From Deltaproteobacteria bacterium (GTDB lineage: Bacteria > Myxococcota_A > Polyangia > Haliangiales > J016), in the NCBI GenBank assembly GCA_003696105.1, contig RFGE01000289.1:1-56539 (forward strand): a DNA stretch of 56,539 bases, written 5' to 3'. The translations under genes were made by a program, and so were the position numbers. This document shows, one piece after another, positions 1-56,539 of the stretch; position 1 is the first letter of the stretch; each line of letters opens with the position of its first letter. The notes under the pieces were generated by a model. The model was given only the letters and a program-made list of their open reading frames with translations. It did no database searches and was not told the origin of the DNA.

Positions 1-1043
1 CTCAAGGACTTCGGCCGCGCCCTCCCCGGGCACGGTCATCACGCCGCTGGCCCGCCCGCGACGCGCCGCTTCGGCCAGCCCCGAATCCACCGCGGCGAGC
101 ACGCCGCGCAGCCACGCCCGGTGGCGCTCGCGCTCGGCCGCCAGCTCGCGGCGCGAATACTCCACCAGCGACTCGCCGCCGGCCCGATCCGCCACCGCGT
201 CGAGCGCGCGCGCGAACGCCTCGGCCGTCTGAAACCGCTCCTCGCGCCGTTTCGCGAGCCCTTGCAGCACCGCCTCGTCGAGCCCGTCCGGCAGCGGCCC
301 GGCGATCGCCGACGGCGGCGGCACGTCGCGGTGCTCGATCATCCGAGCGACCGCGTAGACGGAGTCGGCGACGAACAGCGGCTCGCCCGTGAGCAGCTCG
401 TACAGCACGATCGCCGCCGAGAAGATGTCCGTGCGCCGGTCGAGCGGTTCGCACTTGACCTGCTCCGGCGACAGGTACGGCGGTTTGCCCTTGATCGTGC
501 CGAACTCGGTCACGGGCGCCTGGCGGCCGCGCGCCAGCGCGATGCCGAAGTCGAGCACCTTGACCTGGCCGTCGAAGCTCAGCATCAGGTTCTCGGGCGT
601 GATGTCGCGGTGGACGACCTCGAGCGGGTTGCCGGCCAGATCCGTCAGCTCGTGGGCCGCGTGCAGCCCGCGCAGCGCCTCGGCCACGGCGCGCGCGGCG
701 ATCGCCGGCGGCGGTCGATGGTCGCGCAACCACCCGAACCGCACCCCCTGGACGTATTCCATGACGAGGTACAGCTCGCCGCCGTCGTCGCCGAAGTCGA
801 GCACCTGCGCGATCGCCGGGTGCTGCAGGCGCGCGACCAGGCGCGCCTCGTCGAAGAACATGCGGCGCACCTCGTCGCGCTGGCGATACTCGGTGCGCAC
901 CGTCTTGATCGCGACCAGCTTCTCGAACCCGCCGGCGCCGACCTTGCGCGCCAGCACGACCTCGCCCATGCCGCCGGTCTTGAGCGCGTACAGCACCTCG
1001 TAGCCGCCGAGGCGGCGCCCGACGATCGGCAGCGGCGTGGTCG

Positions 1044-1047
<4 letters not shown>
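1..1047 (-). CDS. Ser/Thr protein kinase, partial (3' end beyond window)
   Basis: Eukaryotic-like Ser/Thr kinase read from the GTG at 1047 leftward off the window edge; 349 codons are visible. Seen: the glycine loop in LKTGGMGEVVLARK, the catalytic lysine in VAIKTV, the HRDITPEN catalytic loop, the DFGIA magnesium motif and the LSPEQ segment. The domain fills about residues 12-275, followed by a helical R/E/A-rich stretch. The GTG overlaps the TGA of the upstream FHA/sigma54 gene (GTGA at 1044-1047), so the two are translationally coupled. Inference: the kinase phosphorylates a protein read by the FHA domain of its partner, as in known myxobacterial kinase/FHA-activator pairs. Any C-terminal sensor or membrane part lies outside the window. 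Confidence 0.93.
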
Positions 1048-2390
<1,343 letters not shown>

Positions 2391-2459
2391 GCGTCCCCGC
2401 CGCAGGATAGCAACAACGCGTGCGCTGTGACACGCGCGCGCCGCGGCGCGGATGCTACG

Positions 2460-4214
2460 ATGGTTGCGGTGACGACCCGCGCCTGGCGCCGTGCCGCCGC
2501 GCTCGCGAGTTTCTCGCTCGCCGCGTGTAACGATCCGGTGGTCCACGTGTCCATGCAACTTCCGGACGACCTGCGCGGCGCCCTCGCGGCGGTCACGCTC
2601 GACGTGATCGTGCCGCCCCCCGCCGAACCGTTCGACTGCGACGCGGTCGCGTTTCAGAGCGTGCCGCCCGACACGGTCGCGCTCGGCCGCGTCCAGCAGG
2701 TCGTGCTCACCTCCGCCGATCGGGTGCCGATCGAGGTGCCGCGCGAGGGCGACAAGCTGTTCGTCGCGCGCGGGCTCGACCGCCAGGACGATCCCGTGTT
2801 GGCGGCCTGCGCGTCGCTCGGTACGGTCGATGAGGACGTGTCGGTCGACCTCGTACCCGAGCCGGTCACGTTGCTGTCGCCGCCGTCGGTGGCGCTCGGC
2901 GATCCGCTTCCGTCGACGCTGCGCGCGACGGTCACCGACCTCGCCGGGCATCCGCTGGCCGGCGCGCCGGTCGTGTGGCGCGTGTACGGCCCGGGCGGTG
3001 AGGGCGAGCCGGGCGACGCGGTCACCGACGCGCAGGGGCGCGCCGAGCTCACCGTCGACGTACCGGCCGCGCCCGGGCCGGCGGCCGTGGTCGCGGCGTC
3101 GCGGTGGATGGCGGCACCGCCGGAACCGATCGTCGGATTCCGCGAGCCGGAGACCCTGTCCGTCCCGGTCCCCGTCGGCGTGCCCGCCCTGCCGCGCAAC
3201 GCCGTGCGCTACGTCGTCGGCCGCATCGGACCGGCAGGCGAGCCGGGATTCGCCGTATTCGGCGAGCCGTCGGGCGGCGGTAGCGGCCGCGCCGTGTTCT
3301 TCGCCTACCGCGACGGCGATGCGTTCCGCACCGCCGAGTCGCCGCCGGTGCCGGGCCTGCTGGCGCTCGGCCTCGCCCGCGGCGCGGAGCGCGACGAAGT
3401 GTTCACGATCGTCGCAGACCGCTGGATCGAAATCCGCCCCGACGGCTCGCTGTCGGCCACCCCGCTGCCGACCTCGGGACTCACCGCGACCGAGATCCGT
3501 TCCGTGGGCGCGTGCGACCTCGGCGGCGACCCGGACGTGGTGCTCGCCCACGCCGGCGACCAGTGGGTTGCGCTCACCGCGGAGCGCGCGATCGCGGCGA
3601 GCGTGTTCGCGACGCCGCCCGACGGCGCCCAGGCGCTGCTCGGCACCGGCTGCGCCACCGCCACCACGGGCGCACTGCGTCGCGTCGCGCTGTACGCGGT
3701 CGACAGCGGGCCGCCGGTCGTGGTCGCCGACCTCAACGGCCGTCGCCAGACGGTGTGGCCGGTGTTCGGCCAGGCAGTCGGGTTCTCGCGCGCGTTGCCC
3801 GGCCGCGCGGCGCCGCTGCTCGGCGTCGAGGTAGACATCGACGGCTTCGCGATCGCCCGCTACGAGCTGGTCGCGTCCGGCGCCGCGGGCCTCGACTTGC
3901 AAAAGATCGGCGCGGACGACGCGATCACCGTGCCGGTGACGCCGGCCGGCGGCGACTTCGACGGCGACGGCGTGCTCGACGTCGCCGCGATCCTCGAATT
4001 CGGCCGCACCGACGACGACGAGACCGCGTTCCGCAGCCAGATCACCCTCGGCGTCACCCTCGGCGCCGGCGGCCCGCACCTGTCCGGCGTGTCGCGCGAG
4101 GCCCAGTTGCCCGGCCCGCGCCTGTTCGTCGCCGACGCGACCGGCGACGGCATCGACGACCTGTGGATCGCGTCGGCCGACGAGGTGGTGATCGCGCCGG
4201 GAGGCGCGCCGTGA
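2460..4214 (+). CDS. Ig-like/FG-GAP repeat lipoprotein
   Basis: A 584-residue predicted lipoprotein with a signal peptide ending in the lipobox LAAC. The middle (about residues 155-210) resembles a bacterial Ig-like domain: a threonine-rich strand, then DAQGRAELTV. The C-terminal half carries FG-GAP/VCBS calcium-loop motifs (GGDFDGDGVLDV and DATGDGIDDLW) typical of a beta-propeller. It is probably anchored to the outer membrane as a surface or structural protein; no enzymatic motif is seen. The start is uncertain: ATG 2460 or the in-frame GTG 2469. A TACGAT box at 2456-2461 overlaps the ATG, which favours GTG 2469 if the transcript is leaderless. The next gene starts within its stop codon (GTGA). 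Confidence 0.8.
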   Translation: MVAVTTRAWRRAAALASFSLAACNDPVVHVSMQLPDDLRGALAAVTLDVIVPPPAEPFDCDAVAFQSVPPDTVALGRVQQVVLTSADRVPIEVPREGDKLFVARGLDRQDDPVLAACASLGTVDEDVSVDLVPEPVTLLSPPSVALGDPLPSTLRATVTDLAGHPLAGAPVVWRVYGPGGEGEPGDAVTDAQGRAELTVDVPAAPGPAAVVAASRWMAAPPEPIVGFREPETLSVPVPVGVPALPRNAVRYVVGRIGPAGEPGFAVFGEPSGGGSGRAVFFAYRDGDAFRTAESPPVPGLLALGLARGAERDEVFTIVADRWIEIRPDGSLSATPLPTSGLTATEIRSVGACDLGGDPDVVLAHAGDQWVALTAERAIAASVFATPPDGAQALLGTGCATATTGALRRVALYAVDSGPPVVVADLNGRRQTVWPVFGQAVGFSRALPGRAAPLLGVEVDIDGFAIARYELVASGAAGLDLQKIGADDAITVPVTPAGGDFDGDGVLDVAAILEFGRTDDDETAFRSQITLGVTLGAGGPHLSGVSREAQLPGPRLFVADATGDGIDDLWIASADEVVIAPGGAP

Positions 4215-5116
4215 GCCCCCGCACCGCGGTTGCCGCCGTCGCCGTCGCGCTGGCCGCCGGTTCCGGCGGATGTGCGCGCCGCGCCACGCCGACGCTGCCC
4301 GCGGCCGCCCTGCGGCCGCCGTGCGACGCCGGCACCTACTTCGACGGCCGCCGCTGCGCGCCGCGCGGCGACGCCGCGGACCGCATCGCGCGCGGCGCCG
4401 CGCTGCTGGCCGACTTCCAGGTCGACGCCGCGCTCGCGGAGCTCGAGGCGGCCCGCGACGGCGGGCCGTTGGCCTACGCCGATCACGTCCGGTTGTACGA
4501 ACAACTTGGAATCGCGTACGCATATCTGGAACGCGACGACGACGCGCTCGCCGCGTTCGCGACGCTGTTGCGCCTCGATCCGGGCCACCTGCTGAGCTAC
4601 ACGTTGTCTCCGCGCGTCACGTTCCTGTTCGAGCGCGCGCGGCGCACCGCGGGCGAAGCGCCGGCGATCGACGTCCAGTGGCCCCGCCAACTCGACGTCG
4701 CCCGGCCGGTCCCGATCGACGTGGAGGTCGTCGCCGATCCCGCCGGGTCGCTCGCGCGCGCCGAGTTGTACGTGCGCGAGCGCGGCACCGGCGGCTTCCG
4801 CGTCGTCGACGTCCCGCTCGAGTCGCCCGGCCGGTACCGGCGCGTCATCCTGCCGCCGGCCGGCGGCGACCGACCCGCGACTCTCGAGGTGTACGCGACG
4901 GCGCTCGACGCCCGCGGCAACGAAGTGTTGGTGTGGGCCGGCCGCGATCGGCCGCGCGAGATCCCGCTCGGCTACACGCCGCCGACGCCCTGGTACCGCA
5001 AGTGGTGGGTGTGGGCGGTCGCCGGGACGACGGTGGCCGCCGCCACCGGCGCGACCGTGTTCGCCATCACGCGATCGCCGCCCGCCACGCTCGACGGCGA
5101 CTTCTCGCTGCGCTGA
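4211..5116 (+). CDS. TPR-like lipoprotein with C-terminal membrane segment
   Basis: A 301-residue protein with a lipobox-like signal (GSGGC) and a Cys-containing CDAGTYFDGRRC segment just after it. Helical TPR-like repeats follow at about residues 55-120, with alternating Ala/Leu and LGIAYAYLERDDDALAAF. A beta-rich domain precedes a hydrophobic segment near the C-terminus (VWAVAGTTVAAATGATVFAI). It overlaps the FG-GAP lipoprotein gene by four bases, so the two are co-translated and probably work in the same envelope structure. Proteins with this lipoprotein, TPR and late membrane-helix layout are common in myxobacteria but have no assigned function. Convergent with the CLC gene, with a 21-base gap and no clear terminator. 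Confidence 0.78.
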   Translation: MSPRTAVAAVAVALAAGSGGCARRATPTLPAAALRPPCDAGTYFDGRRCAPRGDAADRIARGAALLADFQVDAALAELEAARDGGPLAYADHVRLYEQLGIAYAYLERDDDALAAFATLLRLDPGHLLSYTLSPRVTFLFERARRTAGEAPAIDVQWPRQLDVARPVPIDVEVVADPAGSLARAELYVRERGTGGFRVVDVPLESPGRYRRVILPPAGGDRPATLEVYATALDARGNEVLVWAGRDRPREIPLGYTPPTPWYRKWWVWAVAGTTVAAATGATVFAITRSPPATLDGDFSLR

Positions 5117-5137
5117 ACCGGCCCGCGCTGGCCGCCG

Positions 5138-7036
5138 TCACGCGGCCGTCGCCGGCCGCCCCGGCTCGCGTTCGTCCGCCAGTCGGCGGCGCAGCAGCTC
5201 CGCGTGGTACGCCGAGTACACTTGGTGTAGCGACAACACGCCGAGCACCTCGTCCGGCCGGTCCGGATCGATCACCGGCAGGCGGTCGTAGCCGGTCTGG
5301 ACGAATCGGTCGAGCGCCGTGCGCAGGTTGTCCCCCGGCGCGACCGACACCAGCGGCGTCATCGCGTCGCCCACCACGAACACGTCCAGCACGTCCTGAT
5401 CCGCCACCACCGCGCGCACGGCGCCGAGGGACGCCACGCCGGCGAGTCGGCCGTCAGGCCCGCGCACCACGAAGAACGAATCGGGGCTGTGCGCGCACCG
5501 GTCGAGAAACGTGCGCAGGTCCATGCTCGCCGGGATCGTCTCGGTCGCGCGCCCCTTGGTGTAGTGGCCGTCGACGCGCAGATCGGCGAGCACGTCGACC
5601 GTGAAATCCGCGACGTGCGCGGGGGATTCGAGCCGGTTGACGACCTGCTGTTCGTACAGCGTGACCCGCCGCAACAGCAGGACGGTGATCATCTCCGCGA
5701 ACATCAGCGGCACGAGCAGGTCGTAGGAGCCGAACAGCTCCGACACGAGGATGATCGTCGCGATCGGCGCGCGCGACACGCCGGCGTACACGGCGCCCAT
5801 GCCGACGAGCACGAACGCGCCGGGCTGGTCGACGATGCCCGGCGCCCACTCGTGAAACAGCAGCCCGAACGCGCCGCCCGCGAACCCGCCGACGAACAGC
5901 GACGGCGCGAACACGCCGCCCGACCCGCCCGAGCTGATGGTGAGCGCGGTCGCGAGCATCTTGGCGACCGCGAGCCCGAGCAGCAGACCGAAGCCGGCGT
6001 AGCCGACCGGCAGCTGGCGCAGCGGGTCGTCGATCGTGCGCAGCGCATCCTGCATCCACCCGTAGCCGCCGCCGAACACCCACGGCAGCGCGAGCGCGAG
6101 CGCGCCGACGGCCAGACCGCCGAGCGCCGGCTTGAGCCACGGCGGCACCGGCAGGCGGTCGAACACGCGCCGCTCCGTGCCGTAAAATAGTTTGATCCAC
6201 AGCACGCCCAGCGGCGCGCACGCCAGCCCGAGCGCGGCGTAGAACACCAGCTGCTCCGGCCGGAACTCGTACGTGACCGGCGCGGCGAACAGCGAGCCCT
6301 GACCGAAGATCGACGTGAACACCGAGTAGGCCGTCACCGACGAGATCAGGCACGGAAACATCCCGTCCGACTCGAAGTCGTCGCGGTACAGCACCTCGAG
6401 CGCCCACAGCGCGGCGCCCAGCGGCGCCCGAAACAGCGCCGAGATGCCGCCCGCGGCGCCCGCGAGCAGCAGCAGGCGCCGCTCGCGCACGCCGAGGCCG
6501 AGCAGGTCGCTCAGGTACGAGCCGAACCCGGCGCCCATCTGCGCCATCGGCCCCTCGCGGCCGCCCGACCCGCCGGTGCCGAGCGTGAACAGCGACGCGA
6601 GCAGCTTGACGAACGGCACGCGCGCGCGGATGCGCCCGCGCTTGAAGTGAAACGCCTCGATCATCGCGTCCGTGCCGTGACCGCGCGCCTCCGGCGCGAA
6701 CCGCCACGACAGCAGCCCGGCGCACAGCCCGCCGGCGGCCGGCACCAGCAGCACCAGCCACCACACCACCGGGCCCGCCGACTCGTGGGAAAACAGGTGC
6801 TCGCCGGCCCCGTACGGCGGATTGCGCAGGCCGACGAGGCGGTACAGCACGGCCGCCTCGGCCCACTCGAGCACGTAGAAGGCGCCCGCCGCGGCCAGCC
6901 CGGCGAACGCCCCCACGATCAGCGACAGCTTGGCCCACCGCCACAGCGACTGGACGTCGATGCCGCTCGTGATCGTCTCCAGGCGCCACGGCGCCAGCAG
7001 GTGGCCGAGCCGGTCGGATAGCTTGGTGCGGTCCAT
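5138..7036 (-). CDS. CLC-type chloride channel/antiporter with CBS pair
   Basis: A 632-residue member of the CLC family of anion channels and Cl-/H+ exchangers in the inner membrane. Seen: many hydrophobic helices between about residues 30 and 450, the GREGP motif containing the gating glutamate, and GGVFAPS, matching the family's GxFxP motif. The usual first selectivity motif GSGIP is not obvious; the corresponding part reads GHGTD. The C-terminal 160 residues form two CBS domains, which bind adenine nucleotides in relatives and gate transport. Start ATG 7036. The gene stands alone, convergent with the lipoprotein genes on its left and divergent from sua5. Whether it is a channel or an exchanger cannot be decided here. 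Confidence 0.92.
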   Translation of the reverse strand: MDRTKLSDRLGHLLAPWRLETITSGIDVQSLWRWAKLSLIVGAFAGLAAAGAFYVLEWAEAAVLYRLVGLRNPPYGAGEHLFSHESAGPVVWWLVLLVPAAGGLCAGLLSWRFAPEARGHGTDAMIEAFHFKRGRIRARVPFVKLLASLFTLGTGGSGGREGPMAQMGAGFGSYLSDLLGLGVRERRLLLLAGAAGGISALFRAPLGAALWALEVLYRDDFESDGMFPCLISSVTAYSVFTSIFGQGSLFAAPVTYEFRPEQLVFYAALGLACAPLGVLWIKLFYGTERRVFDRLPVPPWLKPALGGLAVGALALALPWVFGGGYGWMQDALRTIDDPLRQLPVGYAGFGLLLGLAVAKMLATALTISSGGSGGVFAPSLFVGGFAGGAFGLLFHEWAPGIVDQPGAFVLVGMGAVYAGVSRAPIATIILVSELFGSYDLLVPLMFAEMITVLLLRRVTLYEQQVVNRLESPAHVADFTVDVLADLRVDGHYTKGRATETIPASMDLRTFLDRCAHSPDSFFVVRGPDGRLAGVASLGAVRAVVADQDVLDVFVVGDAMTPLVSVAPGDNLRTALDRFVQTGYDRLPVIDPDRPDEVLGVLSLHQVYSAYHAELLRRRLADEREPGRPATAA

Positions 7037-7188
7037 CGGGCGGGCGTGGGTCGCGACGGTACTCGACTGCCGGCCGAAATGCGACCGGACGGGCGCGCGG
7101 CGGCGACGGCCGCCGGCGGCGCGCCGGGCCGTCGCGCGCCGGCTCCCGGGTTTGCACGCCCCCGGTCTTGTTGCATGATGGCCGCCCC

Positions 7189-8211
7189 GTGACCCGGGCA
7201 CCGCTGCAGATCGGCCTCGTCGGCGCCTCGGCGCGCGACATCGACGCCGCCGGCGCCGTGCTGCGGCGCGGTGGCCTCGTGGCCTTCCCCACCGAGACCG
7301 TCTACGGGCTCGGCGCGCGCGCCGACGACCCGGACGCGGTCGCGCGCGTGTTCGCGGCCAAGGGCCGGCCGGCCGACCACCCGCTCATCGTCCATCTGGC
7401 CGACGCCAGCTGGCTGGGACGCTGGGCGCAGGACGTGCCGGCCGCCGCGCGGGCGCTCGCCGCGCGGTTCTGGCCCGGACCGCTCACGCTGATCCTGCGC
7501 AAGGCCCCCGGCGTGCCCGCCGCGGTCACCGGCGGCCAGGACACCATCGGCGTGCGCGTGCCGGGCCACCCCGTCGCCCTCGCGCTGGTCGCCGCCGCCG
7601 GCACCGGAGTCGCCGCTCCGTCGGCCAACCGGTTCGGCCGGGTGAGCCCGACGACGGCCGAGCACGTCCTGGCCGAGTTCGGCCCCGCCGTCGACTGCGT
7701 CGTCGACGGCGGGCCGTGCGCGGTCGGCATCGAGTCGACCATCGTCGACCTCACGGGCGCACGACCGCGAATCCTGCGCCCCGGCGCGATCGGTGCGAAC
7801 GAAGTGGCCGAGGTGGTCGGCGAGCCGGTGGAGGCCGCCGGCCGCGACGCGCCGCGCGCGCCAGGCCGCCTGCCGGCCCACTACGCGCCCGCCGTGCCGC
7901 TGCACCTGGTGGACGCGGCGGCCGTCGACCGCACCGCCGCCGCGCTGTCGCCGTCGGGGCAGCCGATCGCCGTGCTGGCGCGGCGCGACACCGCCGCCCC
8001 CGTCCCGGGCTGCCGCTGGTGGAGCTTGCCGCCCGAGCCGGCCGCCTACGCGCGCGTCCTGTACGCGCGCCTGCGCGACGCGGAGGCGGCGGGCTGCGTC
8101 GCCATCGTCGTCGAGCGGCCGCCCGGCGACCCGGCGTGGGATGCGGTCCGCGACCGGCTGGAGCGCGCCGCCGCCGCCACGGCTGCCCCCTCCGAAGGAG
8201 GCGCGCCGTGA
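7189..8211 (+). CDS. sua5: L-threonylcarbamoyladenylate synthase (Sua5/YrdC family)
   Basis: A 340-residue enzyme that makes threonylcarbamoyl-AMP from threonine, bicarbonate and ATP, the first step of the universal t6A37 tRNA modification. The YrdC domain occupies about residues 15-205 ([34 protein letters not shown]). The linker GRLPAHYAP and a C-terminal domain mark the long Sua5 form rather than the short TsaC form. GTG 7189 is chosen; the in-frame TTG 7168 is a weaker alternative. A TTTGCA-N17-CATGAT promoter-like pair lies at 7151-7179. Its stop overlaps the purK start (GTGA), so a tRNA-modification enzyme shares an operon with purine genes. Confidence 0.93.
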
Positions 8212-9425
8212 CCGCGGTCGGGCCGCGCCTCGGCATCCTCGGCGGCGGACAGCTCGCGCGCATGCTCGCCGAGTCCGCCATGCGACACGGCCTGCGCGTG
8301 GCGGTGCTCGCAGAGGCGGCCGACGCGCCCGCCGCCATCCCCGGCGTGGACTTGGTCCTCGGCGCACTCGACGAGCCCGCTGCGCTGGAGGCGCTGGCCG
8401 CGCGGTGCGACGTGCTGACCGTCGAAAACGAGTTTCTCGACCTGGATCGGCTCGGTGCGGTCGTCGCGCGCCACCCATCGGTGCATCTGCACCCATCCCG
8501 GCCGGCCATTGCCCTCGCGCAGGACAAGCTCGAGCAAAAGCGAGTGTTCTCGCGCCTCGGCATCCCGACCGCGGAGTACACCTTGGTGCGGGTGGCGTCG
8601 CTCGACGACGATCTGCGGCGGGCCGCCGGCCGATTCCCCGGCGGCTTCGTGCTCAAGTGGTCGCGATTCGGTTACGACGGGCGCGGCAACCGGGTCGTCG
8701 GCCGGCCGGGCGCCGCCGAGCGCGACGCGATCGCCGAGTTTTGTCGCGCGGGCGAGGCGGCCGGCGCGACGATCTACGCCGAGCGCCGCGTCGACTTTGC
8801 CGCCGAGGTCGCGATGGTGTCGACGCGCGCGCACGATGGCCGGCAGGTGTTCTTTCCGCTCGTCGTGAGCCGCCAGGACCACGGCGTGTGCCGCGAGGTG
8901 TTCGGCCCGGCCACGGCGTTCGGCGTCGCGGCCGACATCGAGCGGGATGTCGCCGGCCACATGGCCGCGCTCGCGACCGACCTCGACTACTGCGGCACCT
9001 TCGCCGTGGAGTGGTTCATCGACCGCGACGGCGCATTGCTCGCCAACGAGATGGCGCCGCGGGTGCACAACACGGGCCACTACACGTTGTTCGGCGACGA
9101 GCCCAGCCAGTTCGACCTCCACGTGCAGGCCGTCACCGGCCGGCCGCTGTCGGCGCCGGCCGTTCGCGACCCGTTCGTCATGCGCAATCTGCTCGGCCCG
9201 TTTTCGCTGCGCGGCGCCCATCCGTGCCCCGCTCCCAGCGAGCCGCCGCCGGCGGGCACGCTGCTTTACTGGTACGACAAGCGCACCGTGTCGGCCGGCC
9301 GCAAGATGGGCCACCTCACCGGCCGCGCCGCGATAGCCGGTGCCATCGAGCGCATGCGGGACGCGCTGCGCGACTACGAGCGCCGCTTCTGGGCGGGGCT
9401 GTCCTTCGAAAGGCAAGGAACATGA
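8208..9425 (+). CDS. purK: N5-carboxyaminoimidazole ribonucleotide synthase
   Basis: A 405-residue ATP-grasp enzyme that carboxylates aminoimidazole ribonucleotide with ATP and bicarbonate to N5-CAIR in purine synthesis. Seen: N-terminal [13 protein letters not shown] dinucleotide-type loop, the ATP-grasp core with [12 protein letters not shown], the Glu-rich AVEWFI segment, and [14 protein letters not shown] with its metal- and substrate-binding residues. Length and motif order match the family. It starts with GTG inside the sua5 stop and ends overlapping purE (ATGA), so it is the middle gene of a coupled three-gene operon. It feeds its unstable product directly to PurE. Confidence 0.97.
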
Positions 9426-9925
9426 CGACGACGCAAACCGACACTCCGCGCGTGGCGATCATCATGGGGTCGGACTCCGACCTGCCGGTGATGAAGCGAG
9501 CCGCCGATGCGCTCGACGAACTCGAGGTGCCGTACGAGATGTCCATCGTGTCCGCGCACCGCACGCCCAACGAGATGGCCGCGTTCGCGGCACGCGCGCC
9601 CGAGCGAGGCATCGCGGTCATCATCGCCGGCGCCGGCGGCGCCGCACACCTGCCCGGCATGGTCGCCGCGCACACGCCGTTGCCGGTCATCGGCGTGCCC
9701 GTGCCGATCGGCCACCTCAACGGGATGGACTCGCTGCTGTCGATCGTCCAGATGCCCAACGGCGTACCGGTCGCCACCGTCGCCATCGGGGCCGCCTACA
9801 ACGCCGGCCTGCTCGCGGCACAGATCCTCGCATTCGGCGGCGCCGAGCCGGACCGCGCGCTCGCCGACCGCCTGCGCCGCTACAAGGACCAGTTGCGCGA
9901 CAAGGTCCTGGCCAAGACCATCTGA
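9422..9925 (+). CDS. purE: N5-CAIR mutase (class I PurE)
   Basis: A 167-residue enzyme that moves the carboxylate of N5-CAIR to give CAIR in de novo purine synthesis. Motifs seen: GSDSD near the N-terminus, SAHRTP with the catalytic histidine, and [12 protein letters not shown] followed by PVIGVP. These are the class I pattern that needs PurK, in agreement with the adjacent purK gene. ATG 9422 overlaps the purK stop. A GC-rich palindrome followed by seven T residues lies 4 bases after the stop and probably ends the operon. Confidence 0.97.
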
Positions 9926-9929
9926 CCTG

Positions 9930-9949
9930 GGCGGCGCCGCCGTTTTTTT
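9930..9949 (+). terminator. Putative intrinsic terminator after purE
   Basis: A perfect 12-base palindrome (GGCGGCGCCGCC, 9930-9941) is followed by G and T7 (9943-9949), just after the purE stop. The stem is short because a palindrome must give up central bases to form a loop. The T tract is the clearest in the window. The end of the T tract also forms part of the -35 box (TTGGCT, 9948-9953) of the next gene. Confidence 0.5.
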
Positions 9950-9976
9950 GGCTCGCCGCGCGATCGCTCGTACGCT
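9948..9976 (+). promoter_or_regulatory. Promoter of the 9985 lipoprotein gene
   Basis: TTGGCT (9948-9953), a 17-base spacer, then TACGCT (9971-9976). The expected transcription start is about 9982-9983, two to three bases before ATG 9985, implying an almost leaderless mRNA. Confidence 0.5.
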
Positions 9977-9984
9977 GGCGGGTG

Positions 9985-10689
9985 ATGGTGCGCGCGGCGG
10001 TTTTCCTCGGCGTGGCAGCCGCGGTGAGCGGCTGCGCGCGGCGGCCCGTGCCCTACCGCTTTCGCGCGCCGCTGGTCGACGGCGTGGCGGCCGCACCGGT
10101 GGCCCCGCGCCCGCAGCGCGCCGAGTTCGCGACCAGCCGGGCGATCACCCCGCCGGTGCCGCTCGCGCCGGAGACGCGCCGCCGGCGGGCGCCGCGCGCA
10201 CCGACCGGGCCGGTATCGCCGGCTCGCGCAGCCCTGTACGCGCTGGTCGGCACTCGCGCCGGCGGCGACCCCGCTCGGTTCGCGGTCGCCGCGCTCGAAC
10301 GGCTCGGACTGCGCCTCGCGCCGGAGGTGGCCGCAGCAGCGGACGGCCCGGCCCTGGTCGCCGCCGCGCGCGCGCGCGGCGCGCTGTTTCGCCGCGGGCC
10401 GGTCGCGCTCGGCGATCTGGTCGTGTTCGACGGGTTGCAAGGCGCCGGTCCGGCCGCCCTCGTGGGCGTCGTGACGGCGTCGCGCGCCGACGGGACGGTC
10501 GAGTTCATTTACCTCGGGATGGGCGTGGTCCGGCGCGGCTACGTCCACGTCGCGCGGCCGCGCGACCGCCGCGATCGCGACGGCCGCGTGCTGAACACGT
10601 GGCTGCGCGTGCGGCGCGGCCACTACGCCCGGGGGTTGGCGGGAGACGTGTTCTCGACGTATATCCGGCTCGATCGGCTGACGCGGTAG
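9985..10689 (+). CDS. Lipoprotein with degenerate NlpC/P60- or CHAP-like domain
   Basis: A 234-residue predicted lipoprotein (lipobox VSGC after a short hydrophobic stretch) with a proline/arginine-rich linker to about residue 75. The C-terminal part, with GDLVVFDG, then LVGVVTAS and VEFIYLGMGVVRRGYV, has the strand pattern of NlpC/P60 or CHAP peptidoglycan peptidases. In active members a catalytic Cys begins the first helix and a His begins the strand that here reads LVGVV. Neither residue is visible, so this copy may be a non-catalytic wall-binding protein. ATG 9985; GTG 9982 is an in-frame alternative. It stands between purE and tRNA-Leu. Confidence 0.6.
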   Translation: MVRAAVFLGVAAAVSGCARRPVPYRFRAPLVDGVAAAPVAPRPQRAEFATSRAITPPVPLAPETRRRRAPRAPTGPVSPARAALYALVGTRAGGDPARFAVAALERLGLRLAPEVAAAADGPALVAAARARGALFRRGPVALGDLVVFDGLQGAGPAALVGVVTASRADGTVEFIYLGMGVVRRGYVHVARPRDRRDRDGRVLNTWLRVRRGHYARGLAGDVFSTYIRLDRLTR

Positions 10690-10709
10690 CGGCGACCGCC
10701 GGCGTTCGC

Positions 10710-10792
10710 GGGGCAGTGGTGGAACCGGTAGACACACGGGACTTAAAATCCCGGGCTCTTTGAGCGTGTGAGTTCGAGCCTCACCTGCCCCA
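10710..10792 (+). tRNA. tRNA-Leu (anticodon UAA)
   Basis: Class II tRNA. The acceptor stem GGGGCAG (10710-10716) pairs with CTGCCCC (10785-10791), with discriminator A at 10792. The D arm includes TGGTGGAACCGGTAGACA. The anticodon stem CGGGA/TCCCG frames the loop CTTAAAA, giving anticodon TAA. A long variable arm and the T arm GTTCGAGCC follow. CCA is not encoded. It would read UUA and UUG codons, which are rare in so GC-rich a genome. Confidence 0.96.
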
Positions 10793-10996
10793 CCCGCGTC
10801 CGGCGCCGGCTGACACGGCGCCGGACGGCGGCATCGCCGCGCGCGACCGCCCGGGGACCGGCGCGGCCGCGCACCACGGCGGGTTTCCGCCCCCGCGATG
10901 CACTTTGTGCGCAACCGGCGCGCGCAACCCCCGATACCGGTCGTGCACCCGGCGGCGCCGCCACGCGCCGCCATCCGAACCACAAGGAGACTCACG

Positions 10997-11326
10997 ATGC
11001 GTACCTTCCTGTTCTGCCTTCTCCTCGGCTGTCTCGCCCCCATCGCCGGCTGCGGCGGCGGCGACAGCCACCGATACGACAGCATTCGCGAGGCCGCCGA
11101 GGCGATGGGCGGCGCGCTGTGCAACCGCGCCGTGGAGTGCGGCGAGCTGTCCGCGAGCGACCGCAGAGCATGCACGAACGAGATCGTCGACTACATCTGC
11201 TCGCAGACCGCCTGCTCGGCGCGACCGTCCGGCACGAACGACGACATCGACGACTGCATCGACGACATCGACTCGATGAGCTGCAGCGCCGACGACCTGC
11301 CGAGTTCCTGCAACGGCGTCCTCTGA
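10997..11326 (+). CDS. Small Cys-rich lipoprotein
   Basis: A 109-residue predicted lipoprotein: signal peptide, lipobox IAGC, a glycine stretch, then a domain with eight further cysteines at regular spacing and an acidic segment (NDDIDDCIDDID). The even number of cysteines suggests disulfide bonds in the periplasm or outside the cell. A strong Shine-Dalgarno sequence AAGGAG (10984-10989) precedes ATG 10997 by seven bases. The 200 bases between tRNA-Leu and this gene show no other feature. Function unknown. Confidence 0.75.
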   Translation: MRTFLFCLLLGCLAPIAGCGGGDSHRYDSIREAAEAMGGALCNRAVECGELSASDRRACTNEIVDYICSQTACSARPSGTNDDIDDCIDDIDSMSCSADDLPSSCNGVL

Positions 11327-11458
11327 TCCCGCGGCGTCTCGCCCTTCGTCCCCCCTCCCGGAGTGCGGGGCCGCTTCGGCGGCCTCGCGCTCCGCTTTTC
11401 GGCGGCCGCGCCGCGCGCACGTGGTGCGACTCCGGCGACCGCGCCCGACCCGCGCCGA

Positions 11459-12748
11459 CTACCGCACGAACGCCGCGGCCGCGGGCGACAGGGACGCCGC
11501 GTCCAGGTTCGCCGGGCACGGCCCGTCGGGGACGTACTCGAACCACATCTGGCCGGCAGAGTCCACGCGCACGAGCGCGTGCCCCGGCAGCGGATCGTCC
11601 GTGAGCGGGTGCGCCTTCAGGTCGTCGTAGCAGTACAGATCCGGCCCCGGCACGACCTCGGCAGCCGCGCGGTTGCGCCGGCCCCCGTGTTCCGCCTCGT
11701 AGTAAGCGAGCAGCGACGCGTCCCACCCGAAGAACGCGTTGATCGCCTCGCGCGACGCATTCTCCACCGCCGGGTAGAAGCCGACGACCGGCGTCTGGTT
11801 GATGCGCGCGGCGTCGACGCCGACCTCGGCGCTGAACCACGGCCCCTGCAGCGCGCCGACCACGCCGAGTTCGAGCGTGCCGCAGCGCGGCTCGCGCGCG
11901 CCGCCGCGTGCGAGCAGTTCGTCGTACCCGGCCCGCAGCGCCTCGTCGCCGAAGTAGTCGTATGGGCACCGGGCGTACTCGAGGCCTTTCCAGAACTCCG
12001 GCGAACCGATCAGGTCGGCGGGCGGCGCGCGGCGGTCGGTCACTCCGAAGTCGAGCGCGTTGGCGCTCGTCGCCGTCGGGCCGCCCGCGGCGCCGAGCGG
12101 CTCGCCGGCGGCCACCGGCACGTCCCCCTGCCAGTCGCAGTCCATCGCGCCGTCGGGCTGCTCGTCGCAGCTCGCGTCGGCCAACAGAGCCGCCACCCGC
12201 GGTGCGTACGCGGTCACGTGGGAAAGCTCGACCACGACCGGCGCGTCGATGTCCGCCCCGCAGGCGGCCAGCAGCAAGCCGGCGTCGTAGGAGCCGTCGG
12301 GATTCCGGTGGTGAAACAAGCGAAACAGCGTGAGGTCGGCGGGCGCGCGGACCTCGGCGGCGACCGATCGATCCGCGAGCGTCTGGTACGTCTTGGGAAT
12401 CGGAACCCCGCCCTTGTAGTTGCCCAGGGAACCGATCGGAATGATCGTCGCGATCGCGGCGAGGTCCATCGGCGGCACCGAGAACGCGAACTCCGCGCAC
12501 GCCGCGCCGGCGTCGGATGACGGGCCGCCGCCCGACGCATCGGCAGCCGCCGGGCGCGCATCCCCGGCCGCGCCGTCGGCGGCCGCCGCGTCGCCGCCGC
12601 GACCGCGCCCCGCATCGGGCCCGCGACCGCCCGCGCCGTCCCCCGCGGCCCCGCCGTCGGCCGCGCAGGCCGCGGCCAGCGCGGCCGCGAGCGCCGCCAG
12701 CCGGCGCGCGGCGGCCGCCTTCCTTCGCGGCGTTCGGTCTTCGTCCAT
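11459..12748 (-). CDS. Large secreted lipoprotein of unknown function
   Basis: A 429-residue predicted lipoprotein (signal ending LAAAC at about residue 28). After an Ala/Gly/Asp-rich linker of about 55 residues comes a mature domain of about 340 residues with scattered cysteines, including CPYDYFG and CYDDLKAHPL. No catalytic motif is recognised. ATG 12748 has GGGAGA upstream. It is transcribed divergently from uvrA, with 141 bases between the two starts. The linker composition is typical of myxobacterial surface lipoproteins. The antisense strand stays open for long stretches because of GC bias; those frames are not genes. Confidence 0.7.
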   Translation of the reverse strand: MDEDRTPRRKAAAARRLAALAAALAAACAADGGAAGDGAGGRGPDAGRGRGGDAAAADGAAGDARPAAADASGGGPSSDAGAACAEFAFSVPPMDLAAIATIIPIGSLGNYKGGVPIPKTYQTLADRSVAAEVRAPADLTLFRLFHHRNPDGSYDAGLLLAACGADIDAPVVVELSHVTAYAPRVAALLADASCDEQPDGAMDCDWQGDVPVAAGEPLGAAGGPTATSANALDFGVTDRRAPPADLIGSPEFWKGLEYARCPYDYFGDEALRAGYDELLARGGAREPRCGTLELGVVGALQGPWFSAEVGVDAARINQTPVVGFYPAVENASREAINAFFGWDASLLAYYEAEHGGRRNRAAAEVVPGPDLYCYDDLKAHPLTDDPLPGHALVRVDSAGQMWFEYVPDGPCPANLDAASLSPAAAAFVR

Positions 12749-12851
12749 CGTCGTCTCCCGGCCCCGAGCGGCCCCTGCCCGCCACATCGACCGGTCGGCC
12801 GGCCGCTTGAGGTCTCCCGGCGCTTCGCCGCGGCGCGCAGCGACGCCGGGC

Positions 12852-12880
12852 TTGACGGCTGAACACGTGTTCCGTAGTGT
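12852..12880 (+). promoter_or_regulatory. uvrA promoter with SOS-box-like palindrome
   Basis: TTGACG (12852-12857), 17 bases, TAGTGT (12875-12880), predicting a start about three bases before the uvrA ATG. The spacer contains the perfect palindrome GAACACGTGTTC (12861-12872), of the GAAC-N4-GTTC form bound by LexA in Gram-positive bacteria and similar to the GTTC half of boxes reported in myxobacteria. A repressor bound here would block the promoter. Confidence 0.65.
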
Positions 12881-12889
12881 GCATCGGCC

Positions 12890-15844
<2,955 letters not shown>

Positions 15845-15859
15845 CCGCGGCGCCGGCGC

Positions 15860-16825
15860 CTACAACTCGTCCGCGGAGAACGCGACGACCTCGCGGATGT
15901 CGCCGGCGCCGACGAGCGCCATCACGAGGCGGTCCACGCCGAGCGCGATGCCCGCGCTGGGCGGCACGTCCGCCAGCGCGGCCAGCAGTTTTTCGTCGAT
16001 CGGGTACTCCGGCAGGCCGCGCGCGCGCCGCGCGGCCAGGTCCGCCTCGAACCGCGCGCGTTGCTCGACGGGATCGACCAGTTCGCCGAACGCGTTGGCC
16101 AGTTCGAGCCCGCCGAGGTACGCCTCGAATCGCTCCGCCACGTGCGGCGCCCCCGGCTTCCGGCGAGCCAGCGCCGCCAGCGGCGCCGGCCAGTCCTCGA
16201 GCACGACCGGCCGGCGGTGGCGCGCCAGCGCCGGGTCGACCCGGTCGACAAACGCGCAGAAGAATACGTCGTCCCAGGCGGTGGCGGTGCCCACGTCGAC
16301 CCCGGCTGCCACGACGGCGCGGCGCAGCTCCTCGGCCGACTCGTCGCCGCGCACATCGACCCCTGCCCATCGGCGCATCGCGTCGGCGACGGTCATCCGC
16401 TGCCACGGCCGCGACACATCGCAGGCGCTGCCGACCGCGTCGGCGCAGGCGGCGACGAGATCCTCGAGATCCGCGCGAATGTCGGCGAGGTCGCCGCCAG
16501 CCCGATACCACTCGAGCATCGTGAACTCCACGCTGTGGTGCGGCCCGCGCTCGTCGGCGCGAAAGCACTTGCACACCGTGTAGATCCGCTCGAACCCCGC
16601 CGCGAGCAACCGCTTCATCTGGTACTCCGGCGACGTGATCAACCACCCCGCGCCGGCCGGCACCGCGCGCAAGTGCACCTCGAGGCCGGGCGACGGCACG
16701 AGGAGCGGCGTCTCCACCTCGAGGAAGTCGCGCTCGTCGAAAAACGCGCGAATCGCGCGCAACACGCGCGCCCGCGTCTCGAGCGCCGCGATGCGCGCCG
16801 GCCCGAGTCGCTCGCGCTCGCGCAC
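15860..16825 (-). CDS. epmA: Elongation factor P lysyltransferase (EpmA/GenX)
   Basis: A 321-residue paralogue of class II lysyl-tRNA synthetase that lacks the N-terminal anticodon-binding domain. In characterised bacteria it attaches (R)-beta-lysine to a lysine of EF-P. Class II motifs: motif 1 around FLEVETPLLVPSPG, motif 2 FRADERGPHHSVEFTMLEW, motif 3 GIALGVDRLVMAL. The GTG start at 16825 lies three bases after the efp stop, so enzyme and substrate are co-expressed. The aminomutase EpmB, which makes beta-lysine, is not in the window. Confidence 0.95.
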   Translation of the reverse strand: MRERERLGPARIAALETRARVLRAIRAFFDERDFLEVETPLLVPSPGLEVHLRAVPAGAGWLITSPEYQMKRLLAAGFERIYTVCKCFRADERGPHHSVEFTMLEWYRAGGDLADIRADLEDLVAACADAVGSACDVSRPWQRMTVADAMRRWAGVDVRGDESAEELRRAVVAAGVDVGTATAWDDVFFCAFVDRVDPALARHRRPVVLEDWPAPLAALARRKPGAPHVAERFEAYLGGLELANAFGELVDPVEQRARFEADLAARRARGLPEYPIDEKLLAALADVPPSAGIALGVDRLVMALVGAGDIREVVAFSADEL

Positions 16826-16828
16826 GCG

Positions 16829-17392
<564 letters not shown>

Positions 17393-17398
17393 GGCCTT

Positions 17399-17428
17399 CG
17401 CATACCCCGCGGCGGATGCCCGCGTCAA
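17399..17428 (-). promoter_or_regulatory. efp promoter, leaderless type
   Basis: On the minus strand TTGACG (17423-17428) and TATGCG (17399-17404) are separated by 18 bases. The -10 box ends six bases before the ATG at 17392, so transcription is expected to begin at the start codon. Confidence 0.55.
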
Positions 17429-17475
17429 CGAAGCCGCTTTACGACCGCGACGAAATCGCGTATCACCACGACCGC

Positions 17476-17784
17476 ATGACGTCCGCTGCCGCGCGCTCCG
17501 CCTCACCACGCCGGCCCCGGCGCCGAGCGCGCCTGGCGGCGGTGGCCGCAGCGGCAGCGGTGGCGGCCGGCCTCGGCTGCGGCGCGAAGCTGCCGGACCG
17601 GGTGGAGGCGCTGGCCGAGCGCGCCTGCGCCTGCCCGGACGCGGCGTGCGCGGCCGATGTCCGCCGCGAGATGGAACAACTCCTCGCGTCGGTCGAGGCG
17701 CCCGACAAGGCGGACGTCGCGCGCATTACCAAGGCGATGGCGCGCGCGGCCGACTGCATCGCCCAGCGCGGGGGCGGCCGGTGA
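17476..17784 (+). CDS. Small Cys-rich lipoprotein, first of a tandem pair
   Basis: A 102-residue predicted lipoprotein: a long basic and Ala-rich signal, lipobox LGC, then a helical domain starting VEALAERACACPDAACAADV and a later single Cys (AADCI). The next gene encodes a clear paralogue with the same ACxC-x4-C pattern, so the pair arose by duplication. ATG 17476 is chosen; the in-frame ATG 17416 would extend it without a better signal and would sit in the efp promoter region. Stop and next start overlap (GTGA). Function unknown; small disulfide-bonded periplasmic proteins of this type recur in myxobacteria. Confidence 0.72.
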   Translation: MTSAAARSASPRRPRRRARLAAVAAAAAVAAGLGCGAKLPDRVEALAERACACPDAACAADVRREMEQLLASVEAPDKADVARITKAMARAADCIAQRGGGR

Positions 17785-18065
17785 GGGCCGGCGCGCGGCG
17801 CGGAATTTGGGCGTGCGCGCTCGCGCTCGGATTCGCCGGTGGCTGCCGCGACGACATCGAGCGCCGGGTCGCCGCGTTCGCCGACGAGGCGTGCGCGTGC
17901 CGCGACGTGCAGTGCGCCGAGGCCGTGCAGCAGCGGTTGATGGACCTGCTGCGCGATGCCGCCGAACCGCCCGATGACGCGAAGCGGCGCATCGTCGCGG
18001 CGCTCACGAAAATGGGCGAGTGCATCAACCGGCTCGAGGGTGACGTCGCGTCCCCCGCACCGTAG
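17781..18065 (+). CDS. Small Cys-rich lipoprotein, second of a tandem pair
   Basis: A 94-residue predicted lipoprotein with lipobox AGGC. Its mature domain starts VAAFADEACACRDVQCAEAV and ends with MGECINRL. This follows the upstream protein in cysteine spacing (ACAC-x4-C, then a single late Cys) and helix pattern. It starts with GTG 17781 inside the stop of the first copy, so both are made from one message, possibly as partners. No enzyme motif is present. Confidence 0.72.
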   Translation: MRAGARRGIWACALALGFAGGCRDDIERRVAAFADEACACRDVQCAEAVQQRLMDLLRDAAEPPDDAKRRIVAALTKMGECINRLEGDVASPAP

Positions 18066-18097
18066 TTCACGCGGCCGGCCAAACCGCGATCCCGCCG

Positions 18098-18126
18098 TTG
18101 GCACGCCGGCCGCGAGGCGGTACAAC
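18098..18126 (+). promoter_or_regulatory. Promoter of the FHA gene at 18133
   Basis: TTGGCA (18098-18103), 17-base spacer, TACAAC (18121-18126). The expected start at about 18133 coincides with the GTG codon, so the message is probably leaderless. This decides the start codon chosen for the next gene. Confidence 0.6.
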
Positions 18127-18132
18127 GCGGTC

Positions 18133-18636
18133 GTGGACCAGGGTATGCGCTACTTCGAACTCGCGCGCGAAGGACGCGATGCGTTTCTCCGGCAGGCGGC
18201 CCCGGCGGCGCTCGTGCGCGACGGCGGGCCGCTCGGCGGCGACGTCCCCGACGAAGCCGAGGCGACCTTGATCGCGTCCGCCATACAACTTCCCCCGGCC
18301 CGACCCGCCGGCCGCCCTCGCCTCGCCGTGTTCCCGCTCGAGAAGAAACCCGGCGCGCCCTTTTCCGACATGATCACCGTCGGGCGCACCGGCAACAACG
18401 ATGTCGTGCTCAACGACGTCACCGTGTCGAGGTTCCACGCCTACTTCAAGCGGCGCGACGCGGGCTGGGTCGTATGCGACGCCGGCTCGAAGAACGGCAC
18501 GCGCATCGACGGGGTACGGCTCGAACCGCGCCGCGAGGCGCCGATCGCGCCGGGGGCCGAGGTGGTGTTCGGGGAGGTGCGCACGAGCTTCTACCCGGCC
18601 GGCGAGCTGTACGAGCTGCTCGTCCACGCCGACTGA
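18133..18636 (+). CDS. FHA domain protein
   Basis: A 167-residue cytoplasmic protein with one C-terminal FHA domain (about residues 65-155). Seen: the ITVGRTGNNDVVL phosphate-binding strand, VSRFHA, and GSKNGT. It would bind phosphothreonine peptides made by the Ser/Thr kinases of this genome. The N-terminal 60 residues (RYFELAREGRDAFL and following) match nothing recognised. GTG 18133 is preferred because a good promoter places transcription start there; ATG 18145 is the alternative. Its stop codon overlaps the start of the Cys-module gene (TGATG), so both are co-translated. Confidence 0.82.
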   Translation: MDQGMRYFELAREGRDAFLRQAAPAALVRDGGPLGGDVPDEAEATLIASAIQLPPARPAGRPRLAVFPLEKKPGAPFSDMITVGRTGNNDVVLNDVTVSRFHAYFKRRDAGWVVCDAGSKNGTRIDGVRLEPRREAPIAPGAEVVFGEVRTSFYPAGELYELLVHAD

Positions 18637-19070
18637 TGTCCGCCGACTTCGATCTGGTCGCGCGCGAGCTGTGCCCCGACGACCTGTGCATCGGCGTCAT
18701 CGGGCCGGACGGCCGCTGCCGCGAATGCGGCCGCGTCGGCCGGTCCGCGGTGTCCGACCCCCGCGTCCTCGGTCTGACCCCGGAGACGGACGGGGACCAC
18801 GACGCATTGGCCGGCGACGAACGCGAGCTGTGCCCCGATGACCTGTGCATCGGCCTGGTCGGCGCGGACGGCCGCTGCAAGGCGTGCGGCGCGGTGGCCT
18901 CGCGGCGCCACGCGGCGGTCGGCCCGGCCGCGGCGCGCTCCGACGGCGCGGTGGCCGCGGGCTCCGACGACGCCGGCGACTTCGACGAACGCGAGCTGTG
19001 CCCGGACGACCTGTGCATCGGCCTGATCGGCCCCGACGGGCGCTGCAAGGTCTGCCGGCGCCCCGCCTGA
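18636..19070 (+). CDS. Protein with three identical four-cysteine (zinc-ribbon-like) modules
   Basis: A 144-residue protein built from three near-identical modules, each RELCPDDLCIG..G.DGRC..C, with cysteines at 13/18/28/31, 66/71/81/84 and 122/127/137/140. The spacing C-x4-C-x9-C-x2-C suggests a small zinc ribbon. The modules are joined by variable Asp/Ala-rich linkers of about 35 residues. There is no signal peptide, so it is probably cytoplasmic. It is coupled to the FHA gene, suggesting a phosphopeptide-dependent adaptor role; this is inference. No family name is known to me for the module. Confidence 0.75.
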   Translation: MSADFDLVARELCPDDLCIGVIGPDGRCRECGRVGRSAVSDPRVLGLTPETDGDHDALAGDERELCPDDLCIGLVGADGRCKACGAVASRRHAAVGPAAARSDGAVAAGSDDAGDFDERELCPDDLCIGLIGPDGRCKVCRRPA

Positions 19071-19130
19071 TCGCCTCGGCCCAGCGACCGCCGTTCCGGG
19101 CCACGCTCGGGTCCCGCCCACAGGTTTCGG

Positions 19131-19184
19131 TTGACACGCGTCCCAATTTGCGGCATTAGGATTTTCTCATTTCCCGATAGGAAA
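19131..19184 (+). promoter_or_regulatory. Promoter and candidate operator of the sulfur island
   Basis: TTGACA (19131-19136) with CATTAG at 17 bases (19154-19159). An AT-rich leader follows, unusual in this genome, containing the perfect inverted repeat TTTCC-CGATA-GGAAA (19170-19184). A related TTAGGA lies at 19156-19161. The AGGA at 19179-19182 is the ribosome binding site for ATG 19189, so a protein bound to the palindrome could also hide it. The likely ligand is the Rrf2 regulator itself (autoregulation). Confidence 0.5.
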
Positions 19185-19188
19185 ACCG

Positions 19189-19659
19189 ATGCGCCTCTCG
19201 ACCAAGACCCGCTACGGCGTCCGCGCGATCTTCGACATCGCATTTCACCATCACGGGGCGCGCAATGCGGGCGCCGCCCAGGCCAAGGACATCGCCCGCC
19301 GGGAACGCATTCCGCTGCGCTACCTCGAGCAGATCTTTCAGGATCTGCGGCGCGCGGGCCTCGTCGACTCCAAGCGGGGGCCGCGCGGCGGCTACACCCT
19401 CAAGCGCGACCCGGCCGAGATCACCCTCGGAGACGTCGTGCGCGCCCTGCAGGGACCGATCGAGGAAATGTTCGTGATCGAACGCGACCCGGACGACGCC
19501 GCGCGGGCCTCCCACCCCGTCACCGCGCAGGTGTGGAAGGACCTCGCCGACCACGTCATCGCGTGGTTCGACGGCGTGACGATCGCCGACCTGGTCAAGC
19601 GCGGCGAGGCGTTGGGCCTGTCGCGCGCCGGCAGCGAGCAGCCGATGTACTTCATCTGA
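19189..19659 (+). CDS. Rrf2-family transcriptional regulator
   Basis: A 156-residue winged-helix regulator. The N-terminal MRLSTKTRYGVRAIFDIAF and the wing region GPRGGYTLKRD are typical of Rrf2 proteins. The three conserved cysteines that bind Fe-S clusters in IscR and NsrR are absent; there is no Cys in the protein. This places it with the CymR-like branch, which senses cysteine status through protein partners such as CysK. cysK is the next gene, eight bases away, supporting a role as the cysteine-responsive repressor of the following operon. The relation to CymR is inference. Confidence 0.9.
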   Translation: MRLSTKTRYGVRAIFDIAFHHHGARNAGAAQAKDIARRERIPLRYLEQIFQDLRRAGLVDSKRGPRGGYTLKRDPAEITLGDVVRALQGPIEEMFVIERDPDDAARASHPVTAQVWKDLADHVIAWFDGVTIADLVKRGEALGLSRAGSEQPMYFI

Positions 19660-19667
19660 TCCCGGCC

Positions 19668-20602
<935 letters not shown>

Positions 20603-20606
<4 letters not shown>

Positions 20607-21301
20607 CCCACTTCGTCCTCATCGGGGCCGGCGGTCTCGGCGGACCGATCGCCTACGCCCTCGCTGCTGCCGGCGACTGCACCCTGACGATCGTCGACGA
20701 CGACGTCGTCGACCTGTCGAACCTGCAGCGCCAGATCCAGTTCGCGACCGCCGACGTCGGCGCGCCCAAGGTCGACGCCCTGGCCCGCGAACTCGCGCGG
20801 CGCGGCGTCGCGGCCGGCCGGGTACGCCCGGTCCGAGCCCGATTCGACGCCAGCACGGCGGCCGAGCTGCTCGCCCGCGCCGACGTGGTGGTCGACGGAT
20901 CCGACAACTTCGCCACCAAGTTCGCGGTCAACGACGCGTGTGCGGCGGCCGGCCTGCCGTTCGCGATCGGCGGCGTGCTGCGCTACACCGGCCAGGTGCT
21001 CGCAGCCGCGCCGCCCGAGTCCGGGTGCTACCGCTGCGTGTTCGAAGCGCCCCCGCCGGACGCCGACGCCGACAGTTGCGCCGACGCCGGCGTGCTCGGC
21101 GCGGCGGTCGCCGTCGTCGCGGGGGCGTGCGCGCGCACCGCCCTGGCGCTGGCCGCCGGCGATCGCTCCGATGCGGGCAGCCTACTCGTGTTCGACGACC
21201 TGTCCCGCGGCGCGCGCGCACGCCGCGTGTCGTTCCGCAGGCGGCCCGGCTGCCCCGCCTGCACACCCGCCGGCCGTTCGGCCGCGCCGGAGGCTCCATG
21301 A
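20603..21301 (+). CDS. E1-like sulfur-carrier adenylyltransferase (MoeB/ThiF family), N-terminally short
   Basis: A 232-residue enzyme expected to adenylate the C-terminus of a ubiquitin-like sulfur carrier. Seen: nucleotide loop GAGGLGG (residues 8-14), VDDDVVDLSNLQRQ, DGSDNFATK, catalytic Cys159 in SCADAGVLG, and zinc pairs C142-x2-C145 and C217-x2-C220. It begins directly at the nucleotide-binding strand. It lacks the usual 20-30 residue N-terminal helix with the arginines that reach into the neighbouring active site of the dimer. That segment exists in the degenerate E1-like protein at 23068-23547. The carrier at 22539 is the likely substrate. Confidence 0.92.
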
Positions 21302-22536
21302 CGACTGCGCTGATCCGAGGACTGAAATGCCGCGAGTGCGGCGCGCCGTACGACCCGCGCCCGGTTCACGTGTGCGAGCTGTGCTTCGGCCCGCTCGAGG
21401 TCGACTACGACTACGACGCGATCGCCGCGGCGATCTCGCGCGACGCGATCGCCGCGCGGCCGCCGACGATGTGGCGCTACGCCGAGTTGCTGCCCTGCGA
21501 CGTGCCAGACCGCGCGCCGCCGGTCGGCTTCACACCGCTGGTGCGCGCGCGCCGGCTCGCCGAGCACCTGGGCGTGCGCGAGCTGTGGATCAAAAACGAC
21601 GCCGTCTGCTTTCCGACCCTGTCGTTCAAGGACCGCGTCGTCGCCATCGCGATCGCCAAGGCGCTCGACTTCGGCTTCGAACGGTTCGCCTGCGCGTCGA
21701 CCGGGAATCTCGCCAACGCCGTCGCGGCCGCCGCCGCCGCGGCCGGCGTTCCCGCGTACGTGTTCGTGCCGCACGACCTCGAGCCGCACAAGGTCCTGGG
21801 CACCCTGGTGTACGGCGCCACGGTCGTCGGAATTCGCGGAACCTACGACGAGGTCAACCGGCTGTGCGCGGAGATCGGCGACCGCTATCCGTTCGGGTTC
21901 GCCAACATCAACCTGCGGCCGTTTTACGCCGAAGGCTCCAAGACCCTCGCGTTCGAGGCGGCCGAACAGCTCGGCTGGCGCACGCCGGACCACGTCGTAT
22001 CGCCGATGGCCGGCGGATCGCTCATCACCAAGATTCGCAAGGCCTGGACCGAGATGCGCCGAGTCGGCCTGCTCGACGAGGACGTGCACACCCGCATCCA
22101 CGGCGCCCAGGCGGCGGGGTGCGCACCGATCGTCGAGGCCGTCCACGCCGGCCGCGATCTGATCAAGCCGGTCAAGCAGCCCGCCACGATCGCCCGGTCG
22201 CTGGCGATTGGAAACCCGGCCGACGGCTACTACGCCGTCCAGACGATTCGCGCCACCGGCGGGTGGGCCGCCGCGCCAACTGACGACCAGATCCTCGCCG
22301 CGATCCGGCTGTTGGCCGAGACCGAGGGAATCTTCACCGAGACCGCGGGCGGCGTGACGCTCGCGGCGACCCGACAGCTCATCGACGAGGGCCGAATCGG
22401 CCGCGACGAATCGGTCCTCGTGTGCATCACCGGGCAGGGCCTCAAGACGATGGACCCTCTGGTCGAGACCCTCCCGAAACCGCCAGTCATCGCGCCGTCC
22501 CTCGCGGAGTTCGACGCAATCACCAAGGAGCGATAG
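21298..22536 (+). CDS. thrC: Threonine synthase-like PLP enzyme with N-terminal zinc ribbon
   Basis: A 412-residue fold type II PLP enzyme. The N-terminal ribbon C11-x2-C14 and C26-x2-C29 is followed by the catalytic core with TLSFKDR (PLP lysine Lys111), ASTGNLANA and MAGGSLITK. By similarity it would convert O-phosphohomoserine to threonine. Its place inside a sulfur-carrier operon, coupled to the E1-like gene (ATGA) and two bases before the carrier gene, raises the possibility of a beta- or gamma-replacement with carrier-bound sulfur, for example homocysteine formation. The sequence alone does not decide this; a housekeeping threonine synthase role remains possible. Confidence 0.85.
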   Translation: MTTALIRGLKCRECGAPYDPRPVHVCELCFGPLEVDYDYDAIAAAISRDAIAARPPTMWRYAELLPCDVPDRAPPVGFTPLVRARRLAEHLGVRELWIKNDAVCFPTLSFKDRVVAIAIAKALDFGFERFACASTGNLANAVAAAAAAAGVPAYVFVPHDLEPHKVLGTLVYGATVVGIRGTYDEVNRLCAEIGDRYPFGFANINLRPFYAEGSKTLAFEAAEQLGWRTPDHVVSPMAGGSLITKIRKAWTEMRRVGLLDEDVHTRIHGAQAAGCAPIVEAVHAGRDLIKPVKQPATIARSLAIGNPADGYYAVQTIRATGGWAAAPTDDQILAAIRLLAETEGIFTETAGGVTLAATRQLIDEGRIGRDESVLVCITGQGLKTMDPLVETLPKPPVIAPSLAEFDAITKER

Positions 22537-22538
22537 CC

Positions 22539-22814
22539 ATGCCGACCGTACGCATCCCTACCCCGCTTCGCAAGCTCACCGGCGGTGCCGACAAGGTGCA
22601 GGTCGCCGGCTCGAACATAGGCGAGGTGATCGCCGCTCTCGAGACGAGCTACCCGGGCATCAAGGCGCGCATCTGCGACGACGACGGCAACGTGCGCCGG
22701 TTCGTCAACATCTTCGCCAACGACGAGGACATCCGGTTCCTCCAGAACCTCGACACGCCCGTGTCGGACGGCGACGAGATCTCGATCGTCCCGGCGATCG
22801 CGGGCGGCCGCTGA
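22539..22814 (+). CDS. cysO: Ubiquitin-like sulfur carrier protein (CysO/MoaD family), ending Gly-Gly-Arg
   Basis: A 91-residue beta-grasp protein. The motifs VRIPTPLRKLTGG, FVNIFANDEDIRFL and DGDEISIVPAIAGG closely follow mycobacterial CysO, which carries a C-terminal thiocarboxylate used by CysM to make cysteine. The difference is the last residue: the reading frame ends GGC GGC CGC TGA, giving Gly-Gly-Arg instead of a free Gly-Gly. A terminal extra residue must be removed before adenylation, and a JAMM peptidase is encoded 1.7 kb downstream. ATG 22539 lies two bases after the ThrC-like gene. Confidence 0.93.
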   Translation: MPTVRIPTPLRKLTGGADKVQVAGSNIGEVIAALETSYPGIKARICDDDGNVRRFVNIFANDEDIRFLQNLDTPVSDGDEISIVPAIAGGR

Positions 22815-22820
22815 CGGGCC

Positions 22821-23066
22821 GTGGCGATCACCAAGCGCGTCTACCTCACGTATCCGGCCCACCTGGTACGCGAGCCGTTGGTGTGCCGCATGTACGACGA
22901 GTTGCGCGTCGAGTTCAACGTGCGCACGGCATCGGTGACCGACGAGATCGGCATCATCGGGCTCGAGCTGTCCGGTGACCCCGACCGCATCGACGCCGCG
23001 ATCGCGTTCTTTCGCGAGCGCGGCGTCCGGGTCGAGCCGATCGCGCTGGACGTGATCGCGGGATGA
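22821..23066 (+). CDS. NIL domain protein
   Basis: An 81-residue protein consisting only of a NIL domain, the small ferredoxin-like fold also found at the C-terminus of methionine transporter ATPases (MetN). Seen: KRVYLTYPAHLVREPLVCRMYDEL, then VRTASVTDEIGIIGLELSG. Free-standing NIL domains occur beside sulfur-amino-acid genes and are thought to bind methionine or other ligands or to act as scaffolds. GTG 22821 follows the carrier stop by six bases; the stop is one base from the next gene. Its role in this pathway is unknown. Confidence 0.88.
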   Translation: MAITKRVYLTYPAHLVREPLVCRMYDELRVEFNVRTASVTDEIGIIGLELSGDPDRIDAAIAFFRERGVRVEPIALDVIAG

Positions 23067-23067
23067 C

Positions 23068-23547
23068 GTGGAGCTGACCGCCGACCAGATGCGCCGCTAC
23101 GCGCGCCACATCCTGTTGCCCGACGTCGGCGGCGTCGGCCAGCGGCGGCTGCTGTCCGCGCGGGTCGCGGTCGACGTCACCCCGCCGGCCGCCGCCGCGC
23201 ACGTGGCGCTCGCATACCTCGCGGCGGCGGGCGTGGGGCGCATCGCGCTGGCCGGCGACACCGCCGGGCCGGTACGCGCCGCCGAAGTGGCCACCGGCAT
23301 CCTGCTCGGCGCCGGCGACGTGGGCGCGCCGCGCGGCGCGGCGATCGCGCGCCGGCTCCGCGCGCTCAACCCGGACGTCGCCGTCGCGCTCGGCGCGGAG
23401 GCCGACGACGTGCCGCTCGCAATCGACAGCGCGCCGACCGCTGGCCGCGCGGCGGTCGCCGACGCGCTCGTCGCCGGCGGCGCGGCGGCCGCCACGTTCA
23501 TCGCCCGCGTCGCGCGAGGCGACGCGCCCGCGGAGGCGACCGCGTGA
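23068..23547 (+). CDS. Degenerate E1-like protein with intact N-terminal arginine segment
   Basis: A 159-residue protein. Its first 30 residues (TADQMRRYARHILLPDVGG, then GQRRLLSARVAV) are typical of the N-terminus of MoeB/ThiF E1 enzymes, including the arginines (Arg9, Arg10, Arg13) that act across the dimer. Where the nucleotide loop GxGGLG should follow it reads DVTPPAAAAHVAL. There is no catalytic Cys and no CxxC zinc pair. It is therefore a pseudoenzyme, shorter than the usual 240-270 residues. It overlaps cysM by four bases. It may complete the short active E1 at 20603 as a heterodimer (inference). Confidence 0.8.
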   Translation: MELTADQMRRYARHILLPDVGGVGQRRLLSARVAVDVTPPAAAAHVALAYLAAAGVGRIALAGDTAGPVRAAEVATGILLGAGDVGAPRGAAIARRLRALNPDVAVALGAEADDVPLAIDSAPTAGRAAVADALVAGGAAAATFIARVARGDAPAEATA

Positions 23548-24485
23548 ACCTGCACCGCAACGCGCGGGTCGACTCGGTCCTCGACCTGATCGGCGACACG
23601 CCGCTCGTGCGGCTGCGCTCGGTCGAGCGCCGCGCAGGCGGCGACGTCGAGATCTGGGCCAAGTGCGAGTTCGAAAATCCCGGCGGCTCGGTCAAGGACC
23701 GCGCGGCACGCCAGATGATTCTCGACGCGATCGCCGACGGCCGACTCAAACCGGGCCAGCGCATCATCGACTCCACCAGCGGCAATACGGGCGTCGCCTA
23801 TTCGATGATCGGCGCCGCCCTCGGGTATCCCGTCACCCTGGTGATGCCCGCGAACGTATCGGCCGCGCGCAAGGAGATCACGCGCGCCTACGGCACCGAG
23901 TTGGTGTTCTCGTCGGAACTCGAGGGCAGCGACGGCGCGATTCGCCTCGCGCGCAAGATCGTCGAGGAACATCCCGACGACTATTTCTACCCGGATCAGT
24001 ACTCGAACCCGTCCAATCCCCTCGCCCACTACCTCGGCACCGGGCGGGAGATCCTCGAGGCGCTTGGCGACCGCATCACGCACTTTTGCACCGGCATCGG
24101 CACGACGGGAACCATCATGGGGACGGCGCGGCGCCTCAAGGAACACCGCGCCGACATCCGCGTGATCGCGATCGAGCCGGACGACGCGCTGCACGGCCTC
24201 GAGGGCATGAAGCACTTGCCCAGCTCGATCGTGCCGGCCATCTGGCAGCCGGACGGCCTGATCGACGAGATGTTGCCGATGCCGACCGACGAGGCGTGGG
24301 ATGCCGCCGACGCGCTGGTGCGCGACGAGGGGCTGTTCGTCGGCCATTCGGCCGGGGCCAACGTCGCCGGCGCGCTCCGCGTGGCGCGCGCCGCGGGGCC
24401 CGGCGCGGTCGTCGTCACGATCTTGCCCGACCGGGGCGACCGCTACTTCGTGCCGCTCAAGTGGGAAAAATCCGACGTGTGGTGA
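23544..24485 (+). CDS. cysM: Cysteine synthase, CysM-like (probable sulfur-carrier dependent)
   Basis: A 313-residue PLP enzyme: GGSVKDR (PLP Lys51), STSGNTG, GIGTTGTIMG phosphate loop, and HGLEGMKHLPSSIVP in place of the CysK-type GPHKIQGIG pocket. It differs clearly from the upstream CysK and sits between the E1-like protein and the JAMM peptidase, as CysM does in the mycobacterial Mec-CysO-CysM system, where it adds the carrier thiocarboxylate to O-phosphoserine-derived aminoacrylate. Use of O-phosphoserine cannot be confirmed by eye. GTG 23544 overlaps the preceding stop. Confidence 0.9.
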   Translation: MNLHRNARVDSVLDLIGDTPLVRLRSVERRAGGDVEIWAKCEFENPGGSVKDRAARQMILDAIADGRLKPGQRIIDSTSGNTGVAYSMIGAALGYPVTLVMPANVSAARKEITRAYGTELVFSSELEGSDGAIRLARKIVEEHPDDYFYPDQYSNPSNPLAHYLGTGREILEALGDRITHFCTGIGTTGTIMGTARRLKEHRADIRVIAIEPDDALHGLEGMKHLPSSIVPAIWQPDGLIDEMLPMPTDEAWDAADALVRDEGLFVGHSAGANVAGALRVARAAGPGAVVVTILPDRGDRYFVPLKWEKSDVW

Positions 24486-24513
24486 CCCGTGACCCGATCC
24501 CGTGGGACCAGCC

Positions 24514-24999
24514 ATGCTGACTGAGCCGCGCCCGATCGAAATCCCGCGCGCGCTGCTCGAGCGCGCCTACCGCGAAGCCCGCGCTGCGTTCCCGGACGAG
24601 TGCTGCGGCTGGCTCAGCGGCAGCTCGCCCGACCGCGTCGACGATCTGCGCGCGTGCGCGAACCGCCAGTGCGACGGGGACCACCCGACCGCCGCGGATC
24701 GGACCGCCGAGACCGCCTACGTGATCGCCGGCGACGACCTGCTCGCGTTCAACCGGGCGTTCGACGGTGACGCGCCGCCGCGCGTGCTGTACCACTCGCA
24801 TCCGAACGGGCGCGCCTACCTGTCGGCCACCGACCGGGATGTGGCGACCAGTCCGTGGGGCGACGGGCCGACCTACCCGGTTCAGCAGCTCGTCATCGGC
24901 ATCGACGCCGAGCGCGTCACCGAGGCGGCGCTGTTCGCGTGGTCCGACGCGGCCGGCGACTTCCTCGAAGTCGCGCGGTTCGAGGGAGCGGCGCTGTGA
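24514..24999 (+). CDS. mec: JAMM/Mov34 metallopeptidase (Mec type)
   Basis: A 161-residue zinc peptidase. The complete JAMM signature is visible: Glu29 in FPDEC, then H94-S-H96 followed after seven residues by S104 and D107 (HSHPNGRAYLSATD). In mycobacteria Mec releases cysteine from the CysO-cysteine adduct. Related peptidases trim residues after the di-glycine of sulfur carriers in thioquinolobactin and Wolinella methionine pathways. Both roles are needed here, because the carrier ends Gly-Gly-Arg. ATG 24514 is chosen over the in-frame GTG 24502. It overlaps the DsrE-like gene (GTGA). Confidence 0.93.
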   Translation: MLTEPRPIEIPRALLERAYREARAAFPDECCGWLSGSSPDRVDDLRACANRQCDGDHPTAADRTAETAYVIAGDDLLAFNRAFDGDAPPRVLYHSHPNGRAYLSATDRDVATSPWGDGPTYPVQQLVIGIDAERVTEAALFAWSDAAGDFLEVARFEGAAL

Positions 25000-25307
25000 C
25001 CCGGCGGCTCGCGCTCGTCGTGAGCGTCGCGGGCGACGTACCGGCCGCGCTCGCCCTCGCGCGCGCGGCTCGGCGCCAGGGCGTCGAGGTGGCGGCGTTC
25101 TTCATGGCCGACGCGGTGGGTGCGCTGCCGGCGGTCCGCGCCGAACTCGCCGCCCTCGCCGACGACCACGACTGCGAACTGGTCGCGTGCGCCACCAGCG
25201 CACACGAGCGCGGCCTGCGCGAGGCGGACGTCGGCGTGCTGCTCGGCAGTCAGGACGACCACGCGGCGATCGTCCACCGCGCCAACCGCGTCGTGGCATT
25301 CACGTGA
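24996..25307 (+). CDS. DsrE/TusD-like sulfur relay protein
   Basis: A 103-residue DsrE-fold protein. It has the usual Rossmann-like start (LALVVSVAGD), AAFFMADAV in the position of the family's FF.DG strand, and a cysteine at residue 65 (VACATSAHERGL) matching the persulfide-carrying Cys of DsrE and TusD. In characterised systems DsrEFH or TusBCD passes sulfur between TusA-type proteins and acceptors. Start GTG overlaps the mec stop, and its own stop overlaps the next DsrF-like gene, so three small relay genes are read as one coupled set. Confidence 0.8.
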   Translation: MTRRLALVVSVAGDVPAALALARAARRQGVEVAAFFMADAVGALPAVRAELAALADDHDCELVACATSAHERGLREADVGVLLGSQDDHAAIVHRANRVVAFT

Positions 25308-25567
25308 CCGGGCCGCGCAAACAGCTGTGCGTCGTCGTGGCCGCGCGGCGGCCGGATCGCGTGCGCGAGGCGCTGCGCGCCGCGGTCGGCCTGTCGCTGC
25401 GCGGCGACGCGGTCCGCGTGGTGCTGGCGACGGCCGTCGACGACGCCGACCCGGCGGTACGGCGGGCGCTCGGCACGCTGCGCGCGCTGGGCCACACGGT
25501 GACTCGCACCAGCGACGACCCCGCGGCGGCGGCGCGCGACGCCGATGCGGTCGAGGTGTGGACGTGA
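25304..25567 (+). CDS. DsrF/TusC-like sulfur relay protein
   Basis: An 87-residue small protein with an alternating strand-helix pattern of the DsrE/F fold: QLCVVVAARRPDRVREALRA, VRVVLATAVDD, and a C-terminal ADAVEVWT strand. Similarity alone is weak; the position between a DsrE-like and a DsrH-like gene, with GTGA overlaps on both sides, makes the DsrF (TusC) assignment likely. DsrF/TusC subunits have no essential Cys; the one Cys here lies in the first strand. Confidence 0.6.
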   Translation: MTGPRKQLCVVVAARRPDRVREALRAAVGLSLRGDAVRVVLATAVDDADPAVRRALGTLRALGHTVTRTSDDPAAAARDADAVEVWT

Positions 25568-25716
25568 CCCGCCGCGTTCTGCATATCATTCGGTCGGAGC
25601 ACCGTCGTGCCCTATGCCGCCCGGCGCCGGGCGATCGCATCGTCGCGCTGGCCGACACCGATCCCGACGAGCTCGTCACTCTCATCTTTTCGTTCGATGT
25701 CGTCATCGTCTGGTAA
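25564..25716 (+). CDS. Very short DsrH/TusB-like protein
   Basis: A 50-residue product that starts RRVLHIIRSEHRRAL, like the LH-x-RSP start of TusB, and ends DELVTLIFSFDVVIVW, like the conserved C-terminal strand and terminal Trp of DsrH/TusB. The usual length is about 95 residues, so the middle has been lost while both ends are kept. The single Cys (LCRPAPG) is near the middle, whereas family members carry theirs in the central strand. Coupled by GTGA to the DsrF-like gene; the tusA gene begins within its last 20 bases. Confidence 0.6.
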   Translation: MTRRVLHIIRSEHRRALCRPAPGDRIVALADTDPDELVTLIFSFDVVIVW

Positions 25717-25960
25717 CCGCTGCGACCCCGTCCTCGACCTGCGCGGCGAGGTGTGCCCGTACACCTTCGTGCGCGCGCGCCTGCGCCTCGAGCAGATGGC
25801 GCCCGGCGAGCGCCTCGTCGTCGTCGTGGACCACGAGCCGGCCACCCGCAACGTGCCGCGCAGTGCGCGCGAATGGGGGCAAGAGGTCGGCGACGTGCGC
25901 GAAGTCGAACCCGGCGTATGGCACATCCCCGTCACCAAACGCACCGATGAAAGGACCTGA
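25697..25960 (+). CDS. tusA: TusA-like sulfur carrier
   Basis: An 87-residue protein of the TusA/SirA family: LDLRGEVCPYTFVRARL with the persulfide-bearing Cys20 of the Cys-Pro motif, then MAPGERLVVVVDHEPATRNVP, the family's second signature. TusA hands sulfur from a cysteine desulfurase to TusBCD or other acceptors. Here it lies between DsrEFH-like proteins and ATP sulfurylase, as in sulfur-oxidiser clusters and in this cysteine island. ATG 25697 is chosen because the family begins just before the LD-RG motif. Six bases separate it from sat. Confidence 0.92.
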   Translation: MSSSSGNRCDPVLDLRGEVCPYTFVRARLRLEQMAPGERLVVVVDHEPATRNVPRSAREWGQEVGDVREVEPGVWHIPVTKRTDERT

Positions 25961-25966
25961 CCCTCG

Positions 25967-27142
25967 ATGACCGAACCGAGCGACGCCATCCTCCCGCACG
26001 GCGGCGGCCCCCTCGTCGACCGCCTCGCCGACGAAGCGACCCGCGACGAGCTGCGCGCACGCCACGCGCGCGGCGATCTGCCGACTCTGCAGCTCAACCC
26101 CCGCGAGGTCTCCGACCTCGAGCTGCTCGCCAACGGTGCGTTCACGCCGCTCGTCGGCTTCATGGGCAAGGACGACTACGACAGCGTCGTAGACCGCGGG
26201 CGGCTCGCCAACGGCGTGCCGTGGACCATTCCGATCACGCTGTCGGCGCCGCGGGCGCGCGCCGAGGCGCTGCCGCGCCACGAGCCGGTCGGCCTCGTCG
26301 GCCCGGACGGCGCGCTGCTCGGGTCGATCGAGATCGCGGAGGTGTTCGCATACGACAAGGCGCGCGAGGCCCGCCAGGTGTTCGGCACCGAGGACACGGC
26401 CCACCCGGCCGTCGCCTACCTGATGGGCGAGATGGGCGATCGCCTGCTCGGCGGGCCGATCGCGCTGCTCGACCGCCCGGCCCCGGCGTTCCCGCGGTAC
26501 GGGCTGGACCCGCGCGCGACGCGCGCGCTGTTCCGCGAGCGCGGCTGGCGGCGCATCGTCGCGTTCCAGACCCGCAACCCGATCCACCGCGCGCACGAGT
26601 ACATCATCAAATGTGCGCTCGAAATCTGCGATGGCTTGCTCATCCATCCGATCGTCGGCTTCACCAAGGGGGACGACATCCCGGCGGACGTCCGCGTGCG
26701 CTGCTACGAGGCGATCATCGAGCACTACTTCCCCGCCGATCGCGTCGCGCTCGCGACCCTGCCGGCGGCGATGCGCTACGCGGGCCCGAAAGAGGCGATC
26801 TTTCACGCCATCATGCGGCGCAACTATGGCTGCACCCACTTTATCGTCGGCCGCGACCACGCGGGCGTCGGCAACTACTACGGCACCTACGACGCCCAGG
26901 CGATCTTCGACGAGTACGACCCGGCCGAAATCGGCATCACGCCGCTGCGGTTCGAACACGCTTTCTATTGCACGCGCTGCAGCGGCATGGGCACCGCGAA
27001 GACCTGTCCGCACGACGCCGACGCCCACGTGTTCCTGTCCGGCACCAAGGTCCGCGCCATGCTGGCCAAGGGCGAGCGCCCGCCGCCGGAGTTCTCGCGG
27101 CCGGAGGTCGCCGACATCCTGATCGCCGCCTACGGCTCGTAG
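25967..27142 (+). CDS. sat: Sulfate adenylyltransferase (homo-oligomeric ATP sulfurylase)
   Basis: A 391-residue enzyme that interconverts sulfate plus ATP with adenosine 5'-phosphosulfate. Seen: QTRNPIHRAHE (nucleotide and sulfate binding), GRDHAGVG, and a C-terminal Zn-type cluster FYCTRCSGMGTAKTCPH. Length matches prokaryotic Sat without an APS-kinase domain. It ends the tightly spaced island. No APS reductase or sulfite reductase is present in the window, so reduction to sulfide must be encoded elsewhere, or the enzyme works in another direction. Confidence 0.96.
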   Translation: MTEPSDAILPHGGGPLVDRLADEATRDELRARHARGDLPTLQLNPREVSDLELLANGAFTPLVGFMGKDDYDSVVDRGRLANGVPWTIPITLSAPRARAEALPRHEPVGLVGPDGALLGSIEIAEVFAYDKAREARQVFGTEDTAHPAVAYLMGEMGDRLLGGPIALLDRPAPAFPRYGLDPRATRALFRERGWRRIVAFQTRNPIHRAHEYIIKCALEICDGLLIHPIVGFTKGDDIPADVRVRCYEAIIEHYFPADRVALATLPAAMRYAGPKEAIFHAIMRRNYGCTHFIVGRDHAGVGNYYGTYDAQAIFDEYDPAEIGITPLRFEHAFYCTRCSGMGTAKTCPHDADAHVFLSGTKVRAMLAKGERPPPEFSRPEVADILIAAYGS

Positions 27143-27204
27143 CCGCCGATCCGAGGCGCCGGCCGCAGCTTCGACGGCGCAGCGCGGACCCGCGGCTCCT
27201 GTGC

Positions 27205-27210
27205 TAGCGT
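27205..27210 (+). promoter_or_regulatory. -10 box of larE
   Basis: TAGCGT with an extended TG (TGC before the box). It ends six bases before GTG 27217, so the message would begin at the start codon. No good -35 is seen at 17 bases. Confidence 0.4.
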
Positions 27211-27216
27211 GGCGGA

Positions 27217-28050
27217 GTGCACGCGAAGCTCGACCGACTGCGCACGCTCATCGCCGACTACCGCAGCGCGCTGATCTGCTTTTCCGGCGGCGTCGACTCG
27301 ACGTTCCTGCTCAAGGTCGCCGTGGACGTGCTCGGCGACCGGTGCCACGCGCTCACCTGCGTGTCCGAAACGATGGCGGCGGCCGAGGTGGCCGACGCGC
27401 GCGCCCTCGGCGCCGAACTCGGCCTCGGTGACCGCCACCACATCGTCCACTCGCACGAACTCGACCGCCCCGGGTTTCGCGCCAACCCGGTCGACCGCTG
27501 CGCGATGTGCAAGACGGAGCTGATGGAACACGCCGAACCGCTCGCCGCGCAGCACGGTCTCGCCGCGATCGCGCTCGGCACGAACGTGGACGACCTCGGC
27601 GACCACCGTCCGGGCATCGCGGCGGCGTCGAGCCGCGGCGCGGTCGCGCCGATGGTGGCCGCAGGTCTCACCAAGGCCGACATCCGCGCACTGTCGCGCG
27701 AACTCGGGCTTCGCACGTGGAACAAACCGCAGCTCGCGTGCCTGTCGTCCCGCTTCCCGTACGGCACCGAGATCACGCCGGAGCGGCTGCGCCAAGTGGA
27801 CGCGTTCGAACAGGGGCTGCGCGCGCTCGGTTTTTCTCAACTTCGGGTGCGGTTTCACGATACGATCGGCAAGGTGGAGCTGCTGCGCGACGAGATGGCC
27901 CGCGCGATCGATCTGCGAGACGACATCGTGGCCCTCGGCCGCCGGTGCGGCTTCACCTACGTCGCGCTGGATCTGGCCGGCTTCCGCTCGGGAGCCCTCA
28001 ACGAGGGCGCGCTCGTGACGCTGCGCGCCGGAGCTCCAAAGGCGAGCTGA
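27217..28050 (+). CDS. larE: ATP-dependent sacrificial sulfur transferase (LarE family)
   Basis: A 277-residue PP-loop enzyme. Seen: SGGVDST (23-29), the paired cysteines DRCAMCK (95 and 98), and Cys175 in KPQLACLSSRFPYG, at nearly the same position as the sacrificial Cys176 of Lactobacillus LarE. In lactate racemase maturation LarE gives its cysteine sulfur to a pyridinium cofactor. LarB and LarC are not next to it. The neighbouring Sat, TusA and CysO genes suggest a sulfur-donor role of a related kind. Leaderless GTG 27217; its stop overlaps the following DUF882 gene (TGATG). Confidence 0.88.
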   Translation: MHAKLDRLRTLIADYRSALICFSGGVDSTFLLKVAVDVLGDRCHALTCVSETMAAAEVADARALGAELGLGDRHHIVHSHELDRPGFRANPVDRCAMCKTELMEHAEPLAAQHGLAAIALGTNVDDLGDHRPGIAAASSRGAVAPMVAAGLTKADIRALSRELGLRTWNKPQLACLSSRFPYGTEITPERLRQVDAFEQGLRALGFSQLRVRFHDTIGKVELLRDEMARAIDLRDDIVALGRRCGFTYVALDLAGFRSGALNEGALVTLRAGAPKAS

Positions 28051-28670
28051 TGCGCACGGCGGCGGCGGTGCTCGTCGGGCTCGTAGCCACTGCCGGCTCC
28101 GCGCGCGCCGATCGCACCCCCGCGGCCCCCAAGGATCGCTACCTGGCCGCCAAACGGGCGGCCGTCCCGATGTCGCGCGAACGGCGCGCGCGCTGGCACG
28201 CCGAGTTGGACGCGCGCCGCGACCGGGCGCCCGCGCCGCCCATCACGGTCTACAACCGCTGGACGCGGGAGTTCCTCGCGCTGCCGGCCGATGGCGACGC
28301 CGACGTCGCACAGGACGACCTCAACTGGTTTTTCCGCTGCCGGTTCACCAACGAGACGACCGAAATCGACCCGCGGCTGCTGTCGCTGGTCGTCGACGCG
28401 GCTCGGCACTTCCACGCCAGGCGCGTCGACGTCGTGTCCGCGTACCGGTCGCCCAAATACAACCTCATGTTGCAGAAGAAAGGCCGCTACGTGAGCCGGC
28501 GGAGCCAGCACATGGCGGGCCGCGCGCTCGACTTCTACATCCCCGGCGTGAGCGTGCGCGCGCTGCACCGCTACGTTCGCTCGCGCAAGCTCGGCGGCGT
28601 CGGCTTCTACACGCACAGCGGCTACATACACGCGGACACCGGCCGCGTGCGCTACTGGACGGCCCGGTAG
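28050..28670 (+). CDS. DUF882/YcbK-type peptidase M15 family protein
   Basis: A 206-residue secreted protein: a signal peptide ending ARA, then a domain with VVSAYRSPKYNLMLQK, SQHMAGRALDFYIPGV and GYIHADTG. These provide the His, Asp and His zinc ligands of the M15 fold in the DUF882 subgroup. Relatives act on peptidoglycan peptides or are murein-binding. It overlaps the larE stop by one base, so it is co-translated with larE, and senA follows after 20 bases. A functional link with sulfur metabolism is not evident; the pairing may be accidental. Confidence 0.88.
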   Translation: MRTAAAVLVGLVATAGSARADRTPAAPKDRYLAAKRAAVPMSRERRARWHAELDARRDRAPAPPITVYNRWTREFLALPADGDADVAQDDLNWFFRCRFTNETTEIDPRLLSLVVDAARHFHARRVDVVSAYRSPKYNLMLQKKGRYVSRRSQHMAGRALDFYIPGVSVRALHRYVRSRKLGGVGFYTHSGYIHADTGRVRYWTAR

Positions 28671-28676
28671 CGCGAG

Positions 28677-28682
28677 TATACT
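28677..28682 (+). promoter_or_regulatory. -10 box of senA
   Basis: TATACT, ending eight bases before ATG 28691. The predicted start is one or two bases before the ATG. Confidence 0.45.
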
Positions 28683-28690
28683 GCCGGCCG

Positions 28691-29905
28691 ATGGACGTCG
28701 TCGGCCTGCTGCGCGAAGCGCGTGACCGCACCCTCGAGTTGGTGGAAGACCTGTCCGACGACCAGCTCATCGGGCCGCGCATGCCGATCGTCAACCCGCT
28801 GCTGTGGGAGATCGGCCACGTCGCGTGGTTCCACGAGCACTGGTCGCTGCGATGGTTGCGAGGCGAACGGCCCGCGCGCGACGACGGTGACGCGCTGTGG
28901 GACTCGATTCGCGTCGCGCACGACACGCGGTGGGATCTGCCGCTGCCGTCGCGGCGCGACACGCTCGCGTACATGCGCGACGTGCTCGACCGCTGCTGCG
29001 AGCGTGCCGCCGCCGGCGAGCTGACCGCGCGGCAGCGGGCGATCCACCTGTACTGCGTGTTCCACGAGGACATGCACGCCGAGGCGTTCACGTGGACGCG
29101 ACAGACCCTCGGCTATCCGCCGCCGCGCATGGGCGTCCCCCCGCGGCCGCCCCAGGGCGGTGGCCCGCTGCCCGGCGACGTCGACATCCCGGGCGGGACC
29201 TATCTCATCGGTGCATCGCTCGACGATCCGTTCTGCTTCGACAACGAAAAGTGGCAGCACGCGGTCGACCTTGCGCCGTTTGCGATCGCGCGCGCGGCGA
29301 CGACGCAAGCGGAGTTCGCCGCGTTCGTCGACGACGGCGGCTACCGCCGTCGCGAGCTGTGGTCCGAGGACGGCTGGCGGTGGCGCTGCGCGGCCGCCGC
29401 CGACCACCCGGTCTACTGGCGGCGGGACGCCGACCGGTGGCTCCGCCGCCACTTCGACCGGTGGGTGGAAGTCGAGCCCCACCGTCCGGTGGTCCACGTG
29501 TCGTGGTGGGAGGCGGAGGCGTACTGCCGGTGGGCCGGACGCCGCCTACCGAGCGAGGCCGAGTGGGAAGTGGCTGCCGACGGCGCGCGCACGGGCAACC
29601 TGGACTGGACCGCCGGCGGCTGTGTCGACGTCGGCGCAGACCCCGCCAGCGACAGCCGCTGGGGCTGCCGGCAGATGCTCGGCAACGTATGGGAGTGGAC
29701 CGCCGACGCGTTCGCGCCCTATCCCGGGTTCGAGCCCGACATGTACCGCGAGTACTCCGCGCCGTGGTTTCACACGCACCGCGTCGCTCGCGGCGGATGC
29801 TGGGCCACGCGCGCGCGCATCGCGCGGCGCACATATCGCAACTACGCCACGCCCGACCGCCGGGACCTGTGGTACGGCTTCCGCACATGCGCGTCGACCT
29901 CGTAG
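28691..29905 (+). CDS. senA: Selenoneine synthase SenA (EgtB-like non-heme iron enzyme)
   Basis: A 404-residue protein with an N-terminal DinB-like domain (about 1-150) and a C-terminal formylglycine-generating-enzyme-type domain (about 155-400; GGTYLIGAS, RRLPSEAEWEVAA, MLGNVWEWTADAF). Iron ligands by analogy with EgtB are His43 and the pair His125-x3-His129 (VFHEDMHAE). EgtB makes the C-S bond of ergothioneine; the SenA branch joins a selenosugar to hercynine. Assignment to SenA rests on the segment PIVNPLLWEIGHVAWF and, above all, on the overlapping senB gene. A hercynine-forming EgtD is not in the window. Confidence 0.87.
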   Translation: MDVVGLLREARDRTLELVEDLSDDQLIGPRMPIVNPLLWEIGHVAWFHEHWSLRWLRGERPARDDGDALWDSIRVAHDTRWDLPLPSRRDTLAYMRDVLDRCCERAAAGELTARQRAIHLYCVFHEDMHAEAFTWTRQTLGYPPPRMGVPPRPPQGGGPLPGDVDIPGGTYLIGASLDDPFCFDNEKWQHAVDLAPFAIARAATTQAEFAAFVDDGGYRRRELWSEDGWRWRCAAAADHPVYWRRDADRWLRRHFDRWVEVEPHRPVVHVSWWEAEAYCRWAGRRLPSEAEWEVAADGARTGNLDWTAGGCVDVGADPASDSRWGCRQMLGNVWEWTADAFAPYPGFEPDMYREYSAPWFHTHRVARGGCWATRARIARRTYRNYATPDRRDLWYGFRTCASTS

Positions 29906-30837
29906 CGCCGCCGCCAGCGGATCTTCCGTCGGGCAACAACGCGACCGCGCGGCGGTGGGCGGCGATCCTGCGCGAACTCGGCCACCGGCCGCGCCTGCGC
30001 TGGGACGATGCGCCGGGCGACGCCGACCTGCTGATCGCCCTGCACGCGGTCAAGACGCGCCGCGCGCTGCTCGCGTTCCGCCGCGCGCACCCGGACCGGC
30101 CGGCCGTCGTCGCGCTCACCGGCACGGACATCTACGGCCGGCGAAATCTCGCGCCGGCGCTCGACGCCGCAACCTTCATCGTGGCCCTTCAGCCGCGCGC
30201 GCTGACCGCGCTGTCGCGCGCGCACCGCGTCAAGGCGCGGGTCATCTTTCAGTCTGCCGAGCCGCCTCGCGCGCTGCCGGCGAAGCCATCGCGCGAGTTT
30301 CGCGTCGCGGTCGTCGGCCACCTGCGCGCGGTCAAGGACCCCCTGCGCACCGCGCTGGCCGTGCGCGAACTTCCGGAGGACTCGCGCATCGTCGTGCGCC
30401 ACGCCGGCCGGGCGCTGTCGGAGTCGTTCGCGCGCCGGGCGCGTGCCGAAATGGACCGCAACCCGCGCTACCGGTGGCTCGGAGAACTCACGCCGGGCCG
30501 CGTGCGCCGTCTGATCGCGTCGAGCCACCTGGTCGCGATCACGTCGCTGGCCGAGGGCAGCTGCAACGTGTTGTCCGAAGCGCTGGCGGCGCACACTCCG
30601 GTGGTCGCAACGCGCATCCCGGGACTGATGGGCACGCTCGGCGCGCACTACCCGGGCTACTTTCGCCCGCGCGACACCCGCAAGCTCACCCGCTTGCTGC
30701 GCCGCGCGGAAGGCGACGCCGCGTTCTACCGACAGCTGGCCGCCGCGTGCCGGCGCGCGACGCCGCTGGTCGATCCCCGCCGCGAACGCGCCGCCTGGCG
30801 GGCGCTTCTCGCCGAACTCGCCGCTCGGAGGCCGTAG
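29887..30837 (+). CDS. senB: Selenosugar synthase SenB (TIGR04348-type glycosyltransferase)
   Basis: A 316-residue GT-B type glycosyltransferase. Family features: MRVDLVAPPPADLPSGNNAT at the start, ADLLIALHAVKTRRAL, VALTGTDIYG, and the C-terminal donor site TSLAEGSCNVLSEALA. SenB couples selenophosphate with a UDP-sugar to give a selenosugar used by SenA. It overlaps senA by 19 bases. The selenophosphate synthase SenC (SelD), the third gene of known sen clusters, is absent nearby. The last codons and the TAG stop lie inside the left inverted repeat of a MITE-like element. Confidence 0.87.
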   Translation: MRVDLVAPPPADLPSGNNATARRWAAILRELGHRPRLRWDDAPGDADLLIALHAVKTRRALLAFRRAHPDRPAVVALTGTDIYGRRNLAPALDAATFIVALQPRALTALSRAHRVKARVIFQSAEPPRALPAKPSREFRVAVVGHLRAVKDPLRTALAVRELPEDSRIVVRHAGRALSESFARRARAEMDRNPRYRWLGELTPGRVRRLIASSHLVAITSLAEGSCNVLSEALAAHTPVVATRIPGLMGTLGAHYPGYFRPRDTRKLTRLLRRAEGDAAFYRQLAAACRRATPLVDPRRERAAWRALLAELAARRP

Positions 30838-31002
30838 CGGATAGGCGCTGGCTGCGGTCGCGATCTGCGGGCGATCGTCGGCGTACGTCCTCGCGCCCTT
30901 CGGCAACGTAGGATTATACGCGCCCTCGCGCGCTGCGGGCGCGCGCCGAACCTCGCCTCGCATCTCGCAACCTCGCTGGCGCGCCCATACGCAACGGCCT
31001 CC
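30827..31002 (-). mobile_element. MITE-like element, copy 1 (176 bp)
   Basis: A non-coding 176-base element with terminal inverted repeats beginning GGAGGCCGT. It is the reverse complement of the copy at 51513-51688; by eye about 18 mismatches and no gaps (about 90% identity), with identical length. The right end is followed by TA (31003-31004); the left is preceded by TC, probably a mutated TA duplication. This fits IS630/Tc1-type insertion at TA. It carries the stop codon of senB and its edge forms the TAG stop of the cytochrome gene. No transposase is encoded. Confidence 0.8.
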
Positions 31003-32252
31003 TACCGGCACGTGAAGTCGACCGCGTCGACGTGGCAGCGCAGGCACATGCGCCCGGCGCGCGCGGCGAGCGCCCGGCACCGGCGACTCGTCGCCCATCC
31101 GGCCGGATGCGGATTCACGCGATAGGGATTGCCCGGCTCGGCCGAGTGGCACGTGGTGCAAAACGGTTCGCGGTGGCAACTCGCGCACTGGCGAATGTTG
31201 CGCTGGGCCTGGACGGCGTGGTGGTTCGGGCCGCGCGCACCGAACGTCGCCCACCCGTCCGGGTGGAACCGCCGCGAGCCGTCGCCGGTGAGAAACGCGC
31301 CGGCGAACTCGCTCCCCTTGCGGCCACCGCCCTCGACCGGGTCGTAGGACCAGCCGACGCCGGTGCGGCCGTGGCAGCCGACGCAGAAGGTCTGCAGCCG
31401 GTGACACGCCGAGCAGTCGGGGTTGTTGCGCCGCGCATCGATCGCGTGGATCGACACGTAGTCGTTGCCGTGAAAGTCCATCGGCTTCGCCGTGCCCTGA
31501 TGGCAGTCGATGCAAAACGCCTTGTGGTGGCAGTTGTCACAATACGCCGCGTCCTGCTTGGCCACCGCCGCGTGGCGCGTGCGAAACGACAGGTCGTGCG
31601 CGTCGCCGCGCAACACGCCGGACGGCTGAAGCAGCCCTTCGGCGAACGCGGTCTGGATGCGGCCGTCGCCTTCGGCGAGGTGACAGGTCGTACATGCATC
31701 GGTCGCCGTTCGTCCATCGTGGCACTGCAGGCACAGTCGCATGCGCGGCAGCTGGTCGCGCGTCGCGAGGTCGACGCCGTCGGCCAGCAGGTCGCCGTGA
31801 CACGTCTGGCAGCTGATTTTCCGGCCGACGTGCGCCCTGTGGTTGAACTTGAGATTGGGCGCCGGCACGACGACGCGCGCGACCGCCCCGCCCGCGGCGA
31901 ACCCAGGATGGCATGCCGCGCACGCCGCCGGCGGCTTGCCGGCCGCGACCGGCTTGGTCGGCTGGTCGCGGTCGATCGCGTGGCACATCGCGCACACGTC
32001 CTCGCCGGGCATCAGGTTGTCGAGCGACGACGTCGACTCCGCGGCGTCCTCGTGGCAGAAGTCGCAGTCGACGCTGCCGAGGCGCAGGTGGCGCGCGTGC
32101 GAGAAACGAAGCGGCAGCGACTGCGGCGGGAACACGACCTCGGACACCGGTTGCCGCGCAAACTCCGCGAGCCGCGGCGCGCCGGCGCGCGCCGCCGACC
32201 AGACCGCCACGGCAACGCCGACGGCGACGCCGAGCGAGGCTGCCCGCTGCAT
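31002..32252 (-). CDS. Multiheme c-type cytochrome (13 CXXCH motifs)
   Basis: A 416-residue periplasmic protein with a signal peptide ending ARAG and thirteen CXXCH heme-binding motifs, from CDFCH and CAMCH near residue 65 to CLRCH near the C-terminus, with additional histidines for bis-His ligation. Such proteins carry electrons across the periplasm. The ATG overlaps the stop of the upstream barrel gene (ATGA). This suggests a porin-cytochrome conduit across the outer membrane, as in Mtr/Pcc systems, though the heme count differs from the ten of MtrA. The TAG stop is formed at the junction with the MITE-like element. Confidence 0.93.
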   Translation of the reverse strand: MQRAASLGVAVGVAVAVWSAARAGAPRLAEFARQPVSEVVFPPQSLPLRFSHARHLRLGSVDCDFCHEDAAESTSSLDNLMPGEDVCAMCHAIDRDQPTKPVAAGKPPAACAACHPGFAAGGAVARVVVPAPNLKFNHRAHVGRKISCQTCHGDLLADGVDLATRDQLPRMRLCLQCHDGRTATDACTTCHLAEGDGRIQTAFAEGLLQPSGVLRGDAHDLSFRTRHAAVAKQDAAYCDNCHHKAFCIDCHQGTAKPMDFHGNDYVSIHAIDARRNNPDCSACHRLQTFCVGCHGRTGVGWSYDPVEGGGRKGSEFAGAFLTGDGSRRFHPDGWATFGARGPNHHAVQAQRNIRQCASCHREPFCTTCHSAEPGNPYRVNPHPAGWATSRRCRALAARAGRMCLRCHVDAVDFTCR

Positions 32253-33958
32253 CACGGCACCTCCGGGTGGAACGCGAGGTCGAGCACGGCGAGCACGCGC
32301 AATTGGCGCCGGTCGAGCCGATTGTAGTTGTCCTCCACCGTGGCGTGCGCGGCGATGCCGGGCGCAATGCGATAGGTCGCGCCGAGTTGGCCGCCGAACG
32401 ACGTGGCGCGGCGGCGCTCGATCAGTTCGTCGTCGAAGCGTACGACGCTCACGCGCGACGCGACGTCCCACGCGCCGGTCAGCCGCCACCGCGCAGACGC
32501 GAACCCGCCGGCGCGCCGGCCGCCGTAGCCGTCTTCCCAAAACAGGTCCAGGCGCGCGTATGACCACGGGCTCGCGCGGTACCGGCCGCCGGCGTGCGCG
32601 CCCAGCGCAGTGCCGCCACCGTCGCCGGCCGGCGCGGCGTCCTCGGTTCCGTACGCGCGCAACCACCCGCGCACGTACCCCGACAGCGCGCTCGCGTCGG
32701 GCGCCAGTTCGTACGTGAGGCGGGCATCGTGGTACGGCCGCGTCGAGAACACGTTGAAGATCGAGTCGCCGTCGAACGTGGGGTACGAGTAGAAGTACTC
32801 GGGCGACAGCCGGTGCGCGCCCCACTGCAGCTGCACGCCGGCGAGTGCCTCGTCGATCAGCCCGTGCAGCAGGCTGTAGCGAGCCGCCGCGAACGTTGCC
32901 ACCTGCCCGGCGCCCCGCGCCAGCCGTCGCACGTAGCGGGCCGACGTGGACACGCGCTCCTCGTTGACGCCCCAGCCGGGCGCCTGGCCGCGCTCGTTCG
33001 GGTACAGCCCGCGATCGGGCGCGCCCATCGTCACCGCGCCGCCGATGAGCCCCGGCGTGCGCGATACCGACCGCCGATAGGACGCGCGCAGCACCACCGG
33101 GAGGTCGTCGGTCTCGATCGCGGCGCCGAACGTCGGCATCCATTCGTCCCGCTGCGGGCAGCGATCGAAGTCCGCCTCGAACGGATTGCCGCCGCCCGGC
33201 ACCGGGCGGTCGATGGGCCGCCACGATCCGGTGCCGGGCGCGACGCCTTCGACGTACTCGGGACATTCGCCGCCGGCCGTGCCGTCCGGCTCGAGGGTCG
33301 CGGCGGCGACCGGCGATGCGTCGCGCACGCGCATGCCGCCGAACGCCTCGATCGCGGCCCGCCAGGGCGTGTGGACGCGCACCGTCGCGCCGTCGAAGCT
33401 CCACCAGTCGAGCGTGTCGACCGCGAGCTGGCGGCCGACCGCGACATCCACGACGCCGGCGAGACCGCGCACACCGGCGTAGGCGTACAACACGTCGACC
33501 GCGAGGCTCGACGACTCCAGTTCCGGAATCAGATCGACGGCGTCGTATCGGTTGGCGTCGACGACGAGCGACCCGCCGGTGAAGCTGCCGAAGTCGTGGT
33601 CGATGCGCAGCCACGCCGTCACGTACACGTCGGGACCGGGGTCGAGCGCGGTGTCGTAGCGCAGTCGACGCGGCGGCCGGCCAATGTTCCAGATCGACAG
33701 CGACAGCGACTGCGTGAACCGCCGCCGTGCGAGTTCCGAGTCGCCCGACACGGGCCGTAGCCACCGAAGTGAGTAGCCCTGCCCGACGGTCAGCGCACGG
33801 ACCTCGAAGTCGTAGGCCCACGCCGGCGCGGCGACGGCGAGCGCAACCGCCGCCGCAGCCGCCGCCCACGCGCGCGGCAGCCCGCCCCGCGCCCGCTGCG
33901 CCGGCGCGGCGACCGCCGCCGTCCGTCGCCATTTCGGTTCGCCCGTGCGGCGCGCCAT
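32252..33958 (-). CDS. Outer-membrane beta-barrel protein, partner of the multiheme cytochrome
   Basis: A 568-residue protein: signal peptide ending AWA, then alternating polar and aromatic strands typical of a barrel (for example SLSLSIWNI, DVYVTAWLRID, ARLTYELAPD). It ends with a terminal strand VLAVLDLAFHPEVP. Two cysteines lie in one large loop (ECPEYVEG and DRCPQRDEW). Translationally coupled to the 13-heme cytochrome gene, so probably a sheath for it in the outer membrane, with a role like MtrB or PioB but shorter than MtrB; sequence similarity to those was not evident by eye. A promoter lies just upstream of ATG 33958. Confidence 0.82.
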   Translation of the reverse strand: MARRTGEPKWRRTAAVAAPAQRARGGLPRAWAAAAAAVALAVAAPAWAYDFEVRALTVGQGYSLRWLRPVSGDSELARRRFTQSLSLSIWNIGRPPRRLRYDTALDPGPDVYVTAWLRIDHDFGSFTGGSLVVDANRYDAVDLIPELESSSLAVDVLYAYAGVRGLAGVVDVAVGRQLAVDTLDWWSFDGATVRVHTPWRAAIEAFGGMRVRDASPVAAATLEPDGTAGGECPEYVEGVAPGTGSWRPIDRPVPGGGNPFEADFDRCPQRDEWMPTFGAAIETDDLPVVLRASYRRSVSRTPGLIGGAVTMGAPDRGLYPNERGQAPGWGVNEERVSTSARYVRRLARGAGQVATFAAARYSLLHGLIDEALAGVQLQWGAHRLSPEYFYSYPTFDGDSIFNVFSTRPYHDARLTYELAPDASALSGYVRGWLRAYGTEDAAPAGDGGGTALGAHAGGRYRASPWSYARLDLFWEDGYGGRRAGGFASARWRLTGAWDVASRVSVVRFDDELIERRRATSFGGQLGATYRIAPGIAAHATVEDNYNRLDRRQLRVLAVLDLAFHPEVP

Positions 33959-33965
33959 CGGGGCG

Positions 33966-33995
33966 ATGCTAGGGGCCGGTCACCGGGGCGGGCAA
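33966..33995 (-). promoter_or_regulatory. Promoter of the barrel-cytochrome operon
   Basis: On the minus strand TTGCCC (33990-33995), 18 bases, TAGCAT (33966-33971). The -10 box ends seven bases before the ATG at 33958, so a leaderless start is predicted. Confidence 0.5.
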
Positions 33996-34006
33996 CATTT
34001 CTGCGC

Positions 34007-34012
34007 TATGCT
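34007..34012 (+). promoter_or_regulatory. -10 box of the 34020 lipoprotein gene
   Basis: TATGCT, ending seven bases before ATG 34020. It is divergent from the barrel promoter, 35 bases away. This favours ATG 34020 over the in-frame ATG 34008, which overlaps the box. Confidence 0.4.
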
Positions 34013-34019
34013 GCCGGCG

Positions 34020-35855
34020 ATGCGCCTGTGTGCGATCGGACTGGCCGCCGCGACGGCGGTCATCGCGCTCGCAGCCTGTCCCCGCGCGCCGGCGCGGCCG
34101 CGATCGCCGTCCGCGGCGCTCGACCGCGACCTCGCGGCGCTCGCGATTCCGCCGCGCGACGACACGGCGACAGCGCTCGCCCGGCTCGACCGCCTGGCGG
34201 AGTCCGGCCACATGCGCGCGGCGTGGGAGCGGCTGCACTACCTGATCGATCTGTTCGACGACGCCCGCTTCCGCCGGTCCGACGACAGTCGCGCGCTGCT
34301 CGTGCGCGCCCTCCGGTTCCCGGACGACGCGCCGACCCGCGGACCGCGCGCGACCGATCGCGCGGTCGCGGCCCTCCTCGTCGAAGCCGACCGGCTTCTC
34401 GCCGCGAAGCGGTTGCACCGCGGCGGCCAGGCGGCCCGCACGCTGCTGGAAATCGACGCGACGCCCGCGCAAACCGGCGCCGACCTGCTGCGCCAGGTGA
34501 TCGCGCTCAAGCGGATCGCGGCCGGCGGCGGTCCGCTCGCCGACAATGCGCGCCTGCGCCTGTTCGGCTTGTGCCGGACCGCGTTCGCCGACGCCGTCCG
34601 GGCGCCGCGGCCGCGACGTGCCGCGATGATCGCGCGGTGCCTGTACCCGCTGTACGACGCCGATCCGGCGCCCTACTTCGCGGCCGACCCGCGCGACAGG
34701 CCGCCGCTGCCCCGGTGGGCCGACCTGGCCGAGCGCGCGTCCGCGCTCGCGAACCAGATCGCGGCCGGCACCGGGCGGCTGGCGCGCGCGGGCCGCGCGG
34801 TCGCCGACCAATGGCGCGCGTTCTTGGCCGACCACGAGCGCGACCTGCCCGCCCCGCTGTCGCCGGCCGCCCTCGGCCTGCCACACGTCGACCGCGCGGA
34901 ACCGCTCGGCGCCGAGCGCGTGTTCGCCTTCGGCGACGGCCGCCCCGTGCCGGACCGAGATGCGCTCGCGAGCAGCGTCCGCGCGGCGTTGGCCGAAGAC
35001 GGGACCGACGCGGTCGCCATCGCGCTGCCCGGCACCGCGCGCGCCGATGCGCTCGTGGACATCGCCGCGGCGTTGGCCGCGGCCGGCGCGCGGCGCATCG
35101 ATCTTGCCGTCGCGGCGACGCGCCGCCTCGACGCGCCCCCGGGGGACTACTGGCACGGGCGCACCGACCACGGTCGCGTCGATGTCGTCGCCGTGCTGCC
35201 GGTATCGCTCGCTCTCATCGCGACCGGCGCGCGCGGCCGCTCGGATGCAGGAAGGCGGTTCGACTGGGACCCGCGGCGTGCGACGTTGCAATTGCATCTC
35301 GTCGTGACCGCGCGCACCTGGTCGCTCGTCGCGCCGGACGGCGCGATCGCGGCGATCGACACGTCGGCCGATCCGGCCTCCGCGCTCCGCCGCGCACTCG
35401 AGCGCGTCCGCCTTGCGTTCCCCGACGAGGCCGGCCTCGCGGTCGTGCTCGGCCCCGACGCCACCTACGCGGCGACCGTCGCCGCGATCGCGGCGGCGCG
35501 CCACACCGCCGACGGGCGGCCGCTGTTTCGGCGCATCGCGCTGGCTGCCGCCGCACCGACGCCGCGGCGCGGCGGCCTCGCGCAGCGGATCGACGCGCGC
35601 GCGAGCGCCGCGGTCGACATCGAGCCCCCCGCGCTGGCCGCGCGCGTCGCCGCAGCCCGACGCTGCTACCTGGACGTCGTCGACCGGTCGCCGACCGCGG
35701 CCGGCAGCGTGCGCGTCGAACTGCGCGACGGCGCGCCGGCGGCGGTGGCCGGCGCGGCCGACCCGGCCCTTCGCGCGTGCGCCGTCGACGCGCTCGCGGA
35801 GGCGATGCGCAACCAAGCCATCGAAAGCGCGGTCGTCACGTTCCGGCGGCGGTGA
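34020..35855 (+). CDS. Large lipoprotein with ExbD/AgmX-like C-terminal features
   Basis: A 611-residue predicted lipoprotein (lipobox LAAC). The N-terminal half is helical and rich in Ala, Arg and Leu. The second half contains strand-helix units such as DAVAIALPGTARADALVDIA and LAVVLGPDATYAATVAAIAA, reminiscent of ExbD periplasmic domains. It ends with CYLDVVDRSPTAAGSVRVEL and a late Cys, a pattern like the C-terminal domain of AgmX/TonB-type proteins. These similarities are weak and no function is assigned. It is divergent from the barrel operon and convergent with the Kelch lipoprotein, with 9 bases between stops. Confidence 0.7.
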   Translation: MRLCAIGLAAATAVIALAACPRAPARPRSPSAALDRDLAALAIPPRDDTATALARLDRLAESGHMRAAWERLHYLIDLFDDARFRRSDDSRALLVRALRFPDDAPTRGPRATDRAVAALLVEADRLLAAKRLHRGGQAARTLLEIDATPAQTGADLLRQVIALKRIAAGGGPLADNARLRLFGLCRTAFADAVRAPRPRRAAMIARCLYPLYDADPAPYFAADPRDRPPLPRWADLAERASALANQIAAGTGRLARAGRAVADQWRAFLADHERDLPAPLSPAALGLPHVDRAEPLGAERVFAFGDGRPVPDRDALASSVRAALAEDGTDAVAIALPGTARADALVDIAAALAAAGARRIDLAVAATRRLDAPPGDYWHGRTDHGRVDVVAVLPVSLALIATGARGRSDAGRRFDWDPRRATLQLHLVVTARTWSLVAPDGAIAAIDTSADPASALRRALERVRLAFPDEAGLAVVLGPDATYAATVAAIAAARHTADGRPLFRRIALAAAAPTPRRGGLAQRIDARASAAVDIEPPALAARVAAARRCYLDVVDRSPTAAGSVRVELRDGAPAAVAGAADPALRACAVDALAEAMRNQAIESAVVTFRRR

Positions 35856-35864
35856 CTGCGGCCG

Positions 35865-37787
35865 TCACCGCCGCAAGGCGACCAGCGACTCGACGTCGAC
35901 GGCCGCACCGACGCCGCCGATCACGCCGATGCCGACGTGGCCGGCGGGTAACTCGTCGGCCAGATCACAGGCGAGCACGCGCTCGCCGTCGATGAGCGCC
36001 TCGACCGAAGCCGGCGCTATGCGCACCTCGATCGCGGGCAGCGGCGCGCGCGCGTCGACCGCATCGCCCGCGAGTGCGGGGCCGGCGCAGCCGAGATCGA
36101 CGCGCTGGCCGTCGCGCATCGCGAACGCGCGCGCGGGCTCGCCGGACTGCAGCGCGACGTACGCGAAGTCGCGCTCGCTGCGGTAGCCGAACAGGATCGC
36201 GACGCCGCCGCCGCGCGCGCCCGCCCGTGCGACCACGATCGGCGCAGCAAACTCCGGTCCGGCGGCCACCGCCCACTCCGACGGCGCCGCGCCGGCGCCC
36301 GGCCCACCGGACACGACGTAGCGCAGCGGCTCGCCGCTGCGAACGACGCGCGACGGATCGCGCGGCGTCAACGAGTCCGCCTGCACCGGATCGCCGGCGT
36401 TGAACTGCGCGGTGTAGCGCCCGGTGAGGTCGGGACGAAACACCCATGCGTCCGCGACCGCCGTGCCGTCGACGTCGCGGCCGCCCGCGATCAGTACCGC
36501 CCCGTCGTCGAGCCGCACCGCCACGTGGCCGCCGAAAACCGGCGGAACGGCCACAAGCGGGTCGAATTCGCCGCGAGCGGGCGCAAACCGCGCCGCGGTG
36601 CCCGCGGCGTCGCCGCCCGCGATCAGGACCGTGCCGTCTTCGAGAGCCGTCGCGGTCGGGTCGGCGCGCGGCGCCGGCGCCGCGGCCAGCGGCACCGCGA
36701 CATTGGTCCCGGGCGGAACGACTGCGGCCGCGTCGCTCGGCACGGCCGACGCGAACGCCGAAAGCACCGCGCCGCTGGCGAGGCGCACCGGCGCGCCGGC
36801 CGCGCCGCCGATCGCCGCGTTCGCACCGCCGGCGACGGCGAGTCGCTCGGCCTGGTCGATCGGCGCACCGGTCGCGTCGATACCCCCGGCGACCAGCACG
36901 CGGCCGTCCGCTTCGACGACGGCCGCCGCGCCGATGCGCGCGACCGCGAGTCCCGGGCCGTCCTGCACGACACCGGAGTCGACGTCGACGACGATCGAAT
37001 CCGCGAGCGCCGTGTCCGGCGAACAGTCTCCGTCCGCACCCACGGGACGGCACCCGCCGGCCAATAGCAGCCGGCCGTCCGGCAGGGCGGCGGCCGCGTG
37101 ATGTGCCCGGCTGCGTTCGAGAAACAGCGGCGGTCCGAACGCGCCGGCGGCCGGATCGTAGACCTGATAGGCCGGCTCCGGCCCGCCGGCGACGACGACG
37201 CGCCCGTCGGCGAGCGTGGTCATGGACGCGCCGGCCAGTCCCGCCGCGTACAGCGACCCGTCGACCGGCGCGAACGCCCCCGCGTCCGGGTCGTACCACT
37301 CGACCAGGTCGACCGGCGCGCCGGTGTCGTCGACGCCGCCGGCGACGAGCACGCCCGCGCCGGCGCGCGCGGCCAGCGCCCCGGCGCGGGCGACGGCCAT
37401 CGGGCCGACGGGGCACGCGCCTCGCCGCGGCGCCATGAACACGCGCAGCTCGGCGCCGTCGGGGAGGTCGTCGAGTACGAACTCGCGCGTGCGGCCGATC
37501 GCCAACTCGGTGCCGGCGCTCCCCTCGACCCGCACTTCGATCCAGCGCGTGCCGGCCGGGAATGCGTCGACCGCGACGTCGCCGTCCTCGATGGAAAAGG
37601 CGGCGCCGGTGTCCTCGGCGGGGGCAAACTCGCCGCGCGCAGCGACGGTGAGCGTGCGCGCGCCGGGAGGTGCGCCGCAGTCCGGGGCGACCGCCGGGAC
37701 GACGCGCGTAAGCCGGATGCGGCGTACCGCCGGATCGCCACAGCCGGCCGCCGCGACCGCGGCGGCGAGCGCAATGGAGCGCCGCAT
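35865..37787 (-). CDS. Kelch-repeat lipoprotein
   Basis: A 640-residue predicted lipoprotein (lipobox AAGC). At least five Kelch-type repeats of about 50-60 residues are visible through recurring LADGRVVVAGG, LPDGRLLLAGG, EADGRVLVAGG, LEDGTVLIAGG and LDDGAVLIAGG. They form a beta-propeller over about residues 125-480. The C-terminal 150 residues form a jelly-roll-like beta domain. It probably binds proteins or sugars on the cell surface. Start ATG 37787; a TACCAT box lies eight bases upstream and overlaps the -10 box of the divergent kinase gene. Confidence 0.85.
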   Translation of the reverse strand: MRRSIALAAAVAAAGCGDPAVRRIRLTRVVPAVAPDCGAPPGARTLTVAARGEFAPAEDTGAAFSIEDGDVAVDAFPAGTRWIEVRVEGSAGTELAIGRTREFVLDDLPDGAELRVFMAPRRGACPVGPMAVARAGALAARAGAGVLVAGGVDDTGAPVDLVEWYDPDAGAFAPVDGSLYAAGLAGASMTTLADGRVVVAGGPEPAYQVYDPAAGAFGPPLFLERSRAHHAAAALPDGRLLLAGGCRPVGADGDCSPDTALADSIVVDVDSGVVQDGPGLAVARIGAAAVVEADGRVLVAGGIDATGAPIDQAERLAVAGGANAAIGGAAGAPVRLASGAVLSAFASAVPSDAAAVVPPGTNVAVPLAAAPAPRADPTATALEDGTVLIAGGDAAGTAARFAPARGEFDPLVAVPPVFGGHVAVRLDDGAVLIAGGRDVDGTAVADAWVFRPDLTGRYTAQFNAGDPVQADSLTPRDPSRVVRSGEPLRYVVSGGPGAGAAPSEWAVAAGPEFAAPIVVARAGARGGGVAILFGYRSERDFAYVALQSGEPARAFAMRDGQRVDLGCAGPALAGDAVDARAPLPAIEVRIAPASVEALIDGERVLACDLADELPAGHVGIGVIGGVGAAVDVESLVALRR

Positions 37788-37795
37788 CAGTCCCG

Positions 37796-37805
37796 ATGGT
37801 ACACT
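37796..37805. promoter_or_regulatory. Overlapping divergent -10 boxes (Kelch lipoprotein / kinase)
   Basis: ATGGTACACT contains TACACT forward (37800-37805, eight bases before ATG 37814) and TACCAT on the minus strand (37796-37801, eight bases before ATG 37787). The two promoters share the GTAC core and must compete for RNA polymerase. Confidence 0.45.
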
Positions 37806-37813
37806 CGGCGCAC

Positions 37814-39640
<1,827 letters not shown>

Positions 39641-39659
39641 CGCCTGCCCGCCGCGCGGG

Positions 39660-40922
39660 TCAGGGCTCGCACGCGCCGAAGTCGCACGGCGCGACATCGA
39701 CGATCGCGCGGGCATCGTCGCCGCCGGTCACGACCGCCGCGGTCACCGCGCCGATCGCGATCGCGCCCACCCCTGCCCACAGCCACCGACTCTGCCACCA
39801 GCGCCGCGCGGGTCGCGCCGTGCGGTCCCCCGGCGGCGGCTCACCGCGCGCCACGCGCGCGTCCGCGAGCAGCGTGGGAGGAAACCGCAGGTCCCGCCGC
39901 TCGACCAACGCGACCCACAGCGCGCGCGCCGCCCCCGCGAGCCCCGCGGCGTCCGCGAACCGGATCTCGACCACCGGCCCGCACGCGACCGGCGTCCCCT
40001 CACAGCGTTGACCGACCAGCGCCGGCGCGCCGCCGCGCCACACCGGCGCCGCGAGCACGAGCAGGTCGAGGTCGGCCTCCACGATGCGCGCCTCGACCCG
40101 CTGCGCGGCGCGCACCTCGTCGACGCCCACGTCGAGCGGCGCGACCGCCGCTGCCGCGAGCGGATCGCGCTCGAGGGCCAGCTCCACCGCGCCGCCCTCG
40201 GCCGTCACCGACACGACCCGCGCGGCCGGCAGCGCCCCGGGCTTGCGCGCGACGAACGCATGCCGGCCGACGCGAACGCGAACGGCCGCCGGCGCCGCGC
40301 CGACGGGCCGCCCATCGACCTCGATCGCCGCGCCCGCCGGTGCGCTGACGGACACGGTCACTTCGGCGGGCGACTGCGCGATGGCGCGGGCGAACGCATC
40401 GACGACCTGCGGGCGGAACTCGGCGGTCGTCACGGGGCGGTCCGGCGCGAGCGCGTGGGCGAACCGGAAGTCGTCGTCCGCTTCGCGGGCGCGCCCGCGG
40501 TACAGGCGCACAGCCGCCAGCCGCAGGGAGATCTCGGCCATCAACTCCGCGCCGCCGTCGAGGGCCAGCACGTCGAGCGCGACGCGCCGCGCCTCCGCCA
40601 GTCGCGCCTCCGCGAATTCGGGTTCGACGCGTTTGTACGCGCGCCAACCCTCGTCCGCCAGCGCCCGCGCGCGACCGAACGGCCGCAGTCGCTCTCGCGG
40701 CACCGCGCCCGGAATCGGCGCCGGATCGACCCTTGCGTCGGCCCCGGCGGCGCTCGCCGCGGCGCGCACGGCTTCCGCGGCGGCGCGCGCGGGCACAGGC
40801 GGCCGCGCCGCCGCGCGCACCACGATCCCGGCGCGCGGGGCGGCCACCGCCGGCCCGGCAGCCGACGCGACGGCCAGGGCCGCCGCACACGCGAGCGCCC
40901 ACCTCACACGGCGATTGTACAC
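39660..40922 (-). CDS. Secreted PEGA-domain protein with C-terminal membrane helix
   Basis: A 420-residue protein with a signal peptide ending AVAA, an Ala-rich helical region resembling TPR repeats (about 85-160), and a PEGA-like module (about 190-250: SVSAPAGAAIEVDGRPVGAAP). A late hydrophobic helix (WLWAGVGAIAIGAVTAAVVTG) precedes a short tail with two cysteines (CDFGACEP). The layout resembles the TPR lipoprotein at 4211 and suggests a common envelope role. GTG 40922 is chosen; GTG 40907 in frame also gives a good signal. Convergent with the kinase gene. Confidence 0.75.
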   Translation of the reverse strand: MYNRRVRWALACAAALAVASAAGPAVAAPRAGIVVRAAARPPVPARAAAEAVRAAASAAGADARVDPAPIPGAVPRERLRPFGRARALADEGWRAYKRVEPEFAEARLAEARRVALDVLALDGGAELMAEISLRLAAVRLYRGRAREADDDFRFAHALAPDRPVTTAEFRPQVVDAFARAIAQSPAEVTVSVSAPAGAAIEVDGRPVGAAPAAVRVRVGRHAFVARKPGALPAARVVSVTAEGGAVELALERDPLAAAAVAPLDVGVDEVRAAQRVEARIVEADLDLLVLAAPVWRGGAPALVGQRCEGTPVACGPVVEIRFADAAGLAGAARALWVALVERRDLRFPPTLLADARVARGEPPPGDRTARPARRWWQSRWLWAGVGAIAIGAVTAAVVTGGDDARAIVDVAPCDFGACEP

Positions 40923-40930
40923 GGCCCGAT

Positions 40931-40940
40931 GTGGTACAAC
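40931..40940. promoter_or_regulatory. Overlapping divergent -10 boxes (PEGA protein / small protein)
   Basis: GTGGTACAAC gives TACAAC forward (40935-40940, 11 bases before ATG 40952) and TACCAC on the minus strand (40931-40936, eight bases before GTG 40922). The arrangement is the same as at 37796-37805. Confidence 0.45.
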
Positions 40941-40951
40941 GGCGGAGCGCC

Positions 40952-41197
40952 ATGTCGTTCGATTGGATCCAAAACCGTGGCGGCCTGCCCGCGGAGCTGC
41001 GCGCGGCGCGCCGCGACGCGATGTACCGGGCCGAACTGGCCGAGCGGGCCGCCCTGCTGCGGCGGCTCAACTACCCGCGCGACGTCGCCCGCCGCCGAAT
41101 CGCGGACAACGTCGCATGGGACTTCGAGATCGGCGCGGGCGCGCCCCCTCCCGCCGACGTCATCGACTCCATCGTCGCCGCCGCGTACGCCCGGTAA
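40952..41197 (+). CDS. Small conserved-looking hypothetical protein
   Basis: An 81-residue, soluble, mostly helical protein (SFDWIQNRGGLPAELRAARR, YPRDVARRRIADNVAWDFEIG, VIDSIVAAAYAR) without signal or membrane segment. The ordered sequence, the aromatic residues and a TACAAC promoter element in front support a real gene. I do not recognise the family. It is convergent with the PKD-like lipoprotein gene, with nine bases between the stops. Confidence 0.6.
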   Translation: MSFDWIQNRGGLPAELRAARRDAMYRAELAERAALLRRLNYPRDVARRRIADNVAWDFEIGAGAPPPADVIDSIVAAAYAR

Positions 41198-41206
41198 CCG
41201 CGCGCG

Positions 41207-41554
41207 TCATCGCCGCGGCAGTGTGACCGCGACGCGCACCAGCGCGCCCGATGCGTCGGGATAGAACGCCTGGACGCGGAGGAACCGCTGGCGCGACGCG
41301 CCGGCAGCGACGACGTGCTCCCATTCGACCGCCGCGGTGCGCACGAGTTCGCTGCCGTCGCCGAAGTCGAACTCCACCCACGGAGGCGGCGCCGCGTCGC
41401 ACACCAAGCGCGCAACCAGCGTGTCGCCCGGAGCGGCCGTCTCTGGTTGCACCAGCAACTCACAGGCATCGGCCGGCGGCAGTTCCAACTCCTCGACGCA
41501 GCCGCCGACAGCGACCGCCGACGCAACCAGCCCGAGCGCTACCGCATTGCGCAT
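41207..41554 (-). CDS. Small lipoprotein with PKD-like beta domain
   Basis: A 115-residue predicted lipoprotein: lipobox VGGC, then a single beta-sandwich resembling a PKD domain (ETAAPGDTLVARLVC, WVEFDFGDGSE, VQAFYPDASGALVRVAVTL). The FDFGDGS strand is the PKD hallmark. It probably mediates surface contacts. It is divergent from the kinase at 41703; the 150-base gap between them contains a dyad. Confidence 0.75.
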   Translation of the reverse strand: MRNAVALGLVASAVAVGGCVEELELPPADACELLVQPETAAPGDTLVARLVCDAAPPPWVEFDFGDGSELVRTAAVEWEHVVAAGASRQRFLRVQAFYPDASGALVRVAVTLPRR

Positions 41555-41639
41555 CGCGACGAGGATCGCACGGCGGCGCGCCGCGCGCGAGCATGTGGGC
41601 GCGGCGGCGCCGGTGTCGCAGACTCGCGACGCGGCGACA

Positions 41640-41663
41640 GTAACTGTGATTACAAATAGTTAC
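41640..41663. promoter_or_regulatory. Dyad GTAACT-N12-AGTTAC, candidate operator
   Basis: A perfect inverted repeat, GTAACT (41640-41645) and AGTTAC (41658-41663), within an AT-rich island in otherwise very GC-rich DNA. It ends three bases before the TTGACA of the kinase promoter. It has the size and symmetry of a dimeric regulator site. Confidence 0.45.
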
Positions 41664-41666
41664 GCT

Positions 41667-41695
41667 TTGACATGGCGCCGCGGTTTGCGAACAAT
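41667..41695 (+). promoter_or_regulatory. Promoter of the kinase gene at 41703
   Basis: TTGACA (41667-41672), 17 bases, AACAAT (41690-41695). The start is expected at about 41702, next to ATG 41703. This favours that codon over ATG 41694, which overlaps the -10 box. Confidence 0.5.
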
Positions 41696-41702
41696 GGGGG
41701 GG

Positions 41703-42944
41703 ATGATCCCGCCGCCGGCGCCGACGTTGCAGCCGTTTGGCCGCTATCGCCTGGTGTGCAAACTCGCCGCGGGGGGCATGGCCGAAATCTTCCTCGCGGT
41801 GGACTCCCTGCCGGTCGGCGGCTGCCGATTCGTAATCGTCAAGCGAATCCACCCCGCGTGCGCCGACGATCCCGACTACGTCGACCACTTTCTCACCGAG
41901 GGAGCCGTTGCGCTGCGCGCGTCGCACCCGCACTTGCCGGTCACGTACGAACTCGGCGACGTCGACGGCGCGCACTACCTCGCGATGGAGTTCATTCACG
42001 GGCCGACGTTTCTGGACCTGCTGCGGCTGGCGCAGCGCGGCCGCGGCGCGGTGTCGGTTCGCACCGCCGTCACCGTCGGCCGAGCGGTCGCCGCGGCGCT
42101 CGATCACCTGCACACACTGCGCGATGTGTACGGCCGCCCGCTCGGCGTCATCCACCGCGACGTGACGCCCCAGAATACCCTCGTCGCCTACGACGGAACC
42201 ATCAAGTTGATCGACTTCGGCATTGCCCGCGCCTCGTTCCAGGTGCACCAAACGCGCAGCGGCGTCGTGAAGGGCAAGTTCTCGTACATGGCCCCCGAGC
42301 AGTTCCACGGCGTCGACGACATCGACGCGCGCGCCGACTTGTTCTCCCTCGGCGTCATGTTGCACGAGTCGCTCGTCGGCCGGCCGCTGTTTCGCGGCGC
42401 GAGCGACCGAGACACCATCGACCGCGTGCTGCACATGCCGATCCCATCCCCCACGGCGCTACGTGCGGACGTACCCGAGGCGCTCAGCCGGGTCGTCCTG
42501 CGCGCGCTCGCGCGCGACCGCGACCGCCGTTACGCACGCGCGGCCGACTTGCTCGCCGATCTCGAGCGCGTCGCCGACACGTACGGACTCGGCATCTCGC
42601 TCACCGAACTGCGCCGCGAGGTCCGCGCGCTGTGCGGCCCACCGCACGAGTGGACGCTGCCCGCGCTCGCCGACGCTCCGAACGGACCGGATGCGACCGC
42701 CTCTAGCTCGGCGTCCGACCTGCCGGCGGCCGCCGACGCGTCGACCACCGCCGAAGTCGACGAGCGCCTCCGCGCGCGCGGCTCTGCCCCGGCGCCGAGC
42801 GACGATCCCGAGCGACTCGACGACGACCTGATCTATTTCCTCGCACAGGCCGGCGTCACGCTGCCGGTCCACCGGCGCCGGCGCGCCCGCACGACCCACG
42901 CCGATGTCGAGTTTTCACGCCTGCTGGCGACACTCGACCGGTGA
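41703..42944 (+). CDS. Soluble Ser/Thr protein kinase
   Basis: A 413-residue kinase without a membrane helix. The catalytic domain spans about residues 12-280: AAGGMAEIFLAV, IVKRIHP, HRDVTPQN, DFGIARA and APEQF. An acidic, Ser/Ala-rich tail of about 110 residues follows, ending in a basic RRRRARTTHAD segment. The lack of a sensor domain suggests activation by another kinase or by protein partners. Its last 30 bases overlap the convergent glucan phosphorylase gene, so each message is antisense to the other at the ends. Confidence 0.93.
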   Translation: MIPPPAPTLQPFGRYRLVCKLAAGGMAEIFLAVDSLPVGGCRFVIVKRIHPACADDPDYVDHFLTEGAVALRASHPHLPVTYELGDVDGAHYLAMEFIHGPTFLDLLRLAQRGRGAVSVRTAVTVGRAVAAALDHLHTLRDVYGRPLGVIHRDVTPQNTLVAYDGTIKLIDFGIARASFQVHQTRSGVVKGKFSYMAPEQFHGVDDIDARADLFSLGVMLHESLVGRPLFRGASDRDTIDRVLHMPIPSPTALRADVPEALSRVVLRALARDRDRRYARAADLLADLERVADTYGLGISLTELRREVRALCGPPHEWTLPALADAPNGPDATASSSASDLPAAADASTTAEVDERLRARGSAPAPSDDPERLDDDLIYFLAQAGVTLPVHRRRRARTTHADVEFSRLLATLDR

Positions 42945-44564
42945 TGCGCCAGCGCGCGGCGCAGCCGCGGCCGGTCGGTACAAGCGCGCGTAGTAATCGC
43001 GCACCATGCGATCGCTCGAGAACTGCGCCGCCATGTCGATGGAGGCGGCCATCATCCCTAGCCACCGCGCGCGATCCGCGTAGGCGGGCAGCACCTCCTC
43101 CTCCAGGACGCGGTACAGCGCGTCCCGGTCGCGACGGTCGCGTTCGGCTTCGTCGACGGCCCCTGTGTGGTCCGCCTCGACTTTCCAACCGGTCTCGCCG
43201 TGGCGGCAGCCCTCGGGCCACCACCCATCGAGGATGCTGCAGTTGAGCACGCCGTTCATCGCCGCTTTCATGCCAGACGTCCCCGACGCCTCGAGCGGCC
43301 GGCGCGGGTTGTTGAGCCACACGTCGCAGCCGCGCGTGAGCAGCGCACCGAGTTGCATGTCGTAGTTTTCGAGGAACACGACGTTGCGCGGCCAGCGCTG
43401 CGCCGCCTCGACGACGCGCGCGACCATGCGCTTGCCGTCGAGGTCGCGCGGGTGCGCCTTGCCGGCGTAGACGAGCTGCAATCCGCGCGCGAACAACCGC
43501 TCGAGCCGCTCCGGGTCGCCGAACGCGAGGTCTGCCCGCTTGTAGGTCGCGGCGCGCCGCGCAAACCCGGCGACGAGGCCGTTCGGATCGAGTGCCACCC
43601 CGGTCCGGCGCTCGATCTCGGCCAACAACTCGCGCTTGCGCGCGACGTGCGCCGCCCACAATGCGTCGGTGTCGCGGCGGGCGGCCGCGTCGCGGATGTC
43701 CGGATCCTGCCACGTGCCCGGATGCACACCGTTGGTGATCGCGTCGATCGGCGCCGCGTTCGACACACCGCGCCACATGTCGCGCGCCGTTTGCGCGTGC
43801 AACTTCGCCACGGCGTTCGCGGCGCGCGCAAGCCGGAGCCCCGCGACGGTCATACCGTATGGGTCGCCGCCGATCTGGCCGAGTTCGTCCCGCGACAGGC
43901 CCAGCGTCGCGCCCATGCGCTCGAGCAAGTCGATCGCGTGCACCTCGTTGCCGGCCGGCACCGGCGTGTGCGTCGTGAATACGATCTGGTCGCGCGCTCG
44001 ACGCCACGCCTGCTCGAACGTCGCACCGCGGGCGCGATGCTCGCGGATCAGTTCGTGGCCCGCGAACACCGCGTGCCCCTCGTTGAAGTGATAGACGTCC
44101 ACTTCGCGGCCGAGCGCGCGCAGCAAGCGGACGCCGCCGACGCCCAGCACGATCTCCTGCGCAACCCGATCGCGCGCATCGCCGCCGTACAGCCGCCGCG
44201 TGATCCACCGGTGGCGGTCCTCGACCGGCTCGAGCAGGAACAGGTCGGCGGTCGTGTACCGCGTGACGCGGAACGCGCGCAGGGCGACGCGTTCGCCCTC
44301 GATCGTCACCGCCATGGCGGCGTCCACCGGTTCGAGCGCGTCGCGTCGCGTCGGCGGATAGCTGTCGACCGGCTGGCCGTTGCACAGGGTCTGACGCGTG
44401 TAGCCCTCGCTCCACAGGATTCCGATTCCCGTCACGGGCAACCCGAGGTCGCCGGCGGATTTGAGCGTGTCGCCTGCGAGCACGCCGAGCCCCCCGGAGT
44501 AGATCGCCAGCTCCGGGCTGAGCCCGTACTCCATGCAAAAGTAAGCCACGCGCGGGGTCGTCAT
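42915..44564 (-). CDS. glgP: Alpha-glucan phosphorylase, short form
   Basis: A 549-residue PLP enzyme that releases glucose 1-phosphate from glycogen or maltodextrin. Seen: YFCMEYGLSPELAIYSGGLG at the N-terminus, YHFNEGHAVFAG, THTPVPAGNE, NGVHPGTW, and the PLP lysine motif EASGTSGMKAAMNG. It belongs to the TIGR02094-type family, whose members are often about 550-850 residues. This copy lacks the N-terminal DUF3417 extension. ATG 44564 is chosen; upstream in-frame codons do not match the family. It is divergent from the DacB gene, with a 210-base gap. Confidence 0.92.
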   Translation of the reverse strand: MTTPRVAYFCMEYGLSPELAIYSGGLGVLAGDTLKSAGDLGLPVTGIGILWSEGYTRQTLCNGQPVDSYPPTRRDALEPVDAAMAVTIEGERVALRAFRVTRYTTADLFLLEPVEDRHRWITRRLYGGDARDRVAQEIVLGVGGVRLLRALGREVDVYHFNEGHAVFAGHELIREHRARGATFEQAWRRARDQIVFTTHTPVPAGNEVHAIDLLERMGATLGLSRDELGQIGGDPYGMTVAGLRLARAANAVAKLHAQTARDMWRGVSNAAPIDAITNGVHPGTWQDPDIRDAAARRDTDALWAAHVARKRELLAEIERRTGVALDPNGLVAGFARRAATYKRADLAFGDPERLERLFARGLQLVYAGKAHPRDLDGKRMVARVVEAAQRWPRNVVFLENYDMQLGALLTRGCDVWLNNPRRPLEASGTSGMKAAMNGVLNCSILDGWWPEGCRHGETGWKVEADHTGAVDEAERDRRDRDALYRVLEEEVLPAYADRARWLGMMAASIDMAAQFSSDRMVRDYYARLYRPAAAAPRAGASPVECRQQA

Positions 44565-44763
44565 CGACGCGACGTCATGCGAACCGCGGGCCGACCCGCA
44601 ACCGGCCGACATTGCGCCGCGTCGGCGGCGACGATGGCGCGCGCGTGGCGCACCGCGTTGTCAAACGCAACGCCGGACCGGGTCGTCCGCGGTCGCGGGC
44701 CGTTGCCATCCGCAACGCGGCCGCGCCGTATCGCACGGATTTCGGATCGCGGTGGCGTTGATG

Positions 44764-44769
44764 TATTCT
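44764..44769 (+). promoter_or_regulatory. -10 box of the DacB-type gene
   Basis: TATTCT, ending six bases before ATG 44776, with a weak TTCGGA 17 bases upstream (44741-44746). This points to ATG 44776 as a leaderless start rather than ATG 44761. Confidence 0.4.
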
Positions 44770-44775
44770 AAAAAA

Positions 44776-46782
44776 ATGGGGCGCTTGTCGGCTGTAGTCG
44801 CGCTGGTTACGGTCGCAATCGGTGCGCCCGCGTCGGCCGATCGCCGCGCGCGCACCACGGTTCCCCCGCCGCGGCGCCCCGTCATCGACCTGCGGCGCAC
44901 CGCGGCCGCGCCCGGCGACCAGGACCCGGCCACGGCGCTGGCCGAACAACTGCGCGCGATCTGGGCGGGCCGCGCACTTCGGCGCGGCACGACCGCGATG
45001 TATGTGGTGGACGCGCACACGGGCGAGCCGCTATTCGCCGTCCACGAGGACCGCCCGCTGAACCCGGCGTCGAACGTCAAGCTGCTGTCGACCGCGACCG
45101 CGCTGCACGTCCTCGGGCCTGGGTGGCGATACGTCACGCAACTTGTCGGCCCGGCGCCGGACGCGGCGGGCACGATCGCGGGCGACGTCTACTTGTACGG
45201 CGCAGGCGACCCGACGTTCGGCCGCCGCGACCTCGACCGGTTCGCCGAGGAGCTCGTCGCGCTCGGGATCCGCCGAATCGACGGCGGCGTCGCGGTCAGC
45301 GACCTGCCCATTCGCGACGCCCTCGCCCACCCGACGCTCACCGTGCGCGTGCGCGGCGGCGCCGTCGGCGAGCCGCCCATCGTCGATGTCGAGCCGGCGC
45401 TGCCGATCGTCGAGGTCGTCAATGCCGCGACCACCGTCCGGCGCCGACGCCGCCCGCCCCTGTCGGTGAGCGCAGAGGTCGTCGAGGCCGCCGGCGACGC
45501 GCGTCGGCTCCTGGTGCGGGTGTCCGGTGCCGTGCGGCCCGGCCACACGCGCACGGCGCGGCGCCGAGTGTCGGCCGGCGCGTGGTTCACCGCGCACGTG
45601 CTGCGGGCCGCACTCGTCGAGGCGGGCATCGACGTGCGCGGCGGTGTACGCACGGTCGATCTCGACTCGTACGTCGCCGAATTGGCGGCGCGCGGGCGGC
45701 TGCCGATCGAGCTGGCGCGGCGCGCGACGCGACCGCTCGGCGAACTCATTGCGCGCGTCAACAAGCCGAGCAACAACTTCCTGGCCGATCGAATTACCGC
45801 CACCGTCGGCGCGGCACGGTTTGGCGGCCCGCCGTCGCTCGACCGCGGCGTCGACGCCATGCGCGAGTGGCTGCGCCGGGCCGGCGTCGAGCCCGACGAG
45901 GTCGTCGTCGATACAGGCAGTGGCCTGTCCTACAACACGCGGATGTCGACGCGGCACATCGTGCGCATCCTGCGCACGGCAGCCGGCCTGCGGTCGGCGC
46001 TGGCACCGCCGGCGCCCGAGCCCGCGCCGATCGCGGGCCGATTGCGCGCGGGCGGGCTCATCCGGCCCGCCGCAAGCCGCGGTGCGAAGGACGACCGCGC
46101 CGGCGCGTTCGTACGGTCCCTCGCGATCGCCGGCGTCGATGGCACGCTCCGCCGCCGATACGCCAGGTCGCCGCTGCGGGGCATCCTGCGAGGCAAGACC
46201 GGCACCCTCACGAGTGTGATCGCGCTCGCGGGGCTCGTCGAGGTCGGAGGCCGCGAGGTGGCCTTTGCGTTCGTCACCAACGGGCACCGACACCGGCGAC
46301 GCAACGTCGTCCGGTTCGAGCACCGGCGGGCCGCCGAACGCATTCTCGACTTCCTGCGCGCAGCGAGGGAAGCCGGCGGCTCGGGCGAGCCCGCGCCTGG
46401 CGCCGGCGGCGCGGTGGCGGCGGGCGACGCCGCGGGCGCAAATACGACGTCCCCGGCGGCCAGCGAGGCGGCGGCGGAGACGGCGGACGACGACCGTGCC
46501 GAGGACGGCGGCGCGGCGGCGGAGACGGCGGACGACGACCGTGCCGAGAACGGCGGCGCGGAGGCGGAGACGGCGGACGAGGACGGCGGCGCGGCCGACG
46601 GGGAAGCGAACGCGCCGGGCGCAGGCGCCGACGGTGCCGGCGCCGACCGCGCGGACGACGGCGGCGCGTACGCCCCGGACGGACGCCCGCACGACGCCGC
46701 CGCCGTCGACCGACGGGCCGCGGACGCGGCCCGATCCGCCGGCCCGCCCCGTGCGGTTCCGCAGCCGAGCGCCGCGCAGTGA
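44776..46782 (+). CDS. dacB: D-alanyl-D-alanine carboxypeptidase/endopeptidase (PBP4/DacB, family S13) with low-complexity tail
   Basis: A 668-residue periplasmic penicillin-binding protein that trims or cleaves peptidoglycan peptides. A signal peptide (ending ASA) is followed by the S13 domain with all three active-site motifs: S99-N-V-K102 (NPASNVK), PSNNF (SxN) and RGKTGTLTS (KTG). The S13 domain ends near residue 540. The rest is an Ala/Asp/Glu/Gly-rich tail with about three copies of an AETADDDRAEDGG-like repeat, unusual for the family and perhaps a wall-spanning linker. ATG 44776 is preferred from the promoter; ATG 44761 and GTG 44752 are alternatives. Confidence 0.93.
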   Translation: MGRLSAVVALVTVAIGAPASADRRARTTVPPPRRPVIDLRRTAAAPGDQDPATALAEQLRAIWAGRALRRGTTAMYVVDAHTGEPLFAVHEDRPLNPASNVKLLSTATALHVLGPGWRYVTQLVGPAPDAAGTIAGDVYLYGAGDPTFGRRDLDRFAEELVALGIRRIDGGVAVSDLPIRDALAHPTLTVRVRGGAVGEPPIVDVEPALPIVEVVNAATTVRRRRRPPLSVSAEVVEAAGDARRLLVRVSGAVRPGHTRTARRRVSAGAWFTAHVLRAALVEAGIDVRGGVRTVDLDSYVAELAARGRLPIELARRATRPLGELIARVNKPSNNFLADRITATVGAARFGGPPSLDRGVDAMREWLRRAGVEPDEVVVDTGSGLSYNTRMSTRHIVRILRTAAGLRSALAPPAPEPAPIAGRLRAGGLIRPAASRGAKDDRAGAFVRSLAIAGVDGTLRRRYARSPLRGILRGKTGTLTSVIALAGLVEVGGREVAFAFVTNGHRHRRRNVVRFEHRRAAERILDFLRAAREAGGSGEPAPGAGGAVAAGDAAGANTTSPAASEAAAETADDDRAEDGGAAAETADDDRAENGGAEAETADEDGGAADGEANAPGAGADGAGADRADDGGAYAPDGRPHDAAAVDRRAADAARSAGPPRAVPQPSAAQ

Positions 46783-46818
46783 CGGACGTGACGGCCGCCT
46801 GCTGGCGGATCGAGCGCG

Positions 46819-47499
46819 TCAGTCCGCCGACGATTGCGCCGGGGCGGCGGTCAACCGGGCGACGGCGTCACGGCAGCCGGCCGGCAGCTGCGCCCGGAGC
46901 GCGTCGATCGCGCGCGTCGCCTTCGCGAAGAAGTCGCGGCTGCTGGGAATGACGATGCGGTTCGGGTGCCCCTCCCACGCCGCCAGGATTCGCTCGTCGA
47001 TCGCCCGCGCCTGTTCGGCCGACTCCGTCCGCAGCGCATTCCGGTGGTTGTAGCCCTCGTCCGCGCCCGGCGTCCGCAAGTGAACGACGGCCGCATACCG
47101 CGCGAGTTCGGCCTCGCGCGTCGTGCCGACCTCGGGCCAAAACGTGTCGGGCGGCCCCGGCCAGTACGCGACGCCATCGACCGTGCCGCGGTCGCACAGC
47201 GCGACGGCGAGCGCAGGCTCCGCGGCGGCCAGCGCCTCGAGTTCGCGCTGAACGTGGAAGATCGCGCGTTGCGCCGCGCGGCCGCCCGCGTCGGTGTTGC
47301 GACGCGGAAAACCGCCGCCGAACACGATGCTCGCGGCCTCGGGCACGATCGCTACGTGGTGACAGAGCGCGCGGAGCGCGAGTTCGAGCACCGCAGTCTT
47401 GCCGGCGCCGGGTCCGCCCGTGACCGCGATGAAGCGTATGCCGTCGCCCTCGCGCCGGCAGTCGCACACCCTCGCCCCGACGGGCAGCTGCGTCCGCAT
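46819..47499 (-). CDS. Predicted P-loop ATPase (AAA_28-like)
   Basis: A 226-residue cytoplasmic protein. Walker A GGPGAGKT at residues 28-35 is followed by a nucleotide-kinase-like fold with ALCDRGTVDGVAYW and HLRTPGADEGYNHRNALRTE. These match the small predicted-ATPase/kinase family AAA_28, some members of which phosphorylate small metabolites; the substrate is unknown. GGAGGA lies eight bases before ATG 47499. It is 49 bases downstream of acs in the same direction and may be co-transcribed. Confidence 0.8.
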   Translation of the reverse strand: MRTQLPVGARVCDCRREGDGIRFIAVTGGPGAGKTAVLELALRALCHHVAIVPEAASIVFGGGFPRRNTDAGGRAAQRAIFHVQRELEALAAAEPALAVALCDRGTVDGVAYWPGPPDTFWPEVGTTREAELARYAAVVHLRTPGADEGYNHRNALRTESAEQARAIDERILAAWEGHPNRIVIPSSRDFFAKATRAIDALRAQLPAGCRDAVARLTAAPAQSSAD

Positions 47500-47548
47500 C
47501 ACGACGATCCTCCGGCCGCGCGTTCCCGGGCCGCTGGGACGTGCGCGC

Positions 47549-49504
47549 TCATGCGTCCTCGTCGCCGCGCGTCTGCGCGAGCGCGCGCAACACCGACGCA
47601 TCCTCGAGCGTCGTCGTATCGCCGTGCGCCTCGCCCTCGGCGGCCAACTCGCGCAACAGACGGCGCATGATCTTGCCGGAGCGCGTCTTGGGCAGCGCCT
47701 CCGCGAACCGGATCGCCTTGGGCTTGGCGAGCGCGCCGATCTCCCGGGCGACGTGCTCGCGCAACTCGGCGGCGAGCGCGTCGCCTGGGGATACGCCGGC
47801 GGCCGGCGTCACGTACGCGACGATCGCCTGACCGGTGAGCGGGTCCGGCCGGCCCACGACCGCAGCCTCGGTCACCGCCGGGTGCGACACGAGTGCGCTC
47901 TCGATCTCCATCGTGCTCAGTCGGTGTCCTGACACGTTGAGCACGTCGTCGATGCGCCCCATGACCCAGAAGTAGCCGTCCTCGTCGCGCCGCGCGCCGT
48001 CTCCCGCGAAGTAGCAACCCTCGATCTGGCTGAAATAGGTCGACACGAACCGCTCGCGGTCGCCCCAGATGCCGCGCAACATCGACGGCCATGGCCGCCG
48101 GATGACCAGGTAGCCGCCCTCGTTCGGCGCGCACGGCGTGCCGTCGTCGTGCACGACATCCGCGACCACGCCGGGCATCGGTCTGGCGCACGAGCCGGGC
48201 TTCGTCGGGGTGGCACCCGGCAGCGGGGACAGCATGATCGCGCCGGTTTCGGTCTGCCACCACGTATCCACGATCGGACACCGCTCCCCACCGATGACGC
48301 GGTGGTACCAGATCCACGCCTCCGGGTTGATCGGCTCGCCGACCGTGCCGAGCAGCCGTAAGCTCGACAGATCGTGCTTGCGAGGATGCTCGTCGCCCCA
48401 CCGCATGAACGCGCGGATTGCGGTGGGCGCGGTGTACAGCACGGTCACCTTGTGGTTCTCGACGATCTGCCAGAACCGGTCCGGGGCGGGATGGTTCGGC
48501 GCTCCCTCGTACATGACGCACGTGGCCCCGTTCGCGAGCGGACCGTAGACGATGTACGAGTGACCCGTGATCCAGCCGACGTCCGCCGTACACCAGTACA
48601 CGTCGTCGTCGCGCAGGTCGAACACGAGTTGGGTCGTCAGATACGTCCCGACCATGTAGCCGCCGGTCGTGTGCAAGATGCCCTTCGGCTTGCCGGTCGT
48701 GCCGCTGGTGTACAGCAGGAACAGCGGGTGTTCGCTGTCGACCGGCCGCGCGGTGTGGTCGTCCGGCGCGGCGGCCACGACGTCGTCCCACCACAGGTCG
48801 CGCCCGTCGGTCCAGTCGATCGCGTTGCCGCACCGTTTGACGACGACGACCCGCTCGATCGTCGGAGATGCCGCGCACGCCGCGTCGGCATTGGCCTTCA
48901 GCGGTACGACCGCGCCGCGCCGCCAGCCCCCGTCGGCAGTGATCAGCAGCTTGGCGCCGGCGTCGCGGTTGCGCTCGGCGACCGCCTGGGCCGAGAAGCC
49001 GCCGAAGACGACCGAGTGGACCGCGCCGATTCGAGCGCACGCGAGCATCGCGATCGCGGCTTCCGGAATCATCGGCAGGTAGATCGTCACCCGGTCGCCC
49101 GGGCGAATGCCAAGCGACTCGAGTGCGTTGGCGAATCGGCACACCTGGCGGTGCAACTCTCGGTACGTGAGCGTGCGCCGATCTCCCGGCTCGCCTTCCC
49201 ACACCAACGCGGGCCGGTCGGCCCGCGCACCGGCGACGTGCCGGTCGAGGCAGTTGTACGCGATGTTGGTCTTGCCGCCGACGAACCACTTGGCATCGGG
49301 CAGTGTCCACTCGAGCACGCGCGTCCACGGTTCGTACCAGTGCAATTGGCCGGCGACCTCGGCCCAAAAGGCGTCCGGCTCGTCGACGGAGCGGGCGTAG
49401 AGCTGCTCGTATGCCTCCATCGAGGCCACACGCGCGCGGGCGCGAAACGCCGCCGGCGGCTCGAACACGCGGTTTTCGTGTAGGACGGATTCGATCTCGG
49501 GCAC
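47549..49504 (-). CDS. acs: Acetyl-CoA synthetase (AMP-forming)
   Basis: A 651-residue enzyme that activates acetate to acetyl-CoA through acetyl-AMP. Seen: the P-loop-like [41 protein letters not shown], and the C-terminal [11 protein letters not shown] containing the catalytic lysine that is acetylated in many bacteria. Length matches Acs. GTG 49504 has a strong Shine-Dalgarno sequence (AGGAGG, six bases upstream on the minus strand), deciding the start. The upstream lipoprotein gene ends 44 bases before it. Confidence 0.97.
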
Positions 49505-49548
49505 GGTGTCCTCCTGTGTTGAGCGGCTGCGGTGCAGGCGCGAATGGA

Positions 49549-51066
49549 TCAGGGCGCCAGCGCGAGCGCCGCCGAGTCCAGCGGGCGCACCGCGGTGGGA
49601 AGCGGGCCGAGACCCACGGTGCGCGGGTCGCCGCCGGCGATCGGTACGACCGCGACCCCCAACGCGCCGCCGCCCGGCGCCCGCTGCGCGTACACGGCGA
49701 CGACCGAGCGCGCATCGTGCGACAGCGCCACGGCGGTGACCGGCCCGGGCGATGCCCACAACGGCTGCGCCTCCCCCTCGAGGTTGACGCGCAACACCGC
49801 GGCCGGACCGCCGTCGCCCGCGTCGCGCCAGGGCCGGCGCGCCGCCGGTAGCCAGCCCGCATCGACGACGGCGACGATCGCGAGGGCTGCGCGCGCAGCG
49901 GAGCGGATCGCGGTGCCGGGGGGCGCTGTCCGACGTGCGGCGGCGATCGCGAGCGGTGCGCCTGCCGCGGCGACGCGCGCCGGTGGCGGCGGCTGCTCGC
50001 CCTGGCCGAGCGGCAGCGCGACGAGTTGGATCGGATGCCGGCCCGCCGCGAGCGTCCGCTCGCTGTCGCCCGTGACGACCCAGGCCCGGTCGCCCTCCGG
50101 CGACAGCGTCATCGCACGAGCGAGCGGTTCGCGGGCGTCGGGCAGCACGTCGATCGTGCGCGCCACGGTGGCCGACGCCGGGTCGGCGATATCGTAGACC
50201 CGAAGTTGGTTGGTCTCCGCGACCAACGTGACCAGCGTCCGGCCGTCCGGCGCGATGGCGGCGGCGCGCGGCACCACAGCGTGCGGGCGCGGTCGCAGTG
50301 AAAACGGCCGGTACAGCGCCGGCGTGCGCGGATCGCTCAGATCGACGACGGCGGCGAAGCTCGCGCCGACGACGGCCGCGACCGGCGCGTCGGCGGCCAC
50401 CGCGAGCCACCGCGGCGAGCGCAGCGTCGCCGGCAGCGACAGCCGGCGCACGACGCGAGGGCCACCGGCCGCCGTCGGCGCGATGACGGCGAGCGCCGGC
50501 GGCGAGGTCGACAGCGCGTACGCCGCCTGGCCGTCGGGCGAAAACGCGACGTCCACCGCGCCCTGCACCGCCAGGGATCCCACCGGCGCGAGCTGGCCGT
50601 CGCCGACGTCGCGCAGGACGCGCAGTTCACCGCCGCCGGGAGGCGCCACGAGCGCGTACCGGTCGACGCGGATCGTCATCCCATCGCGGCCGCCCGCGTG
50701 CGATACCTCGACGCGCACCGGTCCCGCCGGCACGCCCGGCGGAATGCGCGCAACGATTCCGCCACCGTCCACGCGCGCCTCCACCGTTGCTGGCCGGCCT
50801 CCGATGCGCACGGTCGGCAACTTCCCGAAGTCGTCCCCGGCGATGAGCACCAGCTCGCCCACCGCGAACCGCCCGTCCGCGTCCGCCGGCGGCAACGGTC
50901 CCTCGCTCGGGATGGCGCCGAGGTCGCCCAGGTCCACGACGGACGTCACGTCCGGCGCGCCGCGCGCCGCCGCGATCGCGTGCCGCGGTACGACGTAGCG
51001 CCCCGCCGTCCCGCCGCATGCCGCGGCGAACGCCACGACCGCCGCAACCTCCCGCGCGCCTGACAT
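49549..51066 (-). CDS. IPT/TIG-domain beta-propeller protein, probably exported
   Basis: A 505-residue protein with a short signal ending FAAACGG, a possible lipobox. An IPT/TIG-like domain follows (about 70-135: [38 protein letters not shown]), then repeats of a lactonase/YVTN-type beta-propeller ([48 protein letters not shown]). No catalytic residues are recognised. A TATAGT box lies seven bases before ATG 51066 on the minus strand. It is divergent from ridA, with a 48-base gap. Confidence 0.8.
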
Positions 51067-51073
51067 GCCCGCG

Positions 51074-51108
51074 ACTATACGCGAACGCTACGCCGCACGT
51101 GATACAAC
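51074..51108. promoter_or_regulatory. Divergent -10 boxes (IPT protein / ridA)
   Basis: TATAGT on the minus strand (51074-51079) is seven bases from ATG 51066, and TACAAC on the plus strand (51103-51108) is six bases from ATG 51115. Both predict start sites at or next to the ATG. No convincing -35 boxes are seen in the 48-base gap. Confidence 0.45.
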
Positions 51109-51114
51109 GGAGCC

Positions 51115-51513
51115 ATGGCGAGCCCTCGAATTGCGATCGCGACTGACCGCGCGCCCGCGGCGATCGGCCCGTACTCGCAGGCCATCCGCGCCGGCAACTT
51201 GCTGTTCTGCTCGGGGCAGATCGCCCTCGACCCGGCTACCGGAGAGCTCGTCGGCGGCGACGATGTCGCGGCCCAGACCCGTCGCGTGCTCGACAACCTG
51301 CAGGCCGTACTCGACGCGGGGGGCGCGGGCTGGCACTCGGTCGTCAAGACGACGATCTACCTGGCGAATATGGATGATTTCGCTGCCGTCAACGCGGTCT
51401 ACGGCGAGCGGTTCGGCACTGACCCGCCCGCGCGCGCGACCGTCGAGGTGTCGCGACTGCCGCGGGGCGCGCGGGTCGAGATCGACGCCATCGCCGTCGT
51501 GCCACTCGACTAG
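51115..51513 (+). CDS. ridA: RidA family reactive imine deaminase
   Basis: A 132-residue member of the RidA/YjgF family, which hydrolyses reactive enamine/imine intermediates such as 2-aminoacrylate released by PLP enzymes. Seen: AIGPYSQAI, GQIALDPATGEL, and PARATVEVSRLP with the conserved Arg that binds the substrate carboxylate. Trimeric in relatives. It would be useful in a cell with several serine/cysteine PLP enzymes, although the sulfur island is 23 kb away. The TAG stop is made by a TA and the first G of the MITE-like element. Confidence 0.96.
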   Translation: MASPRIAIATDRAPAAIGPYSQAIRAGNLLFCSGQIALDPATGELVGGDDVAAQTRRVLDNLQAVLDAGGAGWHSVVKTTIYLANMDDFAAVNAVYGERFGTDPPARATVEVSRLPRGARVEIDAIAVVPLD

Positions 51514-51688
51514 GAGGCTGTCGCGTATAGGCGCGCCAGCGAGGTGGCGAGATGCGAGGCGAGGTTCGGCGCACGCCCGCAGCGCACGAGGGCGCGTATC
51601 CACATACGGAACCGAAGGGCGCGAGGACGTACGCCGAAGATCGCCCGCAGATCGCGACCGCAGCCAGCGGCTATGCGCAACAGCCTCC
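51513..51688 (+). mobile_element. MITE-like element, copy 2 (176 bp)
   Basis: A 176-base element bounded by TA on both sides (51511-51512 and 51689-51690) within C-TA-[element]-TA-G, consistent with insertion into CTAG and duplication of TA as in the IS630/Tc1 group. The terminal inverted repeats start GGAGGCTGT and stay similar for about 20 bases. It matches copy 1 at the same length in inverted orientation. No transposase and no conserved protein; differences between copies fall on all codon positions of the open frame. The next 59 bases up to tRNA-Val show nothing. Confidence 0.85.
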
Positions 51689-51749
51689 TAGCCGGCGCGC
51701 CCGGCCATTGACACCGCTTGGCGAACTCGATAGAACCGCAGCTGCTTTT

Positions 51750-51821
51750 GCGAGCGTAGCTCAGCGGGAGAGCACCGCCTTCACACGGCGGGGGTCATAG
51801 GTTCAAACCCTATCGCTCGCA
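51750..51821 (+). tRNA. tRNA-Val (anticodon CAC)
   Basis: A 72-base tRNA: acceptor GCGAGCG (51750-51756) with CGCTCGC (51814-51820), D arm TAGCTCAGCGGGAGAGCA, anticodon stem CCGCC/GGCGG around TTCACAC (anticodon CAC), T arm ATAGGTTCAAACCCTAT. Discriminator A at 51821; CCA is not encoded. It reads GUG, expected to be a frequent Val codon in this genome. Confidence 0.96.
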
Positions 51822-51881
51822 CTACTCGCGGCGGGGCGTCTCGCCCCGCCGTGCGCGTACGGCCAACGCGGTAAGCCCCCG

Positions 51882-51970
51882 GATGCACCGCGGCCCGGAT
51901 GCGCCGCGGCCCGATACGCCGCGGCCCGATGCGCCGCGGCCCGATGCACCGCGGCCCGATGCGCCGCGGA
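51882..51970 (+). repeat. 15-bp tandem repeat, about 6 units
   Basis: Units close to GATGCGCCGCGGCCC, with G/A variants (GATGCACC, GATACGCC), repeat about six times directly after tRNA-Val. Each unit contains the palindrome CCGCGG. They lie in the 675-base gap 51822-52496, in which no gene is seen. Frames read through the array encode only simple repeats. Confidence 0.8.
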
Positions 51971-52087
51971 TGACTTCCCGGGGCTGTCCGCGGTACCCAC
52001 CGCCGCCTCCCCGGGCACGCGCCGCCTGTCATCTCTGGCGATCATGCCCGCGGCCCAAGCGGGTGTTCTGCCGGTCAGAAGGTCTGC

Positions 52088-52164
52088 ACCGACCATGAAG
52101 GCCCGTACCGACCATGAAGGCCCGCAGCGACCATGAAGGCCCGTACTCACGATAGAAGGCCCGT
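52088..52164 (+). repeat. 19-bp tandem repeat, 4 units
   Basis: Units of the form ACCGACCATGAAGGCCCGT at 52088, 52107 and 52126, with a diverged fourth at 52145. Too few, and without spacers, for a CRISPR array. The rest of the gap up to 52496 shows no recognisable feature. Confidence 0.8.
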
Positions 52165-52496
52165 ACCAATCCGAACTGCGCCGAATTGCGTGGAGCGTTC
52201 GCGGCTCGCGGGACAACGATCGTCCGCCGTGACGATCGGCGGTCCCCCTCGCGACGGTCGGGGCCGACTGCAGTCGGCCTGTATCGAAACGTCGGAACGG
52301 AACCTCGGGCATTGCGCGCGGAAGACCACGGTGGGGCCGAATCGGCGTGATCGGGGGCGCGCAGAACTCCGGTCGATCCAGATCGACGGCCGGATCGCGG
52401 CAATGGACGACGGTCGGTCGGGATCGGGGGCGGTCTCGGGCCGGTGGCCCGCGGCGGATGCGGCATGTGCACGCATGGGCTACGCTCGACCATCGG

Positions 52497-54290
52497 ATGC
52501 TCGGTCCGGATCGCTGTCCCGACGACAACGCCGTAACGCGGTGGCTCGAGGGCCGCACCGACGCGGCGACCGGCGAGGCGATCCGTCGACACGCCGACCG
52601 ATGCACCGCGTGCAAACAGTGGCTCGCGGCGCTGTCCCCCGAACTGGAAACCGATGCGACCACGACGGAGATCGCCGGCCGCTACGAGCTGCGCCAACGC
52701 ATCGGAGCCGGCGCGATGGGCGCGGTCTATGCGGCGTTCGACCGCCGCCTCGGCCGCGAGGTGGCCGTCAAGCTGGTTCGCCCCGACGCCGCGCCGGCAG
52801 CGCGTGAGGAACTCGGCGCGCGGATCCTGCGCGAGGCGCGCGCGCTCGCTCGCCTCGCGCATCCGAACGTGCTCGCCGTGTTCGACGCCGGGGTGCACGA
52901 CGACGCGGTGTTCCTCGCGACCGAACTCGTGCGCGGGCGCGACGTGCGCGCGTGGCTGGCCGCGAACGCTCCCTCGCCGCGCGCGGTCGTCGACGTGTTC
53001 GTACAGGCCGCACGCGGGCTGGCGGCCGCGCACTCGGCGGGCATCGTCCACCGCGACGTCAAACCGGACAACATCCTCGTCGGCGACGACGGGCGCGTGC
53101 GGCTCGCCGACTTCGGCCTCGCCCGCGGCGCGCCGGCGCCCGGCGGCGCGGAGGCCACCGCCTCGTTCGCGGGGACGCCGGCCTACCTGGCTCCCGAGCT
53201 GTACGCGGGCGTCGCGCCCGACGAGCGGTCCGATCAGTTCGCGCTATGCGTGTCTCTGTTCGAGGCGGTCTATGGCGCGCGCCCGTTCGCGGGCGCCACC
53301 GCGACGGCCTACGGTGCCGAGGTGCGCGCGGGCCGTCGCGCCCGCGCCCCCGATCCGCCGGGCCTGGCCGGGCTCGGCGCCGTCATCGCGCGAGGACTCG
53401 AGCCCGATCCCGACCGCCGGTTCCCCTCGGTCGCCGACCTCGCCGACGCGCTAGAGCGCATCGCGACCGGCGCGACACGGCGCCAGACCGCCCGCCGCCG
53501 CGTCGCCATCGGCGCCGTCGCGTCCGCAGTCGCGATCGCCGCCGCGCTCGCCGGCACGCGGGGCCGGCCCGCCGCTGCGCCCGGCGCGCGCGCCGCCGCC
53601 GGCCCCGACGCCGCACTGGCCGTCGCCGCGCACTTCGCCGCGCACGCCGGACCTGCCGGCCCGCCCGCATTGCCAGCCGCCGCCGGCCCCGATGCCGGAG
53701 CTGCCGCGATCGCGCTGCCCGGCGTCGATGCGAGTAACGCGGCCCCCGTCGCCGTCCTCCTCAAGCGCGCCCGCGAGCGGCTCGAGGTCCGCGACGGCCC
53801 CGGCTGCATCGCCGCCCTCGACGCCGGCGATCTCGCCTCGCCACTGCCGCCAGGCGTGGCCCTCGTACGCGCCTCGTGCGAGATGCTGGCGGGGCAGTGC
53901 GAGCGGGGGGTGGCCACGTTGCGCGCCGCGCTCGCGCCCACGCAGACCGAACGGGAGCTGGCGTCGACGATCCGGAACCTGCTCACGTCCTATTGCCCGG
54001 CCGAACTCGCCGACACGCGCGCCGAGCGCATCGCCCGCCTCTACGTCCAGGTCAACGGGGACGACGACGCGCGCTGCGCCGGCGCCGCGCCGGTGTGGGC
54101 CGCGCTGGCCGATCGCACGCCGGACGACGCGGACGACGGCGACATCGGCGACGTCCTCCGACTCGGCATCGGCATCGCGCAGTGCCAGGCGCGCCTCGGG
54201 CGCTGCGCGGACGCGATCGCCACGCAGCGGCGCCTCGAAACCGTCGCCGGGCGGCCCGTCACCGCGCCGCTCCGATGTCCGGCGCGTTGA
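52497..54290 (+). CDS. Zinc-finger Ser/Thr protein kinase with membrane helix
   Basis: A 597-residue kinase. An N-terminal anti-sigma-type zinc finger (Cys7, His32-x3-Cys36-x2-Cys39; CPDDNAVTRWLEGR, then RHADRCTAC) precedes the kinase domain (about 62-330: GAGAMGAVYAAFD, VAVKLVRP, HRDVKPDN, DFGLARG, APELY). One membrane helix follows near residue 350 (VASAVAIAAALAG), then an Ala/Pro-rich linker and a C-terminal helical, Cys-containing outer domain (CEMLAGQCERGV, SYCPAEL, CQARLGRCADAI). ATG 52497 is chosen just before the zinc finger. The outer domain may sense envelope signals (inference). Confidence 0.9.
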   Translation: MLGPDRCPDDNAVTRWLEGRTDAATGEAIRRHADRCTACKQWLAALSPELETDATTTEIAGRYELRQRIGAGAMGAVYAAFDRRLGREVAVKLVRPDAAPAAREELGARILREARALARLAHPNVLAVFDAGVHDDAVFLATELVRGRDVRAWLAANAPSPRAVVDVFVQAARGLAAAHSAGIVHRDVKPDNILVGDDGRVRLADFGLARGAPAPGGAEATASFAGTPAYLAPELYAGVAPDERSDQFALCVSLFEAVYGARPFAGATATAYGAEVRAGRRARAPDPPGLAGLGAVIARGLEPDPDRRFPSVADLADALERIATGATRRQTARRRVAIGAVASAVAIAAALAGTRGRPAAAPGARAAAGPDAALAVAAHFAAHAGPAGPPALPAAAGPDAGAAAIALPGVDASNAAPVAVLLKRARERLEVRDGPGCIAALDAGDLASPLPPGVALVRASCEMLAGQCERGVATLRAALAPTQTERELASTIRNLLTSYCPAELADTRAERIARLYVQVNGDDDARCAGAAPVWAALADRTPDDADDGDIGDVLRLGIGIAQCQARLGRCADAIATQRRLETVAGRPVTAPLRCPAR

Positions 54291-54380
54291 CCGCCCGCGC
54301 CATACGCCCAATCCGATCGCTTCGCCGCGCAAACTGGCTACGTCGGCCACCGCGTCCGCAACCGCCCACCCGCCGCGCCC

Positions 54381-54451
54381 GGAAAACCCCCGAAGCGCGG
54401 ACCCCCCCCGGACGCGCGGAAGACCCCGACGCGCGGAAAACCCCGACGCGC
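54381..54451 (+). repeat. 17-19-bp tandem repeat, 4 units
   Basis: Units around GGAAAACCCCGACGCGC, with length variation through C-tract expansion (GGACCCCCCCC in the second). They lie in the 219-base gap between the kinase and the next lipoprotein gene. No other feature is seen in the gap. Confidence 0.75.
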
Positions 54452-54509
54452 GCAGAAAAACATCGTTTCACCGCGCGACCTGGCGAACCGGCGTCCGTCC
54501 GGACTGGAT

Positions 54510-55637
54510 GTGCGACGACAGACCCTGCCCTCCTACCCCACCTTGGCTCGCGCGGCCGCCGCGGTCGCGTCCGTGCTCGCGGCGGCGTGCGTCGCCGGCG
54601 GCGGCGGCGACGGCGGCGGCGACGGCCTCGACGCCGATCTGGCCGACTACGACGCCCTGGTCGCCGAACTCGACCAGCACCGCACGCTCGCGTTCGACGA
54701 ACGCGCCGACGAACTGCGCGCGGTCGGCAGCCGCCTGTACTGGCTCGAGTTCCCCACCTTCGACCCCGTGTTGCACTCGCAGCGAGACGGCGTCGACGTC
54801 ACCTACGCATTTTCGATCTCGATCGACGACGACTACGCCTACGAGGCCAGCGACAACGTCGTCGTCACCATCGAACTCGGCGAGCAGGAGGTCGTCTACC
54901 GCGCCTACGCCGCCGGCGAGCCCGATCGGCCGCTCGGCACGCTCACCGTCCCGAAGCCGCCGGCCGCACGGTGGTGGGCGTTCGCCGTCCACGCCGGCGA
55001 CGTCTACCTCGCGATGGACGTCGACGGCGCACACTCGCTCGTCCAGTGGACGCCGCCGGACGACCCGGTCGCCCTGTGGACGTTCGCACGGGCCGGGATC
55101 ACCGGCTCCGTCGATGCATTGGCGACCGACGGCGACCGCCTCGTCGCGATCGAAAGCGGCCGCGTATGGCTCGGCACCCTCGCCGGCGAACCGGCGACCT
55201 GGCTCGGCAACGACAAGCAGATCACCGGCGGGATCGGGTTCGACGATCGCTACGTCGTGTACGCGCAGGCCGACGGCGTTCGCGTCTACCGCATCGCGGA
55301 CGGCGTCACGTCGGACCTGAGCGAACGCGTCGCCGCCTCGGACTTCCGCATCAACGACACGTTTGCGACGGCGCACCACTTCGCCCGCCAGGCCCGCCTG
55401 CACAAGGGCACCGTCGTCTACATCGGCCAGTCGGGGCTGTTCGCCTACGACCTCGACCGGGACCGGGTGACCCCGCTGATGCTCGAACCGCGCACGCTGC
55501 CCGGCGGCGCGCGCATCGTCTACGACGATCCGCAGGTGACCGCCGACGGCACCGTCTACGTCACCGCGCTCACGAGCGATAGCGGCTCCGTCGGCGTCGA
55601 CGGCCCGGTCTACGCGGTCCCGTTGCCCGCCGACTGA
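54510..55637 (+). CDS. Lipoprotein with probable beta-propeller fold
   Basis: A 375-residue predicted lipoprotein (lipobox LAAAC, then a Gly/Asp-rich linker). The mature part shows repeating strand units such as WWAFAVHAGDVYLAMDVDG, VDALATDGDRLVAIESG, IGFDDRYVVYAQADG and GTVVYIGQSGLFAYD, typical of a seven-bladed propeller. No catalytic motif is recognised. The start is GTG 54510; the ATG two bases earlier is out of frame. Probably a surface-exposed binding protein. Confidence 0.75.
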   Translation: MRRQTLPSYPTLARAAAAVASVLAAACVAGGGGDGGGDGLDADLADYDALVAELDQHRTLAFDERADELRAVGSRLYWLEFPTFDPVLHSQRDGVDVTYAFSISIDDDYAYEASDNVVVTIELGEQEVVYRAYAAGEPDRPLGTLTVPKPPAARWWAFAVHAGDVYLAMDVDGAHSLVQWTPPDDPVALWTFARAGITGSVDALATDGDRLVAIESGRVWLGTLAGEPATWLGNDKQITGGIGFDDRYVVYAQADGVRVYRIADGVTSDLSERVAASDFRINDTFATAHHFARQARLHKGTVVYIGQSGLFAYDLDRDRVTPLMLEPRTLPGGARIVYDDPQVTADGTVYVTALTSDSGSVGVDGPVYAVPLPAD

Positions 55638-55748
55638 TGTGCGGCGCCGGCGCGGCCCACGCCGCGCGGCCGCCCGCCCCGCGTCCACCCCGGGGTGAAG
55701 TCCACCCCGACAACCGCCGGCGCACGCCGGCCCAGGAGGAAACCTGCC

Positions 55749-56228
55749 ATGACCAAGCTCTACTGTGTGTTGTTCGTCGCTTCACTGTCCGCATGCTCGA
55801 TGCTGTCGCCGAAGCCGCCGGCCACGCCGGACCTGTCGCAACAGCAGGCGCAAAACAACAAGGCGCAACTCGAAACCAACATCGACTCGTTCCAGCGCAA
55901 CTACGAGCAGATGTGGTCGCAGCTCGAAAACTCGATGGCCAAGGTCGAGGGCTACTTCCAATCCCTGCCGCCCAAGGCCAAAAACGATCCGCAATTCGCC
56001 CTGCTCGACAAGCAGTACCGCGAAGCGCAAGCCGCATCGAACGCCCTGCCGGAACGCAAGGACGAACTGCTGGCGTGGGCCGACCAGGTTCGCGACGCGC
56101 CGAGCACGGCGGACGTGCAGACGTTCGCGCGCAAGAGCAACTCGATCAACCAGGACATGGCGGCGCTGATGACCCAGCTCGGACGGCTCCAGCAGGAGCT
56201 GTTCGGCCTCAAAGCCCGCGCGCGATGA
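55749..56228 (+). CDS. Coiled-coil lipoprotein
   Basis: A 159-residue predicted lipoprotein: lipobox LSAC, a proline-containing linker, then a long helical region rich in Gln, Asn, Lys and Glu with heptad character (QQQAQNNKAQLETNIDSFQR, MTQLGRLQQELFGLKARAR). Its composition is notably less Ala/Arg-biased than its neighbours. A strong Shine-Dalgarno sequence (AGGAGGAA) ends about six bases before ATG 55749. It may tether cell-envelope layers in the manner of Lpp-like proteins; this is inference. The stop overlaps the next gene (ATGA). Confidence 0.78.
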   Translation: MTKLYCVLFVASLSACSMLSPKPPATPDLSQQQAQNNKAQLETNIDSFQRNYEQMWSQLENSMAKVEGYFQSLPPKAKNDPQFALLDKQYREAQAASNALPERKDELLAWADQVRDAPSTADVQTFARKSNSINQDMAALMTQLGRLQQELFGLKARAR

Positions 56229-56539
56229 CTCCGATGGCACTGCGACGCGACCGTCGCGGCGCGGCCTGGCTCGCCGCCGCGGCGGTCGCGTGGTGCGCGA
56301 TGGCGTGCACGCCGATGTCGCGCCGTCGCGGCGCGTTCGCCCCCCAAACCCCCGGCTACGCGTACGCGGACGGAACGCTGTTTCACCGCGGCCGCGCCGT
56401 CGCGCACGTCGTCGAGTACGACATCGACGTGTACACGACCCGCTACGACCTGGTGGACCCGCGCGGAGCGCCCATCGCGCGCGTGACGTTCGCGTCGTGG
56501 TACGAACACACATTGCAATGCCGCGCCGAGTTCCCCGGC
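56225..56539 (+). CDS. Lipoprotein, partial (3' end beyond window)
   Basis: 105 codons are visible. A basic and Ala-rich signal ends in the lipobox-like AMAC, followed by RRRG and a beta-rich start (GYAYADGTLFHRGRAVAHVV, YDIDVYTTRYDLVDPRG). It starts inside the stop of the coiled-coil lipoprotein gene, so the two are co-translated. Too little remains to assign a family. Confidence 0.7.
   Translation, partial: MTPMALRRDRRGAAWLAAAAVAWCAMACTPMSRRRGAFAPQTPGYAYADGTLFHRGRAVAHVVEYDIDVYTTRYDLVDPRGAPIARVTFASWYEHTLQCRAEFPG

Follow-up and report, generated by a model that had tools for sequence, protein, structure and literature searches.

Selenoneine, a selenium-containing antioxidant, is probably produced by the organism studied here through the joint action of SelD, SenB, EgtD and SenA, the genes for which are distributed over three sites of its genome. 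The senA and senB genes are located side by side in the window, which is the whole stretch of DNA that was analysed (56,539 nucleotides, contig C289). The genome consisted of 5.34 Mb in 381 contigs and was 98.2% complete.

Both genes of the pair are encoded on the forward strand. The senA gene (28,691–29,905) codes for a selenoneine synthase of 404 amino acids with DinB_2 and FGE-sulfatase Pfam domains, and senB (29,887–30,837) codes for a selenosugar synthase, a GT-B glycosyltransferase of 316 amino acids. A previous reading of the sequence alone, hereafter the sequence-only reading, had described an EgtB-like gene and a TIGR04348-type glycosyltransferase gene overlapping by 19 bases, and the two frames could be confirmed with an overlap at 29,887–29,905. 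Alignment with relatives revealed that the senB start corresponds to the conserved N-terminus of the family; the overlap is therefore genuine and not an artefact of start choice. Chance frames could be excluded by the family matches (SenA to NF041186, E = 1.5e-147; SenB to TIGR04348, E = 4.8e-95). SenA received 491.9 bits on NF041186 (curated cut-off 420) and 83.3 bits on the TIGR04373 signature (cut-off 71), while SenB received 318.2 bits on TIGR04348 (curated cut-off 300). The assignment of the pair as SenA and SenB thus held, with both proteins above the curated NCBIfam cut-offs and the placement of SenA in the phylogenetic trees in agreement. An Rfam search of the window revealed two tRNAs only.

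Alignment of the window SenA indicated H43, H125 and H129 as putative iron ligands, together with the substrate-site motifs Y355-S-A-P-W-F and R383-N-Y. The window SenB matched the PDB SenB entries 8k5u and 8fbx with E-values of about 1e-46 to 1e-45. Its catalytic and donor-site residues were mapped by motif from the family alignment and PMC10891094, in which the reference residues of Variovorax paradoxus SenB are N20, T23, H58, R61, T83, T85, Q131, R155, K158, E231 and H235. Identity was observed at 9 of these 11 positions (N17, T20, H53, T78, T80, Q122, R147, K150 and E223 in the window protein). The two changes were R61 to K (K56) and H235 to N (N227), the latter lying where EGGAHV of V. 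paradoxus is replaced by EGSCNV; an asparagine at this position is usual among the aligned relatives of the window SenB. That the pair has decayed or fallen silent is scarcely credible: a promoter-like site could not be found near senAB, by a scan which, like the terminator scan, is uninformative in such G+C-rich DNA, whereas both frames are intact, full length and above their cut-offs, and the iron ligands, together with almost every catalytic residue of SenB, are conserved.

The position of SenA among related enzymes was evaluated in two trees, a quick one comprising 70 proteins and a careful one comprising 47, from the latter of which the long-branched EgtB 4x8b was omitted. Both trees placed the window protein among the SenA proteins, apart from EgtB and OvoA, and a grouping with either of these, which the sequence-only reading had named as evidence against a SenA identity, did not occur. 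Although EgtB (PDB 4x8b and the EgtB-like proteins of the same phylum) shares the fold and the iron site, the sampled EgtB-like proteins were split from the window SenA at 100/100 in the careful tree, and the score of about 333 bits on the EgtB model TIGR03440 was below the cut-off of 360. An EgtB or OvoA identity was ruled out by the trees and cut-offs. The window SenA occurred within a set of 35 SenA rows (95/88), apart from OvsA, while OvsA 8ux5 and the OvsA-type protein of locus L124 formed a separate pair (100/100 in the careful tree). Among the closest relatives of the window SenA was the protein of locus L062, with 66% sequence identity.

It is very improbable that the enzyme is instead an OvsA-type selenoxide synthase that uses histidine as its substrate in a route to ovoselenol. 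The top PDB score of the window SenA was obtained with the OvsA entry 8ux5 (333 bits, compared to 225 bits for SenA 8ryz), and an AU test did not reject a clade of the window SenA with OvsA (p = 0.23); the substrate-site residues were therefore compared. At this site 8ux5 differs from the OvsA entry 8u41 by SenA-like residues (YS/RNF against MS/RQA) and MS and RQA are likewise present in the naturally occurring OvsA-type protein of L124, so that 8ux5 appears from its sequence to be an engineered variant. The window protein has the SenA state at 16 of the 20 columns separating SenA from OvsA, including YSAPWF, and keeps RN[Y/F], whereas the L124 protein and 8u41 carry MSTLQF and RQA. As a control, the OvsA-type protein of L124, which belongs to the same enzyme superfamily, failed both NF041186 (414.7 < 420) and TIGR04373 (51 < 71), the two SenA cut-offs passed by the window protein. 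The OvsA-type gene of L124 is followed by a TIGR04345 mercaptohistidine N-methyltransferase gene, while no methyltransferase was observed among the neighbours of the window senAB that were examined, and in close relatives senA is accompanied by egtD. Because of the residues of 8ux5, the diagnostic columns, the family cut-offs and the lack of an adjacent methyltransferase, the OvsA reading was set aside in favour of SenA. The L124 region itself (L124:384–7663, Cocleimonas) encodes a permease-like protein, a SenB homologue and SelD in addition to the OvsA-type protein and the separate TIGR04345 methyltransferase, and from its gene content looks like an ovoselenol locus.

The genome was also searched for the supply of both substrates. 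EgtD, the hercynine synthase, was present on contig C267 (339 bits, cut-off 290.9); a hercynine source, the absence of which had been proposed as an argument against the pathway, is thus encoded. SelD was encoded on contig C219 (368 bits) by a gene containing a single in-frame TGA; read as selenocysteine, this codon gives the motif SHGAGUACK, at the site where SelD proteins carry either cysteine or selenocysteine. A tRNA-Sec gene was also detected (72.9 bits, gathering threshold 47). No SECIS hairpin could be observed after the TGA of selD, as the following 55 nt folded no better than shuffled sequences (z = 0.61), and the selenocysteine reading is therefore based on conservation of the site, on the frame remaining open past the TGA and on the tRNA-Sec. 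The whole-genome SelD search produced matches only on C219 and, far below the cut-off, on C304. Contig C289 thus carries no selD or senC, as the sequence-only reading had noted for the surroundings of the pair, and the unlinked SelD which it had offered as a selenophosphate source does exist. A separate EgtB was not found in the whole genome, where the EgtB model matched only SenA itself below the cut-off (332.5–333 bits), and SenA is accordingly the sole EgtB-family hercynine enzyme found in this genome. The presence of EgtD and SelD gives the organism the capacity to make both hercynine and selenophosphate.

The proposed steps follow the reactions published for V. paradoxus (PMC10702425, PMC10891094). 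SelD, encoded on C219 by a frame that reads through the TGA at the selenocysteine position, would convert selenide to selenophosphate and would serve both selenocysteine synthesis and the selenoneine pathway. From selenophosphate and a UDP-sugar, which is probably UDP-GlcNAc, SenB would form a 1-seleno-sugar, while EgtD from C267 would convert histidine to hercynine. SenA, as a non-haem iron enzyme, would then couple the seleno-sugar oxidatively to C2 of the hercynine imidazole, and the selenoxide would eliminate the sugar and be reduced to selenoneine. We infer for this organism that SenB receives its selenophosphate from SelD and that selenoneine is the product of the window pair.

The sequence-only reading had treated the missing senC as telling, and related loci were compared in this respect. 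A collection of genome contigs was scanned with the SenB alignment, and the 80 loci best matching the window SenB were retained; a senA-like gene was present in 55 of them, one being the OvsA-type gene of L124. The flanks extended to about 8 kb at most, and the following selD-linkage fractions are valid for this sample. In 41 of the 55 senA-like/senB loci, selD was absent from the available flanks (14 had it); of the 43 loci flanked on each side by 2 kb or more, 10 had a linked selD. Within this sample, loci without senC are the majority; its absence is ordinary, and the weight placed on it could not be upheld. SelD above the cut-off was present in 55 of 58 SenA/SenB genomes compared to 74 of 113 genomes from the window's phylum that served as background (Fisher p about 1e-5, between sets that differ in phylum and contain related genomes). 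Since SelD is also common without SenA, this co-occurrence is supporting only. The three exceptions were G383, with a fragment at a contig edge, and G405 and G414, with no SelD over the cut-off; SelD was thus not observed in every SenAB genome, and the latter two may be incomplete. In G405, locus L104 and its genome contained senA, senB, EgtD and EgtB, representing either an incomplete MAG or a true exception. EgtD was present in 52 of the 58 genomes and in 44 of the 45 genomes with senA. Moreover, egtD was linked in 17 of the 55 loci, usually in the order senA–senB–egtD, which ties the pair to hercynine; this order also occurs among near relatives of the window SenA (L061, L062, L074 and L082). 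Because the genome has SelD and EgtD and most related pairs lack senC, the missing senC presents no puzzle.

Upstream of the pair, a run of sulfur genes occupies about 19.2 to 28.05 kb on the forward strand, beginning with an Rrf2-type regulator, CysK-like, ThiF/E1-like, ThrC-like, MoaD/SAMP-like and CysM-like genes and continuing with JAB, DsrE-like, TusA, Sat and LarE genes. The segment 22,422–24,999 (+) contains a MoaD/SAMP-like carrier (NF041918, 64.4 bits, cut-off 60), a NIL-like small protein, a ThiF-like fragment, a CysM-like PLP enzyme (PF00291; TIGR01138, 330.3 bits, below the cut-off of 394.2) and a JAB protease (PF14464); the NIL and ThiF-like labels and some others in the island were assigned by reading. 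It is followed on the same strand by a TusA-like sulfurtransferase gene (25,607–25,960; PF01206, E = 3.7e-19) with its true start probably near 25,715, by sat for sulfate adenylyltransferase (25,967–27,142; NF003166, 526.6 bits; TIGR00339, 419.5 bits), and by larE for an ATP-dependent sacrificial sulfur transferase (27,217–28,050; TIGR00268, 292 bits, cut-off 150). Judged by the predicted products, the MoaD/SAMP-like, E1-like, JAB and CysM-like genes with TusA, Sat and LarE (19,189–28,050) constitute a putative CysO-type cysteine assembly cluster. Between larE and senA lies a gene for a MepK-like DUF882 peptidase (28,050–28,670, +; PF05951, E = 1.9e-31; NF053624, 108 bits, below the cut-off of 185), which ends 20 bp before senA and probably shares its transcript; to our knowledge, such a peptidase has no role in the selenoneine pathway. 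No gap in the series sat, larE, mepK-like gene, senA and senB exceeds 75 bp, which makes one transcript of these five genes plausible, and senAB may be co-transcribed with the end of the sulfur island. On the other side of the pair, a multihaem cytochrome-like CxxCH protein adjoins an outer-membrane-protein-like frame on the reverse strand (31,002–33,958); the two are possibly an electron-transfer pair.

The sulfur-assimilation island which the sequence-only reading had placed beside senAB is real, as the family searches confirm, but the arrangement does not recur: no homologue of sat, tusA, larE or cysM was present beside senA or senB in 88 other related loci. The adjacency is therefore most likely a matter of local history, and a functional link between senAB and the island was set aside. 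This result also bears on whether the pair makes ergothioneine, a sulfur-based alternative of the kind raised by the sequence-only reading. SenB would then form a thio-sugar from the products of the neighbouring sulfur-activation genes and SenA would couple it to hercynine in place of EgtB, as could be suggested by the presence of EgtD, the lack of a detected EgtB and the plausible co-transcription behind sat, larE and the mepK-like gene. Ergothioneine as the product is nevertheless unlikely, given the lack of recurrence in the 88 loci and the enrichment of SelD in SenAB genomes above background. Furthermore, thiophosphate is disfavoured 10–20-fold by V. paradoxus SenB, and sulfide is not a substrate of SenC (PMC10702425). 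The missing EgtB is not special either, because about half of the 45 genomes with SenA yielded no EgtB-family match other than SenA. It is similarly doubtful that genomes of this type, having EgtD and SenA but lacking EgtB, use sulfur or selenium according to supply, so that one pathway with co-transcribed sulfur genes would yield both ergothioneine and selenoneine, SenA/SenB being the only outlet for hercynine.

Within the same phylum, SenA above the cut-off was detected in 9 of 379 genomes. Among the eight genomes other than that of the window, four had senA adjoining senB without selD, three had senA without senB nearby, and one (L040) had an oxidoreductase–SelD fusion directly before senB–senA (L040:5011–7389), a possible form of SenC. 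In two of the genomes with unlinked senA, G022 and G315, senB is divergent to a TGA-containing selD (L139 on G022:C15; L140 on G315:C32) with senA on another contig, which is a natural linkage of SenB to a selenocysteine-type SelD. Orphan senB genes were also observed: a whole-genome search at E ≤ 1e-60 gave no SenA-family match for 12 of 20 such genomes, mostly Planctomycetota (loci L065, L067, L072, L073, L079, L096, L100, L107, L114, L118, L119 and L121). SelD was present in all SelD-tested genomes of this group, and clustering of the loci without senA revealed no conserved replacement partner of SenB. The seleno-sugar may have another fate in these genomes, and gaps in the MAGs are possible. 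Annotated senA genes also occur on the Methylorubrum populi plasmids NZ_AP014810.1 and NC_010727.1.

The window senAB is a further SenA/SenB pair of the already known selenoneine type. It resembles the senABC cluster of V. paradoxus (Kayrouz et al. 2022, as presented in PMC10702425 and PMC10891094) in its adjacent SenA and SenB homologues, the nine SenB residues, the iron-ligand histidines and the YSAPWF and RN motifs, but differs in the lack of senC in the cluster with SelD unlinked, in the overlap of the two genes and in its position after a sulfur gene run. Loci of MAGs from Acidobacteriota, Bacillota, Armatimonadota and Myxococcota (L061, L062, L074, L082, L101 and L105) share the tandem pair without selD and encode the closest relatives of the window SenA; there, egtD directly follows senB, whereas the window genome carries egtD on a different contig, and these loci lack the sulfur island of the window. 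Linkage of senC serves poorly as a marker of selenoneine capacity, because most sampled senA–senB pairs, from many phyla, lack it while nearly all their genomes have SelD, and surveys demanding senABC would miss most candidate producers. Organisms that have EgtD and SenA without EgtB may possess no histidine-betaine antioxidant other than selenoneine.

Follow-up and report, generated by a model that had tools for sequence, protein, structure and literature searches.

A conserved barrel and 13-heme cytochrome gene pair of Myxococcota, a candidate two-component outer-membrane electron conduit

A β-barrel protein and a multiheme c-type cytochrome are encoded side by side in a myxobacterial relative. 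Do the two proteins carry electrons across the outer membrane, and, if they do, is the conduit new? A preliminary description of this DNA proposed a possible new porin–cytochrome conduit. The window analysed here, of 56,539 bases, covers contig C289 from end to end; the genome it belongs to measures 5.34 Mb and is 98% complete. We find that the barrel and the cytochrome are a conserved gene family across Myxococcota. Judging from the sequences and a structural model, we consider it likely that they form a two-component outer-membrane electron conduit without an extracellular cytochrome of its own, working like the Pcc and Mtr systems.

The gene pair and its conservation

The features of the locus are collected in Table 1. 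The cytochrome contains exactly 13 CXXCH motifs, as had been described. The barrel stop and the cytochrome start overlap as well, but not as the ATGA first reported, since the sequence reads GTGATG; a GTG start would give a GTGA overlap, and the ATG start an overlap of a single base (TGATG). Because the genes overlap, co-transcription is plausible. The single promoter assigned to them earlier was a presumption, and a scan of positions 30800-34200 found no sigma-70-like site. By eye, the cytochrome begins with a cleavable signal peptide without a lipobox cysteine; the barrel protein has a signal peptide ending near residue 48.

Table 1 Features of the barrel–cytochrome locus in window coordinates.
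Feature	Position	Strand	Basis
Outer-membrane β-barrel gene, 568 aa	32252..33958	(-)	ORF; AlphaFold2 strands; porin and TonB-receptor folds in PDB
Most conserved barrel stretch, PTFDGDSIFNVF, residues 393-404	32747..32782	(-)	Alignment of 38 barrels; lies in the loop joining predicted strands 13 and 14
Barrel stop/cytochrome start overlap	32252..32255	(-)	GTGA if translation starts at GTG; TGATG if at ATG
13-heme c-type cytochrome gene, 416 aa	31002..32252	(-)	13 CXXCH counted; Cytochrome_C7, E 4e-16
c7-type triheme unit 1, residues 37-118, hemes 1-3	31899..32144	(-)	Pfam and PDB matches; His conservation
c7-type triheme unit 2, residues 132-193, hemes 4-6	31674..31859	(-)	Cytochrome_C7, ActA and PpcA matches; His conservation
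Heptaheme core, residues 205-416, hemes 7-13	31005..31640	(-)	Alignment with relatives; His conservation

Full-length cytochrome matches (E <=1e-68, counted from the match list) occur in 42 of 56 near-relative genomes and in 63 of a phylum-wide sample of 235; in that sample, 108 genomes have a match of any kind at E <=1e-20. A genome collection contributes eight relatives on Myxococcota-type contigs, all with 13 CXXCH, and a ninth, distant match with 6 (L017).

For gene context we use a two-gene set of 60 distinct loci, consisting of 41 loci (36 of the main type and 5 of family f26) and 19 further ones. Left out before the counts were L017, L058 (its contig is shared with L015), L018-L022 and L027-L029 (redundant or shorter versions of counted loci) and L124 (a short repeat of L051). 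L070-L104 are outside the 60-locus count, L102-L104 being used for NrfD context only. A barrel gene lies directly upstream of the cytochrome gene in 59 of the 60 loci, although the barrel end of L016 is detected only by a wider barrel profile; the sole locus without an upstream barrel, L121, is at a contig edge that starts 52 bases upstream of the match. An in-frame cytochrome start overlaps the barrel stop in 39 of the 40 loci checked, the exception being L034. Full-length cytochromes have 13 CXXCH in 55 of 57 cases and 12 in two (L035 and L112), and a chance run of motifs is therefore rejected.

Outside the cytochrome gene, no CXXCH occurs in any ORF of more than 60 aa in the six frames of the whole window. 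The earlier statement that no extracellular decaheme partner is nearby thus holds for the contig. Likewise, no second cytochrome with at least 5 CXXCH is present in the available flanks of the 60 loci, which are mostly ~8 kb per side and <2 kb in some (e.g. L010, L011 and L023-L026).

The flank of L014 has one ORF with 4 CXXCH, and a kinase, a Kelch protein and a LarE-like gene recur near the pair in relatives. A search of a plasmid collection turned up nothing related to the barrel or the cytochrome. With several flanking genes recurring in relatives, an origin of the pair on a plasmid or other mobile element is unsupported.

A wide barrel and a modular cytochrome

The AlphaFold2 model of the barrel, built with 7 sequences (pLDDT 62.8, pTM 0.63), has ~22 membrane strands; the model is moderate, with 218 of the 568 residues under pLDDT 50, so the count may be off. 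The preliminary description had named two results that would refute a conduit, a predicted pore too narrow and a prediction of the cytochrome as a stand-alone periplasmic enzyme; neither was obtained, and the barrel is predicted to be wide. TonB receptors have 22 strands. A cytochrome seated inside the predicted barrel is physically plausible, because a barrel this wide has room for a folded domain such as the plug of TonB receptors. In VIA-align comparisons, the model matches OccK/OpdK porins and TonB receptors with Z of about 14-16, and the longest alignments (349-376 residues) are mostly to TonB receptors. Foldseek and VIA together return many porins, including uptake porins, and TonB receptors; MtrB is not among the matches listed.

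By sequence, the barrel matches no family in Pfam, NCBIfam or PHROGs, and its profile has no match among PDB sequences. MtrB_PioB (PF11854) is absent from the barrel and from the whole genome, in which the barrel family is single-copy. Its most conserved stretch, PTFDGDSIFNVF, was assessed in 38 two-gene barrels (conservation: P393 1.00, F395 0.95, S399 0.97, I400 0.97 and F404 0.97). The loop pattern P..F..SIF..F is largely common to the two-gene set (P393 in 38/38) and looser in sister-clade barrels; the strict form P.[FY].[GA]DS[IL][FW]N is found in 22/38.

The cytochrome is composed of two N-terminal c7-type triheme units and a C-terminal heptaheme core. Cytochrome_C7 (PF14522) matches the N-terminal units only, with 59 bits against a curated cutoff of 24.8, and best over residues 135-191. 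In a PDB profile search, the N-terminal part matches ActA of alternative complex III (E 5.7e-18) and PpcA-type c7 (E about 3e-6); an NCBIfam match to QrcA (E 2.4e-4) is far below the family cutoff. ActA and QrcA share N-terminal c7-type units with the cytochrome, but they are subunits of inner-membrane quinone complexes, whereas the present units continue into a heptaheme core in the same polypeptide and are encoded next to a barrel. Each unit has two conserved distal-type histidines (52 and 55 in unit 1, 138 and 141 in unit 2) for its three hemes, so two of the c7-unit hemes may lack the usual ligation and be unusual.

In the core, six of the CXXCH motifs form three close pairs and the seventh stands alone. 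Seven distal-type histidines (219, 227, 261, 269, 330, 345 and 382) are near-invariant, six of them in 51/51 sequences and H345 in 49/51. They match the seven CXXCH in number, so all seven core hemes are probably bis-His, with ligands assigned from conservation. A structure prediction of the cytochrome (9 sequences, pLDDT 52.5) is too poor to use.

The core is common to 7-heme and three-part relatives. Three Bradymonadales-type f26 loci (L050, L052 and L066) encode a 7-CXXCH cytochrome that aligns with the core, and the barrel is still upstream. In the tree, these cytochromes are within the two-gene side, sister to two 13-heme f26 cytochromes (99/83, 98/83); this nesting beside 13-heme members implies that the 7-heme forms arose by loss of the N-terminal six hemes. 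Since the three loci retain the core and the barrel only, the core is probably the part seated in the barrel. The natural 7-heme form makes a barrel-filling core directly testable.

Relation to known conduits and alternative readings

The closest descriptions are in the available portions of Shi et al. 2014 (PMC4245776), where two-gene Pcc clusters of a barrel and a 12-14-heme cytochrome, without an extracellular cytochrome, are given for Anaeromyxobacter (Pcc group IV) and Candidatus Kuenenia. As there, a porin-like gene stands beside that of a periplasmic cytochrome of similar heme number, and the present host, like Anaeromyxobacter, is a myxobacterial relative; the cytochromes differ in length (338-344 aa there, 416 aa here), a comparison made by description only. 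According to the same portions, Pcc porins have 18-22 predicted strands, a range that includes the 22 counted on our moderate-confidence model, and Pcc periplasmic cytochromes have 5-14 hemes. The remark that 13 hemes exceed the 10 of MtrA is therefore true yet unremarkable. Nor does the lack of an extracellular cytochrome in the window and in the flanks of the 60 loci set the pair apart from the Pcc kind, because the Anaeromyxobacter and Kuenenia clusters, as described there, also lack one. Geobacter Pcc (OmbB-OmaB-OmcB) and ExtABCD-type systems likewise encode a barrel together with a periplasmic multiheme cytochrome, but the Geobacter Pcc has, in that account, a periplasmic cytochrome with 8 hemes and an outer-membrane one with 12, whereas the present cytochrome has 13 and no gene for an outer-membrane cytochrome adjoins the pair.

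On the best reading, the pair represents a new family within a kind of conduit already known, related to the published Pcc groups by description only. Of the conduit proposed in the preliminary description, the conduit itself gains support from the 59/60 pairing, the 22-strand prediction and the three-part homologues described below. Its newness stands for the family and not for the kind, because two-gene Pcc clusters were published in 2014 (PMC4245776, in the portions available). We found no description of the family in the open library searched, including the main-text portions available of PMC11475568, PMC7399161, PMC4245776, PMC12133095, PMC6295460 and PMC10809760.

A possible but less favoured form of the conduit is one in which the pair conducts only together with extracellular cytochromes encoded elsewhere, as a distributed three-part system. 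It is a sub-case of the two-component conduit, and our confidences in the two overlap. The sister clade of the family is three-part. Ten cytochromes from nine second-tier loci, picked from weaker cytochrome matches and not a random sample, form a separate group in the tree (100/99); every locus has an additional cytochrome with 11-34 CXXCH, and a barrel is detected beside 9 of the 10 cytochromes. The one large cytochrome scanned, a 34-CXXCH neighbour in L061, has Cytochrome_C7, class III and MtrC/MtrF-like domains. Moreover, two clusters in the host genome, on contigs C353 and C67, encode a multiheme cytochrome with a lipobox-like start, then a β-barrel-like protein ending in Phe, then a large multiheme cytochrome (15 and 16 CXXCH on C353; 13 and 15 on C67). 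However, these clusters carry their own barrel-like proteins, which match no Pfam or NCBIfam family and are undetected by the window barrel profile, and the 0/60 count of cytochromes with at least 5 CXXCH in the available flanks also speaks against a distributed system.

An alternative that we consider improbable is that the cytochrome stores or carries electrons within the periplasm, or acts as a multiheme enzyme by itself, and shares a transcript with an ordinary uptake porin without working with it. The N-terminal hexaheme does resemble soluble c7 cytochromes and ActA/QrcA subunits, the core profile weakly matches hydroxylamine oxidoreductase (E 2e-5) and a nitrite reductase (E 0.0019), and uptake porins are among the Foldseek matches of the barrel. 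Nevertheless, conservation of the barrel–cytochrome pairing in 59/60 loci, and in most three-part relatives, speaks against this alternative, and the near-invariant distal-type histidines for all seven core hemes argue against an open catalytic site.

The MtrAB, MtoAB and PioAB systems also combine a multiheme cytochrome with a barrel, and their barrels belong to PF11854. The MtrB-type barrel has 26 strands in the crystal structure. That the pair is a divergent member of this group is most improbable: gene pairing and heme density are alike and the N-terminal part weakly matches chain 6r2q_A (E 0.04), which we take to be MtrA, but PF11854 matches neither the barrel nor anything in the genome, the heptaheme core has no match to 6r2q_A up to E 10, the cytochrome with its 13 CXXCH is not of the decaheme MtrA/DmsE type, and the barrel has 22 predicted strands against 26-28. 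The cytochromes of that group have 10 hemes. The value of 28 predicted strands is from the available portions of PMC4245776, which also state that MtrAB can conduct even without its extracellular partner.

Proposed mechanism and its implications

In the two-component conduit that we favour, the barrel would be an insulating sheath in the outer membrane, with the heptaheme core, probably all bis-His, inside it, exposing its last heme where the barrel opens to the outside. The six hemes of the N-terminal part would be a built-in periplasmic arm that trades electrons with quinol-linked partners, for example an alternative-complex-III-type complex. Because no dedicated extracellular cytochrome is encoded beside the pair, the exposed end may itself react with redox partners, whether soluble or solid, or may dock to a cytochrome encoded elsewhere. 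Electrons could flow either way, in respiration to outside acceptors or in uptake from outside donors.

Candidate partners are present in the host. Quinol oxidoreductases had been named as something to look for, and the genome encodes quinol-type complexes, with three NrfD proteins; the one on C300 is about 3 kb from a 5-CXXCH ActA-like ORF, and ORFs with 4 and 8 CXXCH lie close to the one on C349. PF14522 matches occur on several other contigs. A genome-wide search for CymA/NrfH (PF03264) gave nothing over the cutoff and one sub-cutoff match. The host also has two heme-copper oxidases, so it is not obliged to respire extracellularly.

A bolder version, which we regard as doubtful, is that one polypeptide spans from an inner-membrane quinol complex to the cell surface, the ActA-like hexaheme arm being docked and the heptaheme core filling the 22-strand barrel, as a widespread, previously unnamed conduit of Myxococcota. 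If that were true, electrons would cross without a periplasmic carrier or an extracellular cytochrome, and the hosts would be bacteria that also respire oxygen, some of them preying on other cells. Discussion of extracellular electron exchange usually centres on metal-respiring specialists.

For the two-component conduit, what the pair adds is a family whose barrel is unrecognised by Pfam and NCBIfam and which is found in 63/235 phylum-wide genomes and 42/56 near relatives. Provided that the pair does conduct, electron exchange with the environment is within reach of many myxobacteria of soil and sediment.

Heme ligation in the cytochrome

The third distal histidine of PpcA, a ligand present in that protein, is absent from both N-terminal triheme c7 units of the window cytochrome (residues 37-118 and 132-193). 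With this residue missing, each unit may hold one heme that is five-coordinate or that has a different ligand.

Genes recurring near the pair

The window's LarE-like ATP-pyrophosphatase is also encoded close to the barrel-cytochrome pair in seven other loci, and seems to have no functional tie to it. Separately, a pilus-assembly-like operon lies close to the pair in four f26 loci (a family subset including Bradymonadales-type 7-heme forms); its products, as identified by Pfam scan in L051, include a PilY1-type protein and three proteins with N-methylation motifs.

Other candidate clusters in the genome

Contig C353 carries a second candidate porin-cytochrome cluster, apparently unrelated to the window pair. 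It encodes a cytochrome that has 15 CXXCH motifs and a lipobox-like start, a beta-barrel-like protein (624 aa, C-terminal Phe), and cytochromes with 16 and 7 CXXCH motifs. The third candidate, on contig C67, comprises a 13-CXXCH cytochrome with a lipobox-like start, a barrel-like protein, a 15-CXXCH cytochrome, and a DUF481 outer-membrane protein.

Two genes are divergent to the C353 cluster. One product, of 753 aa, has several 4Fe-4S domains and two that bind cNMP; the other, of 1204 aa, combines four FHA domains and 6 CXXCH with ferredoxin and FAD-oxidoreductase domains. The domain fusion is unusual. It may serve as electron source for the adjoining cytochrome/barrel-like cluster.

Coordinates of the features discussed
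Feature	Location	Strand	Remark
c7-unit stretches without third distal His	window 31005-32252, cytochrome residues 81-91 and 169-178		
LarE-like ATP-pyrophosphatase gene	window 27217-28050	+	weak QueC/NAD_synthase matches
Pilus-assembly-like operon	L051:11575-19001; matching genes in L052, L053, L066		Pfam scan, L051 only
Multi-cytochrome/barrel-like cluster	C353, L048:3670-9540	-	overlapping genes
Two-protein stretch	C353, L048:9600-15469	+	
Third candidate cluster	C67, L047:8379-13598	+
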